This document shows, piece after piece, positions 1 to 64,000 of a stretch of DNA of 64,000 nt. The stretch's first letter is position 1; every line of letters begins with the position of its first letter. The position numbers and the translations under genes are program-made. Source of the DNA: Thermoflexus hugenholtzii JAD2 (GTDB lineage: Bacteria > Chloroflexota > Dehalococcoidia > UBA2979); the NCBI GenBank assembly GCA_945903275.1, contig CAMDNW010000002.1:1-64000 (forward strand), given 5' to 3'. Under the pieces are notes generated by a model that was not told the origin of the DNA, searched no databases, and worked only from the letters and a program-made list of their open reading frames with translations.

Positions 1-739
<739 letters not shown>

Positions 740-924
740 ACAACCGGCCGAGGCCAGTTGAAGAGTTGAACATCAAACAAACGGCACGGCTCCACTCACC
801 CACCGCGTACAAGACGCCGAGGCCAAGCGCAGCCGCACCAGGATTGACGGGAATCCTGTTACTGCTTCTGTCTGCTATCCAGATGTAAATGTGCGATCCG
901 CTCGTCCTCGAGCGGCGTCAGGGG

Positions 925-953
925 AGACTATCATCTGCTACACACTGCGTCAA
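925..953 (-). promoter_or_regulatory. Candidate sigma70-type promoter for the 16S rRNA
   Basis: On the minus strand, TTGACG (948-953) and TAGTCT (925-930) are separated by exactly 17 bases, about 185 bases upstream of the 16S 5' end. It lies in the 290-bp gap between the tilS stop (1033) and 16S, where the rRNA operon promoter is expected. I saw no other convincing feature in that gap. The -10 match is moderate, so the assignment is tentative. Confidence 0.45.
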
Positions 954-1032
954 GCAGTGCAAGCTGGGCCACTGCTGGCCAGACCGAAATGCGCTCCAAC
1001 CGAGAGGATGTTATGTGTGGTCGATCGTCATG

Positions 1033-2034
1033 TCAACTGGCCGCAAGCCGTAGATGGGCATCGAGGACAACAGCTTCGCCGCCGTGTAAGGAGAGCCGAG
1101 CGCCGCGCCGGCCACTCAGCCGCAGCAATGCTTCGATTTGCCCCGCATCCAGCGCGATTCCGAGGCTCGCGGCGGCCCGCCGCAGGACGCGGCTTTCCAC
1201 CGCGCGCGGCAGGGCGCGTAGGCCGACCCGCAAGAGCAGTACGGCACGTTCTCCGTCCGGCTGGACGATTGCCGATTCGGTGGCTTCGGCCCAAGCAGAT
1301 AGGGCGGCATCATCCTCGCGCGCCTGGTTGGCAAAGCGAGCGATGGCTTCTTCGGCACGAGGATTCACTGTGCGCAGTTCCGGAAGGACGCGATGCCGAA
1401 GGCGATTCCGGTGGAAGTCGACCAGCCAGTTTGTCGAGTCGACACGTGCCGCAATGCCTAGCGCATGCAGGTAGGCCGCGGCTTCGGCATGGCGGATATC
1501 TAGCAGGGGCCTTACTAACCGAAGTACATCTCTATCAATAGGAACTGGCCACGGCGCGACAGAAGCCATCCCAGCGGCACCGAGCAGACCTGCGCCACGT
1601 GTGAGTCGGAGTAGCACTGTTTCGGCCTGGTCGTCGAGTGTGTGCCCGGTGATGCACCAAATAACGCCTGCTTCGGCACACGCGGATGCGAGCCAGCGAT
1701 AACGCGCATCGCGGGCGGCTGCTTCCGAGCCGCCTGCCATAGTGTCGGCGGAACCGTGCAGGACGTCGACACCTAATCGCTTCGCAATATCGCGGACGGC
1801 ATCGAGGTCGGCTGCCGTCTCATCAGCAGCACGCAGGCCGTGGTCGAAATGGGCGGCGCTGACCATGCCGTGTCCAGCATGGCGACGTGCAACCGCTATT
1901 AGCGTCGCCGTGGAATCAGGGCCACCGGAGCAAGCCACGAGCACTCGGGCGTCATGCGGGACGTGTACTTGGAGCGCGCGGGCCACACGACGTTCAAACG
2001 CCTCGATCTGCCGGGTCGAGGGCGGGGGATTCAT
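1033..2034 (-). CDS. tilS: tRNA(Ile)-lysidine synthase TilS
   Basis: 333 aa. TilS attaches lysine to C34 of tRNA-Ile(CAU) using ATP, so that the tRNA reads AUA instead of AUG. It is a cytoplasmic PP-loop ATPase. The PP-loop SGGPDS is at residues 36-41, followed by the family's HFDHGLR-type motif and a GHTLDDQAETVLLRL segment. The C-terminal part is short compared with E. coli TilS, as is common outside proteobacteria. It sits 22 bp downstream of the FtsB/DivIC-like gene, a frequent bacterial pairing, and upstream of 16S rRNA. The ATG at 2034 has only a weak Shine-Dalgarno sequence. Confidence 0.93.
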   Translation of the reverse strand: MNPPPSTRQIEAFERRVARALQVHVPHDARVLVACSGGPDSTATLIAVARRHAGHGMVSAAHFDHGLRAADETAADLDAVRDIAKRLGVDVLHGSADTMAGGSEAAARDARYRWLASACAEAGVIWCITGHTLDDQAETVLLRLTRGAGLLGAAGMASVAPWPVPIDRDVLRLVRPLLDIRHAEAAAYLHALGIAARVDSTNWLVDFHRNRLRHRVLPELRTVNPRAEEAIARFANQAREDDAALSAWAEATESAIVQPDGERAVLLLRVGLRALPRAVESRVLRRAAASLGIALDAGQIEALLRLSGRRGARLSLHGGEAVVLDAHLRLAAS

Positions 2035-2056
2035 GCGAACAGCCTAGCTTGCGCAG

Positions 2057-2410
2057 TTAACGGGCGAACAGTGCTTCCCACCAGCGTTGTCCCGGTTGAC
2101 GCTCGGGTGGAGGCAGCCGAGGGCCGTCCACGATCACAGCGGTCTCCCCGGGGCGGATCAATCCGAACTGTATCCGCGCGGTTGCTTCAAGGTATTCATC
2201 TGAAGCGAGGTACTCGCGCAGACCTTCCAGCTCGGCACGCTGACGGCGGAGTTCATTTACCTCATACGTGAGTTGTTGGCGTTGCTCGTGCAGGCGATAA
2301 GTATGCGTCGCGGTCTGCAGAGCGGAGTACAGGAAGAGCATCAGGAACAGACTAGCGATGGCGAGCACTACATGTGCCGGGCCGAACGATCCCAAGCGAG
2401 CAAGGTGCAT
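2057..2410 (-). CDS. FtsB/DivIC-family septum formation initiator
   Basis: 117 aa. It has one N-terminal membrane segment (about residues 13-33), then a leucine/glutamine/arginine-rich coiled coil (about 38-68) and a short C-terminal region. This is the architecture of FtsB/DivIC, which links early and late divisome proteins by coiled-coil pairing with FtsL-type partners. The family is recognised by architecture plus the typical LRRQRAELE heptads rather than by catalytic residues. It lies 22 bp upstream of tilS in the same direction, so the two are probably co-transcribed. A proline-rich tail (about 98-108) ends the protein. Confidence 0.75.
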   Translation of the reverse strand: MHLARLGSFGPAHVVLAIASLFLMLFLYSALQTATHTYRLHEQRQQLTYEVNELRRQRAELEGLREYLASDEYLEATARIQFGLIRPGETAVIVDGPRLPPPERQPGQRWWEALFAR

Positions 2411-2508
2411 CTGGGCCGTATCCGATCGTACTTTCCCGCCACTAGCACCCTACCAGACAGATTACGCAGACTCAAACGTCAGAATCAGATATCCAGCGCC
2501 CTTCATCG

Positions 2509-2994
2509 ATGTCGATGATCAGGGTAGGAATACCGTCAGTGCCTCACGGGAAGTCAGTACATGCCACAAGCACCTTCGGGCACTGGGCCGCTGCAGGTGC
2601 ACCCACCGAGCGGCCGGTGCGAGCACTGCGAGTCGCAGGTGCACGCGAAGTCATTCGCAAAGCCACCAGGAGTACAGGGGCGAAAGCACCGGCAGCGAAG
2701 CAGGCGCAGGCCGCCGCACACCCGCCGGCGAGGAAGCGTTCAGCGGATATCGCGCGTGGGTTCCGCGTCCGAGCTGACCTTGAAGTGCTTGCAGATCGGC
2801 GGAAGACTCGTAAAGAACTGCTCGAGACAGGAAGCACAAGCATCGAGCATCGAGCATCGAGCATCGAGCATCGAGCATCGAGCATCGAGCATCCAGTTAC
2901 CGCCACACAGACACGGGCGTCTCTCGAACGACTTGCGGAGCGACGGACAGTATCCGAGCCGGCAGCGGTGTCCGATGCCGAGGAGCAGGCCTAG
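2509..2994 (+). CDS. Uncertain open reading frame carrying a 7-bp tandem repeat
   Basis: 161 codons, rich in Ala, Arg, Lys and Ser, with no recognised domain. The gap between the FtsB-like gene and the gene ending at 3029 is about 620 bp and this is the best reading frame in it. However, overlapping frames are also open, and the start has no clear ribosome binding site. Residues about 111-128 are a direct translation of the AGCATCG heptamer array, giving a seven-residue periodicity (SIEHRAS). It may be non-coding sequence that is open by chance. Confidence 0.22.
   Translation: MSMIRVGIPSVPHGKSVHATSTFGHWAAAGAPTERPVRALRVAGAREVIRKATRSTGAKAPAAKQAQAAAHPPARKRSADIARGFRVRADLEVLADRRKTRKELLETGSTSIEHRASSIEHRASSIEHPVTATQTRASLERLAERRTVSEPAAVSDAEEQA
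2839..2894. repeat. Heptanucleotide tandem repeat, (AGCATCG)7 plus one imperfect unit
   Basis: Seven perfect copies of AGCATCG run from 2839 to 2887, followed by AGCATCC (2888-2894). Because 7 is not a multiple of 3, any reading frame across the array repeats every seven amino acids, and gain or loss of one unit shifts the frame. There are no unique spacers, so this is a simple sequence repeat, not CRISPR. Confidence 0.97.
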
Positions 2995-3028
2995 TAGCGC
3001 GTTGTCGAGTTAGCACGCCCGCTCCTCA

Positions 3029-3385
3029 TCAGTCGCCCGGCAGCGGGTTTCCCTCGTTCACCCTCACGACCGCCCAGCGACCGTCCAAATCGACCTCAAC
3101 CACGCTGATAGTGTTCGGCGCGACAATGAAGCTTGCCGAAGGCGGCACGCCGAGGGCATGACAGAGCAACACTCGCAATGCCTCGTTACCAGCAGTCAGC
3201 GTCACCGTCGCGCCCAAGTGTGCACTGGCGATCCCGGCCGCAACAGCAACCACATCGGAAGCGTCGTCATGGGTGTACCCGGCGACTGGGGCATACTGAC
3301 GCGAGAGCCCTTCGATACGCGCGCCACTGTGCTGCATTACCAGCAGTAGCCGAGCAACGGTTCGGGGAGGTTCTAGGTTATTCAT
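3029..3385 (-). CDS. Half-length histidine-phosphatase-like protein without catalytic residues
   Basis: 118 aa. The last 75 residues resemble the C-terminal half of the phosphoglycerate-mutase/histidine phosphatase family: a helix ending in a hydrophobic strand, ALRVLLCHALGVPP, a strand with a VVEVD motif, and the usual VRVNEGN near the end. The first-half RHG motif is missing, and the position of the second catalytic His (normally an SHG or THG before ALR) reads TAGNEALR. It is therefore probably not a phosphatase. The ATG at 3385 overlaps the upstream stop by four bases (ATGA) and has a GAGGG ribosome binding site, so it is preferred over one at 3409. It is translationally coupled to the DUF2344 gene. 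Confidence 0.6.
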   Translation of the reverse strand: MNNLEPPRTVARLLLVMQHSGARIEGLSRQYAPVAGYTHDDASDVVAVAAGIASAHLGATVTLTAGNEALRVLLCHALGVPPSASFIVAPNTISVVEVDLDGRWAVVRVNEGNPLPGD

Positions 3386-4068
3386 GCGAAGCGCCCTCGT
3401 TCGCGCCATGCGGCTAGTGCCACTCTCGGTCGCAGCACCTCGATCGCAGTACGCACGAGGCTGACGGGTTGTGCGGGCAGTTCAAGTGCATCGAGCACCG
3501 TGGCGGGTCGGGCGGTCTGTTGCTGGTTGACCGCGAGACACATATCGACCTGTAGAGCACCGTCGATGGTGGTGGCCGCGACCTCGCGAATGATTTGCTT
3601 GAGATCGAGGACACGGAGGCGTTCGCCTCGGAGTTCTTCGCGTTCGAATGAGGGCTGTTCCGAAAACCACACAGTGCGCGCATGGAGGGCGGCACCATCC
3701 ACAGAACCAGCGGCGAATACCGCTCGGTAGCGGTAGGCGACGACTGAGGTGGCAAGCGACGGGAGCCGCTCGCCAATGTCTTCAACATCGACCGGCACTA
3801 GTCCGGGCGGCAACGCCTCACGGAGACGTGCACACACCTCGGCAGGCTCGGCGGGGCGATCAAGCCAGATATCAAGTAGTTCGCAGTTACCGGACACGCC
3901 TTCAGGCAGCGCCGGTCCGAACTCAACATGAGCACGCCGGCCGCCATCAGCGCGTGCCGCCAGTAGGCCAGCAGCCTCGATGGCGTCGACCCAAAGTCGT
4001 GCGAAGTTGCCGCGTTGCTCGGTTGGAGCATCGCTGCGATACGTAATCCGGAGGCGTTGTGGGCTCAT
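3382..4068 (-). CDS. TIGR03936/DUF2344 family radical-SAM-associated protein
   Basis: 228 aa. It begins with the family's typical MSPQRLRITYRSD strand and continues through the VEFGPALPEG and ELLDIWLDRP segments of the DUF2344 fold. In many bacteria this domain is fused to, or encoded beside, a B12-binding radical SAM protein and may act in RNA modification; the function is not established. No radical SAM gene is in this window, so here it stands alone. It is translationally coupled (4-bp overlap) to the histidine-phosphatase-like gene and separated by 15 bp from the NodB-like gene's 3' end. Confidence 0.8.
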   Translation of the reverse strand: MSPQRLRITYRSDAPTEQRGNFARLWVDAIEAAGLLAARADGGRRAHVEFGPALPEGVSGNCELLDIWLDRPAEPAEVCARLREALPPGLVPVDVEDIGERLPSLATSVVAYRYRAVFAAGSVDGAALHARTVWFSEQPSFEREELRGERLRVLDLKQIIREVAATTIDGALQVDMCLAVNQQQTARPATVLDALELPAQPVSLVRTAIEVLRPRVALAAWRERGRFA

Positions 4069-4083
4069 GAGTCCGAGATAGTA

Positions 4084-4956
4084 CTACCGCAGCACGTCGG
4101 AGACCGTTGTGACGCGGAGTCCTGCCTCGCGTAACTCACGGAGCACTTCAGGCAGCGAGGCGCGTGTCGCCTCACTGTCGCAGTGGCTAACTGTAATGAC
4201 ACCGTTCCTCAAGGCGGTGACGCGGCGGATGTTCTCTGCGACTTGCTGTGCGTTGAAGCCACGCCAGTCGCCGGAATCTCCGGTCACGAGGTTACCGCTG
4301 GTATCGCGGCCAAACGTCCAGAAGATGTGCAGCAGCCAGCCTGCGTGGGTGGCGGCGGCCAGCACCCGGTCATCGCGCGCGCCCGATGGCGCCCGCCAGA
4401 GGGGTTTGCTCGACACGCCGAGCACCTCGCGGAACGTCCTGTCGGCGGCATCAAGGTCTGCGGCGATCTGCACATCGGTCAGATCGCGGTAGTCAGGGTG
4501 CGTATTGCTGTGATTGGCGATCTCGTGGCGGGCGGCTATTTCACGGGCCAGATCGGGGTATGCGCGCACCCAGTCTCCGATCATAAACCACGTAATGCGG
4601 ACGCCTGCATCGCGAAGCACCGCAAGTATCTCAGCGGTTCCAGTCGCGTGCCCGCCGCAATCGAGTGTAAATGCGATTTCCGCTCGGTCGAGATTGCCTC
4701 GCTCAATCTCATGGATCGCGCCACGCGGCACAGGCACAGTTGCAGGCGGAGCAGGTGCCGCAGTAACCATCGGTGTGATCGCCGGAGCCGGGCTAGGAGT
4801 GAGAGGCGTGCGCTCGATCACCGTGGAGGGTGTTGCGGCAACTGTGGCAGCGGCAGTCACCGACATCGAGGCCGGCGGCGCAGGCTTAGGCGGGTCGGTG
4901 GCGCATGAGACGATCATCAGCGAGCTCATGAACAGTAGGAGCAATGCCTTCGGCAT
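4084..4956 (-). CDS. NodB-domain polysaccharide deacetylase, lipoprotein
   Basis: 290 aa from the ATG at 4956, which begins a signal peptide ending in the lipobox IVSC (Cys18). The ATG lies 7 bp after the meaB stop. A Thr/Pro/Ala-rich linker (about 20-85) leads to the catalytic NodB domain (about 95-290). Metal and catalytic motifs are TLDCGG (equivalent to TFDDG), HSNTH, the RAPSGARD arm and VSHCDSE. Members remove N- or O-acetyl groups from cell-wall or extracellular glycans using a divalent metal. The lipid anchor and linker suggest it acts outside the membrane. The second Asp of TFDD is Cys here, as in some subfamilies, so substrate and activity are uncertain. Confidence 0.85.
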   Translation of the reverse strand: MPKALLLLFMSSLMIVSCATDPPKPAPPASMSVTAAATVAATPSTVIERTPLTPSPAPAITPMVTAAPAPPATVPVPRGAIHEIERGNLDRAEIAFTLDCGGHATGTAEILAVLRDAGVRITWFMIGDWVRAYPDLAREIAARHEIANHSNTHPDYRDLTDVQIAADLDAADRTFREVLGVSSKPLWRAPSGARDDRVLAAATHAGWLLHIFWTFGRDTSGNLVTGDSGDWRGFNAQQVAENIRRVTALRNGVITVSHCDSEATRASLPEVLRELREAGLRVTTVSDVLR

Positions 4957-4963
4957 CACCACC

Positions 4964-5926
4964 TCAGGCACGCGCCTGCCAGCGTATGCGCATGACATCG
5001 AGCAAGGTCGTGGCCGCGGCACGCGGGTCTCGCTGTCTCACCGCCACGTCATCGACGAGCGATTGCAGCACGCCTTCAGCCTCGGCAGTCTGGAGCGCTT
5101 CACGGTACAAGGCGGAACGAGCAAGCGAGACGATCTGCGCATGCGCGTGGGCACGACGCTCTTCGGCGGCATGAGGGGATGTCCGGCTATGTTCATGGTG
5201 ACGGTCGATGGCATCCGCGAGTTCTGCGATACCTTCGCCGGTCTTGGCGACAGCTTTCAGAATGGGGGGCGTCCAAGCACGGAGGGGCGCGATCGCCAGC
5301 AGACCTCGTAGCTGCATTACGGCGGTGTCGGCACCCGCAAGATCTGCCTTGTTCACCACCATGATCTGGGCGATTTCCATGAGCCCAGCCTTCATCGACT
5401 GGACATCATCGCCACCGCCGGGGTTAGCCACGAGCACGGTCGTCTGGGCAGCCGTCGCCACCTCGACCTCATCCTGGCCGGCTCCCACTGTCTCGAGGAG
5501 CACAACATCGAATCCGGCCGCGTCCATCACGTCGACGACGCCAGAGGCCATCTCAGCGAGGCCGCCGAGGTTGCCGCGGGACGCCATGGAGCGCATAAAG
5601 ACACCGCCATCGGCGGTCAGGGCTTGCATGCGGATACGGTCGCCGAGGATCGCTCCGTGCGAGAACGGCGATGAGGGGTCTACCGCGACGATGCCGACGG
5701 TTCGCCCGCGCTTCCGTTCCTCACGCGCGAGCGCCCCGACCAGCGTTGATTTGCCGGCACCGGCGGAGCCGGTCACCCCAACCGTCTGTGCGCGGCCAGT
5801 ACGGGGGTATAAGGCGGCAAGCAGATCACGACCAGTTGCCGTGTCCGCCTCGATGTGGCTGATGGCACGGGCCAAGGCGCGGCGATTTCCGGCGAGGACG
5901 CCCTCAGCAAGGTCGGAAGCAAGCAC
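4964..5926 (-). CDS. meaB: Methylmalonyl-CoA mutase-associated GTPase MeaB
   Basis: 320 aa, usual length for the MeaB/ArgK family. The P-loop GSAGAGKST is at residues 53-61, followed by the characteristic VDPSSPFSHGAILGDRIRM segment and the NKADLAGA G4 motif. MeaB is a G3E-type GTPase that gates loading of adenosylcobalamin into methylmalonyl-CoA mutase and protects it from inactivation. It is the last gene of the mutase operon, five bases after the mcmA2 stop, which fits this role. The C-terminal dimerisation arm (about 265-320) is present. Confidence 0.95.
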   Translation of the reverse strand: MLASDLAEGVLAGNRRALARAISHIEADTATGRDLLAALYPRTGRAQTVGVTGSAGAGKSTLVGALAREERKRGRTVGIVAVDPSSPFSHGAILGDRIRMQALTADGGVFMRSMASRGNLGGLAEMASGVVDVMDAAGFDVVLLETVGAGQDEVEVATAAQTTVLVANPGGGDDVQSMKAGLMEIAQIMVVNKADLAGADTAVMQLRGLLAIAPLRAWTPPILKAVAKTGEGIAELADAIDRHHEHSRTSPHAAEERRAHAHAQIVSLARSALYREALQTAEAEGVLQSLVDDVAVRQRDPRAAATTLLDVMRIRWQARA

Positions 5927-5931
5927 GCTGG

Positions 5932-6342
5932 CTACATTCGCTCGGGGGCGTGCTCACGCACGAAGGAGATGATGTCGTTGGTGTCTGTACCGGGGCCAAA
6001 GACGCCAGCGAAGCCCATCGCTTTGATCGGCGGAATATCGCCTTCAGGGATGATTCCGCCGCAAAACAGCATCACGTCATCGACGCCGCGTTTCCGGAGT
6101 TCAGCGATCACGCGGGGAAAGATCTCGAGGTGCGCTCCCGACAAGATCGAAAGGCCCACGACCTGCACGTCTTCCTGCAGAGCAGCTTCGGCGATCATCT
6201 CCGGAGTCTGACGGATGCCGGTGTAGATGACTTCCATGCCAGCGTCGCGGAGGGCACGCGCGACGACCTTCGCGCCTCGATCATGGCCGTCGAGGCCGGG
6301 CTTCGCGATCAGGACGCGGATGGTGTGTTGTTCGATAGCCAT
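5932..6342 (-). CDS. mcmA2: Methylmalonyl-CoA mutase small (cobalamin-binding) subunit
   Basis: 136 aa, a stand-alone B12-binding domain. The base-off/His-on motif DGHDRG supplies the lower axial ligand; SILSG and the FCGGIIP/FGPGT loops that hold the nucleotide tail follow. With the catalytic subunit encoded by mcmA1 it forms adenosylcobalamin-dependent methylmalonyl-CoA mutase, which interconverts (R)-methylmalonyl-CoA and succinyl-CoA. It lies 10 bp after the epimerase gene and 5 bp before meaB, all in one direction. Confidence 0.95.
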
Positions 6343-6352
6343 AGCAGTCTCC

Positions 6353-7168
6353 TCAACACGAAAATTCGATCAACTGAATGCTCATGCCGAATGTCTGATC
6401 GGCGGAGATCGAGGTTCGCACGCTGTTCGGCAGCACACCCGGTGTCGCATCTTCGAGTGTGTACCCAGCAGCGCGGTACTTCGCGACGTGCGAAGCGATG
6501 TCCTTCACGTCAATGGCCGCCATCGAGACCGCGCGTTCACCGTCGGCTTCAAGTTGTTGCGCCATCGGCGAGTCAGCACTTGCGGGGGCGATCAGCTCAA
6601 TTGTCGTCTGGCTGCACGGCACCTGTCCGATAATCGAGTTCGGTGTTGGGATGCGATTGGTCATCCTCAGCCCAAGCACGCGCTCCCATGAGGCTGCCGC
6701 AGCTTCGAGGTCCTTCACGCGGCAAACGATGTGATCGATACCTTTTCCGCTGGACGCGTGCGCCCCGGGCCGTGGCTGTGCGAGTTCTACGAGCACGCCG
6801 TGCATCGAGCGAGGGTGGATGAAGGCCACTTCGCCCGCGAGGCCGGGGCGTGGCTCCTGATCGATCAGTTCGACATCGCCCAGCGCCTTGATGCGTGCGA
6901 GTTCCCCTCGGATGTCAGGGGTGCTGAAGCAGAAGTGGTGCAGCGTAGGACCTCGGCTGGCGAGAAAGCGCGCCACGCCGGTGTCGGGGACGACAGGTTC
7001 CATGACCTCGATCTCGTTCTCACCGATGGCTAGAAGGACGGCGCGAACACCCTGAGCAGTCATCACCTCGTCAGCAGTGACTTTGAGACCCACCGTGTCA
7101 CGGTAGAACTTCAGCGCCGCATCAGCGCTTGGGACAATAACTCCGACATGATGCAGGCGCTCGATCAC
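6353..7168 (-). CDS. Methylmalonyl-CoA epimerase fused to a second VOC domain
   Basis: 271 aa, twice the length of a normal methylmalonyl-CoA epimerase (about 135-150 aa). Residues about 1-130 are an epimerase-like VOC domain with the metal-binding pattern His (LHHVGV), His (HHFCFS) and Glu (LVELAQ). After a short linker, residues about 142-271 form a second VOC repeat ([22 protein letters not shown]). The N-terminal domain probably equilibrates (S)- and (R)-methylmalonyl-CoA for the mutase; the role of the second domain is unknown. The GTG at 7168 is preferred because a GAGGGG site precedes it by about 10 bases; an upstream ATG at 7213 lacks such a site. Confidence 0.8.
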
Positions 7169-7213
7169 AGGTCGTCGTTCCCCTCTGTATCTCCGCACGC
7201 GATTCCGGCGCAC

Positions 7214-8869
7214 TCAGATCGTGAGCACTTCCTGATACTCGCCCCATTCTTCGCGAAGGATGCCACAGATTTCGCCAATCGTGGCGTACGCCTCTACTGC
7301 CGCGATGAGCAGCGGCACCATGTTATCCGTGCCGCGAGCGGCGGCACGAATGTCTACGAGACATCGCTTCACCATCGCGTTGTCGCGACGCGCACGGAGC
7401 GCTTGCAGACGCGCGACCTGACGTCGGCCGATTGCAGGGTCGACCCGCATGATGTCCGGTACTTCAAGCGCTTCCGTCTGGAACTGGTTCACACCGACGA
7501 CGGTGCGCTCTTTGGTCTCCATCATGTGCTGGAGCCGGTAGGCAGATTCCTGAATCTCTCGCTGCTGGAAGCCCTGCTCGATACAGACCAGTGCGCCGCC
7601 CATATCCTCGATACGTTTGATGTAGGCGTCGGCCTCAGCCTCAACGCGATCCGTTAGGTGCTCGATGTAATATGAACCCGCGAGGGGGTCGATCACATCG
7701 GCAGCTCCGGTCTCGTATCCGATGATCTGCTGTGTACGCAGCGCGAGTTCCACGGAGCCCTCGGTGGGCAGCGCGAGCGCCTCGTCCCAAGAGTTGGTAT
7801 GAAGTGATTGTGTGCCGCCGAGTACGGCCGACATGGCCTGGAAAGCCGTGCGCAGCAAGTTGTTCATCGGCTGCTGTGCGGTGAGCGTTGCACCGCCGGT
7901 CTGCGTGTGGAAGCGGAGTGACTGCGACCTAGAGTTGTCGGAGCCGTAGCGCTCCTTAACGATACGTGCCCACATTCGCCTTGAGGCCCGAAACTTTGCA
8001 ACCTCCTCGAGGAAGTTCGAGTGGCAGGCCCAGAAGAACGATAGCCGTGGTGCGATTTCGTCGATCGTGAGCCCCGTCGCGATGGCTGCATCGCAGTACT
8101 CGATGGCGTCGGCAAAGGTGAATGCAAGTTCTTGGGCGGCGGTACAGCCTGCCTCGCGCATGTGGTAGCCAGAGATGGAGATCGTGTTCCATTCCGGCAG
8201 GTTGTCTTTACACCACGCAAATACATCGGTAATCAGCCGGAGCGACGGGCGTGGCGGGAAGATATACGTGCCGCGGGCGATGTACTCCTTGAGGACATCG
8301 TGCTGGATGGTGCCGCCAACTTTCGCGAGATCTGCACCCTGCTTCTTGGCCGCCGCGACATACATCGCGAGCAGGATTGAGCCAGTTGCGTTGATCGTCA
8401 TCGATGTGGTGACTTTGTCGAGCGGCAGCCCTCCGGTTAGTGTCTCCATGTCCTCCAACGAGGCGATGGCGACGCCAACTTTGCCGACTTCGCCTTCGGC
8501 GTGGGGGTCGTCCGAGTCGTAGCCGATCTGGGTCGGTAGATCGAATGCAACAGAGAGGCCGGTTTGTCCCTGTTCGAGGAGGAACTTGTAACGGCGGTTC
8601 GACTCCTCAGCGTCACCGAAGCCAGCGTATTGGCGCATCGTCCAGAGCCGACCGCGGTACATCGTCGGCTGCACGCCGCGCGTGAATGGGTATTCGCCCG
8701 GGAACCCGAGCTTCTCGTGGTAGTTCCACTCAGCGAGGGCTTCGGGGCCATACATCGGGTCGACTTCGGTACCTGATGACGACTCGAATCGCGGCTGCCT
8801 CTCCTTGAAGCGGTCGACGGCCTGCTTGTACGGGCCTTCTTGCCATTCGTGGGTACTGTGGCTGGGCAC
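7214..8869 (-). CDS. mcmA1: Methylmalonyl-CoA mutase large (catalytic) subunit
   Basis: 551 aa TIM-barrel subunit without its own B12 domain, matching the two-subunit mutases of archaea and many deep-branching bacteria. Specificity residues fit methylmalonyl-CoA: [10 protein letters not shown] keeps the Tyr equivalent to Tyr89 of the Propionibacterium enzyme, and [13 protein letters not shown] keeps the Arg equivalent to Arg207. Isobutyryl-CoA mutases have Phe and Gln there. First gene of the operon mcmA1 / epimerase-VOC / mcmA2 / meaB, supplying a route between propionyl-CoA and the TCA cycle. No cobalamin riboswitch is recognisable in the short 5' region before the tRNA-Val gene. Confidence 0.95.
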
Positions 8870-8961
8870 GAGTTCCCCCGCTCCGATGGTTCCATGCGAT
8901 CATTACGGCACGCAGATGATTCGACGTACGCTGGAGAATCATACTACGCGGCTCCGGCAGA

Positions 8962-8979
8962 CTCAGTCGGACGACTGAG
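8962..8979. terminator. Short perfect hairpin downstream of tRNA-Val
   Basis: CTCAGTCG and CGACTGAG form an 8-bp perfect stem with a two-base centre, eight bases beyond the tRNA 3' end on the minus strand. It is probably a processing or termination signal. There is no U-run. Confidence 0.5.
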
Positions 8980-8986
8980 GTGGGCC

Positions 8987-9063
8987 TGGTGGGCGATAGA
9001 GGGTTCGAACCTCTGACCTTCCGGGTGTAAACCGGACGCTCTGACCAGCTGAGCTAATCGCCC
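8987..9063 (-). tRNA. tRNA-Val (anticodon TAC), CCA encoded
   Basis: The minus strand folds as a standard cloverleaf: acceptor GGGCGAT / ATCGCCC, D arm with AGCTCAGCTGG, anticodon stem TCCGG / CCGGA with loop TTTACAC (anticodon TAC), and T arm with GGTTCGAACC. Discriminator A (8990) is followed by genomically encoded CCA (8989-8987). It lies between mcmA1 and the DUF2164 remnant. I see no integrase or duplicated 3' end that would mark it as an attachment site. Confidence 0.95.
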
Positions 9064-9132
9064 ACGATCATCGATGCTAGGTCGCCCCGGATCGGGGGGT
9101 CAACCGCGCCAACGAAGCCTGTCCGCGCTACC

Positions 9133-9411
9133 ATGTCCACCTTGGCGGAGCCGGTGAAACTCAGCCGCGAGAATCGCGAGTATGCGCTCGCCCGCATCCA
9201 CGACTACTGACGAGAAGAACGTGGCGAGGACATCGGCGGCTTAGCCGCCATGCTGCTGGACTTCATCACGGAGCAGATCGGACTATTGTTCTTCAACGAC
9301 GGGGTCACAGCCGATCAGCAGGTGCTCCGGCGGGCGAGCGACTCGATTGACGCCGACCTGGAAGCTTCGAAGCTGTTTCCACCTCGACCGCACCGCAAGC
9401 CATCCCAGTAG
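9133..9411 (+). pseudogene. DUF2164 family gene interrupted by one in-frame TGA
   Basis: Reading from the ATG at 9133 gives a complete DUF2164 protein of 93 codons (VKLSRENREYALARIHDY, then REERGEDIGGLAAMLLDF..., ending at TAG 9409-9411). The only break is a TGA at 9208-9210, where the family usually has an aromatic residue (the YF before the acidic helix). The frame is otherwise intact and family-like over its whole length, with no frameshift. It may be a recent point-mutation pseudogene, a sequencing error, or a readthrough site (the stop is followed by C). Function of the family is unknown. Confidence 0.8.
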
Positions 9412-9415
9412 CCTG

Positions 9416-9613
9416 CTACTTTTCCCGCTTCCACAAACGGATTGGGACAGTCAGACCGACTATCAGCACGAGGTAGCCGAGGATCAGCAGCGCCTCGAAT
9501 CCCACGCGTACGGCGTGCCCGGCCCATGCCTCGATGAGGTCGCCGCCAACCCAGAGGTTGACTACAAGTGCCGCAAGCACGAGAAGATGCGTACCGAGGC
9601 CAACCCGCTCCAT
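9416..9613 (-). CDS. Small two-helix membrane protein, function unknown
   Basis: 65 aa with two hydrophobic segments (about residues 9-24 and 38-58) separated by a short loop and ending in RLWKREK, consistent with a small inner-membrane hairpin. It lies back to back with the following gene (start codons 24 bp apart) and converges with the DUF2164 remnant. I do not recognise a family. Confidence 0.55.
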   Translation of the reverse strand: MERVGLGTHLLVLAALVVNLWVGGDLIEAWAGHAVRVGFEALLILGYLVLIVGLTVPIRLWKREK

Positions 9614-9637
9614 GCGTGCAGCCTACAGGAGACGGTC

Positions 9638-10162
9638 GTGACAGGCGCTTTCGACGGCATCGACCCTGCTCTGCTCGCGCTCTCCCTCGATGAAGTCGAG
9701 GAGGTCAGCGGGGAGTTGCACCGCCGGCTCGCCACCGCACTCCGCTCGCTGGACGAAGAAGACGCCGATTACGCCGCCCGCGGCGAACATGCGCCTCGCT
9801 GGCACGTCGCCTCATTGCTCGCCACGACAGAATTGGCCGCGGCTACGCTGGGTGCTGTCGCGGCTTCGGCAAGTGCAGCAGCCTTGCCACGCAGCGACCG
9901 CCATCTCGCTACCGTGGCTGCGCTCATGTATGCCGCACCAACAATCCCTGCGTTGCTCTCGCGGCTCGAACAAGATCGCCGGCTGCTCACCTCGCTTGCG
10001 CGCGGCTTTGATACCAACCTCGATGTCGCGTATCCCGGCCCGTGGGGGCATGTAACAGGTCGCCACATCGTGGTGACAGTCGCCATCCTCGATGCCGCCC
10101 GCTGCGCGCTGCTCACCGAGCAAGCCGCAGATGCCGCCATCTTGCGACACGCAACCAGTTAG
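9638..10162 (+). CDS. Hypothetical alpha-helical protein
   Basis: 174 aa from a GTG at 9638 preceded by AGGAGA six bases away; the reading frame continues far upstream but overlaps the divergent membrane protein. The sequence is rich in Ala and Leu with predicted amphipathic helices (DPALLALSLDEVEEVSGEL, HIVVTVAILDAARCALL) and no catalytic motif I recognise. It converges with the M42 peptidase gene, leaving 7 bp between stops. Confidence 0.6.
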   Translation: MTGAFDGIDPALLALSLDEVEEVSGELHRRLATALRSLDEEDADYAARGEHAPRWHVASLLATTELAAATLGAVAASASAAALPRSDRHLATVAALMYAAPTIPALLSRLEQDRRLLTSLARGFDTNLDVAYPGPWGHVTGRHIVVTVAILDAARCALLTEQAADAAILRHATS

Positions 10163-10169
10163 CGATCGA

Positions 10170-11255
10170 TCAGTCGAATGCGCGGACTCGCGTGACAGTC
10201 TCAGCATCCAACCGGCGCACCAATGCAGTGACGAGAGTCACGGCCTGATCGAAATCATCGCGGTGTATGACACCGTGGTGACTGTGCAGGTATCGTGTCG
10301 GGACGACGATGTTGATCGCAGGTGCGCCAGACCCTGACCGCTGCATCGCGGCTCCATCCTGGCCATACCCTGCGAGAACGTTGAACTGGAGCGGGACACC
10401 GGCCTCGCGGGCGACCTCAATACACAGGTCGCGAAGTTTGAGATTGGGGAGCATCGAGATGTCGTGCAGGAAGATTGCTGGGCCTTTGCCCAGTTTTTCC
10501 TGCGCCTCGTCTACGGTAATCCCGGGATAGTCCCCGGCAACGCCGGATTCGAGGTTGATGCCAATGTCGGGCGATACGTAGTTCGCGCTCGTCTCCGCGC
10601 CACGCAGCCCGACTTCTTCTTGCACGGTTGCCACCGCGAACACTGTGTTCTTGTGCTCTTGCGTGTGCAGCGCGCGCATCGCCTCGATCATCACGCCGAT
10701 GCCCACGCGGTCGTCCCAAGCTTTTGCGAGATAGAGTTTGCCACCTGCTAGCGGTACAAACCGGCTTTCGGGCACCACGGGGTCGCCTGGGCGGATGTCG
10801 AGGCGCTGTTCGGCATCCTCAGCACTTGTCGCCCCAACATCGATGAACATGTCATCACGAGGGAACACCTTGCCGCGTGCTTCGGCAGTCATGACGTGCA
10901 CGGTCTTGATGCCTGTGACACCCAGCACGGCGCCTTGACTGGTGAGGATCGTCCAGCGCTGGTTAATCAGCGATTGATCCAGCCACCCGCCAAGTCCCTG
11001 AAACTTCACAAACCCTTCTGGAGTCACCCGCCGCACCAGCAGTCCGAGTTCATCCATGTGTGCCGCAAGCATTACTCGCGGACCGCCGCCGGGGCCATCA
11101 AGTCGCGCGATCAGCGAGCCAAGGCCGTCGGTGGCGATCTCATCGGCGATCGGCGCAAGTTCGCGGCGGACGATAGCGCGCACTGGTCCCTCGAACCCGG
11201 TCGGGCCGGGAGCGTTGGTGAGTTCTTCTAACAACTGTTCGATATAGTCGCTCAT
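10170..11255 (-). CDS. M42 family metallo-aminopeptidase
   Basis: 361 aa, typical M42 length. Metal-binding residues are visible in order: His66 in AAHMDELG, Asp181/182 in KAWDDRVG, the catalytic/metal Glu213-214 in QEEVGLRGA, Glu236 in NLESGVAG and a C-terminal His in YLHSHHG. M42 enzymes are cytoplasmic dodecameric, tetrahedral, cobalt- or zinc-dependent aminopeptidases that finish peptide breakdown; family members were once annotated as endoglucanases. It runs in the same direction as the rhomboid gene, 32 bp downstream of it. Confidence 0.93.
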   Translation of the reverse strand: MSDYIEQLLEELTNAPGPTGFEGPVRAIVRRELAPIADEIATDGLGSLIARLDGPGGGPRVMLAAHMDELGLLVRRVTPEGFVKFQGLGGWLDQSLINQRWTILTSQGAVLGVTGIKTVHVMTAEARGKVFPRDDMFIDVGATSAEDAEQRLDIRPGDPVVPESRFVPLAGGKLYLAKAWDDRVGIGVMIEAMRALHTQEHKNTVFAVATVQEEVGLRGAETSANYVSPDIGINLESGVAGDYPGITVDEAQEKLGKGPAIFLHDISMLPNLKLRDLCIEVAREAGVPLQFNVLAGYGQDGAAMQRSGSGAPAINIVVPTRYLHSHHGVIHRDDFDQAVTLVTALVRRLDAETVTRVRAFD

Positions 11256-11287
11256 AGCGTTCTCTCACCTTCGCCTGTTACTTGGAT

Positions 11288-12025
11288 TCACCAACGCGCG
11301 TGGCGTGGGCTTGCCGCGACTTGGCGTACGCGGGCGAGCAACGGAGCGCGGAACACAACCGCTACTACTACACCAACGACGAAACCTGTGACGTGGGCCT
11401 CCCATGCGACACCGGCGTCACCAATGGCGAACTGCCCGAGGAACCATAGCCCTAGAAAGAGTACTGCCGGCACCGGTATCACCATGAAAAACGCCAACGA
11501 CATGACCATCTTTCCGGGGAAAAGCACAAGGTACGACCCGAGCACGCCGGCAATCGCACCGGACGCACCGATCAGTGGTGTGGTGTTGTCCGGATGCAGC
11601 ACCACGAATCCGAATGTGGCGACCAGCCCCGCCACCAAGTAGGCGGCTAAGTACCGGAGGTGACCGTAGGCTTCTTCGACGTTGTTACCGAACAGCCACA
11701 AGAACCACATATTCCCGAGCAGATGTGCGAGGCCTCCGTGCAGGAACATCGACACGAATAGCGAGGCGAGAGGAATCTTCTCCGGAAAGGCTACGCCACT
11801 GGATGCCGCAGGATCACACATCTGGCCATTAATCTCGTCAAAGGTCAGTGGCCGCCCCATGAGCACTTCGCAAGCGATTGCCGAGCGTTCATACAGGAAT
11901 TCCACATCATCTTGCACGCTCCCGTGCGGCTGCCAGAGCAACCAGACGAGGACGTTGATGGCGATCAGTGCCAGCGTCATCACCGGGGTGATCCGCGTCG
12001 GGTTCAGGTCACGAATGGGAAACAC
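11288..12025 (-). CDS. Rhomboid family intramembrane serine protease
   Basis: 245 aa from a GTG at 12025, which gives the classic bacterial rhomboid N-terminus (FPIRDLNPTRITPV); a weak GGATGG site precedes it. There are six predicted membrane helices. Catalytic Ser lies in GASGAIAG in helix 4 and catalytic His in EAHVTGF in helix 6; the L1-loop/helix-2 region has HGGLAHLLGNMWFLWLFG. Rhomboids cleave transmembrane helices of other proteins. It is 32 bp upstream of the M42 peptidase, so the two may be co-transcribed. A longer frame upstream (to 12139) has no rhomboid character. Confidence 0.92.
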   Translation of the reverse strand: MFPIRDLNPTRITPVMTLALIAINVLVWLLWQPHGSVQDDVEFLYERSAIACEVLMGRPLTFDEINGQMCDPAASSGVAFPEKIPLASLFVSMFLHGGLAHLLGNMWFLWLFGNNVEEAYGHLRYLAAYLVAGLVATFGFVVLHPDNTTPLIGASGAIAGVLGSYLVLFPGKMVMSLAFFMVIPVPAVLFLGLWFLGQFAIGDAGVAWEAHVTGFVVGVVVAVVFRAPLLARVRQVAASPRHARW

Positions 12026-12195
12026 GCGCCATCCGTTCGTCCACGGGCATCCTGCCCAGATGGGTATCCTACTGCCTGCCCGAACAGTGAGGCTCACGAC
12101 TGCCTGTTCAGGTGATTCCGGCTCAAGCCTGATAGGCAATGCTCATCTCGCGGAGCACATCCGCAGCAGCAGAGAAGAGCAGCATAACCACATCT

Positions 12196-12604
12196 ATGGG
12201 CACCGCACGGCAATATTCCGATGATTTTGCCACTGCGGTCGCAGCGAGCCGCAGTCTGGACCGTCGCCGTCAATGTGCGTCGCTGGTTTCCGGCCAGCGG
12301 CATCCTCTGGTCATCGGACGGTCTGATCATCACTGCCAACCACGTCATTGAGCGCGAAGACGCAATTCACGTCACCTTATATGGCCGCGAACAGACCGAG
12401 GCTTGTCTGATCGGCCGTGACCTCGGCGCCGACCTCGCGCTATTGCAGTCGGAAAGAGCGACCGAAGGGCCGGAACTCGCACCGGCGAATGAGATACGAG
12501 TCGGACACGTCGTCATGGCACTCGGCGCAAGCGGCAGCGTGTAGGCCTCCATTGGCATCATGGGCACCCTTGGGGGGCCCTGGCGCAGCCAGAGCGGGAA
12601 GAAT
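12196..12604 (+). pseudogene. HtrA/Deg-like trypsin protease, N-terminal remnant
   Basis: Two frames together give the first third of a trypsin-fold HtrA-like protease. A start region (YSDDFATAVAASR, from ATG 12196) shifts frame near 12240 into WFPASGILWSSDGLIITANHVIERED, which carries the catalytic His (TANHV), and then LGADLALLQSE with the catalytic Asp region. A TAG at 12542 interrupts VMALGASGSV, after which homology resumes for about 17 codons (SIGIMGTLGGPW) and stops at about 12604. The Ser-containing half is missing. The 3' limit coincides with the start of an AT-rich foreign fragment. Confidence 0.75.
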
Positions 12605-13110
12605 TAAAGCAACTGAAGTTCGTGGCTCTAATTATGTCGATGCTGGAGAACAAAGCCGAGTCGGGTCTCGTGTTATGCCCAAAATTCTTATAGGAAAACC
12701 TGCACAGGTGCTTGGAGATATTGATGTAAAGCACACTTGAACGTATTTGTTAGATGTTGCTCGACTCATGCAAATTGTTGCAGTGAATTCAAAGGCTTGG
12801 GGTAAGGCGTGGCACGTTCCAAGTAATGAGGCAAAAACGCAGAGAGAACTGGTTGGCGAATTAGCCGCAGCTGCTGATGTAAAAACCCAAAGATCGCTTC
12901 AGTCCCAACCGTTATGTGGAATCTCTTTGCGCTATTGAATCCCTTGCTCAAAGCATTCAAGGAAACTGCCTATCAAATGCAACGTCCGTTCATTTTGGAT
13001 GACAGCGCAGCCCGTAAGGCTTTCGAGATGTAGCCAAAATGGAAGCAATCTTGCGAGAAGTGGTAAAGGAAACCCGTTTATATTGGGGATGGCACCTCCC
13101 TCGGCCACGG
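12605..13110 (+). pseudogene. AT-rich NAD-dependent epimerase/dehydratase remnant
   Basis: Concatenated frames encode the C-terminal half of an extended-SDR sugar-nucleotide epimerase: VRGSNYVDAGEQSRVGSRV, MPKILIGKPAQVLGDIDVKHT, TGA (where relatives have Trp), then TYLLDVARLMQIV, AWGKAWHVPSNEAKTQREL, a frameshift near 12885, and ETAYQMQRPFILDDSAARKAF, TAG, a second frameshift and ILREVVKETR. Base composition is distinctly AT-rich and uses A/T-ending codons (aaa, gtt, gaa), unlike every neighbour. This points to acquisition from a low-GC donor followed by decay. It has no N-terminal NAD-binding half. Confidence 0.8.
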
Positions 13111-13119
13111 ACAGCCTCG

Positions 13120-13704
13120 ATGAAACTGACGAACACTAGCCGGTACTCTGACCCCGAGGTCCGCCTCCTCGTCGCGTTCGGCATGCAGGATATTGACCAC
13201 AGTCGGCTGGCGGTTCACGTACGCAACTCGTCGCGTGCCTATCGAGGCCGCGCGTACGAAGGCATTCCGCATCTCTCAGCGCGAACCCATGACGAGGATG
13301 TCGATCGCCTCGTCACGATCGGCATCGGGGCGCCCAAACTGTTTCCCTGCACGAACCTCCAGACGAGTGTGCGCTGGGTGAAGGTCAAGCGTGACGAGGA
13401 TACTTCAGCAGCCGTACTGCGGCGGCGACGCGACCGCCTCGGACGGGTACAGACTGAGCGGCAGGTCGTAGAACAGCATGGCTATGGCGGCAAGCGTTCA
13501 CCCGTGCTCACGTTCCACAACTGGCGCGAGGCGCTAGTCTCTGTAGCCGCACACGAAGCACGTCACATCTGGCAGTATCAATACGATCAGCCTCGGAGTG
13601 AAGTCGACGCCGAGCAGCGTGCCGGAGAACGCATTGAGGCGTTCCGCCTGCTGCATACGCCGCGACGGCTTGAAGGTCTACAACTGCGTTTGAGCTTCGA
13701 CTAG
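13120..13704 (+). CDS. Putative zincin-like protein with HEARH motif
   Basis: 194 aa. Normal high-GC coding resumes at the ATG at 13120 (MKLTNTSRYSDPEV); the same frame runs upstream into the AT-rich remnant, which is probably accidental. The centre/C-terminus has AAHEARHIWQ (about residues 146-155) followed by SEVDAEQRAGERIEAFR, the HExxH-like plus downstream acidic arrangement of small putative zinc peptidases found in phages and bacteria. The HEARH pattern matches HExxH, so metal binding is plausible but unproved. The ribosome binding site is weak. It converges with the ABC transporter. Confidence 0.6.
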   Translation: MKLTNTSRYSDPEVRLLVAFGMQDIDHSRLAVHVRNSSRAYRGRAYEGIPHLSARTHDEDVDRLVTIGIGAPKLFPCTNLQTSVRWVKVKRDEDTSAAVLRRRRDRLGRVQTERQVVEQHGYGGKRSPVLTFHNWREALVSVAAHEARHIWQYQYDQPRSEVDAEQRAGERIEAFRLLHTPRRLEGLQLRLSFD

Positions 13705-13762
13705 TACGACAGTGAAACGGTCACACCAGCGCTCGAAGCCGGGCAGGCCGAGCACTTACGTC

Positions 13763-15739
13763 CTACGCTCCGGGGGCTGGGACGGGAAGCTCACCAGCCT
13801 GCCCGGATTCGGTTACTTCCCCGCGGCGACGGCGCGCTATCGCAGCGTCTTCGCCGAGCATTTCGGTTTCGCGTTGCGTCTGCTCTGTCTCATAGGTCAT
13901 TCGGTACAGGTTCGCGTAAATACCGTTCTGAGTGAGCAACTCTTCGTGCGTCCCGATCTCGGCGATCCGTCCTTCATCGAGCACGCAGATCCGGGTCGCC
14001 TCACGGATGGTCGAGAGCCGGTGTGCGATGACGAACGAGGTGCGCCCTTTCAGCAACTCGCGGAGCGCACGCTGAATGATCACCTCGGTTTGAGTGTCGA
14101 CGTAGGCAGTTGCTTCGTCGAGCACAAGGATGCGCGGGGCGGCCAAGATCGCCCGTGCGAAACTGATCAGCTGTCGCTGGCCAACGGAAAAGTTCTGGCC
14201 ACCCTGCCGGAGCAGTGTCTTGTAGCCGTTCGGTAACCGCGCGATGAACTCATCTGCGCCTACCGCCCGCGCAGCGGCCTCGATGTCTCCCGGTTTCGCG
14301 TCGGGCAGTCCGTACGCGATGTTGTCCGCGATCGTCCCGCTGAACAGGTATGGCGTCTGGAGCACGACACCCATATGGCGGGTGAGCGACCGGCGCTGAA
14401 TATCGCGTAGGTCGTGGCCGTCGATGCGGATGGCTCCGCCGGTGACGTCGTATCCGCGGCTCACCAGTGAGGTGATCGTCGTCTTACCAGCACCTGTGTG
14501 CCCGACGAACGCGATCGTTTCGCCCGGTACAACGTGCAGATCGACATCCTGCAGGATAGGAATGCCTTCAACATAGTGGAAGTAGACGTGGTTGAAGTCG
14601 ACGCGTCCTTCAATCTGTTCAAGTTCGATCGCGCCAGGGCGATCTTGAATCTTCGGCACAGTGTCGAGCACTTCGAACACCCGCTCGCCACCTGCCATTG
14701 CCCGCTGCACCATTGTGTACTGCAGGACGAGATCACGGATCGGGTCGAAGAACTTGCCAACGGCAAGCGTGAATGCGGTGATCGCGCCAAGCATTTTTGC
14801 AACATCGATGTTGCTTGCGTTGAGAGCCTGCAGGCCTCCGACGACGATCACTCCACACAGAGCAATCGCTACCGCGATCTCGACTGCAGGTAGCACCGCC
14901 GCCGTGAGCAGACCGGCCCAGATCGCGGCATTGCGGTTCTCCTGGTTCAGCCGGTCGAAGCGGCGGCTGTTTTCGCCCTCACGCGACATCGACTGGATCG
15001 CCCGGACTCCAGAGAGGTTCTCTGCAAGGGTGCCATAGAGGGCGCTCACCTGAACCCGGACATTGACGAAGGCGCGTTTTGCGTGCCCAGACCAGTAGAC
15101 CATGATCACCAGCAGCGGCGGAACGACAGCGAAGGTCACCAGCGCCAGTATCCAGTCCGCCTGCACGGCCAGTGTGATCACAACAGCCAGCCCAACAAAG
15201 TCCGCCGCGAAGTTGAGAGAGCCGGTTGTCAACAAGTCCTGGATAACGGTGACATCACTGGTCAGCCGGGAGATCATCCGGCCGACCTCCATACGGTCAT
15301 AGAAACTCAGAGACAACCCTTGCATGTGCTCATACATGTCGGTACGCAGTTTGACGAGAATGCGGTTTCCGACGTTGTTGATGACGATCTGCTGCACATA
15401 CAGCGACAGCCAGCCGCCGACAGCCATGAGCAACAGCACGCCGAGCAGCAGAAACACACGGCGTTCATTGCCCTGCATGCCCGCCTGAACGGTGAGGCCG
15501 ATGATAAACGGTTGCGCATAGTTCGCGATCGACTGCACGGTCATTGCCGCGAACGCGATGATGACTTCGCGCTTGTACGGGCGGACGTATGGGGCCATCC
15601 GACGGACCACCTGAGCGTCGTAGACTTTGCCGAGATATTGGTCGTCCCAGCCGTCAGAGCCGCGTCCGCCGCCCATGCCGCGCCCACCGCCGATGTTCGA
15701 GCTCCAGCCGGCTGCGCCGCCACCGCCCCACATCGCCAT
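13763..15739 (-). CDS. ABC exporter half-transporter, subunit with degenerate signature motif
   Basis: 658 aa, permease (six membrane helices, about residues 55-350) fused to an ATPase domain. Walker A is GHTGAGKTT (about 411-419), the signature is FSVGQ rather than LSGGQ (about 515), and Walker B is LVLDEAT with the catalytic Glu. The N-terminus is Gly/Trp-rich (about 1-30). The start overlaps the stop of the preceding half-transporter by one base (TAATG), so the two form a heterodimer. By analogy with TM287/288 and BmrCD this is the TM288-type subunit: its changed signature completes the degenerate ATP site and its Walker motifs form the active site. Substrate is unknown, likely lipids or drugs. 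Confidence 0.9.
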   Translation of the reverse strand: MAMWGGGGAAGWSSNIGGGRGMGGGRGSDGWDDQYLGKVYDAQVVRRMAPYVRPYKREVIIAFAAMTVQSIANYAQPFIIGLTVQAGMQGNERRVFLLLGVLLLMAVGGWLSLYVQQIVINNVGNRILVKLRTDMYEHMQGLSLSFYDRMEVGRMISRLTSDVTVIQDLLTTGSLNFAADFVGLAVVITLAVQADWILALVTFAVVPPLLVIMVYWSGHAKRAFVNVRVQVSALYGTLAENLSGVRAIQSMSREGENSRRFDRLNQENRNAAIWAGLLTAAVLPAVEIAVAIALCGVIVVGGLQALNASNIDVAKMLGAITAFTLAVGKFFDPIRDLVLQYTMVQRAMAGGERVFEVLDTVPKIQDRPGAIELEQIEGRVDFNHVYFHYVEGIPILQDVDLHVVPGETIAFVGHTGAGKTTITSLVSRGYDVTGGAIRIDGHDLRDIQRRSLTRHMGVVLQTPYLFSGTIADNIAYGLPDAKPGDIEAAARAVGADEFIARLPNGYKTLLRQGGQNFSVGQRQLISFARAILAAPRILVLDEATAYVDTQTEVIIQRALRELLKGRTSFVIAHRLSTIREATRICVLDEGRIAEIGTHEELLTQNGIYANLYRMTYETEQTQRETEMLGEDAAIARRRRGEVTESGQAGELPVPAPGA

Positions 15740-17571
15740 TACTCGGCCTCCCCAGTGATCACCGGCGCACCCATTGAACCAGCGCTGCGGCTAACAGCAA
15801 TCTCGCCCAACGCCTCCTCCTGATCCTTCAGTTCGAGGTCGAAGATCTGCTTATACAGGCCTTCCTGTTGAAGCAGTTGCTGATGGGTGCCTCGCTGCAC
15901 CACGCTCCCGCGGTCGAGGACGATGATTTCATCGGCGCGCATGACTGTTCGCAGCCGCTGAGCGATCACGAAGGTCGTACGACCGTGCATCAGTTCATTG
16001 AGCGCCTGGAGAATGAGGAATTCGGTCTGCGAGTCCACACTTGCGGTGGAGTCATCGAAAATCAGTATCCGGGGATCCAGAAGCAGGGTGCGCGCAATCG
16101 CCACACGCTGCTTCTGTCCGCCAGATAGCGTGACGCCTCGCTCACCCACCCATTCGTCGTAGCCTTCGGGAAGGCTCATGATGAAGTCGTGGATACGCGC
16201 GGCCTTCGCCGCTCGCTCAACGTCCTCTTGCGTCGCTCCCGGCCGACCGTATGCAATATTGTCGCGGATCGTGCCAATGAACAGGAATACATCCTGTTGA
16301 ACTATCCCGATACTCGAACGCAGTGATTCGAGCGTGACGCTACGAATATCCGTACCGTCGATCGTGATCGCACCTGCAGTCACGTCGTAGAACCGCGGCA
16401 ACAGGTTGACCAGCGTTGATTTGCCGCTGCCGGCTGGGCCCAGCAAAGCGATCACAGTGCCGGGCTTCGCGTCGATGTCGATCCTTTGCAGCACCGGAGT
16501 CGCGAGATTGTAGCCGAACGCTACGCCATCGAACCGCACGTGGCCGACGACATCCGCAAGCACGCTTGCATTCGCGGCGTCCTTCACTGCGGATTGCGCA
16601 TCGAGGAGTTCGAAAACCCGCTCAGAAGATGAGATACAGCGCGCGATGGCGTTGACCATCATGCCGATGGTTCGCAAGGGGAGCTGCAGCAGATTCAGAG
16701 TTGCGAGGAATGCCGTTAACTCGCCAGCCGACAGTTCGCCTCGGGCGATGAACAAGGCGCCAACACCTGTAGTCAGGGCGATTTGTGCAATGCCCAGCCC
16801 TTGCAGCATCGGCGTGTTGCGGGCCATCTCACGGGATTGCTTGAGGTTGAGTTCCGCTTGCTTCTGGGCCGCCGTCCGGAACTTCTGGCTTTCAAACGGC
16901 TCACGGCTGAAGGCTTTCACAACACGGATGCCTGTAAGGCCTTCCTCGGCGATCTGTGTCATCTCCGCCTGGCTCTGCTGGATTGCGGTCCACAATGGCC
17001 GGACGCGAGTCTGGAACACCACCGAGCGCCACGTGACGATCGGCATCGTGACCATACTCACGAGAGCAAGTTCTACGTTCAGAAAGAAGAGCCATCCAAT
17101 GCCTACAACCATCAGCACGGCGATGTAGACGGTACGGAAGAGGGCCTGCGCGACAAACATGCGGATGTTCTCGACATCCTGCGTCGACCGGGACATGATC
17201 TGCCCTGTCTCCATCTGGTCGTGGTAAGCGTACGACAGACGTTGCAGGTGGTCATAAATATCGTTCCGGATGTCGTAGGCGATGCCCTGCCCGAGGGACT
17301 CACCGATAAACGTCTGCCCAAACTGCACGATGCCGCGAACAATCGCGACGACGACCAAACCGACCGAAGCAAAAATCAGCAATTGGGGATCACCGGTCAG
17401 CGTGAGGCGGCCATCCACCTCCTGTGGCCGGAGCCCGAAGTCGATCGCGTACCGCACGAGGTGCGGGCTCGCCATGACGAGCCCGCCACCGCTGAACACG
17501 AATAACCAACCAAGCAGCACCTGCCACTGGTACTGCCGCGTATATGGGAGAAGCCGAGTGAGATAACGCAC
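15739..17571 (-). CDS. ABC exporter half-transporter, subunit with degenerate Walker B
   Basis: 610 aa with six membrane helices (about 20-310) and a C-terminal ATPase. Walker A is GPAGSGKST (about 375-383) and the signature is canonical LSGGQKQR. Walker B reads LIFDDST, with Asp in place of the catalytic Glu. It pairs with the following gene (stop/start overlap). The degenerate Walker B here and the degenerate signature in the partner belong to the same composite ATP site, as expected for an asymmetric heterodimeric exporter. It is first in a two-gene operon, about 120 bp from typA. Confidence 0.9.
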   Translation of the reverse strand: MRYLTRLLPYTRQYQWQVLLGWLFVFSGGGLVMASPHLVRYAIDFGLRPQEVDGRLTLTGDPQLLIFASVGLVVVAIVRGIVQFGQTFIGESLGQGIAYDIRNDIYDHLQRLSYAYHDQMETGQIMSRSTQDVENIRMFVAQALFRTVYIAVLMVVGIGWLFFLNVELALVSMVTMPIVTWRSVVFQTRVRPLWTAIQQSQAEMTQIAEEGLTGIRVVKAFSREPFESQKFRTAAQKQAELNLKQSREMARNTPMLQGLGIAQIALTTGVGALFIARGELSAGELTAFLATLNLLQLPLRTIGMMVNAIARCISSSERVFELLDAQSAVKDAANASVLADVVGHVRFDGVAFGYNLATPVLQRIDIDAKPGTVIALLGPAGSGKSTLVNLLPRFYDVTAGAITIDGTDIRSVTLESLRSSIGIVQQDVFLFIGTIRDNIAYGRPGATQEDVERAAKAARIHDFIMSLPEGYDEWVGERGVTLSGGQKQRVAIARTLLLDPRILIFDDSTASVDSQTEFLILQALNELMHGRTTFVIAQRLRTVMRADEIIVLDRGSVVQRGTHQQLLQQEGLYKQIFDLELKDQEEALGEIAVSRSAGSMGAPVITGEAE

Positions 17572-17697
17572 GTTGAAGCCGAGGATACTCCACGTTCACT
17601 GGAACGTACAGTCCCTCTAAACAGTTTGCGATCTGCCCTTACGCCTGCCGTGTGTAATCCATTAACCGACGTCTATCAGCGGCCGACCAGACAGAGG

Positions 17698-19593
17698 CTA
17701 GGATCTGTCGCGGTCTTTACCGCGCGCCCGGGCGCGGGAATTTTGCTCCAAGATCACCTTGCGGATGCGGACAACGCTCGGCGTGACCTCAAGGCACTCG
17801 TCTTCACGGAGCAACTCAAGCGATTGTTCTAGCGAGAAGAGCCGAGGTGGATACAAGCGCTCGGTCGATTCCGAGGTCGACGCACGCATATTCGTTAGTT
17901 TCTTTTCGCGGGTCACATTGACATCGATGTCTTCGGCTCGTGGGTTCTCGCCGACAATCATGCCCTCGTAGACCTCGACACCGGGGCCAACGAAGAGTTG
18001 TCCGCGCTCCTGCAGGCTGATCAGTGCGTAGCCCGTCGTCATGCCTCGGCGGTCAGCAATCAGGGCACCTGTCGCCCGAGTACGCAACTCGCCATGCCAA
18101 GGCTCATATCCGTGGAACACGTGGTGCGCGATGCCTGTCCCGCGCGTCTCCGTCAGGAACTCAGTGTGAAAGCCGATCAGGCCTCGCGAGGGGACGATGT
18201 AGTCCATCCGCACGCGGCCGGTACCGTGGTTGACGGTACGTTCGGCACGCCCTTTCCGCACCGACAAAAGACCGATTACTGCCCCGAGAAACTCGTCGGG
18301 GATGTCCACGGACAGCGCCTCGACGGGCTCATGCAGGTGCCCGTCGATACGGCGCGTGACGACTTCAGGACGTCCGACGGTCAGTTCAAAGCCCTCGCGG
18401 CGGAGCATCTCAATGAGCACGGCCAACTGGAGTTCACCGCGGCCTTGCACGATCCATGCATCCGGTCGGTCCGACGGGAGCACTCGCAGGGAAACGTTAC
18501 CCAGGATTTCGGCGTCAAGGCGATTCTTGAGCAGTCGTGCTGTCAGTTGTGACCCTTCGCGCCCAGAGAGCGGCGAGGTGTTGATTCCTACGGTCATCGC
18601 CAGACTTGGCTCGTCAACCTGAATGACTGGCAGCGGAACAGGCGCTTCAGGATCGGCAAGTGTTTCACCGATCGTGATCTCCGCGATTCCAGCGACGGCG
18701 ATGATCTCGCCAGGGCCAGCCTCAGCAGCCTCGACTCGCTCAAGGGCCTCAGTGACGAGCAGTTCGCTCACGCGCACCTGCTGAATGCTGCCGTTTTGCC
18801 GGCACCAGGAGACCATTTGGCCTTTGCGGATGGTTCCCTGTACCACCCGGCAGAGCGCAAGGCGCCCAAGGAACGGCGTGGCGTCAAGGTTTGTGACCAG
18901 CGCCTGCAGGGGGTGGCCCGGCTCGAACAGCGGGGCAGGAATGCGAGACAGGAGGAGATCGAACAACGGCTGCAGATCGGTGCCGGGGACATCAAGGTCC
19001 AAGGTTGCCGTACCTGCGCGGGCGTTACAGTACACGATCGGGAACTCGATCTGCGATTCGTCGGCGTCGAGGTCGAGGAACAACTCGTAGACCTCGTCAA
19101 TCACCTCGCGGATGCGTGCATCGGGACGGTCGATCTTGTTGATGACCAAGATGAGCGGCAGTTGGGCTTCGAGAGCCTTCCGTAGCACGAAGCGGGTCTG
19201 TGGCAGCGGGCCCTCGCTAGCATCGACCAGCAAGAGCACCCCATCCACCATCGTCAGCGCGCGCTCGACCTCGCCACCGAAGTCTGCGTGGCCGGGAGTG
19301 TCGACGATGTTGACCTTCACGCCTGCATAGCGGACAGACGTGTTTTTCGCGAGGATCGTGATGCCCTTTTCGCGTTCGAGGTCATTCGAGTCCATAACGC
19401 GGTCAGCCATCTCAACGCGCGTGTCTACCTGCCCGGACTGCTTCAGCATCCCGTCTACGAGCGTTGTCTTACCGTGATCGACGTGCGCAATGATTGCAAC
19501 GTTACGGATATCGTCCCGCGAAACCGTTCCAGTGCTCAGTCGCGACCGTGCTGAAATGTCCGTACTGATAGAAGGCTCCTGATCGCCCGCCAC
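17698..19593 (-). CDS. typA: Translational GTPase TypA/BipA
   Basis: 631 aa. The EF-G-like GTPase domain starts with [15 protein letters not shown] (P-loop, about residues 36-50), a switch region with [22 protein letters not shown] and NKIDRPDAR. Later domains include the family's SRGLIGF and the C-terminal TNMRASTSE and LE(D/S)ECLEVTP segments. BipA associates with ribosomes and affects 50S assembly and stress or low-temperature growth. It is monocistronic here, facing away from the MaoC gene, with which it shares a 164-bp intergenic region. Confidence 0.96.
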
Positions 19594-19757
19594 GAATCTG
19601 CCGGAAGTGAAATAGTGATTTGCTTAGATCAATTGAACAAGCGATCTAGTGCTGCGTCTAGTGTGTCAGGCGGCCACAGATAGATTCTTGCCGGTGCTAG
19701 CGATGTCGAACGCTGTGCTACATTCCGCCCTGCATTTCTGGCGGGACGAGGGCGATT

Positions 19758-20747
19758 ATGACTATCCAGCGGCCGTTCACGTACGATGAGAGTCAGGTCG
19801 GCGTCGAAGTCGAATCTGGCAGCATCGAGGTTACAGCCGAATTGATCGCCGCTTATTGCGAGTGCCTCGGGGAAACCAACCCACTCTGGACTGATCCCGC
19901 CTGGGCAGCGCAGGGGCCATATGGCGGCATCATCGCGCCGCCAGCCTTCGTTACCACGCTCCCAGCCCAGTCTGGGCTCAACCCCAAGGTGAAGTTCGGT
20001 AACAGCACGTTCCTCGGTGGTCGGCGCATCGAAGCCTACGAACCTGTCCGGCCCGGCGACACGATCTCCATGCGCGAGCAGATCACCGATGTGTACGCGA
20101 AAACCGGCCGCACCGGAACGATGGTGTTCGCCATCCGCCGCATCGCGTATCTCAATCAGCACGGATTGCTCGTCGCCGTCTCTGACACGTCTTCGCTCTA
20201 TCGCGAGACCACGAAAGTGGCTCCTGCAGGCGCCGCTGAAACCGCTCCCGAGGAGGCCACCGTGGTGCCCCATCGAGCCCGCGAGGTCGATGGGCAGCGG
20301 TACTTCGAAGACATCGAGCCCGCAGACGAGTTCGAAAGCGTATGGGATGTCACGAAAGAGCAAGTCGCCGAGTTCCTTCGCGTTGGACGGCCTACCCTCG
20401 CTCCGGGCGCGTCATCTGCGCCGAACGCCTCGTACTTCCTCGATGACACCGCAGCGTCCAACAACGGGCTGAGCAGGCCGATTGCTCACGGCGGTCTGAG
20501 TACCGCCATCTGCATGCGCCTCGTGACTGACTGGATCGGCCCGCGGGGCTGGCTCCGCAGCATAGATGCAAGTTTCCGCCGTCCAGCCATGCACGGCGAC
20601 CGGCTGCGCGTACTCGGCCTCGTTACCGACACCGACGATAGCGGCAAACAGGCCACCGCGAAAATCGATGTCTACCTCGAGAACGAGCGCGGCGAACGAC
20701 CGATCCAAGGCGTTGCCGAGGTCGTCCTGCCTTGGCGCGCACAGTAA
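19758..20747 (+). CDS. Double-hotdog MaoC/FAS1-type acyl-CoA hydratase-like protein
   Basis: 329 aa, two hotdog repeats. The first (about 10-150) is like the N-terminal dehydratase domain of FAS-type and MaoC proteins (CLGETNPLWTDPAWAAQGPYGG). The second (about 180-329) ends in a MaoC domain with DDTAASNNGLSRPIAHG. Such proteins hydrate enoyl-CoA or dehydrate 3-hydroxyacyl-CoA. The usual catalytic Asp/His pair is only partly recognisable, so the exact substrate is open. Its stop is 4 bp from the convergent MBL hydrolase stop. Confidence 0.85.
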   Translation: MTIQRPFTYDESQVGVEVESGSIEVTAELIAAYCECLGETNPLWTDPAWAAQGPYGGIIAPPAFVTTLPAQSGLNPKVKFGNSTFLGGRRIEAYEPVRPGDTISMREQITDVYAKTGRTGTMVFAIRRIAYLNQHGLLVAVSDTSSLYRETTKVAPAGAAETAPEEATVVPHRAREVDGQRYFEDIEPADEFESVWDVTKEQVAEFLRVGRPTLAPGASSAPNASYFLDDTAASNNGLSRPIAHGGLSTAICMRLVTDWIGPRGWLRSIDASFRRPAMHGDRLRVLGLVTDTDDSGKQATAKIDVYLENERGERPIQGVAEVVLPWRAQ

Positions 20748-20751
20748 CAGC

Positions 20752-21729
20752 TCAGTCGAGCAGTTCGTACTTCGGGGGCGTAATCCACTGCGCTGTCGGC
20801 GCGGTTTCCTGCGCCCGGAGCTGAGCCTGTCGCTGCACCTTCTGTAGTTTCTCCGCCTCTTTGATCACGCCGACACGGTACTTGGCGCGGTCGGCTGCCT
20901 GTTTGGCCTTCGCGGGATCGGCTGGCCGAGGCTTGCCAGCATGTACGTTGACGCGACCGATGTCCTGTAATGCCTTGAGGTGTGTCGTGACGTTTCCGGT
21001 TGCTGCGCGACGCAGGCGCTTATTCAGGCCTGGATAGACCTTGAGCATGATGTCCCACGCCGACATGGACCGACCAGCCTGAAGCACACCAATGATTTGC
21101 TGGTCACGGGTTTCGCGGTGCCGGAGCAGTTCCAGCAACCGCTCGCGTGGCTCACGAACCAATGGCCCGTGTCCGGGGCAGATCACTTGCAGGTTCGGCA
21201 ACTCCGCGAGCATGCGGAGGCTCTGACGATAGGCGGCCAGATCACCAACCGTAGTCGTGCTTCCTCCGAGGAACGTGTCGCCGGTAAAAAGCACCCCCTC
21301 CTGCTCTAGGTAGTAACAAACTGAGTCGGGCGTGTGACCAGGCGTGAATAGCACTCGCACCTCAGCGCCACCCAGTGCGATGACCTCGCCATCATCAACA
21401 AACCGCAGTTGCTCAGCCGGTGGCAGTTTGCCGCGTAAGAACTTCACGGACGCTTGTGGGAGCACGATCGCTGAACCAAGCGTCTCAGCGGACCACTTCA
21501 GGTTGCCGCTGTGGTCGAAGTGATGGTGGGTAATCGCTACGAGGTCGATTTGGTCGCGGCCGGTCGCAGCGAGATAACCACGCAACATCCATTTGTAGCG
21601 ATCCTGCGATTCGCCTGAGTCGATGGCCATCACGGGGCCATCACCGACCAAGAATATATTCGTATAGAGTGGGTGCATCGGGTTGTCATCCGGCACCTGC
21701 ACCGCCTGAACGTGTGGACTCACCTGCAT
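20752..21729 (-). CDS. MBL-fold metallo-hydrolase
   Basis: 325 aa from ATG 21729, chosen because a strong GAGGAGGGG site lies upstream. The binuclear zinc motif THHHFDHSG is present, with FTPGHTPDSVCYYLE, FTGDTFLGG and CPGHGP supplying later ligands. A C-terminal winged-helix-like segment and a charged tail (AKAKQAADRAKYRVG) resemble LACTB2-type hydrolases, which act on thioesters or RNA. The substrate cannot be deduced. Convergent with the MaoC gene. Confidence 0.9.
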   Translation of the reverse strand: MQVSPHVQAVQVPDDNPMHPLYTNIFLVGDGPVMAIDSGESQDRYKWMLRGYLAATGRDQIDLVAITHHHFDHSGNLKWSAETLGSAIVLPQASVKFLRGKLPPAEQLRFVDDGEVIALGGAEVRVLFTPGHTPDSVCYYLEQEGVLFTGDTFLGGSTTTVGDLAAYRQSLRMLAELPNLQVICPGHGPLVREPRERLLELLRHRETRDQQIIGVLQAGRSMSAWDIMLKVYPGLNKRLRRAATGNVTTHLKALQDIGRVNVHAGKPRPADPAKAKQAADRAKYRVGVIKEAEKLQKVQRQAQLRAQETAPTAQWITPPKYELLD

Positions 21730-21909
21730 CGTCGGCCCCTCCTCGCCGGGGTGGCGAGAGCCGCCTACCCCTAGCACGCGAGCAGTCTACCTCTGCCTAG
21801 AGTAGGTCAGGCAGGGGGTGGCCTTGCGGCTTTGGTGCTTGCCGTGAATCATGCGTAGGTGCTCCCCGCACCTAGGCTGGCGCCGACGCCACCGCCCGTC
21901 GGAGGACCT

Positions 21910-23076
21910 ATGATGCACACCTTCGGCCACTTCCGGTTCTGGACCAGAGAAGCAGGCTTCGTGGCAGCTTTTCTTGTCATGGCGGCCACCCTGATGGGAC
22001 CACCTCACGAGATCGCGGCTCAGGGCCTCAGCGGAGCCGTCACGGTGGCGAGTGTTACGCCGAGCAGTGGTGCAGCCGCCGGTGGCACTACAGTGACGAT
22101 CAGCGGCATCGGGTTTCTCACCGGCGCCTCTGTGCTGTTCGGGTTGGTTCCTGCAACCAACGTCACAGTGACTAGCACTTCACAGATCACAGCGACCGTG
22201 CCAGCGAACTCGGTTGCTACCGTCGCTGTTCCCGTCACCGTGGTCAATACGGGTGGAGTGTCAGGCACTCTCTCAGGCGCATTCACCTACGGCGCCACCA
22301 CAGGGCAGCTCAACGTGTCCGGCATTGCTCCGAGCAATGGCTCAGTGAATGGCGGCACAACTGTCACTATTACGGGCAGCGGGTTGTCCAGGGTGACATC
22401 CGTATCCTTTGGCGGCGTTGCCGGAACAGGCCTGTCCGCCACCGGCGACAGTAGCCTCACGGTCACCACGCCCGCCCACGCGGCGGGCGTGGTGACCGTG
22501 ACTGTGGTGACATCGGATGGCTCGTCGACGACGACGCCAAACGCGTTCGTCTACAGCACTGTCGCGGCGATCACACTGACCTCGATCTCACCCGCAGCCG
22601 GGTCAACCGCTGGTGGAACGACGACCACTCTGACCGGCTCAGGATTCGCGACTGGGATAACCGTATCGATCGGGGCTGCTATGGCCACGAACGTGAACGT
22701 GACCAGTGCCTCACGGGCTACCGCCACCGCACCAGCACGCAGCACCACCGGACCAGCGGATGTCCGCGTAACCGCTCCGAGCGGGGAGACTGCCACACTG
22801 ACCGGAGGCTTCGTGTACCAGACTGCGACGGCCACACCAGTCACTTTACCCGCGACCGGAATCGGACTGTTCGTTTTTGGTGGCGGTAGCAACGACCAAC
22901 TCGTCACCGCGACCGGATGCCTAAAGGTAACCGCGGCGTTCTGGACGACCACTGCTAGCGGCGAGTTCGTCTCCTACGTTCCTGGCACTACGATCGGCCC
23001 AGTCAACGCCGCATGGAACACCTTGTTCCCTGCCGGCATTCCTGCGGGTACGGCGCTGCTCGGAAAATGTGCCTGA
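21910..23076 (+). CDS. Secreted protein with three IPT/TIG domains
   Basis: 388 aa from an ATG at 21910 with a GGAGG site (21900-21904). An N-terminal signal or anchor segment is followed by a cut-like site near AAQG (about 35-38). Three immunoglobulin-like TIG repeats start near residues 46, 136 and 223, each beginning (I/V)xPxxG and containing the GGTTVTISGxGF pattern. A C-terminal module (about 313-388) is unrelated to TIG. TIG domains are found in bacterial surface and adhesive proteins; here it is likely extracellular. It is followed by a 15-bp stem hairpin. Confidence 0.85.
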   Translation: MMHTFGHFRFWTREAGFVAAFLVMAATLMGPPHEIAAQGLSGAVTVASVTPSSGAAAGGTTVTISGIGFLTGASVLFGLVPATNVTVTSTSQITATVPANSVATVAVPVTVVNTGGVSGTLSGAFTYGATTGQLNVSGIAPSNGSVNGGTTVTITGSGLSRVTSVSFGGVAGTGLSATGDSSLTVTTPAHAAGVVTVTVVTSDGSSTTTPNAFVYSTVAAITLTSISPAAGSTAGGTTTTLTGSGFATGITVSIGAAMATNVNVTSASRATATAPARSTTGPADVRVTAPSGETATLTGGFVYQTATATPVTLPATGIGLFVFGGGSNDQLVTATGCLKVTAAFWTTTASGEFVSYVPGTTIGPVNAAWNTLFPAGIPAGTALLGKCA

Positions 23077-23093
23077 CGCACCAAAGATCCATC

Positions 23094-23132
23094 AGACGAG
23101 GGAGGCCGGGATGTTCTCGGCCTCCCTCGTCT
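23094..23132 (+). terminator. Terminator hairpin after the TIG-domain gene
   Basis: A perfect 15-bp stem (AGACGAGGGAGGCCG and its complement) with a 9-base loop, starting 18 bp after the stop codon. There is no long U-run, but its position supports termination. Confidence 0.75.
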
Positions 23133-23145
23133 CTGACTCGCACGC

Positions 23146-23151
23146 TATAAT
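23146..23151 (+). promoter_or_regulatory. Candidate -10 box (TATAAT) for bcp
   Basis: A perfect TATAAT lies 33 bp upstream of the bcp ATG, directly after the previous gene's terminator. No good -35 box is visible at the usual distance. Confidence 0.4.
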
Positions 23152-23183
23152 TGCCTGCGCACATTGAGTAATCAGGAGGTTCG

Positions 23184-23684
23184 ATGCCAACGAATTTGCA
23201 GCCGGGCGATCCAGCGCCCTCATTCGCTCTCCCCGATCAGGACGGCAAGCTCCATCGGCTTGAGGACTACAAGGGGAAGAACATCGTCCTCTACTTCTAC
23301 CCGCGTGATGAGACACCGGGTTGCACGACAGAGGCTTGCCAGTTCCGCGATGAGCACTCGGCATTGCAAGCGATGGGCGCGGTAGTCATCGGCGTTTCGC
23401 GCGATGACCAGGCCTCACACAAGGCATTCGCCGAACACCATGAACTACCGTTTCCACTCCTCGTTGACTCCGACGGAACCGTATCGACCGCTTACGGTGC
23501 GTGGGGTGAGCGCGAGCGTGACGGTGTTAAGTCCGAGGGCATGACCCGGTCAACGTTCCTCATCGGCCCCTTTGGCCGGTTCCGCGAGGTTTGGCCGATC
23601 GTGACTGCCGATGGACACGCCGCCAAAGTGAAGCAAACGCTCGACATGATCGAGCAGCGTGACGCATTCAGTCACGAAGAGTAA
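23184..23684 (+). CDS. bcp: Bcp/PrxQ-type thiol peroxidase
   Basis: 166 aa, typical of atypical 2-Cys peroxiredoxins. The peroxidatic Cys47 and resolving Cys52 lie in DETPGCTTEACQFRD, the spacing of E. coli Bcp (45/50). It reduces hydrogen peroxide and organic hydroperoxides using thioredoxin. It starts at an ATG behind AGGAGG (23175-23180). Its convergent neighbour is a ferredoxin-thioredoxin reductase-like gene, so two thiol-redox genes share one bidirectional hairpin terminator. Confidence 0.95.
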   Translation: MPTNLQPGDPAPSFALPDQDGKLHRLEDYKGKNIVLYFYPRDETPGCTTEACQFRDEHSALQAMGAVVIGVSRDDQASHKAFAEHHELPFPLLVDSDGTVSTAYGAWGERERDGVKSEGMTRSTFLIGPFGRFREVWPIVTADGHAAKVKQTLDMIEQRDAFSHEE

Positions 23685-23716
23685 CGCGACGCGCCAACAG
23701 TGCCTGTCGTAAAACC

Positions 23717-23750
23717 AGAGAGGCCGGGACTTTATAGCCCCGGCCTCTCT
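23717..23750. terminator. Bidirectional terminator between bcp and the FTR-like gene
   Basis: A perfect 12-bp stem (AGAGAGGCCGGG) with a 10-base AT-rich loop, placed between two convergent stop codons (23684 and 23778). Confidence 0.8.
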
Positions 23751-23777
23751 GTATCTGAGCAGCAGACACAAAGGCAC

Positions 23778-24242
23778 TCATCCCGCAGTGGATTCAGTCT
23801 CCCCGCGCCGAGCCTCTTCGATCCGTCCCAACGCACGCCCTTTATCAGGCGTCGGATCTTCGATGAGACCGTAGATTTCGCGGCCTTCGTGATCTTCTGG
23901 AAGGTACTCCGTGATTGGCAGCCCTTCCTCCGTGACGAAGAGAAGGCAGTGACAATACTTGAACTTCTGCATCTCATCGCACGCGCAAATCCAAGCACGC
24001 CGTTTCGCCTCGTCTTCACGAGGTAGATACAAGCCTTCCGGAGCGGTGCCATCGGCGTTGCGCTCTGGATAGAAGTTACACGGGCAGATCGGGCGCCCAA
24101 AGCGATCCACATGACTCGCCAGCCCGAGGACTACTGCCTCGGTAATCTCGCGCTGGGGGTGGAGGTGCGTTCCAGATTTCTCAGCGTACTTCTCGGCGTA
24201 CTTCCACATCTTGTCGATGGACGGCTGAGATGGTTGTTCCAT
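23778..24242 (-). CDS. Ferredoxin-thioredoxin reductase catalytic-subunit-like protein
   Basis: 154 aa. Three cysteine pairs match the FTR catalytic chain: CPC (residues 53-55), CAC (86-88) and CHC (97-99). FTR uses these to hold a 4Fe-4S cluster beside a redox-active disulfide and to pass electrons from ferredoxin to thioredoxin. The 8-residue gap between the second and third pairs is canonical, while the first gap (30 residues) is longer than the 16 of plant FTR. No variable (ftrA-like) chain is nearby, so the partner may be ferredoxin, rubredoxin or glutaredoxin-like. It reads toward bcp. Confidence 0.85.
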   Translation of the reverse strand: MEQPSQPSIDKMWKYAEKYAEKSGTHLHPQREITEAVVLGLASHVDRFGRPICPCNFYPERNADGTAPEGLYLPREDEAKRRAWICACDEMQKFKYCHCLLFVTEEGLPITEYLPEDHEGREIYGLIEDPTPDKGRALGRIEEARRGETESTAG

Positions 24243-24346
24243 GTTATCCCTTTTCTGCCATCATCGCGGCTTTACGTACTGCAATCAGTCTACGCACAAC
24301 CGGAGGCGAGAGTCATTGCCAAGATACATCTACAGCGAACAACCAC

Positions 24347-24387
24347 AATACAAAGGCCGCCCGGCAATACCGGGCGGCCTTTGTATT
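24347..24387 (-). terminator. Strong hairpin terminator after the thiolase gene
   Basis: A perfect 18-bp stem (AATACAAAGGCCGCCCGG and its complement) with a 5-base loop, 15 bp beyond the thiolase stop and about 105 bp before the FTR-like start. The flanking AAT/ATT ends give a weak U-run. Confidence 0.85.
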
Positions 24388-24402
24388 CTCTCAGAGACGA
24401 GA

Positions 24403-25614
24403 TTAGTCGTTCACGCACGAGAAGCAGGATGCACTGTTGTATGGGCCTGTTTCACAGACCGCAACCTCGCGGTTCGGAATCTGTCGAACACCAGCGGTAC
24501 CCATCATCTGCATCGCCGTCTCCATCACGGCACTAAAGCCATGAACACGGCCGTTGCCAAGGTTTCCACCCGACGTGTTCACAGGGTGCGGGCCCCACTT
24601 ACCTGTGGTTTTATCGCGGCCAATGATCTCAGGCTGCATGAAGTGCGGCGCTTCGCCGTACTCACACCATCCAAATGCCTCAACCCACTCCCACGACATT
24701 GGGCTGAACCCATCGTAGACGTTCTTGCAGGTGACATCTTTCGGGCCAAAACCGGAGGCGTCGTAGAGGTTGTTCGCCATCAGGCGCGATATCTGCTCGA
24801 GGTTCTCGAGCGTCGGGTCAATGCCGGTCTTCCGCAAGTGCGTCGGCAGGGCAGACATTCCTGAGATGTAGCCACCGGGGTGCGGAGTGTTCTTCGCACG
24901 GTCTTCGGTGGTCATCACGACCGCAAGCACACCGTCACATGGCATGTCGTTGTCAAAGATGTTCATAGGGTAGGCAATCAGCCGAGCGTTGAGGTAGTCC
25001 TCTTCGGTAATCGGGCGGCCACGCCACACAGCCGGCGGGCTGTCCTGCGCGTTGTCGTGCAGCGTCAGCACGTAGCCAGCCATCTGCTCGCGCTTGGCGC
25101 CGTACTTGTGGAGATACGGCTGGTAGTTCACCACCTGGAACGCACCACCGACACCGTGGCCGTAGGTGAGGTTGAAGGCACCATTACCAGCCGCACGGTT
25201 TGACGAAATCTGGCGGTATCTGACGCCTGCCGGATGGTGACCTGTACGAACCACCAATGCGTAGTTCACCACGCCAGCGCCAAGCGCTAGCGCTGCAGTC
25301 TGGATGCCACCACATGAGCCAGCCGCAACCGCTTCCGGCTGCAGCCAGAACTTGATGTTCTTCCACGGCATGACCTGCATCATGTGGTTGACGTCCAGCC
25401 AAACGCGCGGGTCAGGCCCACCGCCGCCCCAGTTGGGGTTCGCCCATATGAAGATGCCATCAATGTCATCGATCTGCAGCCCCGCGTCTTTGATCGCCAT
25501 GGTGGCGGCTTCCTTCGCGTTGCTGGAAATCGTCCGCGGCATGTAGCGCCGAATCATCGTCCATCCAGCGCCTACGAAGACCGGTCGCTTCCCCTCGGGC
25601 CATTCCATCGGCAT
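24403..25614 (-). CDS. SCP-x-like thiolase / acetyl-CoA acetyltransferase family protein
   Basis: 403 aa from ATG 25614, preceded by GAAGGGGGA; longer starts lack this. The nucleophilic Cys sits in AAGSCGGIQTAALALG, and the C-terminal region has NTSGGNLGNGRVHGF and the AVCETGP strand typical of thiolase-type lipid-transfer proteins. Members cleave 3-ketoacyl-CoA or act with MaoC-like hydratases in steroid and branched-chain breakdown. Unlike many homologues, no DUF35 OB-fold partner gene is adjacent. It is monocistronic with its own strong terminator. Confidence 0.85.
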   Translation of the reverse strand: MPMEWPEGKRPVFVGAGWTMIRRYMPRTISSNAKEAATMAIKDAGLQIDDIDGIFIWANPNWGGGGPDPRVWLDVNHMMQVMPWKNIKFWLQPEAVAAGSCGGIQTAALALGAGVVNYALVVRTGHHPAGVRYRQISSNRAAGNGAFNLTYGHGVGGAFQVVNYQPYLHKYGAKREQMAGYVLTLHDNAQDSPPAVWRGRPITEEDYLNARLIAYPMNIFDNDMPCDGVLAVVMTTEDRAKNTPHPGGYISGMSALPTHLRKTGIDPTLENLEQISRLMANNLYDASGFGPKDVTCKNVYDGFSPMSWEWVEAFGWCEYGEAPHFMQPEIIGRDKTTGKWGPHPVNTSGGNLGNGRVHGFSAVMETAMQMMGTAGVRQIPNREVAVCETGPYNSASCFSCVND

Positions 25615-25877
25615 GCGCAGTCCCCCTTCTGATACCACTACGTACGTTAGCGGCGTCACGTGTGACCCGCACGCCTCTCATGAGGCTCGGCTCATCAAGC
25701 CAACCGCCACAAGACGGCTCGTCAGGCGGGCACACTCTACCACGCAGCACGCTCCGATAGGACGGCCACTCCTGCTTCGAAGGGCGACCTGAGAGGGGCA
25801 GCTCTGGCGGCATCCCAGTCTGCACGGCGCACCCGCGGGCAGCTCGTGCGTTTGGATATACGTACCGCTCGGAACTG

Positions 25878-27308
25878 CTACCGGAGTGCGACCACGCCAT
25901 CGCCACGCGAGGCGAGGTACGTCCCGCCCGTTGTCACAGTCACACCGCCGACCTGCTCACCGTCCAGAACCCGTCGCGCACGCTCGGTACCCGTCGCCGA
26001 GTCGACGATGACCAGTGTCGATGGCGTTATCAGTAGTACTCCCGCGCTCGTTGTAACGGGCGCGGAGACCAGACGGCCTGCCTCGATCTTCCAACGCTCC
26101 TGCCCCGTACGCAGGTCAAGGCCTCGGACTTTGCCAGACTGTGTCGCGATAACCACCACATCGCCAGCGATCGCGGGCGCATACGTGAATCGCTCGCCGT
26201 GCTGAATCCAGTGATTCGGTTGATCCGGCGGCACCGGCGCCATTCCGAGGATCCATAACTGCCCCCAAACTGTGCGCAATGGATCCCACCAGGGCCGCCG
26301 CTGGTCGAGACCGAACGCCACGACGCGTGTCTGCCCCGCCACGATCACCTGCCCATCGTGGACGACGACATGCGCGGGGTTGCGGAGACCAAAGAAGTTC
26401 GCCTGAGCCCCCGTTGAGCGGTCGAACACGACGACTCTGCCGGTGGTACCAACGACGAGCTCAGTGGCGGAAAGAGCGGGAGACACCGACGACGATGCAA
26501 GTTCATCGTCGCGCTTCTGCCAGAGCAGCCGGCCTGTATCCGCATCGAAGACGCGTACATCGCCGAGTGCGGAAGCGTAGACGACCCCGCCATCCACCAC
26601 GGGCGATGTCACGAAGGTTGGGCCTTCGCCTGCATTCCAGATCACGCGCCCAGTCACTGCGTCCAACGCGGCGATCGTGCCGTCACGCATCCCCACGTAG
26701 AGCCGCCCATCGGCATACGCCGGAGCGGCGTCTAGTTGTCCGGGCACGGGGCTGCGCCAGAGTTCGCGGCCATCCACCGAGGAGAGCGCAACCAAGGCGG
26801 CATTCGCCACGCCAACGTAAAGCGCGCCGTCACCGGCAACGATCGGGGTCGTTAACGGTGAACCGAGCGCCACCCGCCATACGACACGGCCATCGATTGC
26901 AGCCGCCGCGGTTGTCATGCGCGTCAGGCCGCGGTCGCCACCCACGTGCGGCCAGCTCGCCGGAACTTCTGCCGCAGCGACCACATGGGCAGACGTTGAC
27001 TGTGGCGACGGAAGCACCTGTGGCCCGCTGAACCAGATCCGTTGCGAAATGAACCCAATCAAGACAGCGGCCAGTGCCACCTGCACGAAACGGATCCGTC
27101 GAAGCCGCCGATCACGGGCAACCGATGATTGCTCAGATTGCATGAGCACAAGCGCGCTCGGGCGGTCGAGTACCTCATGCTTTAACGGCCGCCAACAATA
27201 ACGGCACACAACCCCCGCTGCCGGTGCCACGCGCCCACAACTGGAGCAACGAGTAAAGGCTTCGGGGGAATCACTTCCATGGGTCGTCACATCGGCCGGT
27301 ATTTTCAT
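25878..27308 (-). CDS. Membrane-anchored PQQ-type beta-propeller protein with zinc ribbon
   Basis: 476 aa from ATG 27308. The N-terminus has a zinc-ribbon (CSSCG...CRYCW, about residues 20-40), then a membrane segment (VQVALAAVLIGFISQRIWF, about 80-98), and then seven or so repeats of a BamB/PQQ-like propeller (GALYVGV, GRLYVGM, GVVYASALG, with Trp-docking motifs such as GRELWR and GRVIWN). The order suggests a cytoplasmic zinc ribbon and an external propeller. Its partner is unknown; PQQ itself is probably not bound. It is flanked by non-coding gaps of about 260 and 170 bp. Confidence 0.8.
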   Translation of the reverse strand: MKIPADVTTHGSDSPEAFTRCSSCGRVAPAAGVVCRYCWRPLKHEVLDRPSALVLMQSEQSSVARDRRLRRIRFVQVALAAVLIGFISQRIWFSGPQVLPSPQSTSAHVVAAAEVPASWPHVGGDRGLTRMTTAAAAIDGRVVWRVALGSPLTTPIVAGDGALYVGVANAALVALSSVDGRELWRSPVPGQLDAAPAYADGRLYVGMRDGTIAALDAVTGRVIWNAGEGPTFVTSPVVDGGVVYASALGDVRVFDADTGRLLWQKRDDELASSSVSPALSATELVVGTTGRVVVFDRSTGAQANFFGLRNPAHVVVHDGQVIVAGQTRVVAFGLDQRRPWWDPLRTVWGQLWILGMAPVPPDQPNHWIQHGERFTYAPAIAGDVVVIATQSGKVRGLDLRTGQERWKIEAGRLVSAPVTTSAGVLLITPSTLVIVDSATGTERARRVLDGEQVGGVTVTTGGTYLASRGDGVVALR

Positions 27309-27482
27309 TTGAGAAACCCTATTACTCGATATTCGACACTGGCAGACACGCAATGTGGCCAGTACTTACTTTTGAGGTACAAGCGCTGAAATCTTTCCTC
27401 TGCTCTCTCCTCACGGATCATATTCCGTAACCAGAGATGGGGAAATCCGTTCTCAGCAGCTATTCGAATGAGTGTCGCTAAT

Positions 27483-28394
27483 TTACGTTTGCAATTGCGC
27501 AATCTGCGCCAGAGCGCTCAATGCCTCGCGGATCAATCCGCAAGGCATTGAGCAGGGCCACAGGGCCGTCATCAGTGCACGACGAATGAGCCGCCCGTTC
27601 ACGTTGATCGCCTGCCCGTTGATCCAGTCGCCTTGCTCGCTACAGAAGAACGCGCAGGCAGTTCCGATTTCGTCACCTTCGCGCATACGGCGCAGCGGGC
27701 TCCGTTCCGCAGCAGCGCGCACCCGATACTCGTGCGAGACATTGGGCTGATCCATACACGAGGTGTCCACAAACCCAGGATAGAGCGTGTTCACACGGAC
27801 ACTGGAGGGGCCCGGTTCCACTGCCATACCGGCTGCGAATACTTGAATATCATACACGAGGCACCGTATGCCGCCGCGTGGCGGCAACGACTTCCCGGCC
27901 ACCGACGAGATGGTGATGATGCAGCCCGGCCAGTTGTTCGCCACCATCCGTTGCACGAACGCCCGCGACATGAGGAACCTGCCTCGCAGGTTGATCCCGA
28001 TGACGCGATCCCACTCCGCAACCGGCATCTCAATCACCGGCACACAGTCGTTGCCACGAGACGAAGCCGCATTGTTCACTAGGAAATCGAGCCAGCCAAA
28101 CTCGGCCTGCGTGCGGTCGAGCAAGTCTTCGACGCTCCGCTCGTCGATGCTGCCTGTAGCCACTGGTGATGCCCGACGGCCCAACTGCCGTACTTCCTCG
28201 GCGACCGACTCAATATCTCGCCAGCCGATCTCTTTCTCCTCAGGCGGGTAGGTGTCAGCTGATCAGTCTGTACCGGTGAGTACTATGTCGCAGCCGGCCT
28301 TCGCCATTTCGAGCGCGACATGGTGGCCGATGCCGCACAAGCGCCCCGCCTCCGCGACAATCGCGACTCTGCCTTCAAGCCCCGTCAGTTGCAT
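27483..28394 (-). pseudogene. Short-chain dehydrogenase pseudogene
   Basis: One SDR reading frame begins at ATG 28394 (MQLTGLEGRVAIV...) and is interrupted by TGA at 28263-28265 in VLTGTD-stop-SADTYPPEE, most simply CGA to TGA. The cofactor motif is altered to VAEAGRLCGIG. The region that should hold YGASK is scrambled: AYGAS appears in another frame, so two frameshifts flank it and the catalytic Tyr-Lys pair is lost. Near the 3' end a further shift bypasses a TGATGA and reads through the terminator hairpin. NNAASSRG, SSVAGK and VRVNTLYPG still identify the family. It is clearly inactive. Confidence 0.85.
27517..27552 (-). terminator. Hairpin inside the 3' end of the SDR pseudogene
   Basis: CTCAATGCC...GCGGA and TCCGC...GGCATTGAG form a long stem with a four-base loop. 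It probably was the terminator of the SDR gene before a frameshift extended the reading frame across it. Confidence 0.65.
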
Positions 28395-28485
28395 ACCCGT
28401 TGCATCCCCCTCGCACGATTCACGTATGTGTGCGGGACGAAAGATAACGGCGCTCTCTGCGGCTGTGGTTGGAGTGGGTGAACAA

Positions 28486-28519
28486 CATACGGGCGAGGCC
28501 ATAGCCCCGCCCGTATGTA
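28486..28519 (-). terminator. Hairpin terminator after the first molybdoenzyme gene
   Basis: An 11-bp perfect stem (ACATACGGGCG and complement) with an extended inner stem, 23 bp past the stop at 28543. Confidence 0.75.
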
Positions 28520-28542
28520 CATACTCGAAGGCTATCGCACTG

Positions 28543-30861
28543 CTAGCTCGCGGCGGCAGCGCCCTTCTCCCCGTCGCGATCCATGATCATTTCGATCATG
28601 TGGCGCGGCGTCGACGGGAGCGAAGTCACTCGGATCCCGAGCGCGTCATGAAGCGCGTTCGCGATCGCACCCAGCGGAGGCACGATGTTGCACTCCCCCA
28701 CGCCACGGACACCGAGCGGATGACCGGGATGCGGAACCTCGACGATGATGGTCTCGATCAATGGGGTGTCGAGAGCAGTGGGCATGCGGTAGTCCAACAG
28801 ACTGCTGTTCCGCAGTACACCCTGATCGTCGTAGAAGTACTCCTCGGTGAGCGCCATGCCGATGCCCTGGACGGCGCCGCCCTGCATCTGGCCTTCAACG
28901 TACCCGCGGTGTACTGCGCGACCGACGTCCTGCACCACCGTGTAGCGCAGCACGGTCACCTTGCCGGTGTCGGTGTCGACCTCGACGTCCACAATGTGGC
29001 CACCGTAGGTGGCCGCGCCGGTGGAACCTCCCAGATCAACGTGGCCGCTGATGAAGCCGCCCGTGCCTTGCTGCTGTGCAGCGATTTGCTTGAGCGTGAG
29101 CTTGCGCTCCTTGCCGTCGTCGGTGTTCGGACCGGTGAGCACGGCATCCGGGCCGTACTCAACCTTATCCTTGTCGATCTCCCAGATCTTCGCAGCACGC
29201 TCGATCAGCTTGCCTTTGATCTGGTTGGCCGTGTGGTACACGCTCGATGAGACTCCGGAACCCGTCCCACTACCGCCGGTGATTCCGGTCACACCGATTG
29301 AATCCGTGTCCACGTACCGTGGCTTGACATCTTCGTATGGAACCCCAAGCACTTCCGCCATCACGATGGCCTCGGTAGCGCGCAGACCACCAACGTCCAT
29401 GGCCGAGCAGTTCAACTGAACGGTGCCGTCAGTAGACAGGTGAGCATCCACGCTGTGTGCACCTGAACCAGCACCCCAGAAGCCGAGGGCCACACCTCGA
29501 CCGCGGTTCTTACCCGTCAACTCAGAGCGATAGTGCTGGCTGGCCTTCATGGCCTCCATCACCTGTACATTGCCAGTAACACCGACGACGGAACCGTTCG
29601 GGCGGCGGACGCCTTCGATCGCGGCGTTCTTGAGCCGCAAGTCCATCGGATCCATGTCGAGCTTGATCGCGATCTCATCCATGATCGACTCAATCGCGTA
29701 GGTTGGGGCAGGCGCCCCCGGAGCGCGGTAGGCGGAGTTCCGCGGTCGGTTCACCAGTACGTCATACCCATCCATCTTCACGTTGGCGATGTCATACGGG
29801 GCAAACGAGACGTTCATGCCGCCACCGACAGGCGAACCCGGGAACCCGCCAGCCTCGAAGTACATGTTCAGTTGGGCAGCAGTGATTTTGCCGTCCTTCT
29901 TCACACCGATCTTAGCGTGAATGTACGTACCAGAAGCAGGGCCGGTGGCCTGAAGCACTTCCTCGCGGGTCATCGTCAGCTTGACCGGTTTGCCGGTCTT
30001 CTTGGCAAGCATGGCCGCGATCGGTTCACAATAGACTCGCAGCTTCGCACCGAAGCCACCACCGATTTCCATCGGGATAGCGCGCACTCGCGAGACTGGC
30101 ATCTTCAGAATGTTTGCCGTCGTGTCGCGCACCGCACCGAAGACACCTTGTGACGAGCTCCACAAGACCAGACTGCCATCGGGATTCCACGACGCGGTCG
30201 CGCTGTGAGGCTCGAGATAGCCCTGGTGGACAGTGCCCGTCGTGAAGTCATCTTCGATAATCAGGTCAGCCTCTGCGAAGCCAGCGTCGATGTCGCCTAG
30301 CACCATCTGGAGGTGCGATGCGATGTTGGTCTGCACATCGGGCGCGGGCGTGGCACCAACCGGCTCTGCCGTGCGTACCTGCGGGTGCAGAATCGGAGCA
30401 CCCGGCTCCATAGCACGGATCGCGCTCATCACCGGCTCGAGCACTTCGTACTCGACTTCAACCAATGCGATTGCGTCTTCAGCAATATGGGGACTTGTGG
30501 CCGCAATGGCAGCGACTGGGTGGCCGTAGTACACGGCCTTGTCGACCGCCATAAAGTTTCCGACAAGGAACCTTCGAGGCGTTCCATTACCCATACCACC
30601 GACCGATTGCTCGTCGCTCAACGCATCCGGGAAATCTGTGCCGATAACCGCGGCCTGCACTCCCGGAAGCGCCAGTGCCTTCGAGACATCGATTTTCTTG
30701 ATGATTGCATGCGCATGCGGACTGCGCACCAGACGCGCATGCAGCATCTGAGGAAGATGCACGTCCGCAGCGTAGTTGGCGTGACCCGTGACTTTGTCGA
30801 TACCGTCCGGACGGACCGGAGAAGTACCCACAATCCGGTAGGTGTTTTCGGTCGTGGTCAT
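28543..30861 (-). CDS. Xanthine dehydrogenase-family molybdopterin-binding subunit (paralogue 1)
   Basis: 772 aa from ATG 30861, behind an AAGGA site. The N-terminal aldehyde oxidase/XDH a/b hammerhead (about 10-125: GIDKVTGHANYAADVHLP) is followed by the molybdopterin-binding domains (GGGFGAKLRVYCEP, AYRAPGAPAPTYAIES) and the active-site Glu in RGVGE near the C-terminus. It lacks the AYxCSFR loop of form I CO dehydrogenase. These enzymes hydroxylate aromatic or aldehyde substrates with a Mo cofactor and pass electrons to 2Fe-2S and FAD subunits, but neither partner gene is adjacent. A close paralogue is at 54032-56341. The substrate is unknown. Confidence 0.9.
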   Translation of the reverse strand: MTTTENTYRIVGTSPVRPDGIDKVTGHANYAADVHLPQMLHARLVRSPHAHAIIKKIDVSKALALPGVQAAVIGTDFPDALSDEQSVGGMGNGTPRRFLVGNFMAVDKAVYYGHPVAAIAATSPHIAEDAIALVEVEYEVLEPVMSAIRAMEPGAPILHPQVRTAEPVGATPAPDVQTNIASHLQMVLGDIDAGFAEADLIIEDDFTTGTVHQGYLEPHSATASWNPDGSLVLWSSSQGVFGAVRDTTANILKMPVSRVRAIPMEIGGGFGAKLRVYCEPIAAMLAKKTGKPVKLTMTREEVLQATGPASGTYIHAKIGVKKDGKITAAQLNMYFEAGGFPGSPVGGGMNVSFAPYDIANVKMDGYDVLVNRPRNSAYRAPGAPAPTYAIESIMDEIAIKLDMDPMDLRLKNAAIEGVRRPNGSVVGVTGNVQVMEAMKASQHYRSELTGKNRGRGVALGFWGAGSGAHSVDAHLSTDGTVQLNCSAMDVGGLRATEAIVMAEVLGVPYEDVKPRYVDTDSIGVTGITGGSGTGSGVSSSVYHTANQIKGKLIERAAKIWEIDKDKVEYGPDAVLTGPNTDDGKERKLTLKQIAAQQQGTGGFISGHVDLGGSTGAATYGGHIVDVEVDTDTGKVTVLRYTVVQDVGRAVHRGYVEGQMQGGAVQGIGMALTEEYFYDDQGVLRNSSLLDYRMPTALDTPLIETIIVEVPHPGHPLGVRGVGECNIVPPLGAIANALHDALGIRVTSLPSTPRHMIEMIMDRDGEKGAAAAS

Positions 30862-31045
30862 TATGTGTCCTTCCGACTCTGACAGTCGCGTTCCGGGGCA
30901 GAGTATACGTGAGTGCTGGCACAAACGGTATGCTCATCCGGGGGCACTGTGGGCTACCCAAGGGGGATGCTCTTCCGTCTCCCCGCCCGCTTCGGTAGCA
31001 TCACACCAGCCGCCCGGAGGGGTGTGCATCGGAAAGGCACAGGCC

Positions 31046-31630
31046 GTGACATTCGTCATCACCCAGCCCTGCATCGACACGATGGATCAGTCCTGCGTCG
31101 AGGTCTGCCCGGTGGATTGCATCCACTTCGAAGAGGGCGCCGACCGGATGCTCTACATCAATCCTGCGGAGTGCATCGACTGCGGCGCCTGTCAGCCCGC
31201 TTGCCCTGTCTCCGCCATCTTCCCCGAAGCCGACGTGCCCGCAGAGCAGAAGCAGTTCATCCCGTGGAACACCGCTTGGTATGACGACCCTGCCGCCACC
31301 CGCACCGCTGTGGCTGCTATACCGGCCGGAGCCGGTGCTGGCGATGCTCCGCGCCCAGCGGCCGCGTCAACACCGACTGCTACACCTGCGACCTCTGGTG
31401 CCGCCACAGCGACTCCCACCGCTGAGGCGGCGCCCGCGGCTGCGGTCCATGAGGCAATGGGCGCCTACAAATACGGCGAGGGGGGCATCGAGGGGAAGTG
31501 CGCGCTCTGCGGTCAATACGTGACCAAGGGGGGCGTGAAGTTCCGCACCAAATCCGTCCTCTGCCCAGAATGCTCCGAACGCCAGGAGCGCATCGGCGAC
31601 CCCTTCCAACAGAACGCCGGTCGCCGCTAG
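31046..31630 (+). CDS. 7Fe-type ferredoxin fused to a C-terminal zinc-ribbon domain
   Basis: 194 aa from GTG 31046 (site GGAAAGG). Residues 1-70 are a FdxA-type ferredoxin: C9, C17, C21, C25 and C43, C46, C49, C53 supply the clusters, followed by the WNTAWYDD segment. A 60-residue Ala/Pro/Thr linker leads to a C-terminal zinc-ribbon-like unit (CALCG...CPEC). FdxA-type ferredoxins carry electrons; the zinc ribbon may dock a partner. Normal FdxA is about 105-110 aa, so the extension is notable. Divergent from molybdoenzyme 1. It shares a CTAG stop overlap with the convergent aldo-keto reductase. Confidence 0.85.
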   Translation: MTFVITQPCIDTMDQSCVEVCPVDCIHFEEGADRMLYINPAECIDCGACQPACPVSAIFPEADVPAEQKQFIPWNTAWYDDPAATRTAVAAIPAGAGAGDAPRPAAASTPTATPATSGAATATPTAEAAPAAAVHEAMGAYKYGEGGIEGKCALCGQYVTKGGVKFRTKSVLCPECSERQERIGDPFQQNAGRR

Positions 31631-32550
31631 CCAGCCTCGACGGCATCGAGCCGCCGGGCCGCTTCCGCCAGCACGTCAGGCGGCAGGGGGCCCTTCTGCA
31701 GTGCAGCAACATTCGCCAGCAAATGTGAGGCGTTGGCCGTCCCTACGATCGTCGTGTCGAGGTCGGGGTGTGAGAAAGTGTACCTGAGCACCCACTCCAT
31801 CCGAGGTGTCCCGTCCAATAACTCGTCTAAGTTAGCGCGCTCCCAGAGCGTCCGTGGACGTTCCGGTTCAACCTCAGGAAGGCGGCGTACCGCCCACTCT
31901 TTCTCAGGCGACGGCCCGCCGCGCACCGCGCCGCCGCGGATGACTGTCCCGGCTCCAGCCTGTGCCGCCTCGCTAATCACGTCTGAGTGGTCGCGCTGCA
32001 AGACCGAATAGGGAATCTGGAAGACATCGAAGACATCCATCGCGATCTGATTCGGCAGGTTCGGGAGTGTCCCTGAGACACCGATGAAGCGTACTTTCCC
32101 GGCTCGTTGCAGATCGCGCAGCGCCTCGATGGCGTCGCCACGGTCGAGCACTTCGCGCGACGGATCGCCGTGGAACTGGAGCACATCGATGTAGTCCGTC
32201 CGGAGCCGTCGCAGGCTCTGCTCAACGGCAGCCTCAATATTTTCACGGTTGTAGACGTGCCGATCGCCCGCTGACGGCGCTACCGGGCAACCACACTTGG
32301 TCGCGATGAAGAACTCATCCCGGCGGTGTGAGATGTACCGGCCAAGCAATTCCTCGCTATCGCCATAGTCTGGTGAGCTATCGATGTAGTTGATTCCAGC
32401 ATCGAGTGCCGTACTGAGCACACTCTCCGCCTGGTCTGCTGTCACGGGGGTTAAGCGACCGTTATCGAGCGACATCGCACCATAGCCTAGCCGCGTCACC
32501 ATCAATCCGGTTCGTCCCAACCGACGAACTGGCAGTCTTGTATCAGTCAT
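31627..32550 (-). CDS. Aldo/keto reductase
   Basis: 307 aa from ATG 32550 (GAGAGGG site). The tetrad is visible: Asp and Tyr in YIDSSPDYGDSE, Lys in FIATKCG and His in LQFHGD. The N-terminal RRLGRTGLMVTRLGYGA hairpin and C-terminal TIVGTANASHL (cofactor phosphate) are typical of this NADPH-dependent (alpha/beta)8-barrel family. Substrate unknown. It converges with the ferredoxin gene, sharing four bases. Confidence 0.9.
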   Translation of the reverse strand: MTDTRLPVRRLGRTGLMVTRLGYGAMSLDNGRLTPVTADQAESVLSTALDAGINYIDSSPDYGDSEELLGRYISHRRDEFFIATKCGCPVAPSAGDRHVYNRENIEAAVEQSLRRLRTDYIDVLQFHGDPSREVLDRGDAIEALRDLQRAGKVRFIGVSGTLPNLPNQIAMDVFDVFQIPYSVLQRDHSDVISEAAQAGAGTVIRGGAVRGGPSPEKEWAVRRLPEVEPERPRTLWERANLDELLDGTPRMEWVLRYTFSHPDLDTTIVGTANASHLLANVAALQKGPLPPDVLAEAARRLDAVEAG

Positions 32551-32693
32551 CTGAACCCTCTCATCGGTTCTGTAGTTGCGGATAGTACCGTATCGACAAG
32601 CTTCTACACTGCCATCCATCGGGCGGCACTCACCAGCGGTCGTAACCAACCATTGGTTTTACTGGTTCGCGGCAGTTAGACCCGTAATCGCGA

Positions 32694-33065
32694 TTAGGCC
32701 ATCCAAGCGAAATGATCGCCGCGCTCTCCCAACCGGCCTGAATACCGAGCAACACGTGGACGGATGCCTCGGATCCGGTCCGTCGTCGTCAGCAACGTAC
32801 CGAGGCCCCGGATACGTGCAGCAAGCATCAGGTTCTGGCACGCCGGATAGATCGAAGCGCCTGTCTGCAACCCGGTCTGTCCAGTACGACCGTGACGCGC
32901 ACGCACGGCACGACCAGTGCCGGCGCTACAGCCAGCAAGCCTTGTTCCGCCGCTGCGGGGTCAAGCGCACGGCCCGCGCGCTCGGCTTGCACCGCCTCAT
33001 ACTCAGCGCTCAGGAACAATTTCATCGCGACATCCCGGACGACGATGAACCAGCAAAGTTCCAGT
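32694..33065 (-). pseudogene. Nitroreductase family remnant, frameshifted
   Basis: Two minus frames give a nitroreductase C-terminal half: WFIVVRDVAMKLFLSAEYE and APALVVPCVRVTV (33060 to about 32890), then, after a frameshift, GASIYPACQNLMLAARIRGLG and TLLTTTDRIRG (about 32880-32770). The FMN-binding N-terminal part is absent and the end is degenerate. Family members are FMN flavoproteins that reduce nitro groups or quinones. It lies between the aldo-keto reductase start and a palindromic terminator. It explains the 600-bp gap there. Confidence 0.7.
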
Positions 33066-33076
33066 AAAGCAGCCCG

Positions 33077-33116
33077 ACTCTATGGCGCCGTCAGAATTCT
33101 GACGGCGCCATAGAGT
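33077..33116. terminator. Perfect 40-bp palindrome downstream of malate synthase
   Basis: ACTCTATGGCGCCGTCAGAA and its exact complement meet without a spacer (20+20 bp). It lies 38 bp past the malate synthase stop (minus strand) and next to the nitroreductase remnant. As RNA it would form a very stable hairpin, and it probably terminates transcription. Confidence 0.75.
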
Positions 33117-33154
33117 TATGTCATTGGGCTTGGCGCTTTGCTGATACCGAATCG

Positions 33155-34738
33155 TTATGGAATCGCAGCGTAGGCAGGGATGGTCAGGAAGTCCTCGTAT
33201 TCGTCGGCGAGCGCGACCTGCTCGAAGAGGCGGCGCGCCTCAGCGTAACCGTCCGGATCGCCCAGTTTCGCGATCTCCTCATCGAGGAGCGTCCGCACAA
33301 GCTCCGCCGTGACCACCCGTCCATCATCGAGTGCGACATCGTTATGTATCCACTGCCAGATTTGCGACCGCGCAATCTCCACGGTTGCCGCGTCCTCCAT
33401 CAGGTTAAAGATCGCCACTGCACCCAGACCGCCAAGCCATGCTTTGAGGTACTGCAATCCAGCGGACACGTTATTACGCAACCCAGCCTCGGTGACAGCT
33501 CCCGGCGTCTCCTTGATGGACAGCAATTGCTCGGCCGTCACCTGCACGTCCTCGCGCAGGCGCTCCAACTGGTTCGGCCGCGTGCCCAGAACGGCATCGA
33601 ACTCCTCAAAGCAGATCGGGACAAGGTCCGGATGGGCGACCCATGAGCCGTCAAAGCCATCGCCAGCCTCGCGTTTCTTGTCAGCGTGGACGCGCTCCAT
33701 CGCGACCGCGTTCACCTCGGGGTCACGGCGACTGGGGATAAAGGCGGCCATACCGCCGATGGCGTGCGCGCCATGCTTATGGCACGTCCGCACGAGCAGC
33801 TCGGTGTACGCCCGCATGAAAGGCACGGTCATGGTGACCGCTGACCGGTCAGGCAACACCCAGTCACGGCCACGGGTACGGAACTTCTTGATGATGCTGA
33901 AGATGAAATCCCAACGACCGGCGTTCAGCCCTGAGCTGTGCTCCCGCAGCTCATAGAGCATCTCTTCCATCTCGAACGCCGCAGGGAACGTCTCAATTAG
34001 CACGGTCGCCCGGATCGTGCCCTGAGGGATGCCGATCGTCTCCTGCGCGAGCACGAATACGTCGTTCCACAGCCGCGCTTCCAAGTGGCTCTCCATTTTG
34101 GGGAGATAAAAGTACGGCCCTTTGCCGTGGGCCAGTTGCCTCTTCGCGCAGTGGAAGACATATAGCCCGAAATCGAACAACGAGGCCGACATCGGCTGGC
34201 CGTCGACCAGCAGGTGCTTCTCTTCGAGGTGCCAACCGCGGGGCCGCACCACGATCGTGGCGAGACTCTCTTCCGGCTGGAGCGCGTAGGCGCGGCCTTC
34301 CTCGGTGGTGAAGTCGACCGTGCGGTCGAGCGCGTCCCTGAGATTCAGTTGTCCACCGACTTGGTTCTCCCAAAACGGCGCACTTGCGTCCTCAAAGTCT
34401 GCCAGCCAGACCCGGGCTCCCGAGTTCAGCGCGTTGATGGTCATGCGGCGGTCGGTCGGCCCGGTGATCTCGACGCGCCGGTCGATCAACCCCGGAGCGG
34501 GCGGTGCGACTTTCCAGTCACCTGCCCGGACCGCCTCGGTCTCCGGGAGGAACGCGAGGTTGGCCCCCGCCGAGATAGCTTGCTGCCGCACCTGGCGCGC
34601 CGCGAGCAACTCGCGCCGCCGGGCGCCGAACCGCGATTCGAGCAGCCCGAGAAACGCGAGCGCCTCGGGAGTCAGTATCTCATCGAAGCGATCCAGCATC
34701 AGCCCTCGGACATCCACACGTGGCGATCCTGAAACCAT
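33155..34738 (-). CDS. aceB: Malate synthase A
   Basis: 527 aa, the length of form A malate synthases. Visible landmarks are the [22 protein letters not shown] segment (split here as TINALNSGA and [11 protein letters not shown]), the [11 protein letters not shown] active-site loop, [10 protein letters not shown] and the [16 protein letters not shown] region with the metal-binding Glu. The enzyme condenses glyoxylate with acetyl-CoA to malate. Isocitrate lyase is not in this window, so glyoxylate could come from aceA elsewhere or from another route. Monocistronic; a palindromic terminator follows. Confidence 0.95.
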
Positions 34739-34851
34739 CGACGGGCCCCCATCGGACGCTAGGCTACCTGACCCCGTGTGCGGTGCGTTGCGCGCGGTAA
34801 GCCTCGAAATCGTGCAGTTATGATAGCGAATCGAGGCGGGCCGTGCTGGCT

Positions 34852-34883
34852 AGCCGGAAGCGGCGTTGAGGCCGCCTCCGGCT
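34852..34883 (-). terminator. Hairpin downstream of the 34.9-kb SDR gene
   Basis: AGCCGGAAGCGGC pairs with GCCGCCTCCGGCT (13 bp with one G-U-type mismatch) 13 bp past the SDR stop. Confidence 0.65.
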
Positions 34884-34895
34884 GGCCGGACTGAC

Positions 34896-35741
34896 TTAGT
34901 AGACGGGGTATTGCTCGAACGATTTCAGGCCAAGCAGCTCGCCCAACACCGACTCGTCGTTCTGCACGCGGCCTGTGAACACCGCGTGGTCGGCGCGGAT
35001 GATCGCCGCACAGGCGTCGCCCATGATCGTGGCGTCCTTACGCTTGCCGGTCAGGTCGATGTTTTCGAAGTCCGGGTTGTTTACCTGATTCACGTAGACG
35101 GTGCCGCCGACCCAGATCTGGTGCGACGGCATGGTCGCGTTCACCGAGATGTTGTCCTCGCACAGTTCGGCGGCCATGCCCTGTGTCAGCCGCTCTAACG
35201 CGGCCTTTGAGTAGCCGTACGGCGTCCCGCCTCGCGAGGCCTGCTTGTACGGGCCGGGGCCGGGGCCGCGGCTGGCGCCCGAGGTGATGTTGATGATCGA
35301 CCCGCCGCCAAGCAACCGCATGTGTGGCACCGCGAGCCTCGACAGCAGTGCTGGAGCGGCCACGTTGATCTGGAACACGAGGCCGAAGTGACGCCAGTTC
35401 ATGGCCTCGATCGTCCCTGGTGCGAGAATGCCGGCGTTGTTCACGACTGCATCGATGTGCCCGAACTCGCTGACGCACCACTCCCAGAGTTCGTTGATCT
35501 CCTCGTCTCGGGACAGGTCGACACGCCGAGCGACAGCCTTTCCGCCTGCCTCGACAATCGATTCGATGGTCGTATTGAGTCCACCAGGGATACGCGAGTC
35601 GCCCTCATTCTCCGTGCGCGCCGCCCCGATCACCGTCATTCCCTCGCGCGCGAGCACGCGGGCGATATCGAGGCCAATTCCCCGGCTCGCGCCCGTTACC
35701 AGCGCCACTTTGCCATTTAAATCTGGGGTTGCTGCCATCAT
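34896..35741 (-). CDS. SDR family NAD(P)-dependent oxidoreductase
   Basis: 281 aa. Cofactor motif TGASRGIG near the N-terminus, NNAG, catalytic Ser in NITSGASRG and the YGYSK catalytic pair (TPYGYSKAALERL). A C-terminal extension (from about residue 200) carrying DAT-IMGDACAAI and ending in FEQYPVY is longer than in classical SDRs, as in some bacterial polyketide/acyl SDRs. The substrate is not deducible. The start could be the first or second Met. Monocistronic. Confidence 0.88.
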   Translation of the reverse strand: MMAATPDLNGKVALVTGASRGIGLDIARVLAREGMTVIGAARTENEGDSRIPGGLNTTIESIVEAGGKAVARRVDLSRDEEINELWEWCVSEFGHIDAVVNNAGILAPGTIEAMNWRHFGLVFQINVAAPALLSRLAVPHMRLLGGGSIINITSGASRGPGPGPYKQASRGGTPYGYSKAALERLTQGMAAELCEDNISVNATMPSHQIWVGGTVYVNQVNNPDFENIDLTGKRKDATIMGDACAAIIRADHAVFTGRVQNDESVLGELLGLKSFEQYPVY

Positions 35742-35981
35742 CGACTCCTCATACCAGCCCCGCGAGGCGTCTGTCCCATTGCCGCCGAATTGTAGCTGAC
35801 ACCTATGGGCTTCGCTCTACCGAGACGCTCCCGCACCGTTGGTAGTTGCTGAGCATACCCAAGCGCAGCGGCCTAGCCCGGATCACGGACCACCTCAAGG
35901 CCATCGACTCGATAGCGCCACCTCGCCATCTATCTGCGCGGCAGGAATGGGCGGACGCGCCGGCACCACTGCGGTGCCCCC

Positions 35982-36009
35982 TTACTCCTGCGCGCGTCCC
36001 CGGTACAAT
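35982..36009 (+). promoter_or_regulatory. Candidate promoter for menB
   Basis: TTACTC (35982-35987) and TACAAT (36004-36009) are separated by 16 bases, about 72 bases upstream of the menB ATG, in a 340-bp intergenic region that otherwise shows nothing recognisable. Confidence 0.4.
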
Positions 36010-36080
36010 CCTCAAGCCCGCGGCTCGCCTCGTCGCGGACGGCCGCCGAATCGTCGGCCATGGGGGGGATGGAGCAGTTC

Positions 36081-36974
36081 ATGGTTTCCGAGATCTTTGA
36101 CCCGAGCGCGTGGGAGCTCGTCCCCGGTTTCGCCTTTCAGGACATCACCTACCACCGCACGCCCGACCGCAAGGTTGTCCGCATCGCCTTCAACCGTCCC
36201 GAGGTACGCAACGCGTTCCGCCCACAGACCGTCGATGAGTTGTACACAGCTCTCGAAAGCGCGCGTCAGACCAGCACCGTGGGTTGCGTGCTGCTAACCG
36301 GCAACGGCCCATCTCCCCGCGATGGGGGCTGGGCATTCTGCTCCGGCGGCGACCAGCGTATCCGAGGCAAAGACGGCTACCAGTACGAAGGCGAAAGCGG
36401 CGGCATTGACCCCGCCCGACTCGGCCGTCTTCACATCCTTGAAGTACAGCGGCTCATCCGCTTCATGCCGAAGGTTGTGATCGCAGTCGTTCCCGGCTGG
36501 GCTGTGGGGGGTGGACACAGTCTGCACGTGACCTGCGACCTCACGATCGCTAGCAGGGAACACGCGATTTTCAAGCAAACCGACGCCAACGTCGCCAGCT
36601 TTGACAGCGGATACGGCTCTGCCCTCCTCGCCCGTGAGGTCGGCCAGAAACGGGCGCGTGAAATTTTCTTTCTGGCCCTCGATTACTCAGCGCAGGACGC
36701 ATTCGAGATGGGCATGGTCAACAAAGTTGTGCCGCACGCTGACCTCGAAGCAGTAGGGCTGGACTGGGCGCGCACGATCGTTGCGAAGAGCCCGACAGCG
36801 ATCCGCATGATCAAGTACGGATTCAACCTGCCGGACGAAGGAATCGTCGGCCAGCAACTGTTTGCTGGGGAAGCCACTCGCCTTGCCTACGGGACAGAGG
36901 AAGCCCAAGAGGGGCGCGATGCATTCCTGCAGAAGCGCCCCCCGGAATACGACAAATTCCCATGGCACTTCTGA
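36081..36974 (+). CDS. menB: 1,4-dihydroxy-2-naphthoyl-CoA synthase (MenB)
   Basis: 297 aa from ATG 36081 (GGAG six bases upstream). MenB-specific features: FCSGGDQRIRG, VPGWAVGGGHSLHV, the catalytic Asp region TDANVASFDSGYGSALLAR and the terminal FLQKRPPEYDKFPWHF. It closes the second ring of menaquinone from o-succinylbenzoyl-CoA in the crotonase fold. No other men gene is in the window, so menB is alone here, which suggests dispersed menaquinone genes or a MenB-like acyl-CoA enzyme. The close motif match favours true MenB. Confidence 0.93.
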   Translation: MVSEIFDPSAWELVPGFAFQDITYHRTPDRKVVRIAFNRPEVRNAFRPQTVDELYTALESARQTSTVGCVLLTGNGPSPRDGGWAFCSGGDQRIRGKDGYQYEGESGGIDPARLGRLHILEVQRLIRFMPKVVIAVVPGWAVGGGHSLHVTCDLTIASREHAIFKQTDANVASFDSGYGSALLAREVGQKRAREIFFLALDYSAQDAFEMGMVNKVVPHADLEAVGLDWARTIVAKSPTAIRMIKYGFNLPDEGIVGQQLFAGEATRLAYGTEEAQEGRDAFLQKRPPEYDKFPWHF

Positions 36975-37112
36975 CGTTGTGACTCGGGGCGAGGCCAGAC
37001 CGATACAGGTACAGCCTCGCGTCGCACCGATTCGTCGATGATGTCGTCGTGACGACTCGCTTGATACTCCACTGCCGCATCGTGATCGCCGACGCAATCG
37101 CATACTGACGAA

Positions 37113-37901
37113 CTACGTCAGCGTGCGCCCACCATCGACTGCGAATGTCTGCCCTGTAACGTAACTCGACGCATCTGAGGCGAGATACACACTCGCGAGG
37201 CCGACATCGCGCATCCGCCCAAGCCGCCCAAGCGGCACATTCGCACCACCCTGTTCATCGCGAAGTGCGAAGTCCTCAGCACTCATCTGGTCAGGGTCAG
37301 GAAACTGTCCGGGCGCGATCGCATTCACACGCACCAGATACGGAGCCCATTCGAGCGCAAGCGATTCTGTGTAGCGCGTGAGGCCTGCTTTCGAGGCCGC
37401 ATACGCCGTCATGTTCGCACCTGGCCGGATCGCGGCGAAAGACGAGATATTGATCACACTACCGGAGCCTTGCTTCAACAATTGGGGCCCGAAGACATGA
37501 CAGCCTACGAATGCTTGCGTCAGGTTGATATCGATCACTTGCCGCCAGTCGACCTCGGTCATCACGCGGCGGTCGCTATCCGGCGCCTGGGCGACGGTGC
37601 CGGGAATCGAGTCGCCGATGCAGTTCACGAGAATATCGAGGCCACCGAGCGCCAAGAGCGCCTCGGCGGCTACCAGTTCCATTGCAGCAACACTAGTGCC
37701 GTCGGCAGCCCAACCGAACCCTCGCCTACCGAGCGCCTGAATTGCTGCCGCTACGCGCGCGGCATTCTCAGCACCAAGGCTCGTGACACCAACATCAGCA
37801 CCTGCTTCGGCCAGCACGAGCGCAATACCTTTGCCAATGCCTCGCCCCGCGCCGGTCACCACGGCCTTGCGTCCGGTGAGGTCAAAGTCGCCGAGGCTCA
37901 T
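37113..37901 (-). CDS. SDR family oxidoreductase
   Basis: 262 aa classical SDR: TGAGRGIG at the N-terminus, a mid-domain NCIGDS strand (NNAG variant), SSFAA with the catalytic Ser, YAASK (TAYAASKAGLTRY) and a C-terminal VTGQTFAVDGG. It resembles 3-oxoacyl-ACP reductase/glucose dehydrogenase-type SDRs. Its ATG overlaps the PAC2 gene's stop by four bases (ATGA), so translation is coupled. Confidence 0.9.
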   Translation of the reverse strand: MSLGDFDLTGRKAVVTGAGRGIGKGIALVLAEAGADVGVTSLGAENAARVAAAIQALGRRGFGWAADGTSVAAMELVAAEALLALGGLDILVNCIGDSIPGTVAQAPDSDRRVMTEVDWRQVIDINLTQAFVGCHVFGPQLLKQGSGSVINISSFAAIRPGANMTAYAASKAGLTRYTESLALEWAPYLVRVNAIAPGQFPDPDQMSAEDFALRDEQGGANVPLGRLGRMRDVGLASVYLASDASSYVTGQTFAVDGGRTLT

Positions 37902-38800
37902 CGAGCGCTCGGCTCGTTCCCGTCTTCGGTGCGCGACCTACGTAACAACGCTTCGATACCTTCGAGCAGTTCGCTGCTGCTCGGGAGTTCAACCGCCTCG
38001 GCGGCATCGGAATCGTACTTGTCCTCGAGTTGCTGCAACTGCGTGTGCATCATGCCGGGGTCGTCCATCTGGCCAGTGACCGTCTCAACGCGCCGCTCGA
38101 ACGGTGCGATCTCGTCCTCGAGCAATTGGAGCGGCGTGTGGGAGCCGAGCGCGCGATCCAGCTCCTCGGCAAGTGACATCACGGCGCGCGGGCTTGGGCC
38201 GACGTTGAGGTAACCCGGCACAAGTGCGGTCAAACGTGCAGTGCTGTAGCCGAGCGAACGAAGATGCAACATCAACACTGTCTGGATGCCTGTTGGACCC
38301 TCGTAGCTGCTCGGCTCGGAGGTGCGACCGAACAGTTGCTCGAAGTAGGGATCGGCGTCGCCAAGCTGGATCGGGGCCGGGCGCGTGTGCGGCACTTCCG
38401 TGGGCCTCGAACCGAGTGCGAGGAAGTGCTTCGCTCCCACTGTCTGCATGAAGTCTGCGAGCGCGTCGGCATATTCCTTCCATCGCAGGCCAGGCTCGCG
38501 GCCGGCGAGCACGACGACATCGCGCTCGCTGCCGGGCGGAGTGGCGAAATGGAACCGGGTGCCCGGCCAACGCACGATCGGTTCACCGTTCTCACGTCGG
38601 ATGTGTGGGCGCGCCACGGTCAAGTCGTAGAACCGATCAGCATCGACGCTCGCGATCTCGGTCGCACCCCACACATCACGCAGATAGCGCGATGCTCCCA
38701 TCGCGGTGCCGCTGCTATCGCTCCAACCCCAGAAGGCCGCGATGACCAGTGGGGCGCGCATGACCGGAATCTCGCCATTTGGCTGAATCGCCTCGTGCAT
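37898..38800 (-). CDS. PAC2 family protein
   Basis: 300 aa from ATG 38800 (GGGGAAGG site). PAC2 (proteasome assembly chaperone 2-like) proteins are widespread in actinobacteria and Chloroflexi. Visible family features are LVIAAFWGWSDSSGTAMGA at the start, a central VVVLAGREPGLRWKEYADAL and EGPTGIQTVLMLHLRSLG. The C-terminus is an acidic coiled coil (QLQQLEDKYDSDAAEAVEL). Biochemical function in bacteria is uncertain, although proteasome or ATP-grasp associations have been proposed. First gene of a pair with the SDR. Confidence 0.88.
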   Translation of the reverse strand: MHEAIQPNGEIPVMRAPLVIAAFWGWSDSSGTAMGASRYLRDVWGATEIASVDADRFYDLTVARPHIRRENGEPIVRWPGTRFHFATPPGSERDVVVLAGREPGLRWKEYADALADFMQTVGAKHFLALGSRPTEVPHTRPAPIQLGDADPYFEQLFGRTSEPSSYEGPTGIQTVLMLHLRSLGYSTARLTALVPGYLNVGPSPRAVMSLAEELDRALGSHTPLQLLEDEIAPFERRVETVTGQMDDPGMMHTQLQQLEDKYDSDAAEAVELPSSSELLEGIEALLRRSRTEDGNEPSAR

Positions 38801-39124
38801 TGATTGCCTTCCCCACCGCCCGCGTGGATGCACTTCCAGCATACGCTTGCACGCGTTCGGGGCTAGCCCGTACATGGTCCGGCACTACGGTGAAGGCACT
38901 GACGCTTCTTCTGGTAGCGGCAACCACTCTTCCGCCCAAGCCGCGATTGCCTCGATCGTCAGGCGCAAGGCAAGGCCGTTCGCGATAGGCCGAGCAACGA
39001 ATGGGAAGCATGCGGGTTCGGGACGAAGCGCCTCGACCGTGAGGGCGAGCTGCAGCGCCTGTGAGTCAGCAGCGAAGTTGCCTCACCGCGACGCGGGAGC
39101 GCGCGGATGTGAGAGGATCGAGCC
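38801..39124. other. Intergenic gap with a start-less coding-like stretch
   Basis: This 324-bp gap separates the divergent PAC2 and pirin genes. On the minus strand, codons from about 39082 to a TAG at 38885-38887 are open for 65 codons with protein-like composition (LQLALTVEALRPEPACF, then IANGLALRLTIEAIAAW), but there is no ATG/GTG start and a TGA (39083-39085) lies immediately upstream. It may be a gene remnant. I do not recognise the family. Confidence 0.3.
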
Positions 39125-40072
39125 ATGCCAGCAGTCACTGTTGAGAACCCATTGACCCTGCCACGTGTCGAAGCGCCGCCGATCGAGGCGACGGACCGAC
39201 CGGTCGCGGGGATCACCACCGCCCCTCGGGGATTCGAAGGCGAGGGATTTCCGGTGCGCCGCGCGTTCCAAGGCGTACACCAGTCGGATCTCGACCCATT
39301 CATCCACCTCGACCAGATAGGGGAGGTGGAATACGCGCCGGGTGAGCCGAAAGGGACGCCATGGCACCCACACCGCGGTTTCGAGACGGTCACGTACATG
39401 ATCGACGGCATGCTTGAACACCAGGACTCGAACGGCGGCGGCGGGCTGATCACAAACGGCGACACGCAGTGGATGACCGCAGGGGCGGGTATCCTGCACA
39501 TCGAGAAGCCACCGGAAGCGCTGGTCGTTTCAGGCGGACTGTTCCACGGGTTCCAGTTGTGGGTGAACCTGCCGTCGAAGGACAAGTTCCTCGCGCCGAA
39601 GTACCAGAACTTGCGGGCGAGCGAGGTAGCGCTGCTCACCTCGCCGGACGGCGGGACTTTGCTGCGATTGATCGCGGGCGACATGGCTGGGCATCACGGG
39701 CCGGGTGCAACGCGCACGCCGATCACGATGCTGCATGCGACCCTGCAGCCGGGCGCGCGACTGCAGCTACCGTGGCGACCCGACTTCAACGCGCTGATGT
39801 ACGTGCTCAACGGCGACGGACGCTTCGGGCTTGAAGGGGCGCCGGCGCACATGGGGCAGTTGGTGCGGTTTGGAGCCGGTGGCGCGATGACGATCGTCGC
39901 CGATGAGGCCCAGGAGTCGCGCAGCCCGACGCTCGACTTGCTGATTCTCGGCGGAGAACCGATCGGGGAGCCGGTCGCGTGGTACGGACCGTTCGTGATG
40001 AACACGCATGCGGAACTGGCGACGGCGTTCGACGACTATAAGAAGGGGCGGCTCGGCGTCATCCCGGGCTGA
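39125..40072 (+). CDS. Pirin family protein
   Basis: 315 aa bicupin. The iron-binding set is visible in the N-terminal cupin: HPHRGFETVTY (two His), EHQDSNG and a later Glu in AGAGILHIEKP. Pirins are Fe-dependent quercetinases or redox regulators. The FHGFQLWVNLP segment and the second cupin with MYVLNGDGRFG are typical. It starts at an ATG after GAGAGGAT. It converges with the phosphotriesterase-like gene over a hairpin. Confidence 0.93.
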   Translation: MPAVTVENPLTLPRVEAPPIEATDRPVAGITTAPRGFEGEGFPVRRAFQGVHQSDLDPFIHLDQIGEVEYAPGEPKGTPWHPHRGFETVTYMIDGMLEHQDSNGGGGLITNGDTQWMTAGAGILHIEKPPEALVVSGGLFHGFQLWVNLPSKDKFLAPKYQNLRASEVALLTSPDGGTLLRLIAGDMAGHHGPGATRTPITMLHATLQPGARLQLPWRPDFNALMYVLNGDGRFGLEGAPAHMGQLVRFGAGGAMTIVADEAQESRSPTLDLLILGGEPIGEPVAWYGPFVMNTHAELATAFDDYKKGRLGVIPG

Positions 40073-40095
40073 CCGCGTCACTTAGTGACGGACAG

Positions 40096-40129
40096 CAGAA
40101 CGGCAGGGTAAATCGCCGCCGCCGTTCTG
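40096..40129. terminator. Bidirectional hairpin between pirin and the PTE-like gene
   Basis: CAGAACGGC and GCCGTTCTG form a 9-bp stem between convergent stops at 40072 and 40152. A second small perfect hairpin (CGTCAC TTA GTGACG, 40076-40090) precedes it. Confidence 0.6.
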
Positions 40130-40151
40130 ATACAGCCTGAGAAGCACGGCG

Positions 40152-41141
40152 TTACTTCGCGGCGCCGCCCGCCATCGCGGCGGCAGCCTCGAAGGTGGCG
40201 CGGATAGAACGACGTTGCATGGCGTCGACATCGTCCTGTGAGGCGCCGTGGGCAAGGAGCCACGGGACTTCGATCTGCGGGACGGGGAGCCAGCAGTCAG
40301 TGGTCGTGGTGCGGCCCGCGCCGAAGCGGCCGTAAGGCGAGCCATCGTGGCCGAGACAGACCTGCTCGGCGTAGCCGGCCTGCGCGAGGTCGAGGGCGAG
40401 CTGGCAGCGGCGGTCGAGTTCTTCCTGGGTGCGGCGGGTGCCGAAGCGATCGAGGCCGACGTTTGCGCCTCGGGCGGCGATGCCCTTGAGGTAGTCGAGG
40501 TTACTGGAGTCGTTGGAGTGGCCGATGGTCACGGCGCGGAGGTCGAGGCCTTCGTCCTCGAAGATGTCGAGGAGCGGGGTACCGAGTTCGTCGGTGGCTA
40601 GGGTGTGGCAGGAGATGGGGACGCCGCCAGCCTTGGCAGCGCGGGCCGCACCACGCGCGGTGCGTTCGAGGTTGGCGCGCGGGGTGGAGGCGGGGTTGGG
40701 GCCATCGGCGAGGCGGTATTCGAGATCCCATGCGATTTTAATGATGCCGGGGCGGATGGGGGTACCCTCGATGCCGTCACGGATCTCGCGGAGGAAGTGG
40801 TCGGCGATGTCATCGGGATCCATGCCGAAGAAGTAGGACGGCACCCAGCGGTAGACGCCGGTGGCGCAGACGACGTTCACGCCGGTGTCGGCGGCCGCGA
40901 CGCGCTGGAACATGGAAGGCTGGCGGCCAAGGTCGAGCGGGGTGAGGTCGAGGATGGAGTCTACGCCGGCGGCGCGGGCGCGGCGGAGGGCGTCGATGCC
41001 CGCGTTGACGCAGTCGTCCTCATTGTAGACCCAAGGGAGACGCTCCATGCCGATGGCGCCGGTGGTGAGGTGCTCGTGGGAGAGGGTACGGCCGAGCTGG
41101 CTGCTGTCGATGGGGCCTCGGATGGTCTGGACGGTGGACAT
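40152..41141 (-). CDS. Phosphotriesterase-like amidohydrolase
   Basis: 329 aa from ATG 41141 (GGAG site). Metal ligands of the PTE/PLL family are recognisable: HEH (TLSHEHL), a candidate bridging Lys (GIIKIAWDLEY), His in ISCHTLATDE, His in IGHSNDSSNL and Asp in CLGHDGSP. Family members are lactonases, phosphotriesterases or other hydrolases with a binuclear metal site. The substrate cannot be assigned. Monocistronic, convergent with pirin. Confidence 0.9.
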   Translation of the reverse strand: MSTVQTIRGPIDSSQLGRTLSHEHLTTGAIGMERLPWVYNEDDCVNAGIDALRRARAAGVDSILDLTPLDLGRQPSMFQRVAAADTGVNVVCATGVYRWVPSYFFGMDPDDIADHFLREIRDGIEGTPIRPGIIKIAWDLEYRLADGPNPASTPRANLERTARGAARAAKAGGVPISCHTLATDELGTPLLDIFEDEGLDLRAVTIGHSNDSSNLDYLKGIAARGANVGLDRFGTRRTQEELDRRCQLALDLAQAGYAEQVCLGHDGSPYGRFGAGRTTTTDCWLPVPQIEVPWLLAHGASQDDVDAMQRRSIRATFEAAAAMAGGAAK

Positions 41142-41300
41142 GGGGCGACTCCGTTCATCGGTGCGCATGGTGGCGCGCTACGTATACGGCAAGGACGGGA
41201 GGGTTACCAGCAGCCTGTTCCCGGAGTTACTGATTCCCGCAGCCGAGCGATCATCGGCTGATCCCTTGGTACGCGTGCGGTCAGGCTTGGCGCACGGCCG

Positions 41301-41414
41301 GCTGCGGAGGGAGGGGTCACTCTCTTCACCTGCGGCGGCGTGTTTGCACGCTTACCCAACGGCTACTACGACTACCTCGAACGGGATGTTGTGATCGCGA
41401 AACGCCTCCGATAG
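41301..41414 (+). pseudogene. Sortase C-terminal remnant
   Basis: In the 290-bp gap between the PTE-like gene and the GDPD remnant, the plus frame reads GGVTLFTCGGVFARLPNGYY and then DYLERDVVIAKRL before TAG 41412-41414. This is the end of a class E/F-type sortase: the catalytic Cys in TL-TC-GG, the hairpin containing NG-Y, and the final strand with VVI-A. No start codon, His or the rest of the domain is present. It is a fragment, and short, so the call is moderately certain. Confidence 0.5.
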
Positions 41415-41431
41415 GCGCCCGCACCCAGGAC

Positions 41432-41572
41432 TCACTCGTTGCGCGTACGCCCTTCGAGCGCCGCCTTCGCGCGGTCTGGCCATTTCATGGTTGCGCCGCC
41501 AGCGCCGGCCGCGAAGGCGGTGAGTAGATCAGCTTCGTTGCGGACGGCCCAGGCGCGGAAGTTGGCGCTCAC
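41432..41572 (-). pseudogene. Glycerophosphodiester phosphodiesterase (GDPD), C-terminal fragment
   Basis: 46 codons reading SANFRAWAVRNEADLLTAF, then AGAGGATMKWPDRAKAAL and a TGA. This matches the last beta-alpha unit of GDPD (RVRAW-V-EADL...G-DG---PDR). It is directly joined to and overlaps the end of the fdhF frame. The matching N-terminal part of a GDPD lies at 44790-44927 on the same strand, 3.2 kb upstream. See the finding on the split GDPD gene. Confidence 0.55.
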
Positions 41573-43754
41573 TGCACGTCACGGTCGCGATGATCGACTT
41601 GAATGCGGGGGTCTTGGAGCGGTCGTCGAGGCGGCGGGGGACGAGGACGTTGGCCTCGGGGTAGTACATGGCGAGGTTGCCGGGGCGGATGTCGACGATG
41701 GCGACGGTGACGAGCATGCGGCCGGTCTCGGTGCGGACGGTGACGCGGTCATCCTCGGCAACACCGAGAGCGGCGGCGTCTTCGGCGGACATCATCACCA
41801 CGTCGCGCGTGCGGTTGCCGCGGTACACATCCTCCTCGTCGTAGACGACGGTGTTGAACTGGCCCTCGGAGCGCAGCGTCATCAGGCGGAACTCACCGGC
41901 GGCGGGGCGGAACGCGGGCATGGGCGGGACGACGAAGTGCGCGCGTGCATCGGGCGTGGCGAAGGCGGCGTCGTGGCGGACGCGGCCACCGACGGTGAAC
42001 TCTTGCTTGGTGCGGGCGATATCGGCGAGCGGGCCGTAGCCGGGGACGACGCGTGCGATCTCCTGGCGGAGCGTCTCGTGGGAGTGAAGCGACGACCAGT
42101 CGAAGCGGCCGGCGGGGAGGATACCCTCGGCAAGCGAGGCGAGGATAGAAACCTCGGAGCGGAGGTCGCCCTCGATGGACGCCACGCCGCCGTCTGAGAG
42201 GCGCACATAGTTAAACATCGACTCCTGCGTGGTCGGCTCCGGCTCTTCATCGCGCGCGAAGACCGGCAGCACGATCGAGGTGCGTCCACGCCCGTGCACG
42301 TGGCCCTCGTTGAGTTTCGTGGTGAGCGAGACGGTGAACGGGATGTTCTGCAGCGCTCGCTCCGCCCACGAGCGGTCGGGGTTACTCGCGAACAGGTTGC
42401 CGCCGAGCAGCAGCGCCGCATTGACCTCGCCACGCTCGGCAGCAAGCATCGATGCGTAGGTATCCTGACCGGGCTCGCGGGGCACATCGATGTCGTAGGC
42501 GGTCTCGAGGGCGCTCGCGAAGGCCTCCTTGAGCGCGGGGGCCATGCCCATCGAGCCGACGCCCTGCACGTTCGAATGGCCCCGCAGCGGGAGCAGACCG
42601 CAGCCGGGGCGGCCGAGCCAGCCTCGTGCCATCGCAAGGTTCGCGAGCGCGGCGACGTTGTCGACGCCGTGCGTGTGATGGGTGAGGCCCATCGCCCAAA
42701 GGAAGATGCCGCGTTTCGCCTGCACGAGCAGGCGCACAGATGCGTCTATCTGTGCGCGCGGGACACCGGACGCCTCGATGAGGTCATCCCACGAGGACGC
42801 CTCGGCGTCCGCGCGGACGGCTTCGAAGCCAGAAGTGTGGTCGTTGACGAAGACGCGGTCGATGGCGTCCGCCTCGATGACACCCTTGAGCAGCGCCTTC
42901 GACAGCGCGATATCGCCACCGATGTGCGGTTGCAGATAGATATCGGAAACATCGGAGCCGAAGAGCAGACTGCGCAGGTCGGACGGCACGCGGAAGCGCA
43001 CGAGGCCAAGTTCCTTCAGCGGGTTGATCACGATCACCTTTGCGCCTCGACGCCGCATCGCGATGAGTTGTGAGATCAGGCGCGGGTGGTTGCTGGCTGG
43101 GTTCGCACCGGCGATGACGGCTACATCGGCCTGCGCGAGGTCATCGAGGGTGACCGACGCAGTGCCCGAGCCGTACACATCGCCGAGCGCGACGCTCGAC
43201 GCGGCGTGGCAATAGAAGGAGCAGTTGTGGATGTTTGGGCTCCCATAGGCGCGGGCGAGCAACTGCAACAGGAATGCGGCTTCGTTGCTGGAACGGCCGG
43301 ACGAGTAGAAGAAGGTGCGTAGCGGGGGTGCGGAGCGGAATGTTTCGATGGTGCGGGTGAGCGCCTCGTCCCAGGTGATGCGTCGGAAACGGTCGCTGCC
43401 TGCCTCGGCGACGATGGGAAAGGCCAGCCGGCCGAGGCGTTCGAACTCTGCGGAGGACAGGAAGCGCAGCTGCGAGAGCGGCGTGCGGGTGAAGTAGTCC
43501 TCGTCGATCACACCGCGCATGTCGCTGGCCTGCGCCTGGAACGACTTCTTGCAGACCTCTGGAAAGTGGCCGACCTCGTTGACGATGCCGCCGCGCTGGC
43601 CGCCCATGCCAAGGGCGCAGGTCTTGCAGGTGTTCTTCGAGAGCAAGCGGCGCGCAAGGCCGATGGGGTTACCGGACTCCAACGTCTTCTTGACGGTGTA
43701 GTAGATCGCGGGAAATCCGCCGCCTGCTGAGACCAAAGGCTTCGCCACGCGCAC
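41529..43754 (-). CDS. FdhF/YdeP-type molybdopterin oxidoreductase
   Basis: 741 aa. The N-terminus carries CKTCALGMGGQRGGIVNE, the hallmark of the YdeP (FdhF-like) branch, with a possible FeS or structural cysteine pair. Next come molybdopterin-binding domains (YCHAASSVALGD, INPLKELG) and the C-terminal cap domain (LMTLRSEGQFNTVVYDEEDVYRGN). YdeP is linked to acid resistance in E. coli; the substrate is unknown. The last about 15 residues (after KSIIATVT) are unlike the family and coincide with the junction to a GDPD fragment, so the true end is probably lost. Divergent from mobA (52 bp). Confidence 0.88.
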   Translation of the reverse strand: MRVAKPLVSAGGGFPAIYYTVKKTLESGNPIGLARRLLSKNTCKTCALGMGGQRGGIVNEVGHFPEVCKKSFQAQASDMRGVIDEDYFTRTPLSQLRFLSSAEFERLGRLAFPIVAEAGSDRFRRITWDEALTRTIETFRSAPPLRTFFYSSGRSSNEAAFLLQLLARAYGSPNIHNCSFYCHAASSVALGDVYGSGTASVTLDDLAQADVAVIAGANPASNHPRLISQLIAMRRRGAKVIVINPLKELGLVRFRVPSDLRSLLFGSDVSDIYLQPHIGGDIALSKALLKGVIEADAIDRVFVNDHTSGFEAVRADAEASSWDDLIEASGVPRAQIDASVRLLVQAKRGIFLWAMGLTHHTHGVDNVAALANLAMARGWLGRPGCGLLPLRGHSNVQGVGSMGMAPALKEAFASALETAYDIDVPREPGQDTYASMLAAERGEVNAALLLGGNLFASNPDRSWAERALQNIPFTVSLTTKLNEGHVHGRGRTSIVLPVFARDEEPEPTTQESMFNYVRLSDGGVASIEGDLRSEVSILASLAEGILPAGRFDWSSLHSHETLRQEIARVVPGYGPLADIARTKQEFTVGGRVRHDAAFATPDARAHFVVPPMPAFRPAAGEFRLMTLRSEGQFNTVVYDEEDVYRGNRTRDVVMMSAEDAAALGVAEDDRVTVRTETGRMLVTVAIVDIRPGNLAMYYPEANVLVPRRLDDRSKTPAFKSIIATVTCSERQLPRLGRPQRS

Positions 43755-43806
43755 AGCTTAGGCCTCGCCGCCAGCAGGCTACAACCATGACTCGTACCAT
43801 CGAGGC

Positions 43807-44433
43807 ATGCCAGACACGAACGTTGCAGCGGTGATCCTTGCCGGTGGGAAGTCGTCGCGGATGGGGCGGGACAAGGCATCGATTGTGATCGGCGGGCGGT
43901 CGATGTTGCAGCGGGTCATCGACGCGGCCTCGGAGGTGGCGGAGACGGTGGTAGTCGTGACGGCGCGGTGGCAGGCGCTGCCATCGATGGAGGCGCGCGG
44001 GCGATTGGTGTTGGTGACGGACGAGCGGGAAGACGCAGGGCCGCTGGCGGGGATGGTCACGGGCCTCGGAGTGGTGGAGGCGCCGGTGGCACTATTGCTG
44101 GCCTGCGACCAGCCATTTGTGCAGCCGGCTCTACTGACGATGCTGGCCGCGCAAGCGATGGAGGCGGCGGCGGCAATCCCGATGGTGGGACGTGAGTTGC
44201 AGCCATTGTGCAGCGCGGTGCGCCGCGATGCGCTGGACACGTTGCGGGCGATGCTCGAGCGGGGAGTACGGGCGGCGGGGGCGATCGCAGACCTCGATGG
44301 CGCGCGGCAGGTGGAGCGTCGGGAGTGGTCGCGGGTCGATAGCGAGGGACTGTCGTTCGTGGGGGTGAACACGCCGGAGGAGCTGGTGCGGGCAGAGGCG
44401 ATTGCGGCGCGCCTCGATGTGGGCGTGGGGTAA
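43807..44433 (+). CDS. mobA: Molybdenum cofactor guanylyltransferase MobA
   Basis: 208 aa. The nucleotidyltransferase signature AVILAGGKSSRMGRDKA is at residues about 7-23; the metal-binding Asp lies in LLACDQPF. MobA adds GMP to Mo-molybdopterin to give MGD, the cofactor form used by DMSO-reductase-family enzymes such as the adjacent FdhF/YdeP protein. Divergent from fdhF with a 52-bp shared region, which supports a functional pair. Its stop faces the PhnB-like remnant. Confidence 0.93.
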   Translation: MPDTNVAAVILAGGKSSRMGRDKASIVIGGRSMLQRVIDAASEVAETVVVVTARWQALPSMEARGRLVLVTDEREDAGPLAGMVTGLGVVEAPVALLLACDQPFVQPALLTMLAAQAMEAAAAIPMVGRELQPLCSAVRRDALDTLRAMLERGVRAAGAIADLDGARQVERREWSRVDSEGLSFVGVNTPEELVRAEAIAARLDVGVG

Positions 44434-44454
44434 CTGCCGCGCGTGAGCCGACAG

Positions 44455-44808
44455 CTATCCGTCGAAGGTTCGCTGTAGCGCAGCGATGCCGATCTTCTTC
44501 ATCTACAGCATGACCGCGAACGCACGCTCGGACTTTACCGTGTCGGGATCGTTGACCATCGCTTCCCACGTCTGCGGGACGACCCGCCAGGAGATCCCAA
44601 ACTTGTCTTTCAGCCATCCGCACGGCTACTCGGATGGGTCGCGGGCCTCGGAGAGTTTGCCGCAGTAGTGGTCAAGTTCAGCCTGATCGGCGCAGAGAAT
44701 CTCGAAGGAGATCGCTTCGTTGAATTTGACATGCGGGCTGCCATTAAGGGCGATAAAAGACAGGCCGTTTAATGCAAACCCGACGGTCATCACTGAGCCG
44801 GGGACGGG
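44455..44808 (-). pseudogene. PhnB/3-demethylubiquinone methyltransferase-like (VOC) remnant
   Basis: The frame reads TPVPGSVMTVGFALNGLSF, IALNGSPHVKFNEAISFEI and CGKLSE, then TAG in place of an expected codon before PCGWLKDKFGISWRVVP, then TAG before MKKIGIAALQRTFDG, ending at TAG 44455-44457. This is the PhnB-like VOC family (PF06983), truncated at its N-terminus and with two in-frame TAGs (the second fits CAG to TAG). Its 5' boundary abuts the GDPD N-terminal fragment. Confidence 0.8.
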
Positions 44809-44927
44809 AGTTGCACGTCGAGTTCAAGTTGGGGGTAGCCGCGTTCGAGGGTGAGGGAGAAGGCGGGGAGCGTGTTTTCGGGAGCGAGGTCTGAATAGCC
44901 TCGATGAGCGATGCGGGTGAATGGCAT
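44790..44927 (-). pseudogene. GDPD, N-terminal fragment
   Basis: ATG 44927 opens RIAHRGYSDLAPENTLPAF and then LERGYPQLELDVQL, the first 40 residues of a glycerophosphodiester phosphodiesterase with its catalytic HRG, PENT and metal-binding ELDV motifs. Homology stops there and the frame ends five codons later inside the PhnB remnant (TGA 44790-44792). GDPDs hydrolyse glycerophosphodiesters to glycerol-3-phosphate. It is in the same orientation as the C-terminal fragment at 41432-41572. Confidence 0.8.
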
Positions 44928-45017
44928 TCGTGCAGTTCTCCTCATGTGGTGCATGTCCGGCGGCGCTACGCGCCGTCACCCTCTTCCCTTCCTCAGCAAG
45001 GCGGAGGGGATCAAATC

Positions 45018-45956
45018 TCAGAACAGCGCGATGGGGTTAACCGGCGAGCCGGTGCCGCCCTTCACCACGAGCGGCGCGACGAGGAGCATGAATTCGTAGC
45101 GACCGAGCTCGGCGCAAGTGGCGGCGAGCGCCTCGAGGTCTGCGTTATCGAGCATGGGCATGCCCATAAAGGGGATGCATATCTCGTGCATGGGAATGGC
45201 GTCCATGCCTTCGCGGAGACGAGAAGGGATGCCAGTGCCGCCGCTTTCGAGGAGATCCCATACCACGAGGCTGGCGTCGGTCTCGTAGAGAAATTCGACG
45301 GCGGAGGCGTGGACGCCGGGCATCTCGTCGGCCTGACCATTCGCGAACGCGGGATGGGCTGCGTAGAACCCGCCGGCGTTGGAGCGGATCACGACGGCGT
45401 CGCCGGCACGGGGCGTGATGCCTTGCTTTGCCGCGATGTCCTGCAGGTCCCAGCCGTGGACGGGTGTGTCGAGAGTGATGTAGTCGGTGCCGCGGAAACG
45501 GGGGACGTCGTACAGGACGCCGCGGGTGATGATGCCTTGCGCGAACGCCTCGACGTTGCCGCTGATGGCACCGGTGGGGGTGACGTCGCTGGAAGGGCGG
45601 CCGTTGTACAGCTCGCCGCGCGGGCCGGTGAACATGTGACACAGCGCATCGAGGTGGGTGATCGACCAGCCGTGGAAGCGGATGTGCAGGCGGTCGCCGG
45701 AGCCGGCCTCGCCGATCTGCATCTCTTGCTCGAAGCCGGAGTTGAGCGAGGCGCGGGGGGGCGAGCCGATGGTGAGCGAGAGCGACACCGTGCGCCCATC
45801 ACGCACGAGGCTGGCGGCGTGGCGGCGTACATCCGGGGTGATGTGGTTGATGGTGCCGGCCTGGTCGTCGGCGCCCCAGCGGCCCCAGTTGCTGAAGCGC
45901 TCGGGGTAGCGTGCGTAGTCTTCAGGGGTTGGCGGTGTGCGGTCCTTGTAGCCCAT
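45018..45956 (-). CDS. Cyclase (kynurenine formamidase-like) family protein
   Basis: 312 aa from ATG 45956 (GAGGACA site). Contains FSNWGRWGADDQAGTINHIT, the metal-binding region HGWSITHLDALCHMF (equivalent to HxGTHxDxP), VHGWDLQD and ADEMPGVHASAVEFLY. Members are Zn/Mn-dependent hydrolases acting on amides or lactone-like substrates. The substrate is unknown. It lies just downstream (29 bp) of the GGCT gene in the same direction. Confidence 0.88.
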   Translation of the reverse strand: MGYKDRTPPTPEDYARYPERFSNWGRWGADDQAGTINHITPDVRRHAASLVRDGRTVSLSLTIGSPPRASLNSGFEQEMQIGEAGSGDRLHIRFHGWSITHLDALCHMFTGPRGELYNGRPSSDVTPTGAISGNVEAFAQGIITRGVLYDVPRFRGTDYITLDTPVHGWDLQDIAAKQGITPRAGDAVVIRSNAGGFYAAHPAFANGQADEMPGVHASAVEFLYETDASLVVWDLLESGGTGIPSRLREGMDAIPMHEICIPFMGMPMLDNADLEALAATCAELGRYEFMLLVAPLVVKGGTGSPVNPIALF

Positions 45957-45984
45957 GTTGTCCTCATGTATCCCGCGGAGCTGT

Positions 45985-46473
45985 TTATCCCGCGTAACCG
46001 TTGTCGGCGATCGCTGCGAGTTGTGCGACATATATATCCGGAAGTCGGGAGGTGCGCGCGCCTCTCAGGAGAGTGCACTTGAAGGCGGGGGAGGGAGCGA
46101 TACCGCTGAGGTTGGGGGTGACGACATGGTAAGAGCGGCAGAGGATGGTGTCGCCTGCCTGAGTGGTGACGGTGACGGGATAACGGGCGTAGGCGGGCGG
46201 GGTGCGAGAGACGCCTTCGGCGTCGTCGAGTGCGGAGGAGTCGGCTGCATCGATGAGGTAGAGGGCACCCCAGACCGTGTCGCCGGGGGTGGGGAGGATG
46301 TCGGGGACGCCGCCGTGCCAGGTGTTCTTACTTTCGAGGGTGAAGGCGAGGCGGTGAGCATCGAGGCGTGCGGGGGCGATGAAGCGGGCGGAGGGGCAGG
46401 TGCTGCGGAGGTGCTCGATGTCGAGGTTGGAACCGTAGGAGAAGTAGAGGAAGGGGTGACCGTTCGTCGTCAT
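45985..46473 (-). CDS. Gamma-glutamylcyclotransferase family protein
   Basis: 162 aa. The YGSNL signature (YFSYGSNLDIEHL) binds the substrate carboxylate; a later Asp/Glu region (LDDAEG) supplies the acid/base. GGCT-fold proteins release 5-oxoproline from gamma-glutamyl amino acids, or act on related amides. The length is normal. It precedes the cyclase gene by 28 bp and is probably co-transcribed. Confidence 0.9.
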   Translation of the reverse strand: MTTNGHPFLYFSYGSNLDIEHLRSTCPSARFIAPARLDAHRLAFTLESKNTWHGGVPDILPTPGDTVWGALYLIDAADSSALDDAEGVSRTPPAYARYPVTVTTQAGDTILCRSYHVVTPNLSGIAPSPAFKCTLLRGARTSRLPDIYVAQLAAIADNGYAG

Positions 46474-46521
46474 TGCACGCCGGTTCCGGAGGGCGGCATG
46501 CGGTGTGCAGTGGCCCGCTCA

Positions 46522-46552
46522 TGGTTCGACAGGCTCACCACAAGCGGGAACG
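46522..46552. repeat. Dispersed short repeat, copy A (GGTTCGACAGGCTCACCAC...)
   Basis: TGGTTCGACAGGCTCACCAC is followed by AAGCGGGAACGA. The core GGCTCACCAC(A/G)A(A/G)CGG recurs at 47202-47222 and 52398-52417. This matches a family of dispersed motifs seen in many environmental bacterial genomes, whose translation often reads VVSLSNH. Confidence 0.7.
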
Positions 46553-46579
46553 ACGTGTCGTGCCGCCCCCGCACAGGAT

Positions 46580-47104
46580 TCACGCGGGCCGGACTTCGGC
46601 GGCGTTGAGGGCGGTGGCGAGGAGGGCGTAGTAGCCGAAGGTGGCGGTGAGGTCGATGACGCCCTGTGCGCCGTAGCGGGCACGGGCGGCCTCGAAGGTG
46701 GCGTCGTCGACGCGGTGACGGGTGAGGATCTCGCGGCCGTAGTGGATGACGAGGGCGTGCTCGGCATCAAGTACGTCGACATCACCATCGTTGGCGACGG
46801 CCTCGATGACCGCGTCGGGGATGCCGGCGGTGCGGGCTTGCGTCTCGTGGGCGGCCCACTCGTAGGCACACTCGCAGACGTGGGCGGCGACGATAGTGGC
46901 GAGTTCACGGATAGCGGGCGGGAGGGTTGACTCGAAGCGGATGTAGGTGCCGAGGTGGGCGGCGCGGGCGGCGACCTCGGGGGAATGCATGAGCACGGCA
47001 AAAGGGCCGCCAACGCGGTTGCGGGTGGCGGCGATAGAGTCAAATGCGGCGTGGGCTGCCTCCGGAATTTGGTCTTTGGTGATGAGTGCGGGGAGGCGGG
47101 GCAT
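46580..47104 (-). CDS. Carboxymuconolactone decarboxylase family protein
   Basis: 174 aa all-helical CMD-type protein with VAAHVCECAYEWAAHE as the core. The usual CxxC redox pair of AhpD is not present (CEC instead), so it is more like gamma-carboxymuconolactone decarboxylase-like proteins of unknown activity. The N-terminus LPALITKDQIPEAAHAAFD and the mid-helix region fit the family. It runs the same way as the GGCT gene, about 107 bp upstream. Confidence 0.85.
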   Translation of the reverse strand: MPRLPALITKDQIPEAAHAAFDSIAATRNRVGGPFAVLMHSPEVAARAAHLGTYIRFESTLPPAIRELATIVAAHVCECAYEWAAHETQARTAGIPDAVIEAVANDGDVDVLDAEHALVIHYGREILTRHRVDDATFEAARARYGAQGVIDLTATFGYYALLATALNAAEVRPA

Positions 47105-47201
47105 ACGGGTTCTCCTCGGTAGTTGTGTGGGGGCAGGGTAGCGGAAGCGGCGGGCGAGGGATCCCGGTGGTGGATTCGACGCGGAGCACCGCGAGCGGCA
47201 C

Positions 47202-47222
47202 TCCGGCTCACCACGAACGGAG
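47202..47222. repeat. Dispersed short repeat, copy B
   Basis: CCGGCTCACCACGAACGGAGA, sharing the core with copies A and C. It lies just upstream of nudC. Confidence 0.65.
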
Positions 47223-47233
47223 ATGGCGCTACT

Positions 47234-48139
47234 ATGAGCGGCATGGACAGGGCGTACACGTTCAGCGGGAACATGCTCGACCGGGCGCTGGGGATGCGGC
47301 GCGATGCAGCGTGGCTACACGCGCTGCATGCGCATCCCGAGGCGCGGTATCTGCCGATGCGGGAGTTGAACGCGGCGGCGCGCGTGGGCGATGCGCTGCG
47401 GCTGGCGTGGCTGGGGCACGAGGTGGTGCGCGAGTGGTCGCCAGAGGGCGAGACGGTGCTCCTTGGGCTGTACGAGGGGATGCCGCACTTCGCGATCAGC
47501 GGGGATGCGATGGCCGAAGCGGCGGCGTGGCAGGGGATCGAGTTCACGGACGCGCGGACGCTGGGGACGAACCTGCCGGCGGGCGAGGCGGGGATCGTGG
47601 CGCAGGCGCGCACTATGCTGGACTGGCACGCGTCGCACCGCTTCTGCGGGCAGTGCGGAGCGCCGACCCTATCTGTGGAAGGTGGCGCGCGGCGGGTGTG
47701 CACAAATTGTGGGGCGCGCACGTATCCGCACGTGTCGCCCTCGATCATCGTGGTGGTACACGACGGGGAGCGCGCGCTGCTGGCGCGGCGGCCTCGAGGC
47801 GTTAAAAACCGCTTTTCGTGCCTCGCGGGGTTCATGGAGCCCGGCGAATCGCTGGAGGAGTGCGTGGCGCGCGAAGTGTTCGAGGAGTCGCGCATCCGTG
47901 TGCGGAACGTGCGCTACCACGGATCGCAGCCGTGGCCGTTTCCCGGCAACCTGATGGTGGGTTTCATGGCCGAGGCGGCGACGACGGACATCGAGGTGGA
48001 CGGCGAGGAGATCGCGGAGGCACGGTGGTTCCCTCGTGACGAGGTGCAGCGCGCGGTGTCAGGAACGAACCCGGAACTGACGGTGCCGGACGGGCTGTCA
48101 ATCTCGCACCACCTGATCGCCGACTGGGCGAACGGGTAA
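47234..48139 (+). CDS. nudC: NAD(+) diphosphatase NudC
   Basis: 301 aa. Zinc ribbon CGQCG...CTNCG (about residues 138-160) is followed by the Nudix box G-x5-E-x7-REUxEE (GFMEPGESLEECVAREVFEES) and the NADH-pyrophosphatase marker SQPWPFPGN. NudC hydrolyses NAD(H) to NMN(H) and AMP, and removes NAD caps from RNA. The start is set at ATG 47234 (GGAG upstream); ATG 47243 is an alternative. It is followed after three bases by a D-2-hydroxyacid dehydrogenase, forming an operon. Confidence 0.94.
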   Translation: MSGMDRAYTFSGNMLDRALGMRRDAAWLHALHAHPEARYLPMRELNAAARVGDALRLAWLGHEVVREWSPEGETVLLGLYEGMPHFAISGDAMAEAAAWQGIEFTDARTLGTNLPAGEAGIVAQARTMLDWHASHRFCGQCGAPTLSVEGGARRVCTNCGARTYPHVSPSIIVVVHDGERALLARRPRGVKNRFSCLAGFMEPGESLEECVAREVFEESRIRVRNVRYHGSQPWPFPGNLMVGFMAEAATTDIEVDGEEIAEARWFPRDEVQRAVSGTNPELTVPDGLSISHHLIADWANG

Positions 48140-48142
48140 CGC

Positions 48143-49090
48143 ATGCGAGTCGCATTGCTCGACGACTACCAGAGTGTCGCGCTGTCGTGCGCGGACTGGG
48201 GGTCGCTGCCTGACTCCGAGGTATATGCGTACAGCGACCACCTCAACGACGAAGGGGCGGTGGCGGAGCGGCTACGCGAGTACGACGCGGTGGTGCTGAT
48301 GCGTGAGCGGACGCCGTTCCGGCGCTCGCTCATCGAACGGATGCCAAATCTGCGACTGATCGTGACGACGGGAGCGCGCAACGCGGCGATCGATGTGGCC
48401 GCGGCGCGCGAGCGCGGGATCGTGGTGTGCGGGACGCGCGGGCTGAACTATCCGACCGCGGAACTGACCTGGGGACTGATCCTCGCGCTGCTGCGGCGCA
48501 TCCCTCACGAGGACATGGCGGTGAGGCACGGTGCGTGGCAGACGACGCTGGGCGTGGGACTGCAAGGCAAGACGCTGGGCGTCGTGGGCCTCGGCAACCT
48601 TGGCGGGCAGGTGGCGGCTGTGGGCCGCGCGTTCGGGATGCAGGTGGTGGCGTGGAGCAAGAACCTCACCACCGAGCGTGCTGCGGCAGCCGGTGCGCGA
48701 CTGGTGACGAAGGACGAGTTGCTGGCGACGGCAGACGTGGTGACGATCCACCTCGTACTGAGCGACCGCACGCGTGGGCTGATCGGGGCGCGCGAACTGG
48801 GGCTGATGCGGCCAGCCGCATACCTGGTAAACACCTCCCGCGGGCCGATCGTGGACGAGGCGGCGCTGGTAGCGGCGCTCACGTCTGGCGCGATCGCGGG
48901 CGCAGGCCTCGATGTGTTCGAGACGGAACCACTGCCTCCGGGCCATGCGCTGTTGGGCCTCGACAACGTGGTGCTCACACCACACCTCGGGTACGTCACA
49001 CGCGAGGGGTACGAGTTGTTCTACGGCGACGCGCTGGACGATGTGCACGCGTTCGTGGGCGGGACGCCGGTCCGGACGATTGAGGGCTAG
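48143..49090 (+). CDS. D-2-hydroxyacid dehydrogenase family protein
   Basis: 315 aa. The NAD-binding GLGNLGG lies in GKTLGVVGLGNLGGQVA. Catalytic Arg (NTSRGPIV), Glu (LDVFETEPL) and His (LTPHLGY) are all present. This is the phosphoglycerate dehydrogenase-like family; without a C-terminal ACT domain it is unlikely to be SerA. The substrate may be glyoxylate, hydroxypyruvate or a phenylpyruvate-type acid. It begins three bases after the nudC stop. Confidence 0.92.
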   Translation: MRVALLDDYQSVALSCADWGSLPDSEVYAYSDHLNDEGAVAERLREYDAVVLMRERTPFRRSLIERMPNLRLIVTTGARNAAIDVAAARERGIVVCGTRGLNYPTAELTWGLILALLRRIPHEDMAVRHGAWQTTLGVGLQGKTLGVVGLGNLGGQVAAVGRAFGMQVVAWSKNLTTERAAAAGARLVTKDELLATADVVTIHLVLSDRTRGLIGARELGLMRPAAYLVNTSRGPIVDEAALVAALTSGAIAGAGLDVFETEPLPPGHALLGLDNVVLTPHLGYVTREGYELFYGDALDDVHAFVGGTPVRTIEG

Positions 49091-49179
49091 TTCGCTTCCA
49101 CACCGAGAGATCTTGTGAATGCTTCTCGAAGTGCCACCCGTGATCACATCGCTGCGCGAACTAAGCGGCGATTTTGATA

Positions 49180-49370
49180 CTCCTGAAAGTGCGCAGGGGA
49201 TTCGTACACCCGAGTGTTACGTCGATCGCGGCGCTCTATCCGATTCTCGAGGATGGCTACCGCCCTTTGCTCGCCCCGACGTGCACCGACTCGCGAAGTA
49301 AGGCTGCAGGCCGGCGGAGATCGCTGCGTGGCCGGCGTCAGCAAGCGGACGGTATTCCGACGGCTCGCTG
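49180..49370 (+). pseudogene. Possible EamA/DMT transporter remnant
   Basis: In the 308-bp gap after the hydroxyacid dehydrogenase, plus-strand frames read VHPSVTSIAALYPIL and, after a frameshift, a stretch with REVRLQAGG and VAGVS. This looks like the last repeat of an EamA drug/metabolite transporter (A-LYP--T, ERL---Q--G---A-AGV). Homology is short and degenerate. Confidence 0.3.
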
Positions 49371-49398
49371 AGATGACAACCACCTCGGTTGCCGGTGA

Positions 49399-50844
49399 TC
49401 AGGCTGTCTCGGGCTGAGGCTCCGAACTCGCGGTGGCTGCTGCGGCGAGACCACCGGCCAGCTCTCGAAAGAGCCGTCGGTGAACGGGCAGCAGCGCGAA
49501 CCAGTAGAGGAGCCCCCATACGCCGGCGGGGTGGAAGTAGGCAGTCGCGGTGATCGTGGAGCCGCCCTCTTGCCTCGACTCGGTCTCGAGCTCGAGAACC
49601 GCTGATCCGGGGAGGCGCATCTCCGCCATGAGTGTCAACCGGCGTCCCTGCTCGACGGCGACGACTCGCCACCAATCGATGATGTCTCCCGGACGCACCT
49701 CACTCGGATGTCGGCGACCACGGCGCATTCCTGGGCCTCCGACGAGTCGGTCGATGATGGCTCGCACGCGCCAGAGCCAGTCGTACGCGGGCCACCCGAC
49801 GTCGCCACCGACGGACGCGATCGCCGCCCACGTGTCTGCGACCGATGCCTCCGAGGAGGCAGTGCCGTTCATCTGCTTGGAGTAGAACGCCACTTCGGGG
49901 CGTGACCCGCGATAGGCGAGCGCGCCTTCGGCCCAGCGGGCGGGCACGGCCTGACGGCGTTCCGCCTCCAGCGCCTCCTGAACAGCCTCTTCGTATGAGC
50001 GAAGCCGCATCGGAATCAGTCGGCGGATCGGTTCGTCGTTTGCGAGGAGGTCGTGGCGCAGCCCGTCGATGAGCGGCCGCACGATGTTCGCGGGCACCGC
50101 CGTCACGAGGTCGAGCCAGTACGACGACAGGCGTGGGGTCAGCACGGGCAGCGACAGGATGCGCACGCGCCTACCAGTGACGCGGCCGAATGTGCGCATC
50201 ATCTCGGCGTAGGAGATCGTATCGGGGCCACCGACGTCGTATGTCTGGCTGGCCGTCTCCGGGACTTCCGCGATCCGAACCAGGTATTCGAGCAGGTCGT
50301 GCAGGGCGATGGGCTGCGTCCGTGAGCGCACCCAGCGCGGGGTGGCCATCACCGGCAAGTGGAGCACGAGATCGCGGATCACCTCGAATGCAGCGCTCCC
50401 GGCACCCACGATGATACCGGCGCGCAACTCGGTGACGGGGATCGAGCCGTCCCGGAGGATCTCGCCGGTCTCCGCACGCGAGTCCAGATGGGCCGATCGC
50501 TCGCCCGGAGGCAGCAGCCCACCGAGGTAGAAGATGCGCCTCACACCCGCTCGCTCGGCCGCTCGACGGAAGTTCCGTGCCGCTTCGCGGTCGAGCTGAG
50601 GGAACGCCTTGCCGCTGCCCATCGAGTGCACGAGGTAGTAGGCGATCTCGACGCCCGTCAGTGCGGCGTCCAGCGTCTCCGGGTGCAGCACGTCCGCCGC
50701 GACGCATTCGACGTCTGTCCACTCTCTCGCTTCGAGCACATCGCGGTTCCGAGCTGCGGCACGGACGTGATGACCCCGCTCCACGAGCTGCGGCACGAGG
50801 TGACTCCCGATGTACCCGCTCGCGCCCATGACCAGAACATTCAC
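49399..50844 (-). CDS. NAD(P)H-binding SDR protein with C-terminal DUF2867 domain
   Basis: 481 aa. The N-terminal atypical SDR (NmrA-like) domain starts with VLVMGASGYIGSHLVPQL and has YLVHSMGSG and YLGGLLPPGE. The C-terminal half (about 320-470) is DUF2867, ending with FHPAGVWGLLYWFALLPVHRRLF. The function is unknown; such genes often sit beside TspO or photolyase-type genes in light/oxidative stress loci. Here TspO lies 16 bp upstream, so they form an operon. Confidence 0.88.
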   Translation of the reverse strand: MNVLVMGASGYIGSHLVPQLVERGHHVRAAARNRDVLEAREWTDVECVAADVLHPETLDAALTGVEIAYYLVHSMGSGKAFPQLDREAARNFRRAAERAGVRRIFYLGGLLPPGERSAHLDSRAETGEILRDGSIPVTELRAGIIVGAGSAAFEVIRDLVLHLPVMATPRWVRSRTQPIALHDLLEYLVRIAEVPETASQTYDVGGPDTISYAEMMRTFGRVTGRRVRILSLPVLTPRLSSYWLDLVTAVPANIVRPLIDGLRHDLLANDEPIRRLIPMRLRSYEEAVQEALEAERRQAVPARWAEGALAYRGSRPEVAFYSKQMNGTASSEASVADTWAAIASVGGDVGWPAYDWLWRVRAIIDRLVGGPGMRRGRRHPSEVRPGDIIDWWRVVAVEQGRRLTLMAEMRLPGSAVLELETESRQEGGSTITATAYFHPAGVWGLLYWFALLPVHRRLFRELAGGLAAAATASSEPQPETA

Positions 50845-50860
50845 GGTGTTGCCTATCTCG

Positions 50861-51427
50861 TTAGCGGTTGAGTAGCCAGATGCTGGCGTTGAGCACGGTC
50901 GCGAAAGTCACCCACGCTAGGTACGGCAGCAACAGCGCTGCCGCCGGGCGGTCGAGGCGGTTGAACCGCCGCACCGTTTCGACGATCGCCGCGAGCATCA
51001 GCACGATGATGACCAAGGCGAGGTCGACGCGCTTGAGGCCGAAGAACACTGGCGTCCAGATGCCATTGAGCAGCAATTGAATGCCGTAGACGAGCAAGGC
51101 ACTGCGCACTCTGGCGTTCAGCGTTGGTGACGCGTCGCTCGCGGTGCCCAAGCTCCAGATGCGCCAAGCCGCCAGGCCCATAGCGATGTAGAGCGTCGTC
51201 CAGACAGGCCCGAACAACCACGAGGGTGGATTCCACGAAGGCTTCACGATCTCGGAATACCAACCGGGAATCGCTCCTGCGGTGATCACACCTCCAGCGG
51301 CACCGAGCATCAACGGCGCAGCCATGGACAGGCCGAGCGCGATCAGACGATCGCGGCGGTGCCGGCCGAACACGAACCCGGAGCCTGCAGGTTCGACACG
51401 AAGCTGCGCGTTGCCCTGAATACTCAT
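50861..51427 (-). CDS. tspO: TspO/MBR family membrane protein
   Basis: 188 aa with five membrane helices. Tryptophan-rich landmarks WYSEIVKPSWNPPSWLFGPVW, WAAWRIW-like and a final LLPYLAWVTFATVLNASIWLLN are diagnostic. TspO binds porphyrins and heme intermediates and modulates stress and pigment pathways. The N-terminus (about 30 residues) before the first helix is longer than usual, so a downstream start (for example near MAAPLML) is possible. First gene of a pair with the DUF2867-SDR. Confidence 0.92.
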   Translation of the reverse strand: MSIQGNAQLRVEPAGSGFVFGRHRRDRLIALGLSMAAPLMLGAAGGVITAGAIPGWYSEIVKPSWNPPSWLFGPVWTTLYIAMGLAAWRIWSLGTASDASPTLNARVRSALLVYGIQLLLNGIWTPVFFGLKRVDLALVIIVLMLAAIVETVRRFNRLDRPAAALLLPYLAWVTFATVLNASIWLLNR

Positions 51428-51476
51428 GCGCTACAGCATACGTCATCGGCATGTACGACACTCTGCGAGAAACGCC

Positions 51477-51991
51477 GGTCAAGTCCCGGGACGTGGTGTA
51501 ACAGCGGGTCCTCCGCGCGTCCGATCTGATCAGCTGGCGATCAGCAGTGCAGGGTTCACCTCCTGTCGGTCGATGGGGGCATCGATCTGTGCGATCGACT
51601 CGGGACTGAAGTAGCGCCGGCCGTCCTGCCACTCGTCGTCCTGCTCGCAGAGCACCATCCCGACGAGACGGATCAGGCTCGCGCGTGTGGGGAAGATGCC
51701 GACGACGGCGGTGCGCCGCTTGATCTCCTTGTTCAAGCGCTCCAGCGGGTTCGTGCTGCGCAGCTGGCGACGATGGGCCTCGGGGAACATGAAGTGGACG
51801 AGCAGGTCGGGCTCGGCGTCGGTGAGCAGCTCGGCGACTGCGGGGAAGCGCGCGGCCAGACTGTCGGCGACCCGACGCAGCTGCCCAGATGCTGCGGACT
51901 CGTCCAGTTGCTCGAAGATGCTGCGGATCGCGCTCGTGACCATGCCTGCGGCAGCGCGCGGGACCAGTTTCGGGAGTTCACGCGGAGCCAC
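51477..51991 (-). mobile_element. IS256-family transposase remnant with one terminal end
   Basis: The minus frame 51991-51530 encodes the C-terminal third of an IS256-type transposase: VPRAAAGMVTSAIRSIFEQ, LLVHFMFPEAHRRQLRSTNP and LERLNKEIKRRTAVVGIFP, which includes the catalytic Glu of the DDE triad. Beyond the stop, GGTCAAGTCCCGGGACGTGG starting at 51477 resembles the terminal inverted repeat of IS256 elements, so the element's right end is present. The N-terminal two-thirds and left end are missing. Confidence 0.8.
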
Positions 51992-52022
51992 CCTCGATCC
52001 GCCGAGCGGCGAAGCGTGACTG

Positions 52023-52217
52023 TTAGCAGCTCAGTTCTTCGAGTTGTTGTTCCGCTTCCGCGATTTCGTTCTGGATATAGCGCATCTGGTCGCGCAGATC
52101 GTCAGTCATGACGCCGGGCTGGCCAGTGCTTATGGGGATCGGGCGCACTTCCTTCAGGCGATCGTTCAGCACCACGATCCGCGTCCGCACTGCCCTGCAC
52201 TCGTCGCTCTCCATCAT
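52023..52217 (-). CDS. Small coiled-coil protein, unknown
   Basis: 64 aa with an AGGAGG site ahead of tandem ATG codons. The C-terminal half is acidic and helical (QMRYIQNEIAEAEQQLEEL), consistent with a short coiled coil. It borders the IS256 remnant. No family is recognised; the good ribosome binding site supports expression. Confidence 0.5.
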   Translation of the reverse strand: MMESDECRAVRTRIVVLNDRLKEVRPIPISTGQPGVMTDDLRDQMRYIQNEIAEAEQQLEELSC

Positions 52218-52397
52218 CGGGCGGCCTCCTGCAACTCACTGGGCGAGCCGCCACTGTAGCGATTTCCCGTCTGTGTGCCAGCGCCTCAGTCGACCGGCAA
52301 CGGCTCCATATGGTAAGCGCGCGCGACGCGTGGCATCACCAAGTCACTACACGATTCGGAGACCTTCAGAGGTAGGTTCGGCACGGCGCGCGGCTCG

Positions 52398-52417
52398 CCG
52401 GCTCACCACGAACGGGA
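52398..52417. repeat. Dispersed short repeat, copy C
   Basis: CCGGCTCACCACGAACGGGA, sharing the core of copies A and B. It lies in a 226-bp gap before the VanY gene's 3' end; nothing else is seen there. Confidence 0.65.
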
Positions 52418-52443
52418 CGTTAGCAGCGGCATCGGCTCGCTCG

Positions 52444-53226
52444 TTAGCGGGGGACGTTCATCTGCTCGAGGAACTTCACGAGGATCATGCCGCTGCGCTT
52501 CCACTCGGCGGCGCGTGCCGTGCCGATGTAGCGGATGTGCCACGGCTCGTAGATGTAGCCGGTGACGGCCTCGCCGTTGCGCGGGTAGGAGATAGCGAAG
52601 CCGAACTCGTGGGCGTGCGCGTCGACCCACTTGCCTTCGGGGAGGTCCCCGAATGGGGTCAGCAGTTCCCAGTTGATGTTGCGGCTGCTGATGTCGGCGG
52701 TGGTGCCGAGTTGGTGTTCGCTGTGGCCGGCGGGTGCACTCTCGCGCTTCGCCTGCGCTTCGCCGAAGCGGTCGACCCAGAACTGGAAGGTGCCCACCTG
52801 CTCGCCGTAGGAACGGAAGGTCGAGCGCACGCGCAGTTCGGTACCACTCTTGTCCGCCGCATCAAGCAGGCGGACAAGGGCAGCGGCGGCCTCGGCACGC
52901 ATCGTTTGGCCCGCGAAGCCAGGAACGGCCCAGCGATCCTCGATACGCACGAGGTCGGAGGGAACGTAGTCGCGCGCGAGGCCGCCGCGGTCCTTGTCGA
53001 TGACACGGAGCAGCGTCACTTCACCCTGCGGCGTGACGGTCAGGGCCGCGGTCACGGTTGCGGTGGTGGCGGGACGAGGAGTCGAGCTCAGCGTGGCGAC
53101 GGGGGCAGGCGTGGGCGTGGAGACCACGATAGCGGGCTCATCGCCGCAGGCGAGCAGGCCAGCGCCGATCACACCGCTCCCGAGGAGGCCCAGCAGTTCG
53201 CGGCGACCGATGCGGCGAGATTCCAT
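52444..53226 (-). CDS. VanY-like D-Ala-D-Ala carboxypeptidase, Tat lipoprotein
   Basis: 260 aa from ATG 53226. The N-terminus MESRRIGRRELLGLLGSG combines a twin-arginine motif and the lipobox LLAC, suggesting Tat export with lipid anchoring. A Thr/Pro linker (about 30-60) leads to the M15B domain: RSTFRSYGEQ, the Zn-binding SEHQLGTTADI (His and Asp) and the EPWHIRYIG catalytic/metal motif. It trims D-Ala from muropeptides. Upstream frame to 53295 is rejected because it lacks a signal peptide. Confidence 0.9.
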   Translation of the reverse strand: MESRRIGRRELLGLLGSGVIGAGLLACGDEPAIVVSTPTPAPVATLSSTPRPATTATVTAALTVTPQGEVTLLRVIDKDRGGLARDYVPSDLVRIEDRWAVPGFAGQTMRAEAAAALVRLLDAADKSGTELRVRSTFRSYGEQVGTFQFWVDRFGEAQAKRESAPAGHSEHQLGTTADISSRNINWELLTPFGDLPEGKWVDAHAHEFGFAISYPRNGEAVTGYIYEPWHIRYIGTARAAEWKRSGMILVKFLEQMNVPR

Positions 53227-53309
53227 ACAGCTATCCTCGCACGCGTGCGCGCCAGAAACGACTGAGGCGGGCCATGTGCCCGCCTCAGTGATCACGCTCT
53301 GGCCGATGG

Positions 53310-53861
53310 CTATTGGACGGTGAAAGCGGCATGCATGCCCGACTGGTAGTGGGCCGGGATGTTGCAGATCAGCGCGTACTTGCCGGCCTGAAGGGTCACC
53401 TTCACGTCCTCGATGGCCTTGCCTGCGAGATTCTTGGTGCGCGCGGCGAGTTGCACTTTGGACTCATCGGCCTTGCCCGCAGCGACCGGAATCGAGCCGG
53501 AGGCGAGGTCGGTCTTCACGATAGCCAGTTCGTGGATGATCGCACCCTTATTATCGGCACGGAACACCAACAAGCCAGCGGGCGCGGAGGCAGCAGAGAC
53601 GTTCAGTTTCAGCGTGTCGAGGAGGTCGACGACGATCGCGCCGGCTGGCAACGGTGGAGGCGATGCGGGGGTCGCGGCGGTGCCGCCTGATACCGTACCA
53701 GGGCCGGGGCCGGGGCCGGGGCCGGGGCCAAACGATGTGGCAGGCTTTGCGCCTACCACTGGGAGCGGCGGCAACTCATACGTCCCCGCGGCGGAGATAC
53801 CGAGCGGTACCAGCACGGCGACTACCACAGAAACTAGTACCGCAGTCAGCAGTTCCTTCAT
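53310..53861 (-). CDS. Membrane-anchored cupredoxin-domain protein with a Gly-Pro repeat
   Basis: 183 aa. An N-terminal membrane anchor (about 5-27) is followed by a Gly/Pro linker with (GP)5G encoded by a GGGGCC repeat (53701-53729), then a cupredoxin fold (about 75-183). Copper ligands fit a type I site: His in AIIHELAI, and Cys, His and Met in CNIPAHYQSGM. It is probably an extracytoplasmic electron carrier or copper-binding protein. Its partner is unknown; VanY follows at a distance of 84 bp. Confidence 0.88.
   Translation of the reverse strand: MKELLTAVLVSVVVAVLVPLGISAAGTYELPPLPVVGAKPATSFGPGPGPGPGPGTVSGGTAATPASPPPLPAGAIVVDLLDTLKLNVSAASAPAGLLVFRADNKGAIIHELAIVKTDLASGSIPVAAGKADESKVQLAARTKNLAGKAIEDVKVTLQAGKYALICNIPAHYQSGMHAAFTVQ
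53701..53729. repeat. GGGGCC hexanucleotide repeat in the cupredoxin gene
   Basis: GGGCC followed by four perfect GGGGCC units on the plus (template) strand. It encodes the Gly-Pro linker. The five G-tracts could form a G-quadruplex on the non-coding strand. Confidence 0.95.
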
Positions 53862-53970
53862 CGTTTCTCACTCCCACAGCAGGCCGGTCTTGCGAGGTTA
53901 CCTTGCCGTGACCCCGCCTTACGGCCAAGCCTGTACCTGTGCCGCCGATAGACCTGGGTCGCGTATGACA

Positions 53971-54004
53971 TGCAATAGGCCTGGAATATTCCGGGCCTAT
54001 TGCA
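53971..54004. terminator. Hairpin terminator downstream of the second molybdoenzyme gene
   Basis: TGCAATAGGCC and GGCCTATTGCA flank a second inner GGAA/TTCC pair: an 11-bp stem with one internal mismatch and a short loop. It lies 28 bp past the stop at 54032. Confidence 0.75.
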
Positions 54005-54031
54005 TTCCGCTATACCGAAAGGCGAGGTGCG

Positions 54032-56341
54032 CTAGGCACCACCTGCCTCACCGTTCTGATCCATCAGCGCCTCAAGCAGCACCCGAGGGCTAGCCGGCAT
54101 CTGCCGCACGCGCACACCGGTCGCATCGGCGATGGCATTTGCTACCGCGCCCATCGGCCCGACGATTGGGGTCTCGCCGATGCCACGGACACCGAGCGGG
54201 TGGCCGGGGTTCACAATTTCGACGAGATCGATATCGAGCATCGGCAGGTCGAGTGCGGTCGGCATGCGGTAGTCGAGCAGGCTGTTGTTCCGCAGCACGC
54301 CGTCCTTGTCGTAGAAGTATTCCTCGGTCAGCGCCATGCCGATACCCTGCGCCACGCCGCCTTGAATCTGGCCTTCGACATAGCCGGGGTGCATGGCCGT
54401 ACCGACGTCCTGCACGCAGGTGTAGCGCAGGATCGTAACTTTGCCGGTGTCTGTGTCGACCTCGACATCTACGAGATGGCCGGCGTATGTCGGCCCGCCG
54501 GTCGCGCCGCTGGTATCAATGTGGCCGCTGATCATGCCGCCGGTGCCGAGCGTCTGTGACGCCAGTTGCTTGAAGGTCATGGTGTGCGGCTTGCCGTCTG
54601 TACCAGCGGGACCGGTCAGCACTCCGCGTTCGTACGCGACTGCCTCGGGGTCAACTTCCCAGATGCGCGCGGCACGCTCCACCATACGATCACGGATTTG
54701 CTCGGCGACCCGGTAGACGCTGGCGGAGGTGCCGGGGCCGGTACCGCTACCGCCGGTGTTGCCGGTGAAGCCGATGGAGTCGGTGTCGACCGTACGCACG
54801 CGGATGTCCTCGTAGGGGATACCTAGCACCTCGGCCATAGTCATGGCCTCGGTGGTGCGGAGGCCGCCGATATCGATCGCGCCACCGTTGACGAGCACCA
54901 TGCCGTCAGAGTTCACCGCAGCGTTGATCGAGTGCTGACCCGCATTCGCGTTCCAGAAGCCGATGGCGACACCGCGGCCTCGATTCTTACCGCTCAATTC
55001 GGAGCGGTAGTGGGGGCTGTTCTTGAGCCGCTGCATCACCTCGATGTTGCCGTTCGGGCCGAGGACGACGCCGTTGGGACGGCGGTCGCCTTCCTTCGCG
55101 GCATTCTTAAGGCGCAGATCCATCGGGTCAACTTCGAGACGCTGCGCAATCTCGTCGATCAGGGACTCGACGACGTAGGTCGGGGCGGGGACGCCGGGGG
55201 CGCGGTAGGCGGCGTTGCGGGGGCGGTTCACGACTACGTCATAGCCATCGATTGTTATGTTCGGAATCATGTAGGGGCTGAAGATGCTGTTCACGCCGCC
55301 GCCGACGGAAGAGCCGGGGAACGCGCCAGCCTCATAGGCCATCCAGAGTTCGGCGGCGACGATGGTGCCGTCGCGCTTCGCGCCCATCTTGGCGCGGATG
55401 TAGGTACCGGAGGTCGGACCGGTGGCCTGGATGACTTCCTCGCGGGTCATCGAGAGCCGCACCGGCTTGCCTCCAGTCTTCTTTGAGAGCATCGCGGCGA
55501 GCGGCTCGCAGTAGATGCGGTTCTTGCCGCCGAAGCCGCCACCGATCTCCAGCGGCACGACGCGGATACGAGACGGCGGCATCTGGAGGATCGTCGCTAG
55601 CGGGTCGCGCACGATCGCAAACGAGCCCTGCGAACTTGAGTAGATCGTGAGCGTGTCGTCTTTGTTCCAGATCGCGGTGGCGGTGTGCGGCTCGATATAG
55701 CCCTGATGGTACGTGCCGGTATGGAATTCGTCTTCGACGATTATGTCGGCTTCGGCGAACGCGGTGGCAGAATCTCCGGCGCGGAGCTGGAGGTGGCTCG
55801 CGATATTGGTCTGCTTGTCGCCTGCGGAGGGGACGCCGAGCGGCTCAGCGGTGCGCAGTTCTGGGAGCAGGATGGGGGCGTCCGCCTCCATGGCGCGCTG
55901 GGCGGTCATCACGGGTTCCAGAACTTCGTACTCGACCTCGATGAGGGCGAGGGCGTCCTCGGCGATGTGGGGGCTGGTAGCGGCCACTGCCGCGACGGGG
56001 TGGCCGTAGAAGAGCGTCTTTTCAACGGCGATGAAGTTACCGACGACGTAGCGGCGCGGGAAGTTGCCACCGCGACCGGCACCGGCAGGCTCGGCGCTGG
56101 TGGCGTCCGGAAAGTCATGGTAGGTCACGACCGCCTCGACGCCGGGGAGGGCGAGGGCCTTCGATGTGTCGATACGCTTGATGACGGCGTGCGCGTGAGG
56201 GCTGGTCTTGAGGCGGGCGTAGAGCATCTGCGGAAAGTGCATGTCCGCGCCGTACTGGGCGCGGCCGGTCACCTTATCAATGCCGTCTACGCGGATCGGG
56301 CGTGTGCCGATGATGCGGTAGGGCTTCTCAGTGGTGGTCAT
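54032..56341 (-). CDS. Xanthine dehydrogenase-family molybdopterin-binding subunit (paralogue 2)
   Basis: 769 aa from ATG 56341 (GAGGAGG site). Closely similar to the protein at 28543-30861 along its whole length (GIDKVTGRAQYGADMHFP, AYRAPGVPAPTYVVES, GGGFGGKNRIYCEP). The active-site Glu is in RGIGETPIVGP. It again lacks adjacent FeS and FAD subunit genes. The lack of an AYxCSFR loop argues against form I CO dehydrogenase. It is divergently transcribed from a quinone oxidoreductase gene around a 32-bp palindrome, so a shared regulator is likely. The substrate is unknown. Confidence 0.9.
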   Translation of the reverse strand: MTTTEKPYRIIGTRPIRVDGIDKVTGRAQYGADMHFPQMLYARLKTSPHAHAVIKRIDTSKALALPGVEAVVTYHDFPDATSAEPAGAGRGGNFPRRYVVGNFIAVEKTLFYGHPVAAVAATSPHIAEDALALIEVEYEVLEPVMTAQRAMEADAPILLPELRTAEPLGVPSAGDKQTNIASHLQLRAGDSATAFAEADIIVEDEFHTGTYHQGYIEPHTATAIWNKDDTLTIYSSSQGSFAIVRDPLATILQMPPSRIRVVPLEIGGGFGGKNRIYCEPLAAMLSKKTGGKPVRLSMTREEVIQATGPTSGTYIRAKMGAKRDGTIVAAELWMAYEAGAFPGSSVGGGVNSIFSPYMIPNITIDGYDVVVNRPRNAAYRAPGVPAPTYVVESLIDEIAQRLEVDPMDLRLKNAAKEGDRRPNGVVLGPNGNIEVMQRLKNSPHYRSELSGKNRGRGVAIGFWNANAGQHSINAAVNSDGMVLVNGGAIDIGGLRTTEAMTMAEVLGIPYEDIRVRTVDTDSIGFTGNTGGSGTGPGTSASVYRVAEQIRDRMVERAARIWEVDPEAVAYERGVLTGPAGTDGKPHTMTFKQLASQTLGTGGMISGHIDTSGATGGPTYAGHLVDVEVDTDTGKVTILRYTCVQDVGTAMHPGYVEGQIQGGVAQGIGMALTEEYFYDKDGVLRNNSLLDYRMPTALDLPMLDIDLVEIVNPGHPLGVRGIGETPIVGPMGAVANAIADATGVRVRQMPASPRVLLEALMDQNGEAGGA

Positions 56342-56371
56342 GTGCGAAACCTCCTCGGGGCTGGCGAGGGG

Positions 56372-56401
56372 AGTATAGGTTGCGCGGGTGGAGGGGACTA
56401 A
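56372..56401 (-). promoter_or_regulatory. Candidate promoter for molybdoenzyme paralogue 2
   Basis: On the minus strand TTAGTC (56396-56401) and TATACT (56372-56377) are separated by 18 bases, leaving a leader of about 25 bases to ATG 56341. Confidence 0.45.
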
Positions 56402-56440
56402 GCCTGTGGTCAGGCAGCAACTTTCAGATGTCACGCGCCT

Positions 56441-56472
56441 GAGCAGATTGTTTCAGGTGAAACAATCTGCTC
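56441..56472. promoter_or_regulatory. 32-bp palindrome, candidate operator in a divergent promoter region
   Basis: GAGCAGATTGTTTCA and its exact complement flank a GG centre. It is almost equidistant from the two divergent start codons (56341 and 56566) and lies upstream of both candidate -10 boxes, so it is more likely a protein-binding site than a terminator. The centre TGTTTCAGGTGAAACA differs at one position from the chromosomal parS consensus TGTTTCACGTGAAACA. Confidence 0.6.
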
Positions 56473-56523
56473 GCGGTACTGACATATCTTCATCAAAGCC
56501 TCCTCGATGCGTTGAGCGGCAGC

Positions 56524-56529
56524 TATAGT
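56524..56529 (+). promoter_or_regulatory. Candidate -10 box for the quinone oxidoreductase gene
   Basis: TATAGT lies 36 bases upstream of ATG 56566. There is no recognisable -35 box 16-18 bases upstream, which would fit an activator-dependent promoter. Confidence 0.35.
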
Positions 56530-56565
56530 GGTCGCCGGAACCTCACGCTGAGAGAGGCACTCCCT

Positions 56566-57534
56566 ATGAAGGCCATCCAGATCACCGAGTTCGGCGACGC
56601 CGACCAGCTGAAGTACGTGGACCTGCCTGACTCCGTCGCCGGCCCCGGTGGCGTGCTGGTGCAGGTGAAGGCCGCCGGCGTGAACTTCGCCGACATCTAC
56701 AGCCGTCGGGGCCAGTACCCTGGCCCCGATCTGCCGCGCATCCTGGGTCAGGAGGGCGCGGGCATCGTGGCCGCGCTGGGCGAGGGCGTCACGGACTTCG
56801 CTGTAGGAGACGCCGTGGCCTGGAGCGGCGTCCCTCAGGCGTACGCAGAGCTGGCCGTGGTGCCCGCGGTCCGGCTGATCAAGATGCCGGCAGGTGTGGA
56901 CCCGCAGGTTGGCGCGGCAGCGCTGCTGCAGGGCATGACCGCACACTATCTCTGCCACGCCACCTACCCTGTGAAGCCGGGTGACCGCGTACTGGCCCAC
57001 GCCGGCGCCGGCGGCGTGGGCCTGCTGCTGATCCAGATGGTGAAGCGCCTGGGAGGCTACGTGTACACCACCGTCTCCACCCCCGCAAAGGCCGCCTTGG
57101 CGAAGGAGGCGGGCGCGGACGAGGTGATCCTCTACAGCGACGTGGACTTTGCCGACGAGATCAAGCGCGCCACCAACGGGCATGGCGTGGACGTGGTCTA
57201 CGATGCCGTGGGCGCCACGACGTTCGACCAGAGCATCGCCAGCCTGAAGCACCGCGGCATGATGGTGCTCTACGGACAGGCCAGCGGCCCCGTGCCGCCC
57301 GTGCCGCTGTCCGTGCTCAACGCTGGCTCGTACTTCCTCACACGCCCCACGCTGGGGGACTACGTCTTCACGCGCGAGGAACTGGAGCAGCGCTCCGGCG
57401 ACGTCCTGCGCTGGATCGCCTCGGGCGAACTGAAGCTCCGTGTGGAGCACGTCTTCCCGCTGGCGCACGCTGCGGAGGCGCACCGCGCGCTGGAGGGCCG
57501 TGCCACCACCGGCAAGGTGGTGCTGATCCCGTAG
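56566..57534 (+). CDS. qor: NADPH:quinone oxidoreductase (zinc-less MDR family)
   Basis: 322 aa from ATG 56566 (GAGAGG site). The N-terminus MKAIQITEFGDADQLKYVDLP and VNFADIYSRRGQYP, plus the cofactor motif AGAGGVGLLLIQMVK and YLCHATYPVKPGD, identify the zeta-crystallin-like zinc-less medium-chain dehydrogenases. They reduce quinones with NADPH by one or two electrons. It diverges from molybdoenzyme paralogue 2. The DNA uses more C-ending codons than neighbouring genes. A perfect 14-bp-stem hairpin follows. Confidence 0.92.
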   Translation: MKAIQITEFGDADQLKYVDLPDSVAGPGGVLVQVKAAGVNFADIYSRRGQYPGPDLPRILGQEGAGIVAALGEGVTDFAVGDAVAWSGVPQAYAELAVVPAVRLIKMPAGVDPQVGAAALLQGMTAHYLCHATYPVKPGDRVLAHAGAGGVGLLLIQMVKRLGGYVYTTVSTPAKAALAKEAGADEVILYSDVDFADEIKRATNGHGVDVVYDAVGATTFDQSIASLKHRGMMVLYGQASGPVPPVPLSVLNAGSYFLTRPTLGDYVFTREELEQRSGDVLRWIASGELKLRVEHVFPLAHAAEAHRALEGRATTGKVVLIP

Positions 57535-57544
57535 GCCTCACCCC

Positions 57545-57579
57545 GCTTCCCCCTCTCCCTTTCGTGGAGAGGGGGAAGC
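57545..57579 (+). terminator. Hairpin terminator after qor
   Basis: GCTTCCCCCTCTCC and its complement form a perfect 14-bp stem with a 7-base loop, 11 bp past the stop codon. Confidence 0.75.
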
Positions 57580-57616
57580 GGGACCAGATCGGCGAGTCGC
57601 GGCGAACGGAGTCTTC

Positions 57617-57826
57617 ATGCAGGCAACGATCCAAGCTGTGCAGCCATACGACCTGCACGGCGTGCGGTACTACGCGCTGCGCTACCTCGTCGATGGTGAC
57701 CAACAGTTGCGGGAGGCGCGGGTGTCGCACGACATGGTCTACCCCGATCCACAGCCGGGTGACCGGGTGGATGTACGGGCGATCCTTGGGATCGTCGACC
57801 GGGTGATCAAAGTCGAGGTGACCTAG
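57617..57826 (+). CDS. Small conserved-looking hypothetical protein
   Basis: 69 aa, mixed composition with predicted beta strands (ALRYLVDGDQQ, DRVDVRAILGIVDRVIKVEV). It starts at an ATG without a strong ribosome binding site (GGAG is 9 bases upstream). It converges with the NHL-repeat gene, overlapping stops by four bases. I do not recognise a family. Confidence 0.5.
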   Translation: MQATIQAVQPYDLHGVRYYALRYLVDGDQQLREARVSHDMVYPDPQPGDRVDVRAILGIVDRVIKVEVT

Positions 57827-58800
57827 CGCACGCGGGCGAACTTCTGGAGGGTCGCGTGGCCCACAGGAGACCAGCCGTTCGCGGCAGCGGTCGCTGCGAC
57901 CTCGGCGACATACAGGTCGCCTCGGGAGTCGATGGCAAGGCCATGCGGCGCGGCGAATGAACCGAGGGTCATCGGGTCAGGGCCGCCGAGGCGGGTGAGC
58001 ACCTGACCCTGCGAGTCGAAGATGCTGATGCGAGCGTGCTCCGGCGCCTCGACGGTGCGACCTGCGGCGGTGATGGAGCCAGCGGGCCAAGGGAGTTCAG
58101 AGACGTAGGCCCAGCCCTGCGGGTCGAAGACGATCTGCGTGGGACGCTGCACGTCAATCCACTGGTCAAGAAAGTGGCCATCGAGGTCAAAAATCTGCAC
58201 GCGGTCGTTCTCGCGGTCGCAGACGAAGACGCGGCCATCGGGTGTCACAGCGATGCCGTGGACGAGGTTGAACTCGCCGGGTCCGGTGCCGGGCATACCC
58301 CACGACTGCTTTAACTTGCCGTCGGCGGAGAAGCGGTGGACGCAGCAATTGCTGTAGCCATCGGAGACGTACAAGTCGCCACTCGGGGCGACTGCGAGGT
58401 TGGTCGGGCAGTTGAAGGGGCCGCCGGGGTGCTTCACCGTCCGATAGGCAGCGTGGTCGGCGCCGGTATCTGACGGCGTGTTTGGCGTGCCGAGGGTCAG
58501 CAGCAGGCGACCCTCGGGCGTGAACTGACGGACGGTGTGGTGATCGCGGTCGGTGCAGTAGAGCGAGCCATCCGGCGCGGCGGTGATACCGTGCGCCTGC
58601 GGCGTGAACTCGCCATCGCCCCACGAGCGGACGAGGTCACCGCCGGCCCCGTAGACGATGAGCGGGTGCTCGCCTCGATGGAACACGAAGACCTGACCGG
58701 CAGCATCGACGGCCACCGCTGCGGTGTCCGGATGTGCCCAGCCTGCCGGTAGTTGCTCCCAACCCTCGACGACCTGAAACCGTGGCTCGCTGCTGACCAT
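57823..58800 (-). CDS. NHL-repeat beta-propeller (peptidylglycine lyase-like) protein
   Basis: 325 aa from ATG 58800. Six NHL repeats with the pattern APDGSLYCTDRDHHTVRQF, VAPSGDLYVSDGYSNCCVHRF, VTPDGRVFVCDRENDRVQIF and so on. The order and motifs resemble peptidyl-alpha-hydroxyglycine amidating-lyase-like proteins, although bacterial activity is unproved. No signal peptide is evident. The ribosome binding site is a run of nine G (C9 on the plus strand at 58806-58814) five bases before the ATG. A longer frame to 58911 exists. Confidence 0.85.
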   Translation of the reverse strand: MVSSEPRFQVVEGWEQLPAGWAHPDTAAVAVDAAGQVFVFHRGEHPLIVYGAGGDLVRSWGDGEFTPQAHGITAAPDGSLYCTDRDHHTVRQFTPEGRLLLTLGTPNTPSDTGADHAAYRTVKHPGGPFNCPTNLAVAPSGDLYVSDGYSNCCVHRFSADGKLKQSWGMPGTGPGEFNLVHGIAVTPDGRVFVCDRENDRVQIFDLDGHFLDQWIDVQRPTQIVFDPQGWAYVSELPWPAGSITAAGRTVEAPEHARISIFDSQGQVLTRLGGPDPMTLGSFAAPHGLAIDSRGDLYVAEVAATAAANGWSPVGHATLQKFARVR

Positions 58801-58805
58801 CACTA

Positions 58806-58814
58806 CCCCCCCCC
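58806..58814. repeat. Homopolymer C9 tract in the ribosome binding region
   Basis: Nine consecutive C on the plus strand are nine G on the coding strand, immediately before the ATG at 58800. Tracts of this length can gain or lose bases during replication. Confidence 0.95.
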
Positions 58815-58992
58815 TTGAATCGCGCACGATTCTTAGCCGATCTGAGGGCTCCGACACAAACCGGGTAGCTGGAAGAGCGGCTATCCGCGCTTGTAGTACG
58901 AGAGGCTGCACTTGATTACACTATGTTACCCGGCGCGGATCGCACCGGAATAGACGGTCAGACCGGCCGGCCAGAAGCAAAGGGCACTCCCC

Positions 58993-60045
58993 ATGCCATC
59001 GACATCCGATGTGAACGTAGTGAGCACCTCTCAATTGATTTCCCCTGCTGACCTTGACCGCGAGATGCCGATCACACCAGCGGTGGCGGCCACGGTGCTG
59101 GAGAGCCGTAAGGCGATCCGAGACATCCTGGCTGGCACCGACCCGCGCCTGCTGATGGTGGTCGGGCCTTGCTCCATCCATGACGAGGCCGCGGCCATCG
59201 AATATGCCGACCGGCTGAGCCGGGTACAGAAGCAGGTCGCCGACAAGTTGGTGATCGTGATGCGGGTCTACTTCGAGAAGCCACGCACGACGGTCGGCTG
59301 GAAAGGCATGCTGAACGACCCCCGCATGGATGGCACCTTCGACATTGCCGAAGGCCTGCGCACCGCGCGGCGGCTGCTGCTGCACGTGAACGAGATGGGT
59401 CTACCGGGCGGCACCGAATTCCTTGACCCGATCGTCCCGCAGTACCTCGCGGGCCTGATCTCATGGGCCGCCATTGGCGCGCGTACGACTGAGAGCCAGA
59501 CGCACCGTGAGATGGCGAGCGGGCTGAGTATGCCGGTCGGGTTCAAGAACGGCACTTCAGGTGACGAAGACATCGCAGTGGCCGCGATCATCTCTTCGCG
59601 CTCGCAGCACTCGTTCCTCGGCATCGACAGCGGCGGACAGATTTGCGTGGTGCACACCGCGGGCAACCCGGACGGCCATCTCGTGCTGCGCGGCGGGGCT
59701 GATGGGCCGAACTACGACGCCAAGAGCGTCGCCGAGGCGCAGGCACGGCTCGCGAAGGCGAAGTTGCCGGAACACCTCGTCATCGACTGCAGTCACGCCA
59801 ACTCCAACAAGAACCACGAGTTGCAGCCGGTCGCGTTCCGCGACGCGGTCGCGCAACGCGAGGCTGGGAACAAGGCGATCGTCGGCATCATGCTGGAGAG
59901 CCACCTGTTCCCCGGCAACCAGTCGATCGGCAACGACCCGGCGGCGCTGAAGTACGGCGTCTCGGTGACAGACGCCTGCATCGGCTGGGATCAGACCGAA
60001 GAACTACTGCTGGAGACCGCCGGGAAGGTCGCTGTCGCCTCGTAA
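58993..60045 (+). CDS. aroF: 3-deoxy-7-phosphoheptulonate (DAHP) synthase, class I
   Basis: 350 aa, typical of E. coli-type (class I alpha) DAHP synthases. Landmarks are VVGPCSIHD, EKPRTTVGWKG, GARTTESQTHR, GFKNGTSGD, VIDCSHANS and the metal His/Glu in ESHLFPGNQ. The enzyme condenses PEP and erythrose-4-phosphate, the first shikimate-pathway step. Which AroF/G/H feedback type applies cannot be judged, so the symbol denotes the family. Monocistronic, with a terminator hairpin at 60063-60100. Confidence 0.93.
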   Translation: MPSTSDVNVVSTSQLISPADLDREMPITPAVAATVLESRKAIRDILAGTDPRLLMVVGPCSIHDEAAAIEYADRLSRVQKQVADKLVIVMRVYFEKPRTTVGWKGMLNDPRMDGTFDIAEGLRTARRLLLHVNEMGLPGGTEFLDPIVPQYLAGLISWAAIGARTTESQTHREMASGLSMPVGFKNGTSGDEDIAVAAIISSRSQHSFLGIDSGGQICVVHTAGNPDGHLVLRGGADGPNYDAKSVAEAQARLAKAKLPEHLVIDCSHANSNKNHELQPVAFRDAVAQREAGNKAIVGIMLESHLFPGNQSIGNDPAALKYGVSVTDACIGWDQTEELLLETAGKVAVAS

Positions 60046-60062
60046 TCGCGTATCGATCACGC

Positions 60063-60100
60063 GAACGCCCCGCCGCTTCGGAAGAGGCAGCGGGGCGTTC
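60063..60100 (+). terminator. Terminator after the DAHP synthase gene
   Basis: GAACGCCCCGC and GCGGGGCGTTC form a perfect 11-bp stem with a 16-base loop, followed by TGTTTCT. It starts 18 bp after the stop codon. Confidence 0.8.
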
Positions 60101-60168
60101 TGTTTCTCCGGCATACGCCATGCATCGTTTAAGATCGTGTGGCAGTACTCGATGGTGAAGGATCCCCG

Positions 60169-61233
60169 ATGACCCGGACGGAACGGCTTCAGGCACTTCA
60201 TGCAGCGATGCGCGAACGCATCGTTGTGCTCGACGGCGCGTGGGGGAGCCTGATCCAGGGGTACCAGCTGACCGAGCCGGACTTCCGTGGCGAGCGGTTC
60301 CGCGAGTGGCCGGTCGACCTGAAGGGCGATAACGACCTGTTGATTCTGACGCGCGCAGACATCGTGCGAGAAATTCACGACAGCTACCTAGAGGCGGGCG
60401 CGGATATCACTTCGACCAACACGTTCACCTCCAACCGGATCGCGCAGGCAGACTACCGGCTCGAAGCGTTCGCGGCAGAACTGAACCGGGAAGGAGCGCG
60501 AATCGCACGCGAGGCGTGTGATGCCGCGACGGCGCGCGACGGACAGCCTCGATGGGTGGCCGGCGCGATCGGGCCGACGAATCGGACGGCCTCGATGTCA
60601 CCGAACGTGGACGACCCAGGCGCGCGCAACGTGACATTCGAAGACTTGCGCATCGCATACACCGAGGCGATCCACGGGCTGATCGAGGGCGGCACGGACA
60701 TCCTGTTGATCGAGACGATCACCGACACACTGAACGCCAAAGCGGCGATCTTCGCGGCGGAGGAAGTATTCGAGGCGATCGGCGATCGGTTGCCGATTGT
60801 GATCAGCGGCACCATCGTTGATCGATCGGGGCGCACGCTGTCGGGGCAGACGCTAGAAGCGTTCTGGACGTCCGTGCGGCACGCACAGCCGCTCGCGATT
60901 GGCCTCAATTGCTCGCTTGGGCCTGAAGACCTTCGTCAGTACGTAGCGGAACTGTCGCGCGTCGCGGATGTAGCGGTGTCCGTATATCCGAACGCGGGGC
61001 TGCCGAACCAGTTCGGCGGGTATGACGAGACGCCGGAGCAAATGGCCGGTTCGCTGGGCGCATGGGCGCGCGAAGGCCTCGTGAATATCGTCGGGTCATG
61101 CTGCGGGAGCACGCCGGAGCACACGCGGGCGATCGTCAAGACCATGCGCGGCCTGCCCCCTCGGGCGATTCCGGAGCACCGGCCTGTGATGACGCTCGCG
61201 GGTCTCGAAACCGTCGCGATCGGCGCGATATGA
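60169..61233 (+). CDS. metH: Homocysteine S-methyltransferase domain of a split MetH
   Basis: 354 aa from ATG 60169 (GAAGGA site), corresponding to the N-terminal domain of Met[11 protein letters not shown] at the start, [13 protein letters not shown] and three zinc-binding Cys (GLNCSLGP and [11 protein letters not shown]) are present. It activates homocysteine for methylation. The stop overlaps the start of the next gene by four bases (ATGA), so the two halves of MetH are translationally coupled. Together they equal one full-length cobalamin-dependent methionine synthase. Confidence 0.93.
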
Positions 61234-63902
61234 CCGCCTCGCCTGAAGCCAACCAGCAGCGCGCCACGTTCGTCAACATCGGCGAGCGCACGAACATCAC
61301 GGGGTCGGCACGGTTCCGGCGGTTGATCCTCGCAGGCGACTACGCCACAGCGGTCGAAGTCGCGCGTCAGCAAGTCGAGGCCGGCGCGCAGGTGATCGAC
61401 GTGAACATGGATGAGGCGATGCTGGACGGGGAGGCGGCGATGGCACGCTTCCTACACCTGATCGCCGCCGAGCCGGACATCGCGCGCGTCCCGATCATGA
61501 TCGACTCATCGAAGTGGAGCGTGATCGAAGCCGGCCTGCGGTGCGTGCAGGGCAAAGCGATCGTGAACTCGATCAGCATGAAGGACGGGGAAGAGGCGTT
61601 TCTTGACCGCGCACGCCTCGTGCGGCGGTACGGGGCGGCGGCGGTCGTGATGGCGTTCGACGAGGCGGGGCAAGCGGACACGGCGGAGCGCAAGTTCGCG
61701 ATCTGCGAGCGGTCGTACCGGCTACTCACCGAGCAGATCGGGTTCCCGCCCGAAGACATCATCTTCGACCCGAACATCTTCGCGGTCGCGACGGGCATCG
61801 AGGAGCACAGCAACTACGCGCTGGAGTTCTTCGCAGCGACGGCGCGGATCAAAGCGGAGTTGCCGGGAGCGAAGGTCTCCGGCGGTGTCTCGAATGTCTC
61901 ATTCGCGTTCCGGGGGAACGACGCCGTCCGCGAGGCGATGCACGCGGTGTTCCTGTACCACGCCATCTCCGCCGGCATGGACATGGGGATCGTGAACGCT
62001 GGCACGCTCCCGGTATACGACGAGATCGCTGAGGATCTCCGAGTCCGCGTGGAAGATGTGATCCTCAATCGCCGCCCGGATGGCACTGAGCGGCTCATAG
62101 AGGTCGCCGACCGCTACCGCCGCAATCCGGGCGAGGCCGAAGTGGTGACGATGGAGTGGCGCAATCAAGGGGCGTCCGAGCGGATCACGTACGGCCTCGT
62201 ACACGGTCTCGATGAGTTCATCGTGGATGACGTTGAGGAGGTGCGGCGGCAGATCGCTCAGCCGATCGACGTCATCGAGGGGCCGTTGATGGACGGCATG
62301 AACGTCGTGGGCGACCTGTTTGGCGCGGGAAAGATGTTCCTGCCGCAGGTGGTGAAAAGCGCGCGGGTGATGAAGAAGGCCGTCGCGTACCTCGAACCGT
62401 ACATCGAGGCGCTGAGGGCCGAGGGGGCGCGCAGTTCCAACGGCCGAATTGTGCTTGCCACGGTGAAGGGCGATGTCCACGACATCGGCAAGAACATCGT
62501 GGGCATTGTCTTGCAGTGCAACAACTATGAAGTGATCGACCTCGGGGTGATGGTACCGGCGCAGCGCATCCTCGACACTGCGCGCGAGGTCGAGGCGGAC
62601 GTGATCGGGCTGTCCGGGCTGATCACGCCGAGCCTCGAAGAGATGGCCTACGTCGCGAGCGAGATGGAGCGGCAGGGGTTCCGGCTGCCGCTGTTGATCG
62701 GCGGGGCGACGACCAGCCGCGCACATACCGCCGTGAAGATCGCACCGAACTACAGCGGGCCACTGGTGTATGTGCCAGACGCCTCGCGTGCGGTCAGTGT
62801 GGTCTCGACGCTGCTGTCGGAGGCACACTTTGAAGCGTTCGCCGCGGCGACGCGCGCGGAGTACGACGGCATCCGCGAGGAGCACCTGAGCCGCGAGGGA
62901 GCGGCCAACCGCTTCCCGATCGCCGAGGCACGAGCGCACCCCGCGCCGGTGCGGTGGGAGGGCTACACGCCACCGCCACCGCAGAGCCCGGGCCTGACGA
63001 TGTACCGCGACTACCCGATGGCCGACCTAGTGGAGTGGATCGACTGGACGCCGTTCTTCCAAGCCTGGGAGATCGCCGGGACATTCCCGAAACTGCTCGA
63101 CGATCCGAAGGTCGGCGAGACAGCGCGGGCGCTGTACGAGGACGCGCAGGCGATGCTGCGGCGCATCGTGGACGAGCGGTGGCTGCGCGCGAGCGCCGTT
63201 GCAGGGCTGTGGCCAGCCTCGCGGGTTGGCGACGACATCGAGGTCTACACGGATGAATCTCGCACAACTGTCGCCGCGACGATCCATACGCTGCGGCAGC
63301 AGACGAGCCGCGACCGAGGGCGTGCGGAGAACTACGCGCTGGCCGACTTTGTCGCGGCGAAGGAGAGCGGGGTTCCGGACTACCTCGGCGGATTTGCGGT
63401 GACCGCAGGGCACGGGCTCGACGAGCGGGTGGCGGCGTACAAGGCAGCGAACGACGACTACTCGGCGATCATCCTCGAAGCGCTGGCCGACCGGCTCGCG
63501 GAGGCGCTGGCGGAACGCATCCACGAACGGGTGCGGAAGGATTTGTGGGGATACTCGCCGGACGAAGCGCTGGAAAACACGGCGCTGATAGCCGAGCAGT
63601 ATCGCGGCATCCGGCCGGCGCCGGGGTATCCGGCATGCCCCGACCACACGGAGAAGGGCATCCTCTTTGAGTTGCTCAGTGCCGAGGCGAACACGGGAAT
63701 CACGCTGACTGATTCGTTCGCGATGCACCCAACGGCGGCGGTGTCGGGGTTCTACTTCAGCCACCCAGACACGCGGTACTTTGGCGTGGGGCGCATTGAG
63801 CGAGATCAAGTCGAGGACTACGCGCGGCGCAAGGGGATGACGCTGCCCGAAGCGGAGCGGTGGCTTGCCTCGAATCTTGCGTACACGCCTGTGGGGGCTT
63901 AG
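61230..63902 (+). CDS. metH: MetH folate/cobalamin/activation polypeptide of a split MetH
   Basis: 890 aa. Folate domain: [18 protein letters not shown] at about residues 16-33, [24 protein letters not shown]. Cobalamin domain: helical cap, then [12 protein letters not shown] at about 414-425, with the DxHxxG His as the lower axial ligand, and [14 protein letters not shown]. Reactivation domain: [15 protein letters not shown] at about 795 and [20 protein letters not shown] near the end, so SAM-dependent reactivation is retained. It transfers methyl from 5-methyl-THF to homocysteine via methylcobalamin. It overlaps the first part by four bases and faces metF. Confidence 0.95.
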
Positions 63903-63906
63903 GCCG

Positions 63907-64000
63907 CTACTGACCGAAGCCGAGGTTGCGGGCGATCGTGCGGACAGGTTCTGAGAAGTTCATGGTGTAGAGGTGGATGCCGGGGGCACCGGCGGCGAGT
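63907..64000 (-). CDS. metF: Methylenetetrahydrofolate reductase MetF, C-terminal end (cut by the window)
   Basis: The minus frame from the edge reads LAAGAPGIHLYTMNFSEPVR and then TIARNLGFGQ before TAG 63907-63909. This is the conserved C-terminus of MetF (GxPGIHFYTLN and a terminal LG region). MetF makes 5-methyl-THF, the substrate of MetH, and converges with metH with only 4 bp between stops. Only about 30 codons are visible. Confidence 0.8.
   Translation of the reverse strand, partial: LAAGAPGIHLYTMNFSEPVRTIARNLGFGQ

Follow-up and report, generated by a model that had tools for sequence, protein, structure and literature searches.

Comparison with described systems

Two described routes can serve as models for the capture of short foreign DNA by bacterial genomes. 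Double illegitimate recombination was reportedly observed during natural transformation of Acinetobacter baylyi in the laboratory by Hulter and Wackernagel in 2008, and homology-facilitated illegitimate recombination, which is said to need a truly homologous anchor at one end, was reportedly described by de Vries and Wackernagel in 2002. The locus described here resembles the first in that neither end of the foreign segment appears to have been joined through long homology, but the A. baylyi case is a laboratory observation, whereas the process here is read from sequence. It resembles the second in that the foreign DNA may have been integrated with a few shared bases at a junction, but the anchor of homology required there was not seen at this locus. 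A literature search for short-patch double illegitimate recombination, run as an exact phrase, returned no match.

Pseudogenes left by failed horizontal transfer form a large and recognized class in bacteria, and those considered by Liu et al. (2004, PMC522871) combine foreign composition and disablements with absence of the gene from relatives. The fragment analyzed here has a foreign composition, no counterpart in relatives, its kin in another lineage, and a disabled frame. It differs from the class as set out in that source in that half a gene only is present, the replacement of native sequence is mapped, and there is a likely donor clade.

Composition and identity of the fragment

The locus lies in a stretch of 64,000 nucleotides (here, the window), whose GC content is 63.2% overall versus 46.3% at positions 12605 to 13110. 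The GC minimum of the window falls here, and its lowest-GC 505-base interval starts at 12586. In a larger composition sample comprising the window together with 20 further stretches, each of 20 kb (464 kb, or 26% of the 1.75-Mb genome), intervals of 490 bases had a mean GC content of 65.4% (standard deviation, 3.5%); the minimum, 44.9%, was at 12595, and this was the sole stretch below 52%. The sequence-only reading had described a low-GC segment with A/T-ending codons in high-GC DNA, and both features were confirmed, with a GC content at third codon positions of 40%. As for low-GC homologues elsewhere, homologues were absent from the whole genome and other low-GC stretches were absent from the 26% sampled. 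GC contents at codon positions 1, 2, and 3 (0.57, 0.40, and 0.40) match those of the two nearest relatives (0.59, 0.43, and 0.40 and 0.57, 0.42, and 0.35) and show no shift towards host values.

The product of the fragment corresponds to the C-terminal half of a protein resembling NAD-dependent epimerases/dehydratases (PF01370, extended SDR). It matches PF01370 with an E value of 0.0035 and 17.2 bits, against a curated cut-off of 20.9, and its intact relatives match with E values of 2.6e-13 and 1.8e-13 (50.4 and 50.9 bits). The fragment begins downstream of the N-terminal Rossmann fold and the catalytic Tyr-x-x-x-Lys, both of which are absent. At what we take to be the expected place of this motif, the intact relatives read MWLDAK by eye, and the protein is therefore labeled an atypical SDR. 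The earlier description as a broken epimerase C-terminus was upheld, but the qualifier “sugar-nucleotide” was not, as the family match is to PF01370 only. The scrap has no start codon, no intact frame, and no promoter match, and a scan of positions 12500 to 13200 yielded neither promoters nor terminators. Neither the scrap nor the HtrA remnant beside it is able to make an intact protein.

Nearest relatives and likely donor

A scan of 84,980 species genomes matched six loci, two of which were far above the rest. The first, L014, is in MAG BACL4 120820-bin23 (78% protein identity in the scan, 79% with corrected frames), and the second, L015, is in MAG UppL4_bin-187, labeled “uncultured actinobacterium” (76% and 78%, respectively). 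The remaining four, three from Amycolatopsis and one from an Acidimicrobiales MAG, were at 39 to 42%. A few residues near the C terminus were misjoined in the query used for the relatives, plasmids, species genomes, and family and genus of the L014 genome; a tree built with the corrected reading left the nearest kin unchanged. In a nine-row tree, the fragment groups with L014 and L015 with support of 91/89, which is below the starred level. At the DNA level, the fragment is 76% identical to L014 and 77% identical to L015, both of which are intact genes of low-GC actinobacteria (contig GC content, 45%). The two genomes probably belong to one family, and BACL4 is placed in clade acI in Table 1 of PMC4699468. 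A TetR-like gene lies upstream of the donor-type gene in both genomes, and the downstream neighbors differ.

Searches of 39 relatives of this genome (40 genomes searched, including its own) and of the rest of the genome itself gave no homologue of the fragment. The housekeeping protein TypA of this genome shares 63 to 68% identity with its counterparts in G072 and in the genomes of L014 and L015. Identity of 78 to 79% in a decaying fragment exceeds that of TypA and is thus out of line with descent. Together with the absence of homologues in relatives, the low-GC actinobacterial kinship supports the earlier proposal of a low-GC donor.

The donor-type gene is patchy among acI-type genomes, as indicated by three samples. 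In the family of the L014 genome (G060), five of 251 genomes matched at an E value of ≤0.001, and the only close matches were G060 itself and a partial one in G072; within its genus, G060 was the only match among 25 genomes. A DNA search of the genus of the L015 genome (G061) gave matches in four of 101 genomes, namely, G061 itself, G290 with a match of 222 bases, and two others in which the match was very short. None of these samples (251, 25, and 101 genomes) held a nearer donor than L014 or L015, and the true donor species is absent from the searched collections, in which the nearest DNA is 76 to 77% identical.

Native neighbors and junctions

The features of the locus are given in Table 1. 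In the sister genome G001 (locus L008), a single contig carries, in order, genes for an M42 peptidase, a rhomboid-type protein, a complete HtrA, a LuxR-type regulator, and the metallopeptidase, the M42 and rhomboid names in sister and window being judged from sequence. Identities between window and sister are 77% for the M42 peptidase, 68% for the rhomboid-type protein, 44% for the first part of HtrA, and 65% for the metallopeptidase. The rest of HtrA and the LuxR-type gene have no match in the window, where the foreign scrap stands instead. The LuxR-type gene was seen at this place in one sister genome only. The genus has a third member, whose genome (67% complete) gave no match for this region, and the metallopeptidase occurs in two members of the family, G003 and G018, without these neighbors in the stretches examined.

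Table 1. Features of the locus and of the two donor-side loci
Feature	Positions	Strand	Basis
Native rhomboid-type gene; marks synteny	11288..12139	-	68% identity to sister; name judged from sequence
Native HtrA/Trypsin_2 protease remnant, first ~120 residues only	12221..12601	+	Profile match, sister alignment
acI-like NAD-dependent epimerase/dehydratase (atypical SDR), C-terminal half, low GC, broken	12594..13085	+	DNA alignment to L014/L015, GC profile; right edge within about 13077-13096
GCGGG, candidate microhomology, common to donor-like genes and possibly ancestral HtrA	12594..12598	+	Donor side by alignment; sister HtrA GAGCGGG
In-frame TGA, Trp in both intact relatives	12738..12740	+	Alignment to relatives
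Single-base deletion, frameshift	12883..12884	+	Alignment to relatives
In-frame TAG, Gln in both intact relatives	13031..13033	+	Alignment to relatives
3-base in-frame deletion (~13037), then single-base deletion (~13047, frameshift)	13037..13048	+	Alignment to relatives
Native putative metallopeptidase, weak DUF6782 match, open frame	13120..13704	+	65% identity to sister over 154 residues held
Donor-side loci, L014	92-742 and 1693-2121		
Donor-side loci, L015	394-1044 and 2421-2894		

The HtrA remnant matches positions 63 to 142 of the 434 in TIGR02037 (HtrA/Do protease) and lacks the catalytic Ser region and the PDZ domain, and the sister protein has both Trypsin_2 and PDZ domains. The remnant is interrupted by an in-frame TAG at 12542, and its N terminus appears to lie in another frame, probably owing to a frameshift at about 12240. 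Elsewhere in the genome, a nearly full-length HtrA-like match (L053, positions 7931 to 8827, on G000:C8) has 29% identity, and given this gene the dead htrA copy may be redundant. A 107-residue open reading frame (positions 12417 to 12740, plus strand) runs from an out-of-frame part of the HtrA remnant into the beginning of the scrap; it is a product of chance and likely to be annotated as hypothetical. A second, degenerate match to the metallopeptidase, elsewhere in this genome, is weak (L024, G000:C4:1556-1789, minus strand; 36% identity) and holds two in-frame TGA codons.

Homology to L014 and L015 begins abruptly at 12594 with 17 identical bases, and the preceding bases differ. On the right, homology fades at about 13077 to 13085, and composition recovers at about 13085 to 13096. 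The start of donor homology at 12594 corrects the 12605 of the sequence-only reading. The claim that the segment begins exactly where the HtrA remnant stops is roughly right but not exact, as the formal HtrA alignment ends at 12562 and can plausibly be extended ungapped to about 12601. At the corresponding residues the sister HtrA reads GAGCGGG, shifted by one base relative to the codons, which makes a shared GCGGG at the left crossover possible. Up to 5 bases are shared at this junction, and the right junction is placed only within about 20 bases.

Disablements and decay

The TGA, the TAG, and the two frameshifts noticed in the initial reading were all borne out by the alignments, which added a 3-base deletion at about 13037 to the count. 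The possibility that the TAG at 13031 is an out-of-frame artefact was ruled out by alignment to the intact relatives.

Substitutions were compared by codon position among the window, L014, and L015 at 162, 162, and 160 sites of positions 1, 2, and 3, with gapped columns set aside. Changes exclusive to the window numbered 19, 12, and 41 at the three positions, compared with 7, 1, and 29 exclusive to L014 and 4, 4, and 22 exclusive to L015; a further 13 third positions differed in all three. The ratio of changes at positions 1 and 2 to those at position 3 is 31:41 for the window versus 16:51 on the branches of the relatives (Fisher P = 0.02), a modest test, as the window branch also takes in some of the donor lineage and third positions may be close to saturated. 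The excess of first- and second-position changes (31/72 versus 16/67) suggests a mixed history, with some of the divergence accumulated free of constraint and some under constraint in the donor lineage. Decay is thus supported by disablements and relaxed constraint, but the word “rapid” in the sequence-only reading is not, as this excess gives no date.

Origin of the fragment

The locus is very probably the result of replacement: about 490 bp of acI-like DNA took the place of the 3′ part of htrA, and perhaps of the LuxR-type gene, probably via two illegitimate crossovers, and then decayed. The complete HtrA and LuxR-type genes of the sister at the place of the scrap indicate replacement of native DNA rather than the simple insertion first proposed, whose location at the remnant junction is supported by the sister gene order; the replacement is judged from one sister genome. 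Under the replacement model, a piece of about 490 bp carrying the C-terminal half of an atypical SDR gene would have been taken up from an acI-like actinobacterium, by transformation or another route, and would have been joined into the genome by two nonhomologous crossovers in a single event or in several steps. A short stretch of chance homology (GCGGG) may have guided the left crossover. The replacement would have removed the 3′ part of htrA, perhaps with the LuxR-type regulator gene, and the scrap and the truncated htrA would then have decayed as pseudogenes.

The main rival is an assembly chimera in which acI-like DNA from the same kind of sample was misjoined into the contig. The genome was assembled in 29 contigs, the onset of the insert is abrupt, and acI bacteria are described as common in freshwater (PMC4699468), such that their DNA could be in the sample. 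However, four disablements and an in-frame deletion are unexpected in a gene of a live donor, the adjoining native HtrA has decayed independently, both flanks are in sister order on one contig, and the branch of the fragment shows relaxed constraint (P = 0.02). That the scrap and its native neighbor have both decayed argues against misassembly, and a chimera is considered unlikely. A broader version of the preferred reading, in which sub-gene scraps from the very abundant acI actinobacteria regularly mutate other aquatic bacteria by illegitimate recombination and this one gave the metallopeptidase, whose frame continues upstream into the last codons of the scrap, a new 5′ region, is regarded as improbable.

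Larger islands can leave short foreign pieces behind, and the fragment might on that account be the remnant of a phage, plasmid, or transposon that carried the gene. Nevertheless, native sequence abuts both sides, no transposase or integrase was seen by eye among the surrounding open reading frames, 72,556 plasmid records held no close relative (best identity, 42%), 50,697 phage records gave one distant match (23%), and one scan of viral contigs gave none, making such an origin highly improbable. Vertical descent of a native gene, lost in relatives and low in GC by chance or selection, is the hardest to credit: nothing was found in its favor, and it conflicts with the lack of homologues in the 39 relatives, the uniqueness of the low-GC stretch in the 464-kb sample, and actinobacterial nearest kin at an identity above that of the conserved TypA.

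The metallopeptidase frame is open from an ATG at 13039 (window positions 13039 to 13704, plus strand), which falls within the final codons of the foreign scrap. Its start by homology is 13120, and automatic annotation may add a false N terminus.

Significance

The case is a clear and well-mapped but ordinary, textbook failed horizontal gene transfer. It cautions against taking every short low-GC stretch of a genome assembly for contamination. In addition, it provides a well-resolved example of how a random foreign scrap can replace native sequence and knock out genes in an uncultured bacterium, with an identifiable left junction, a likely donor clade, and a sister genome in which the probable earlier state is preserved.
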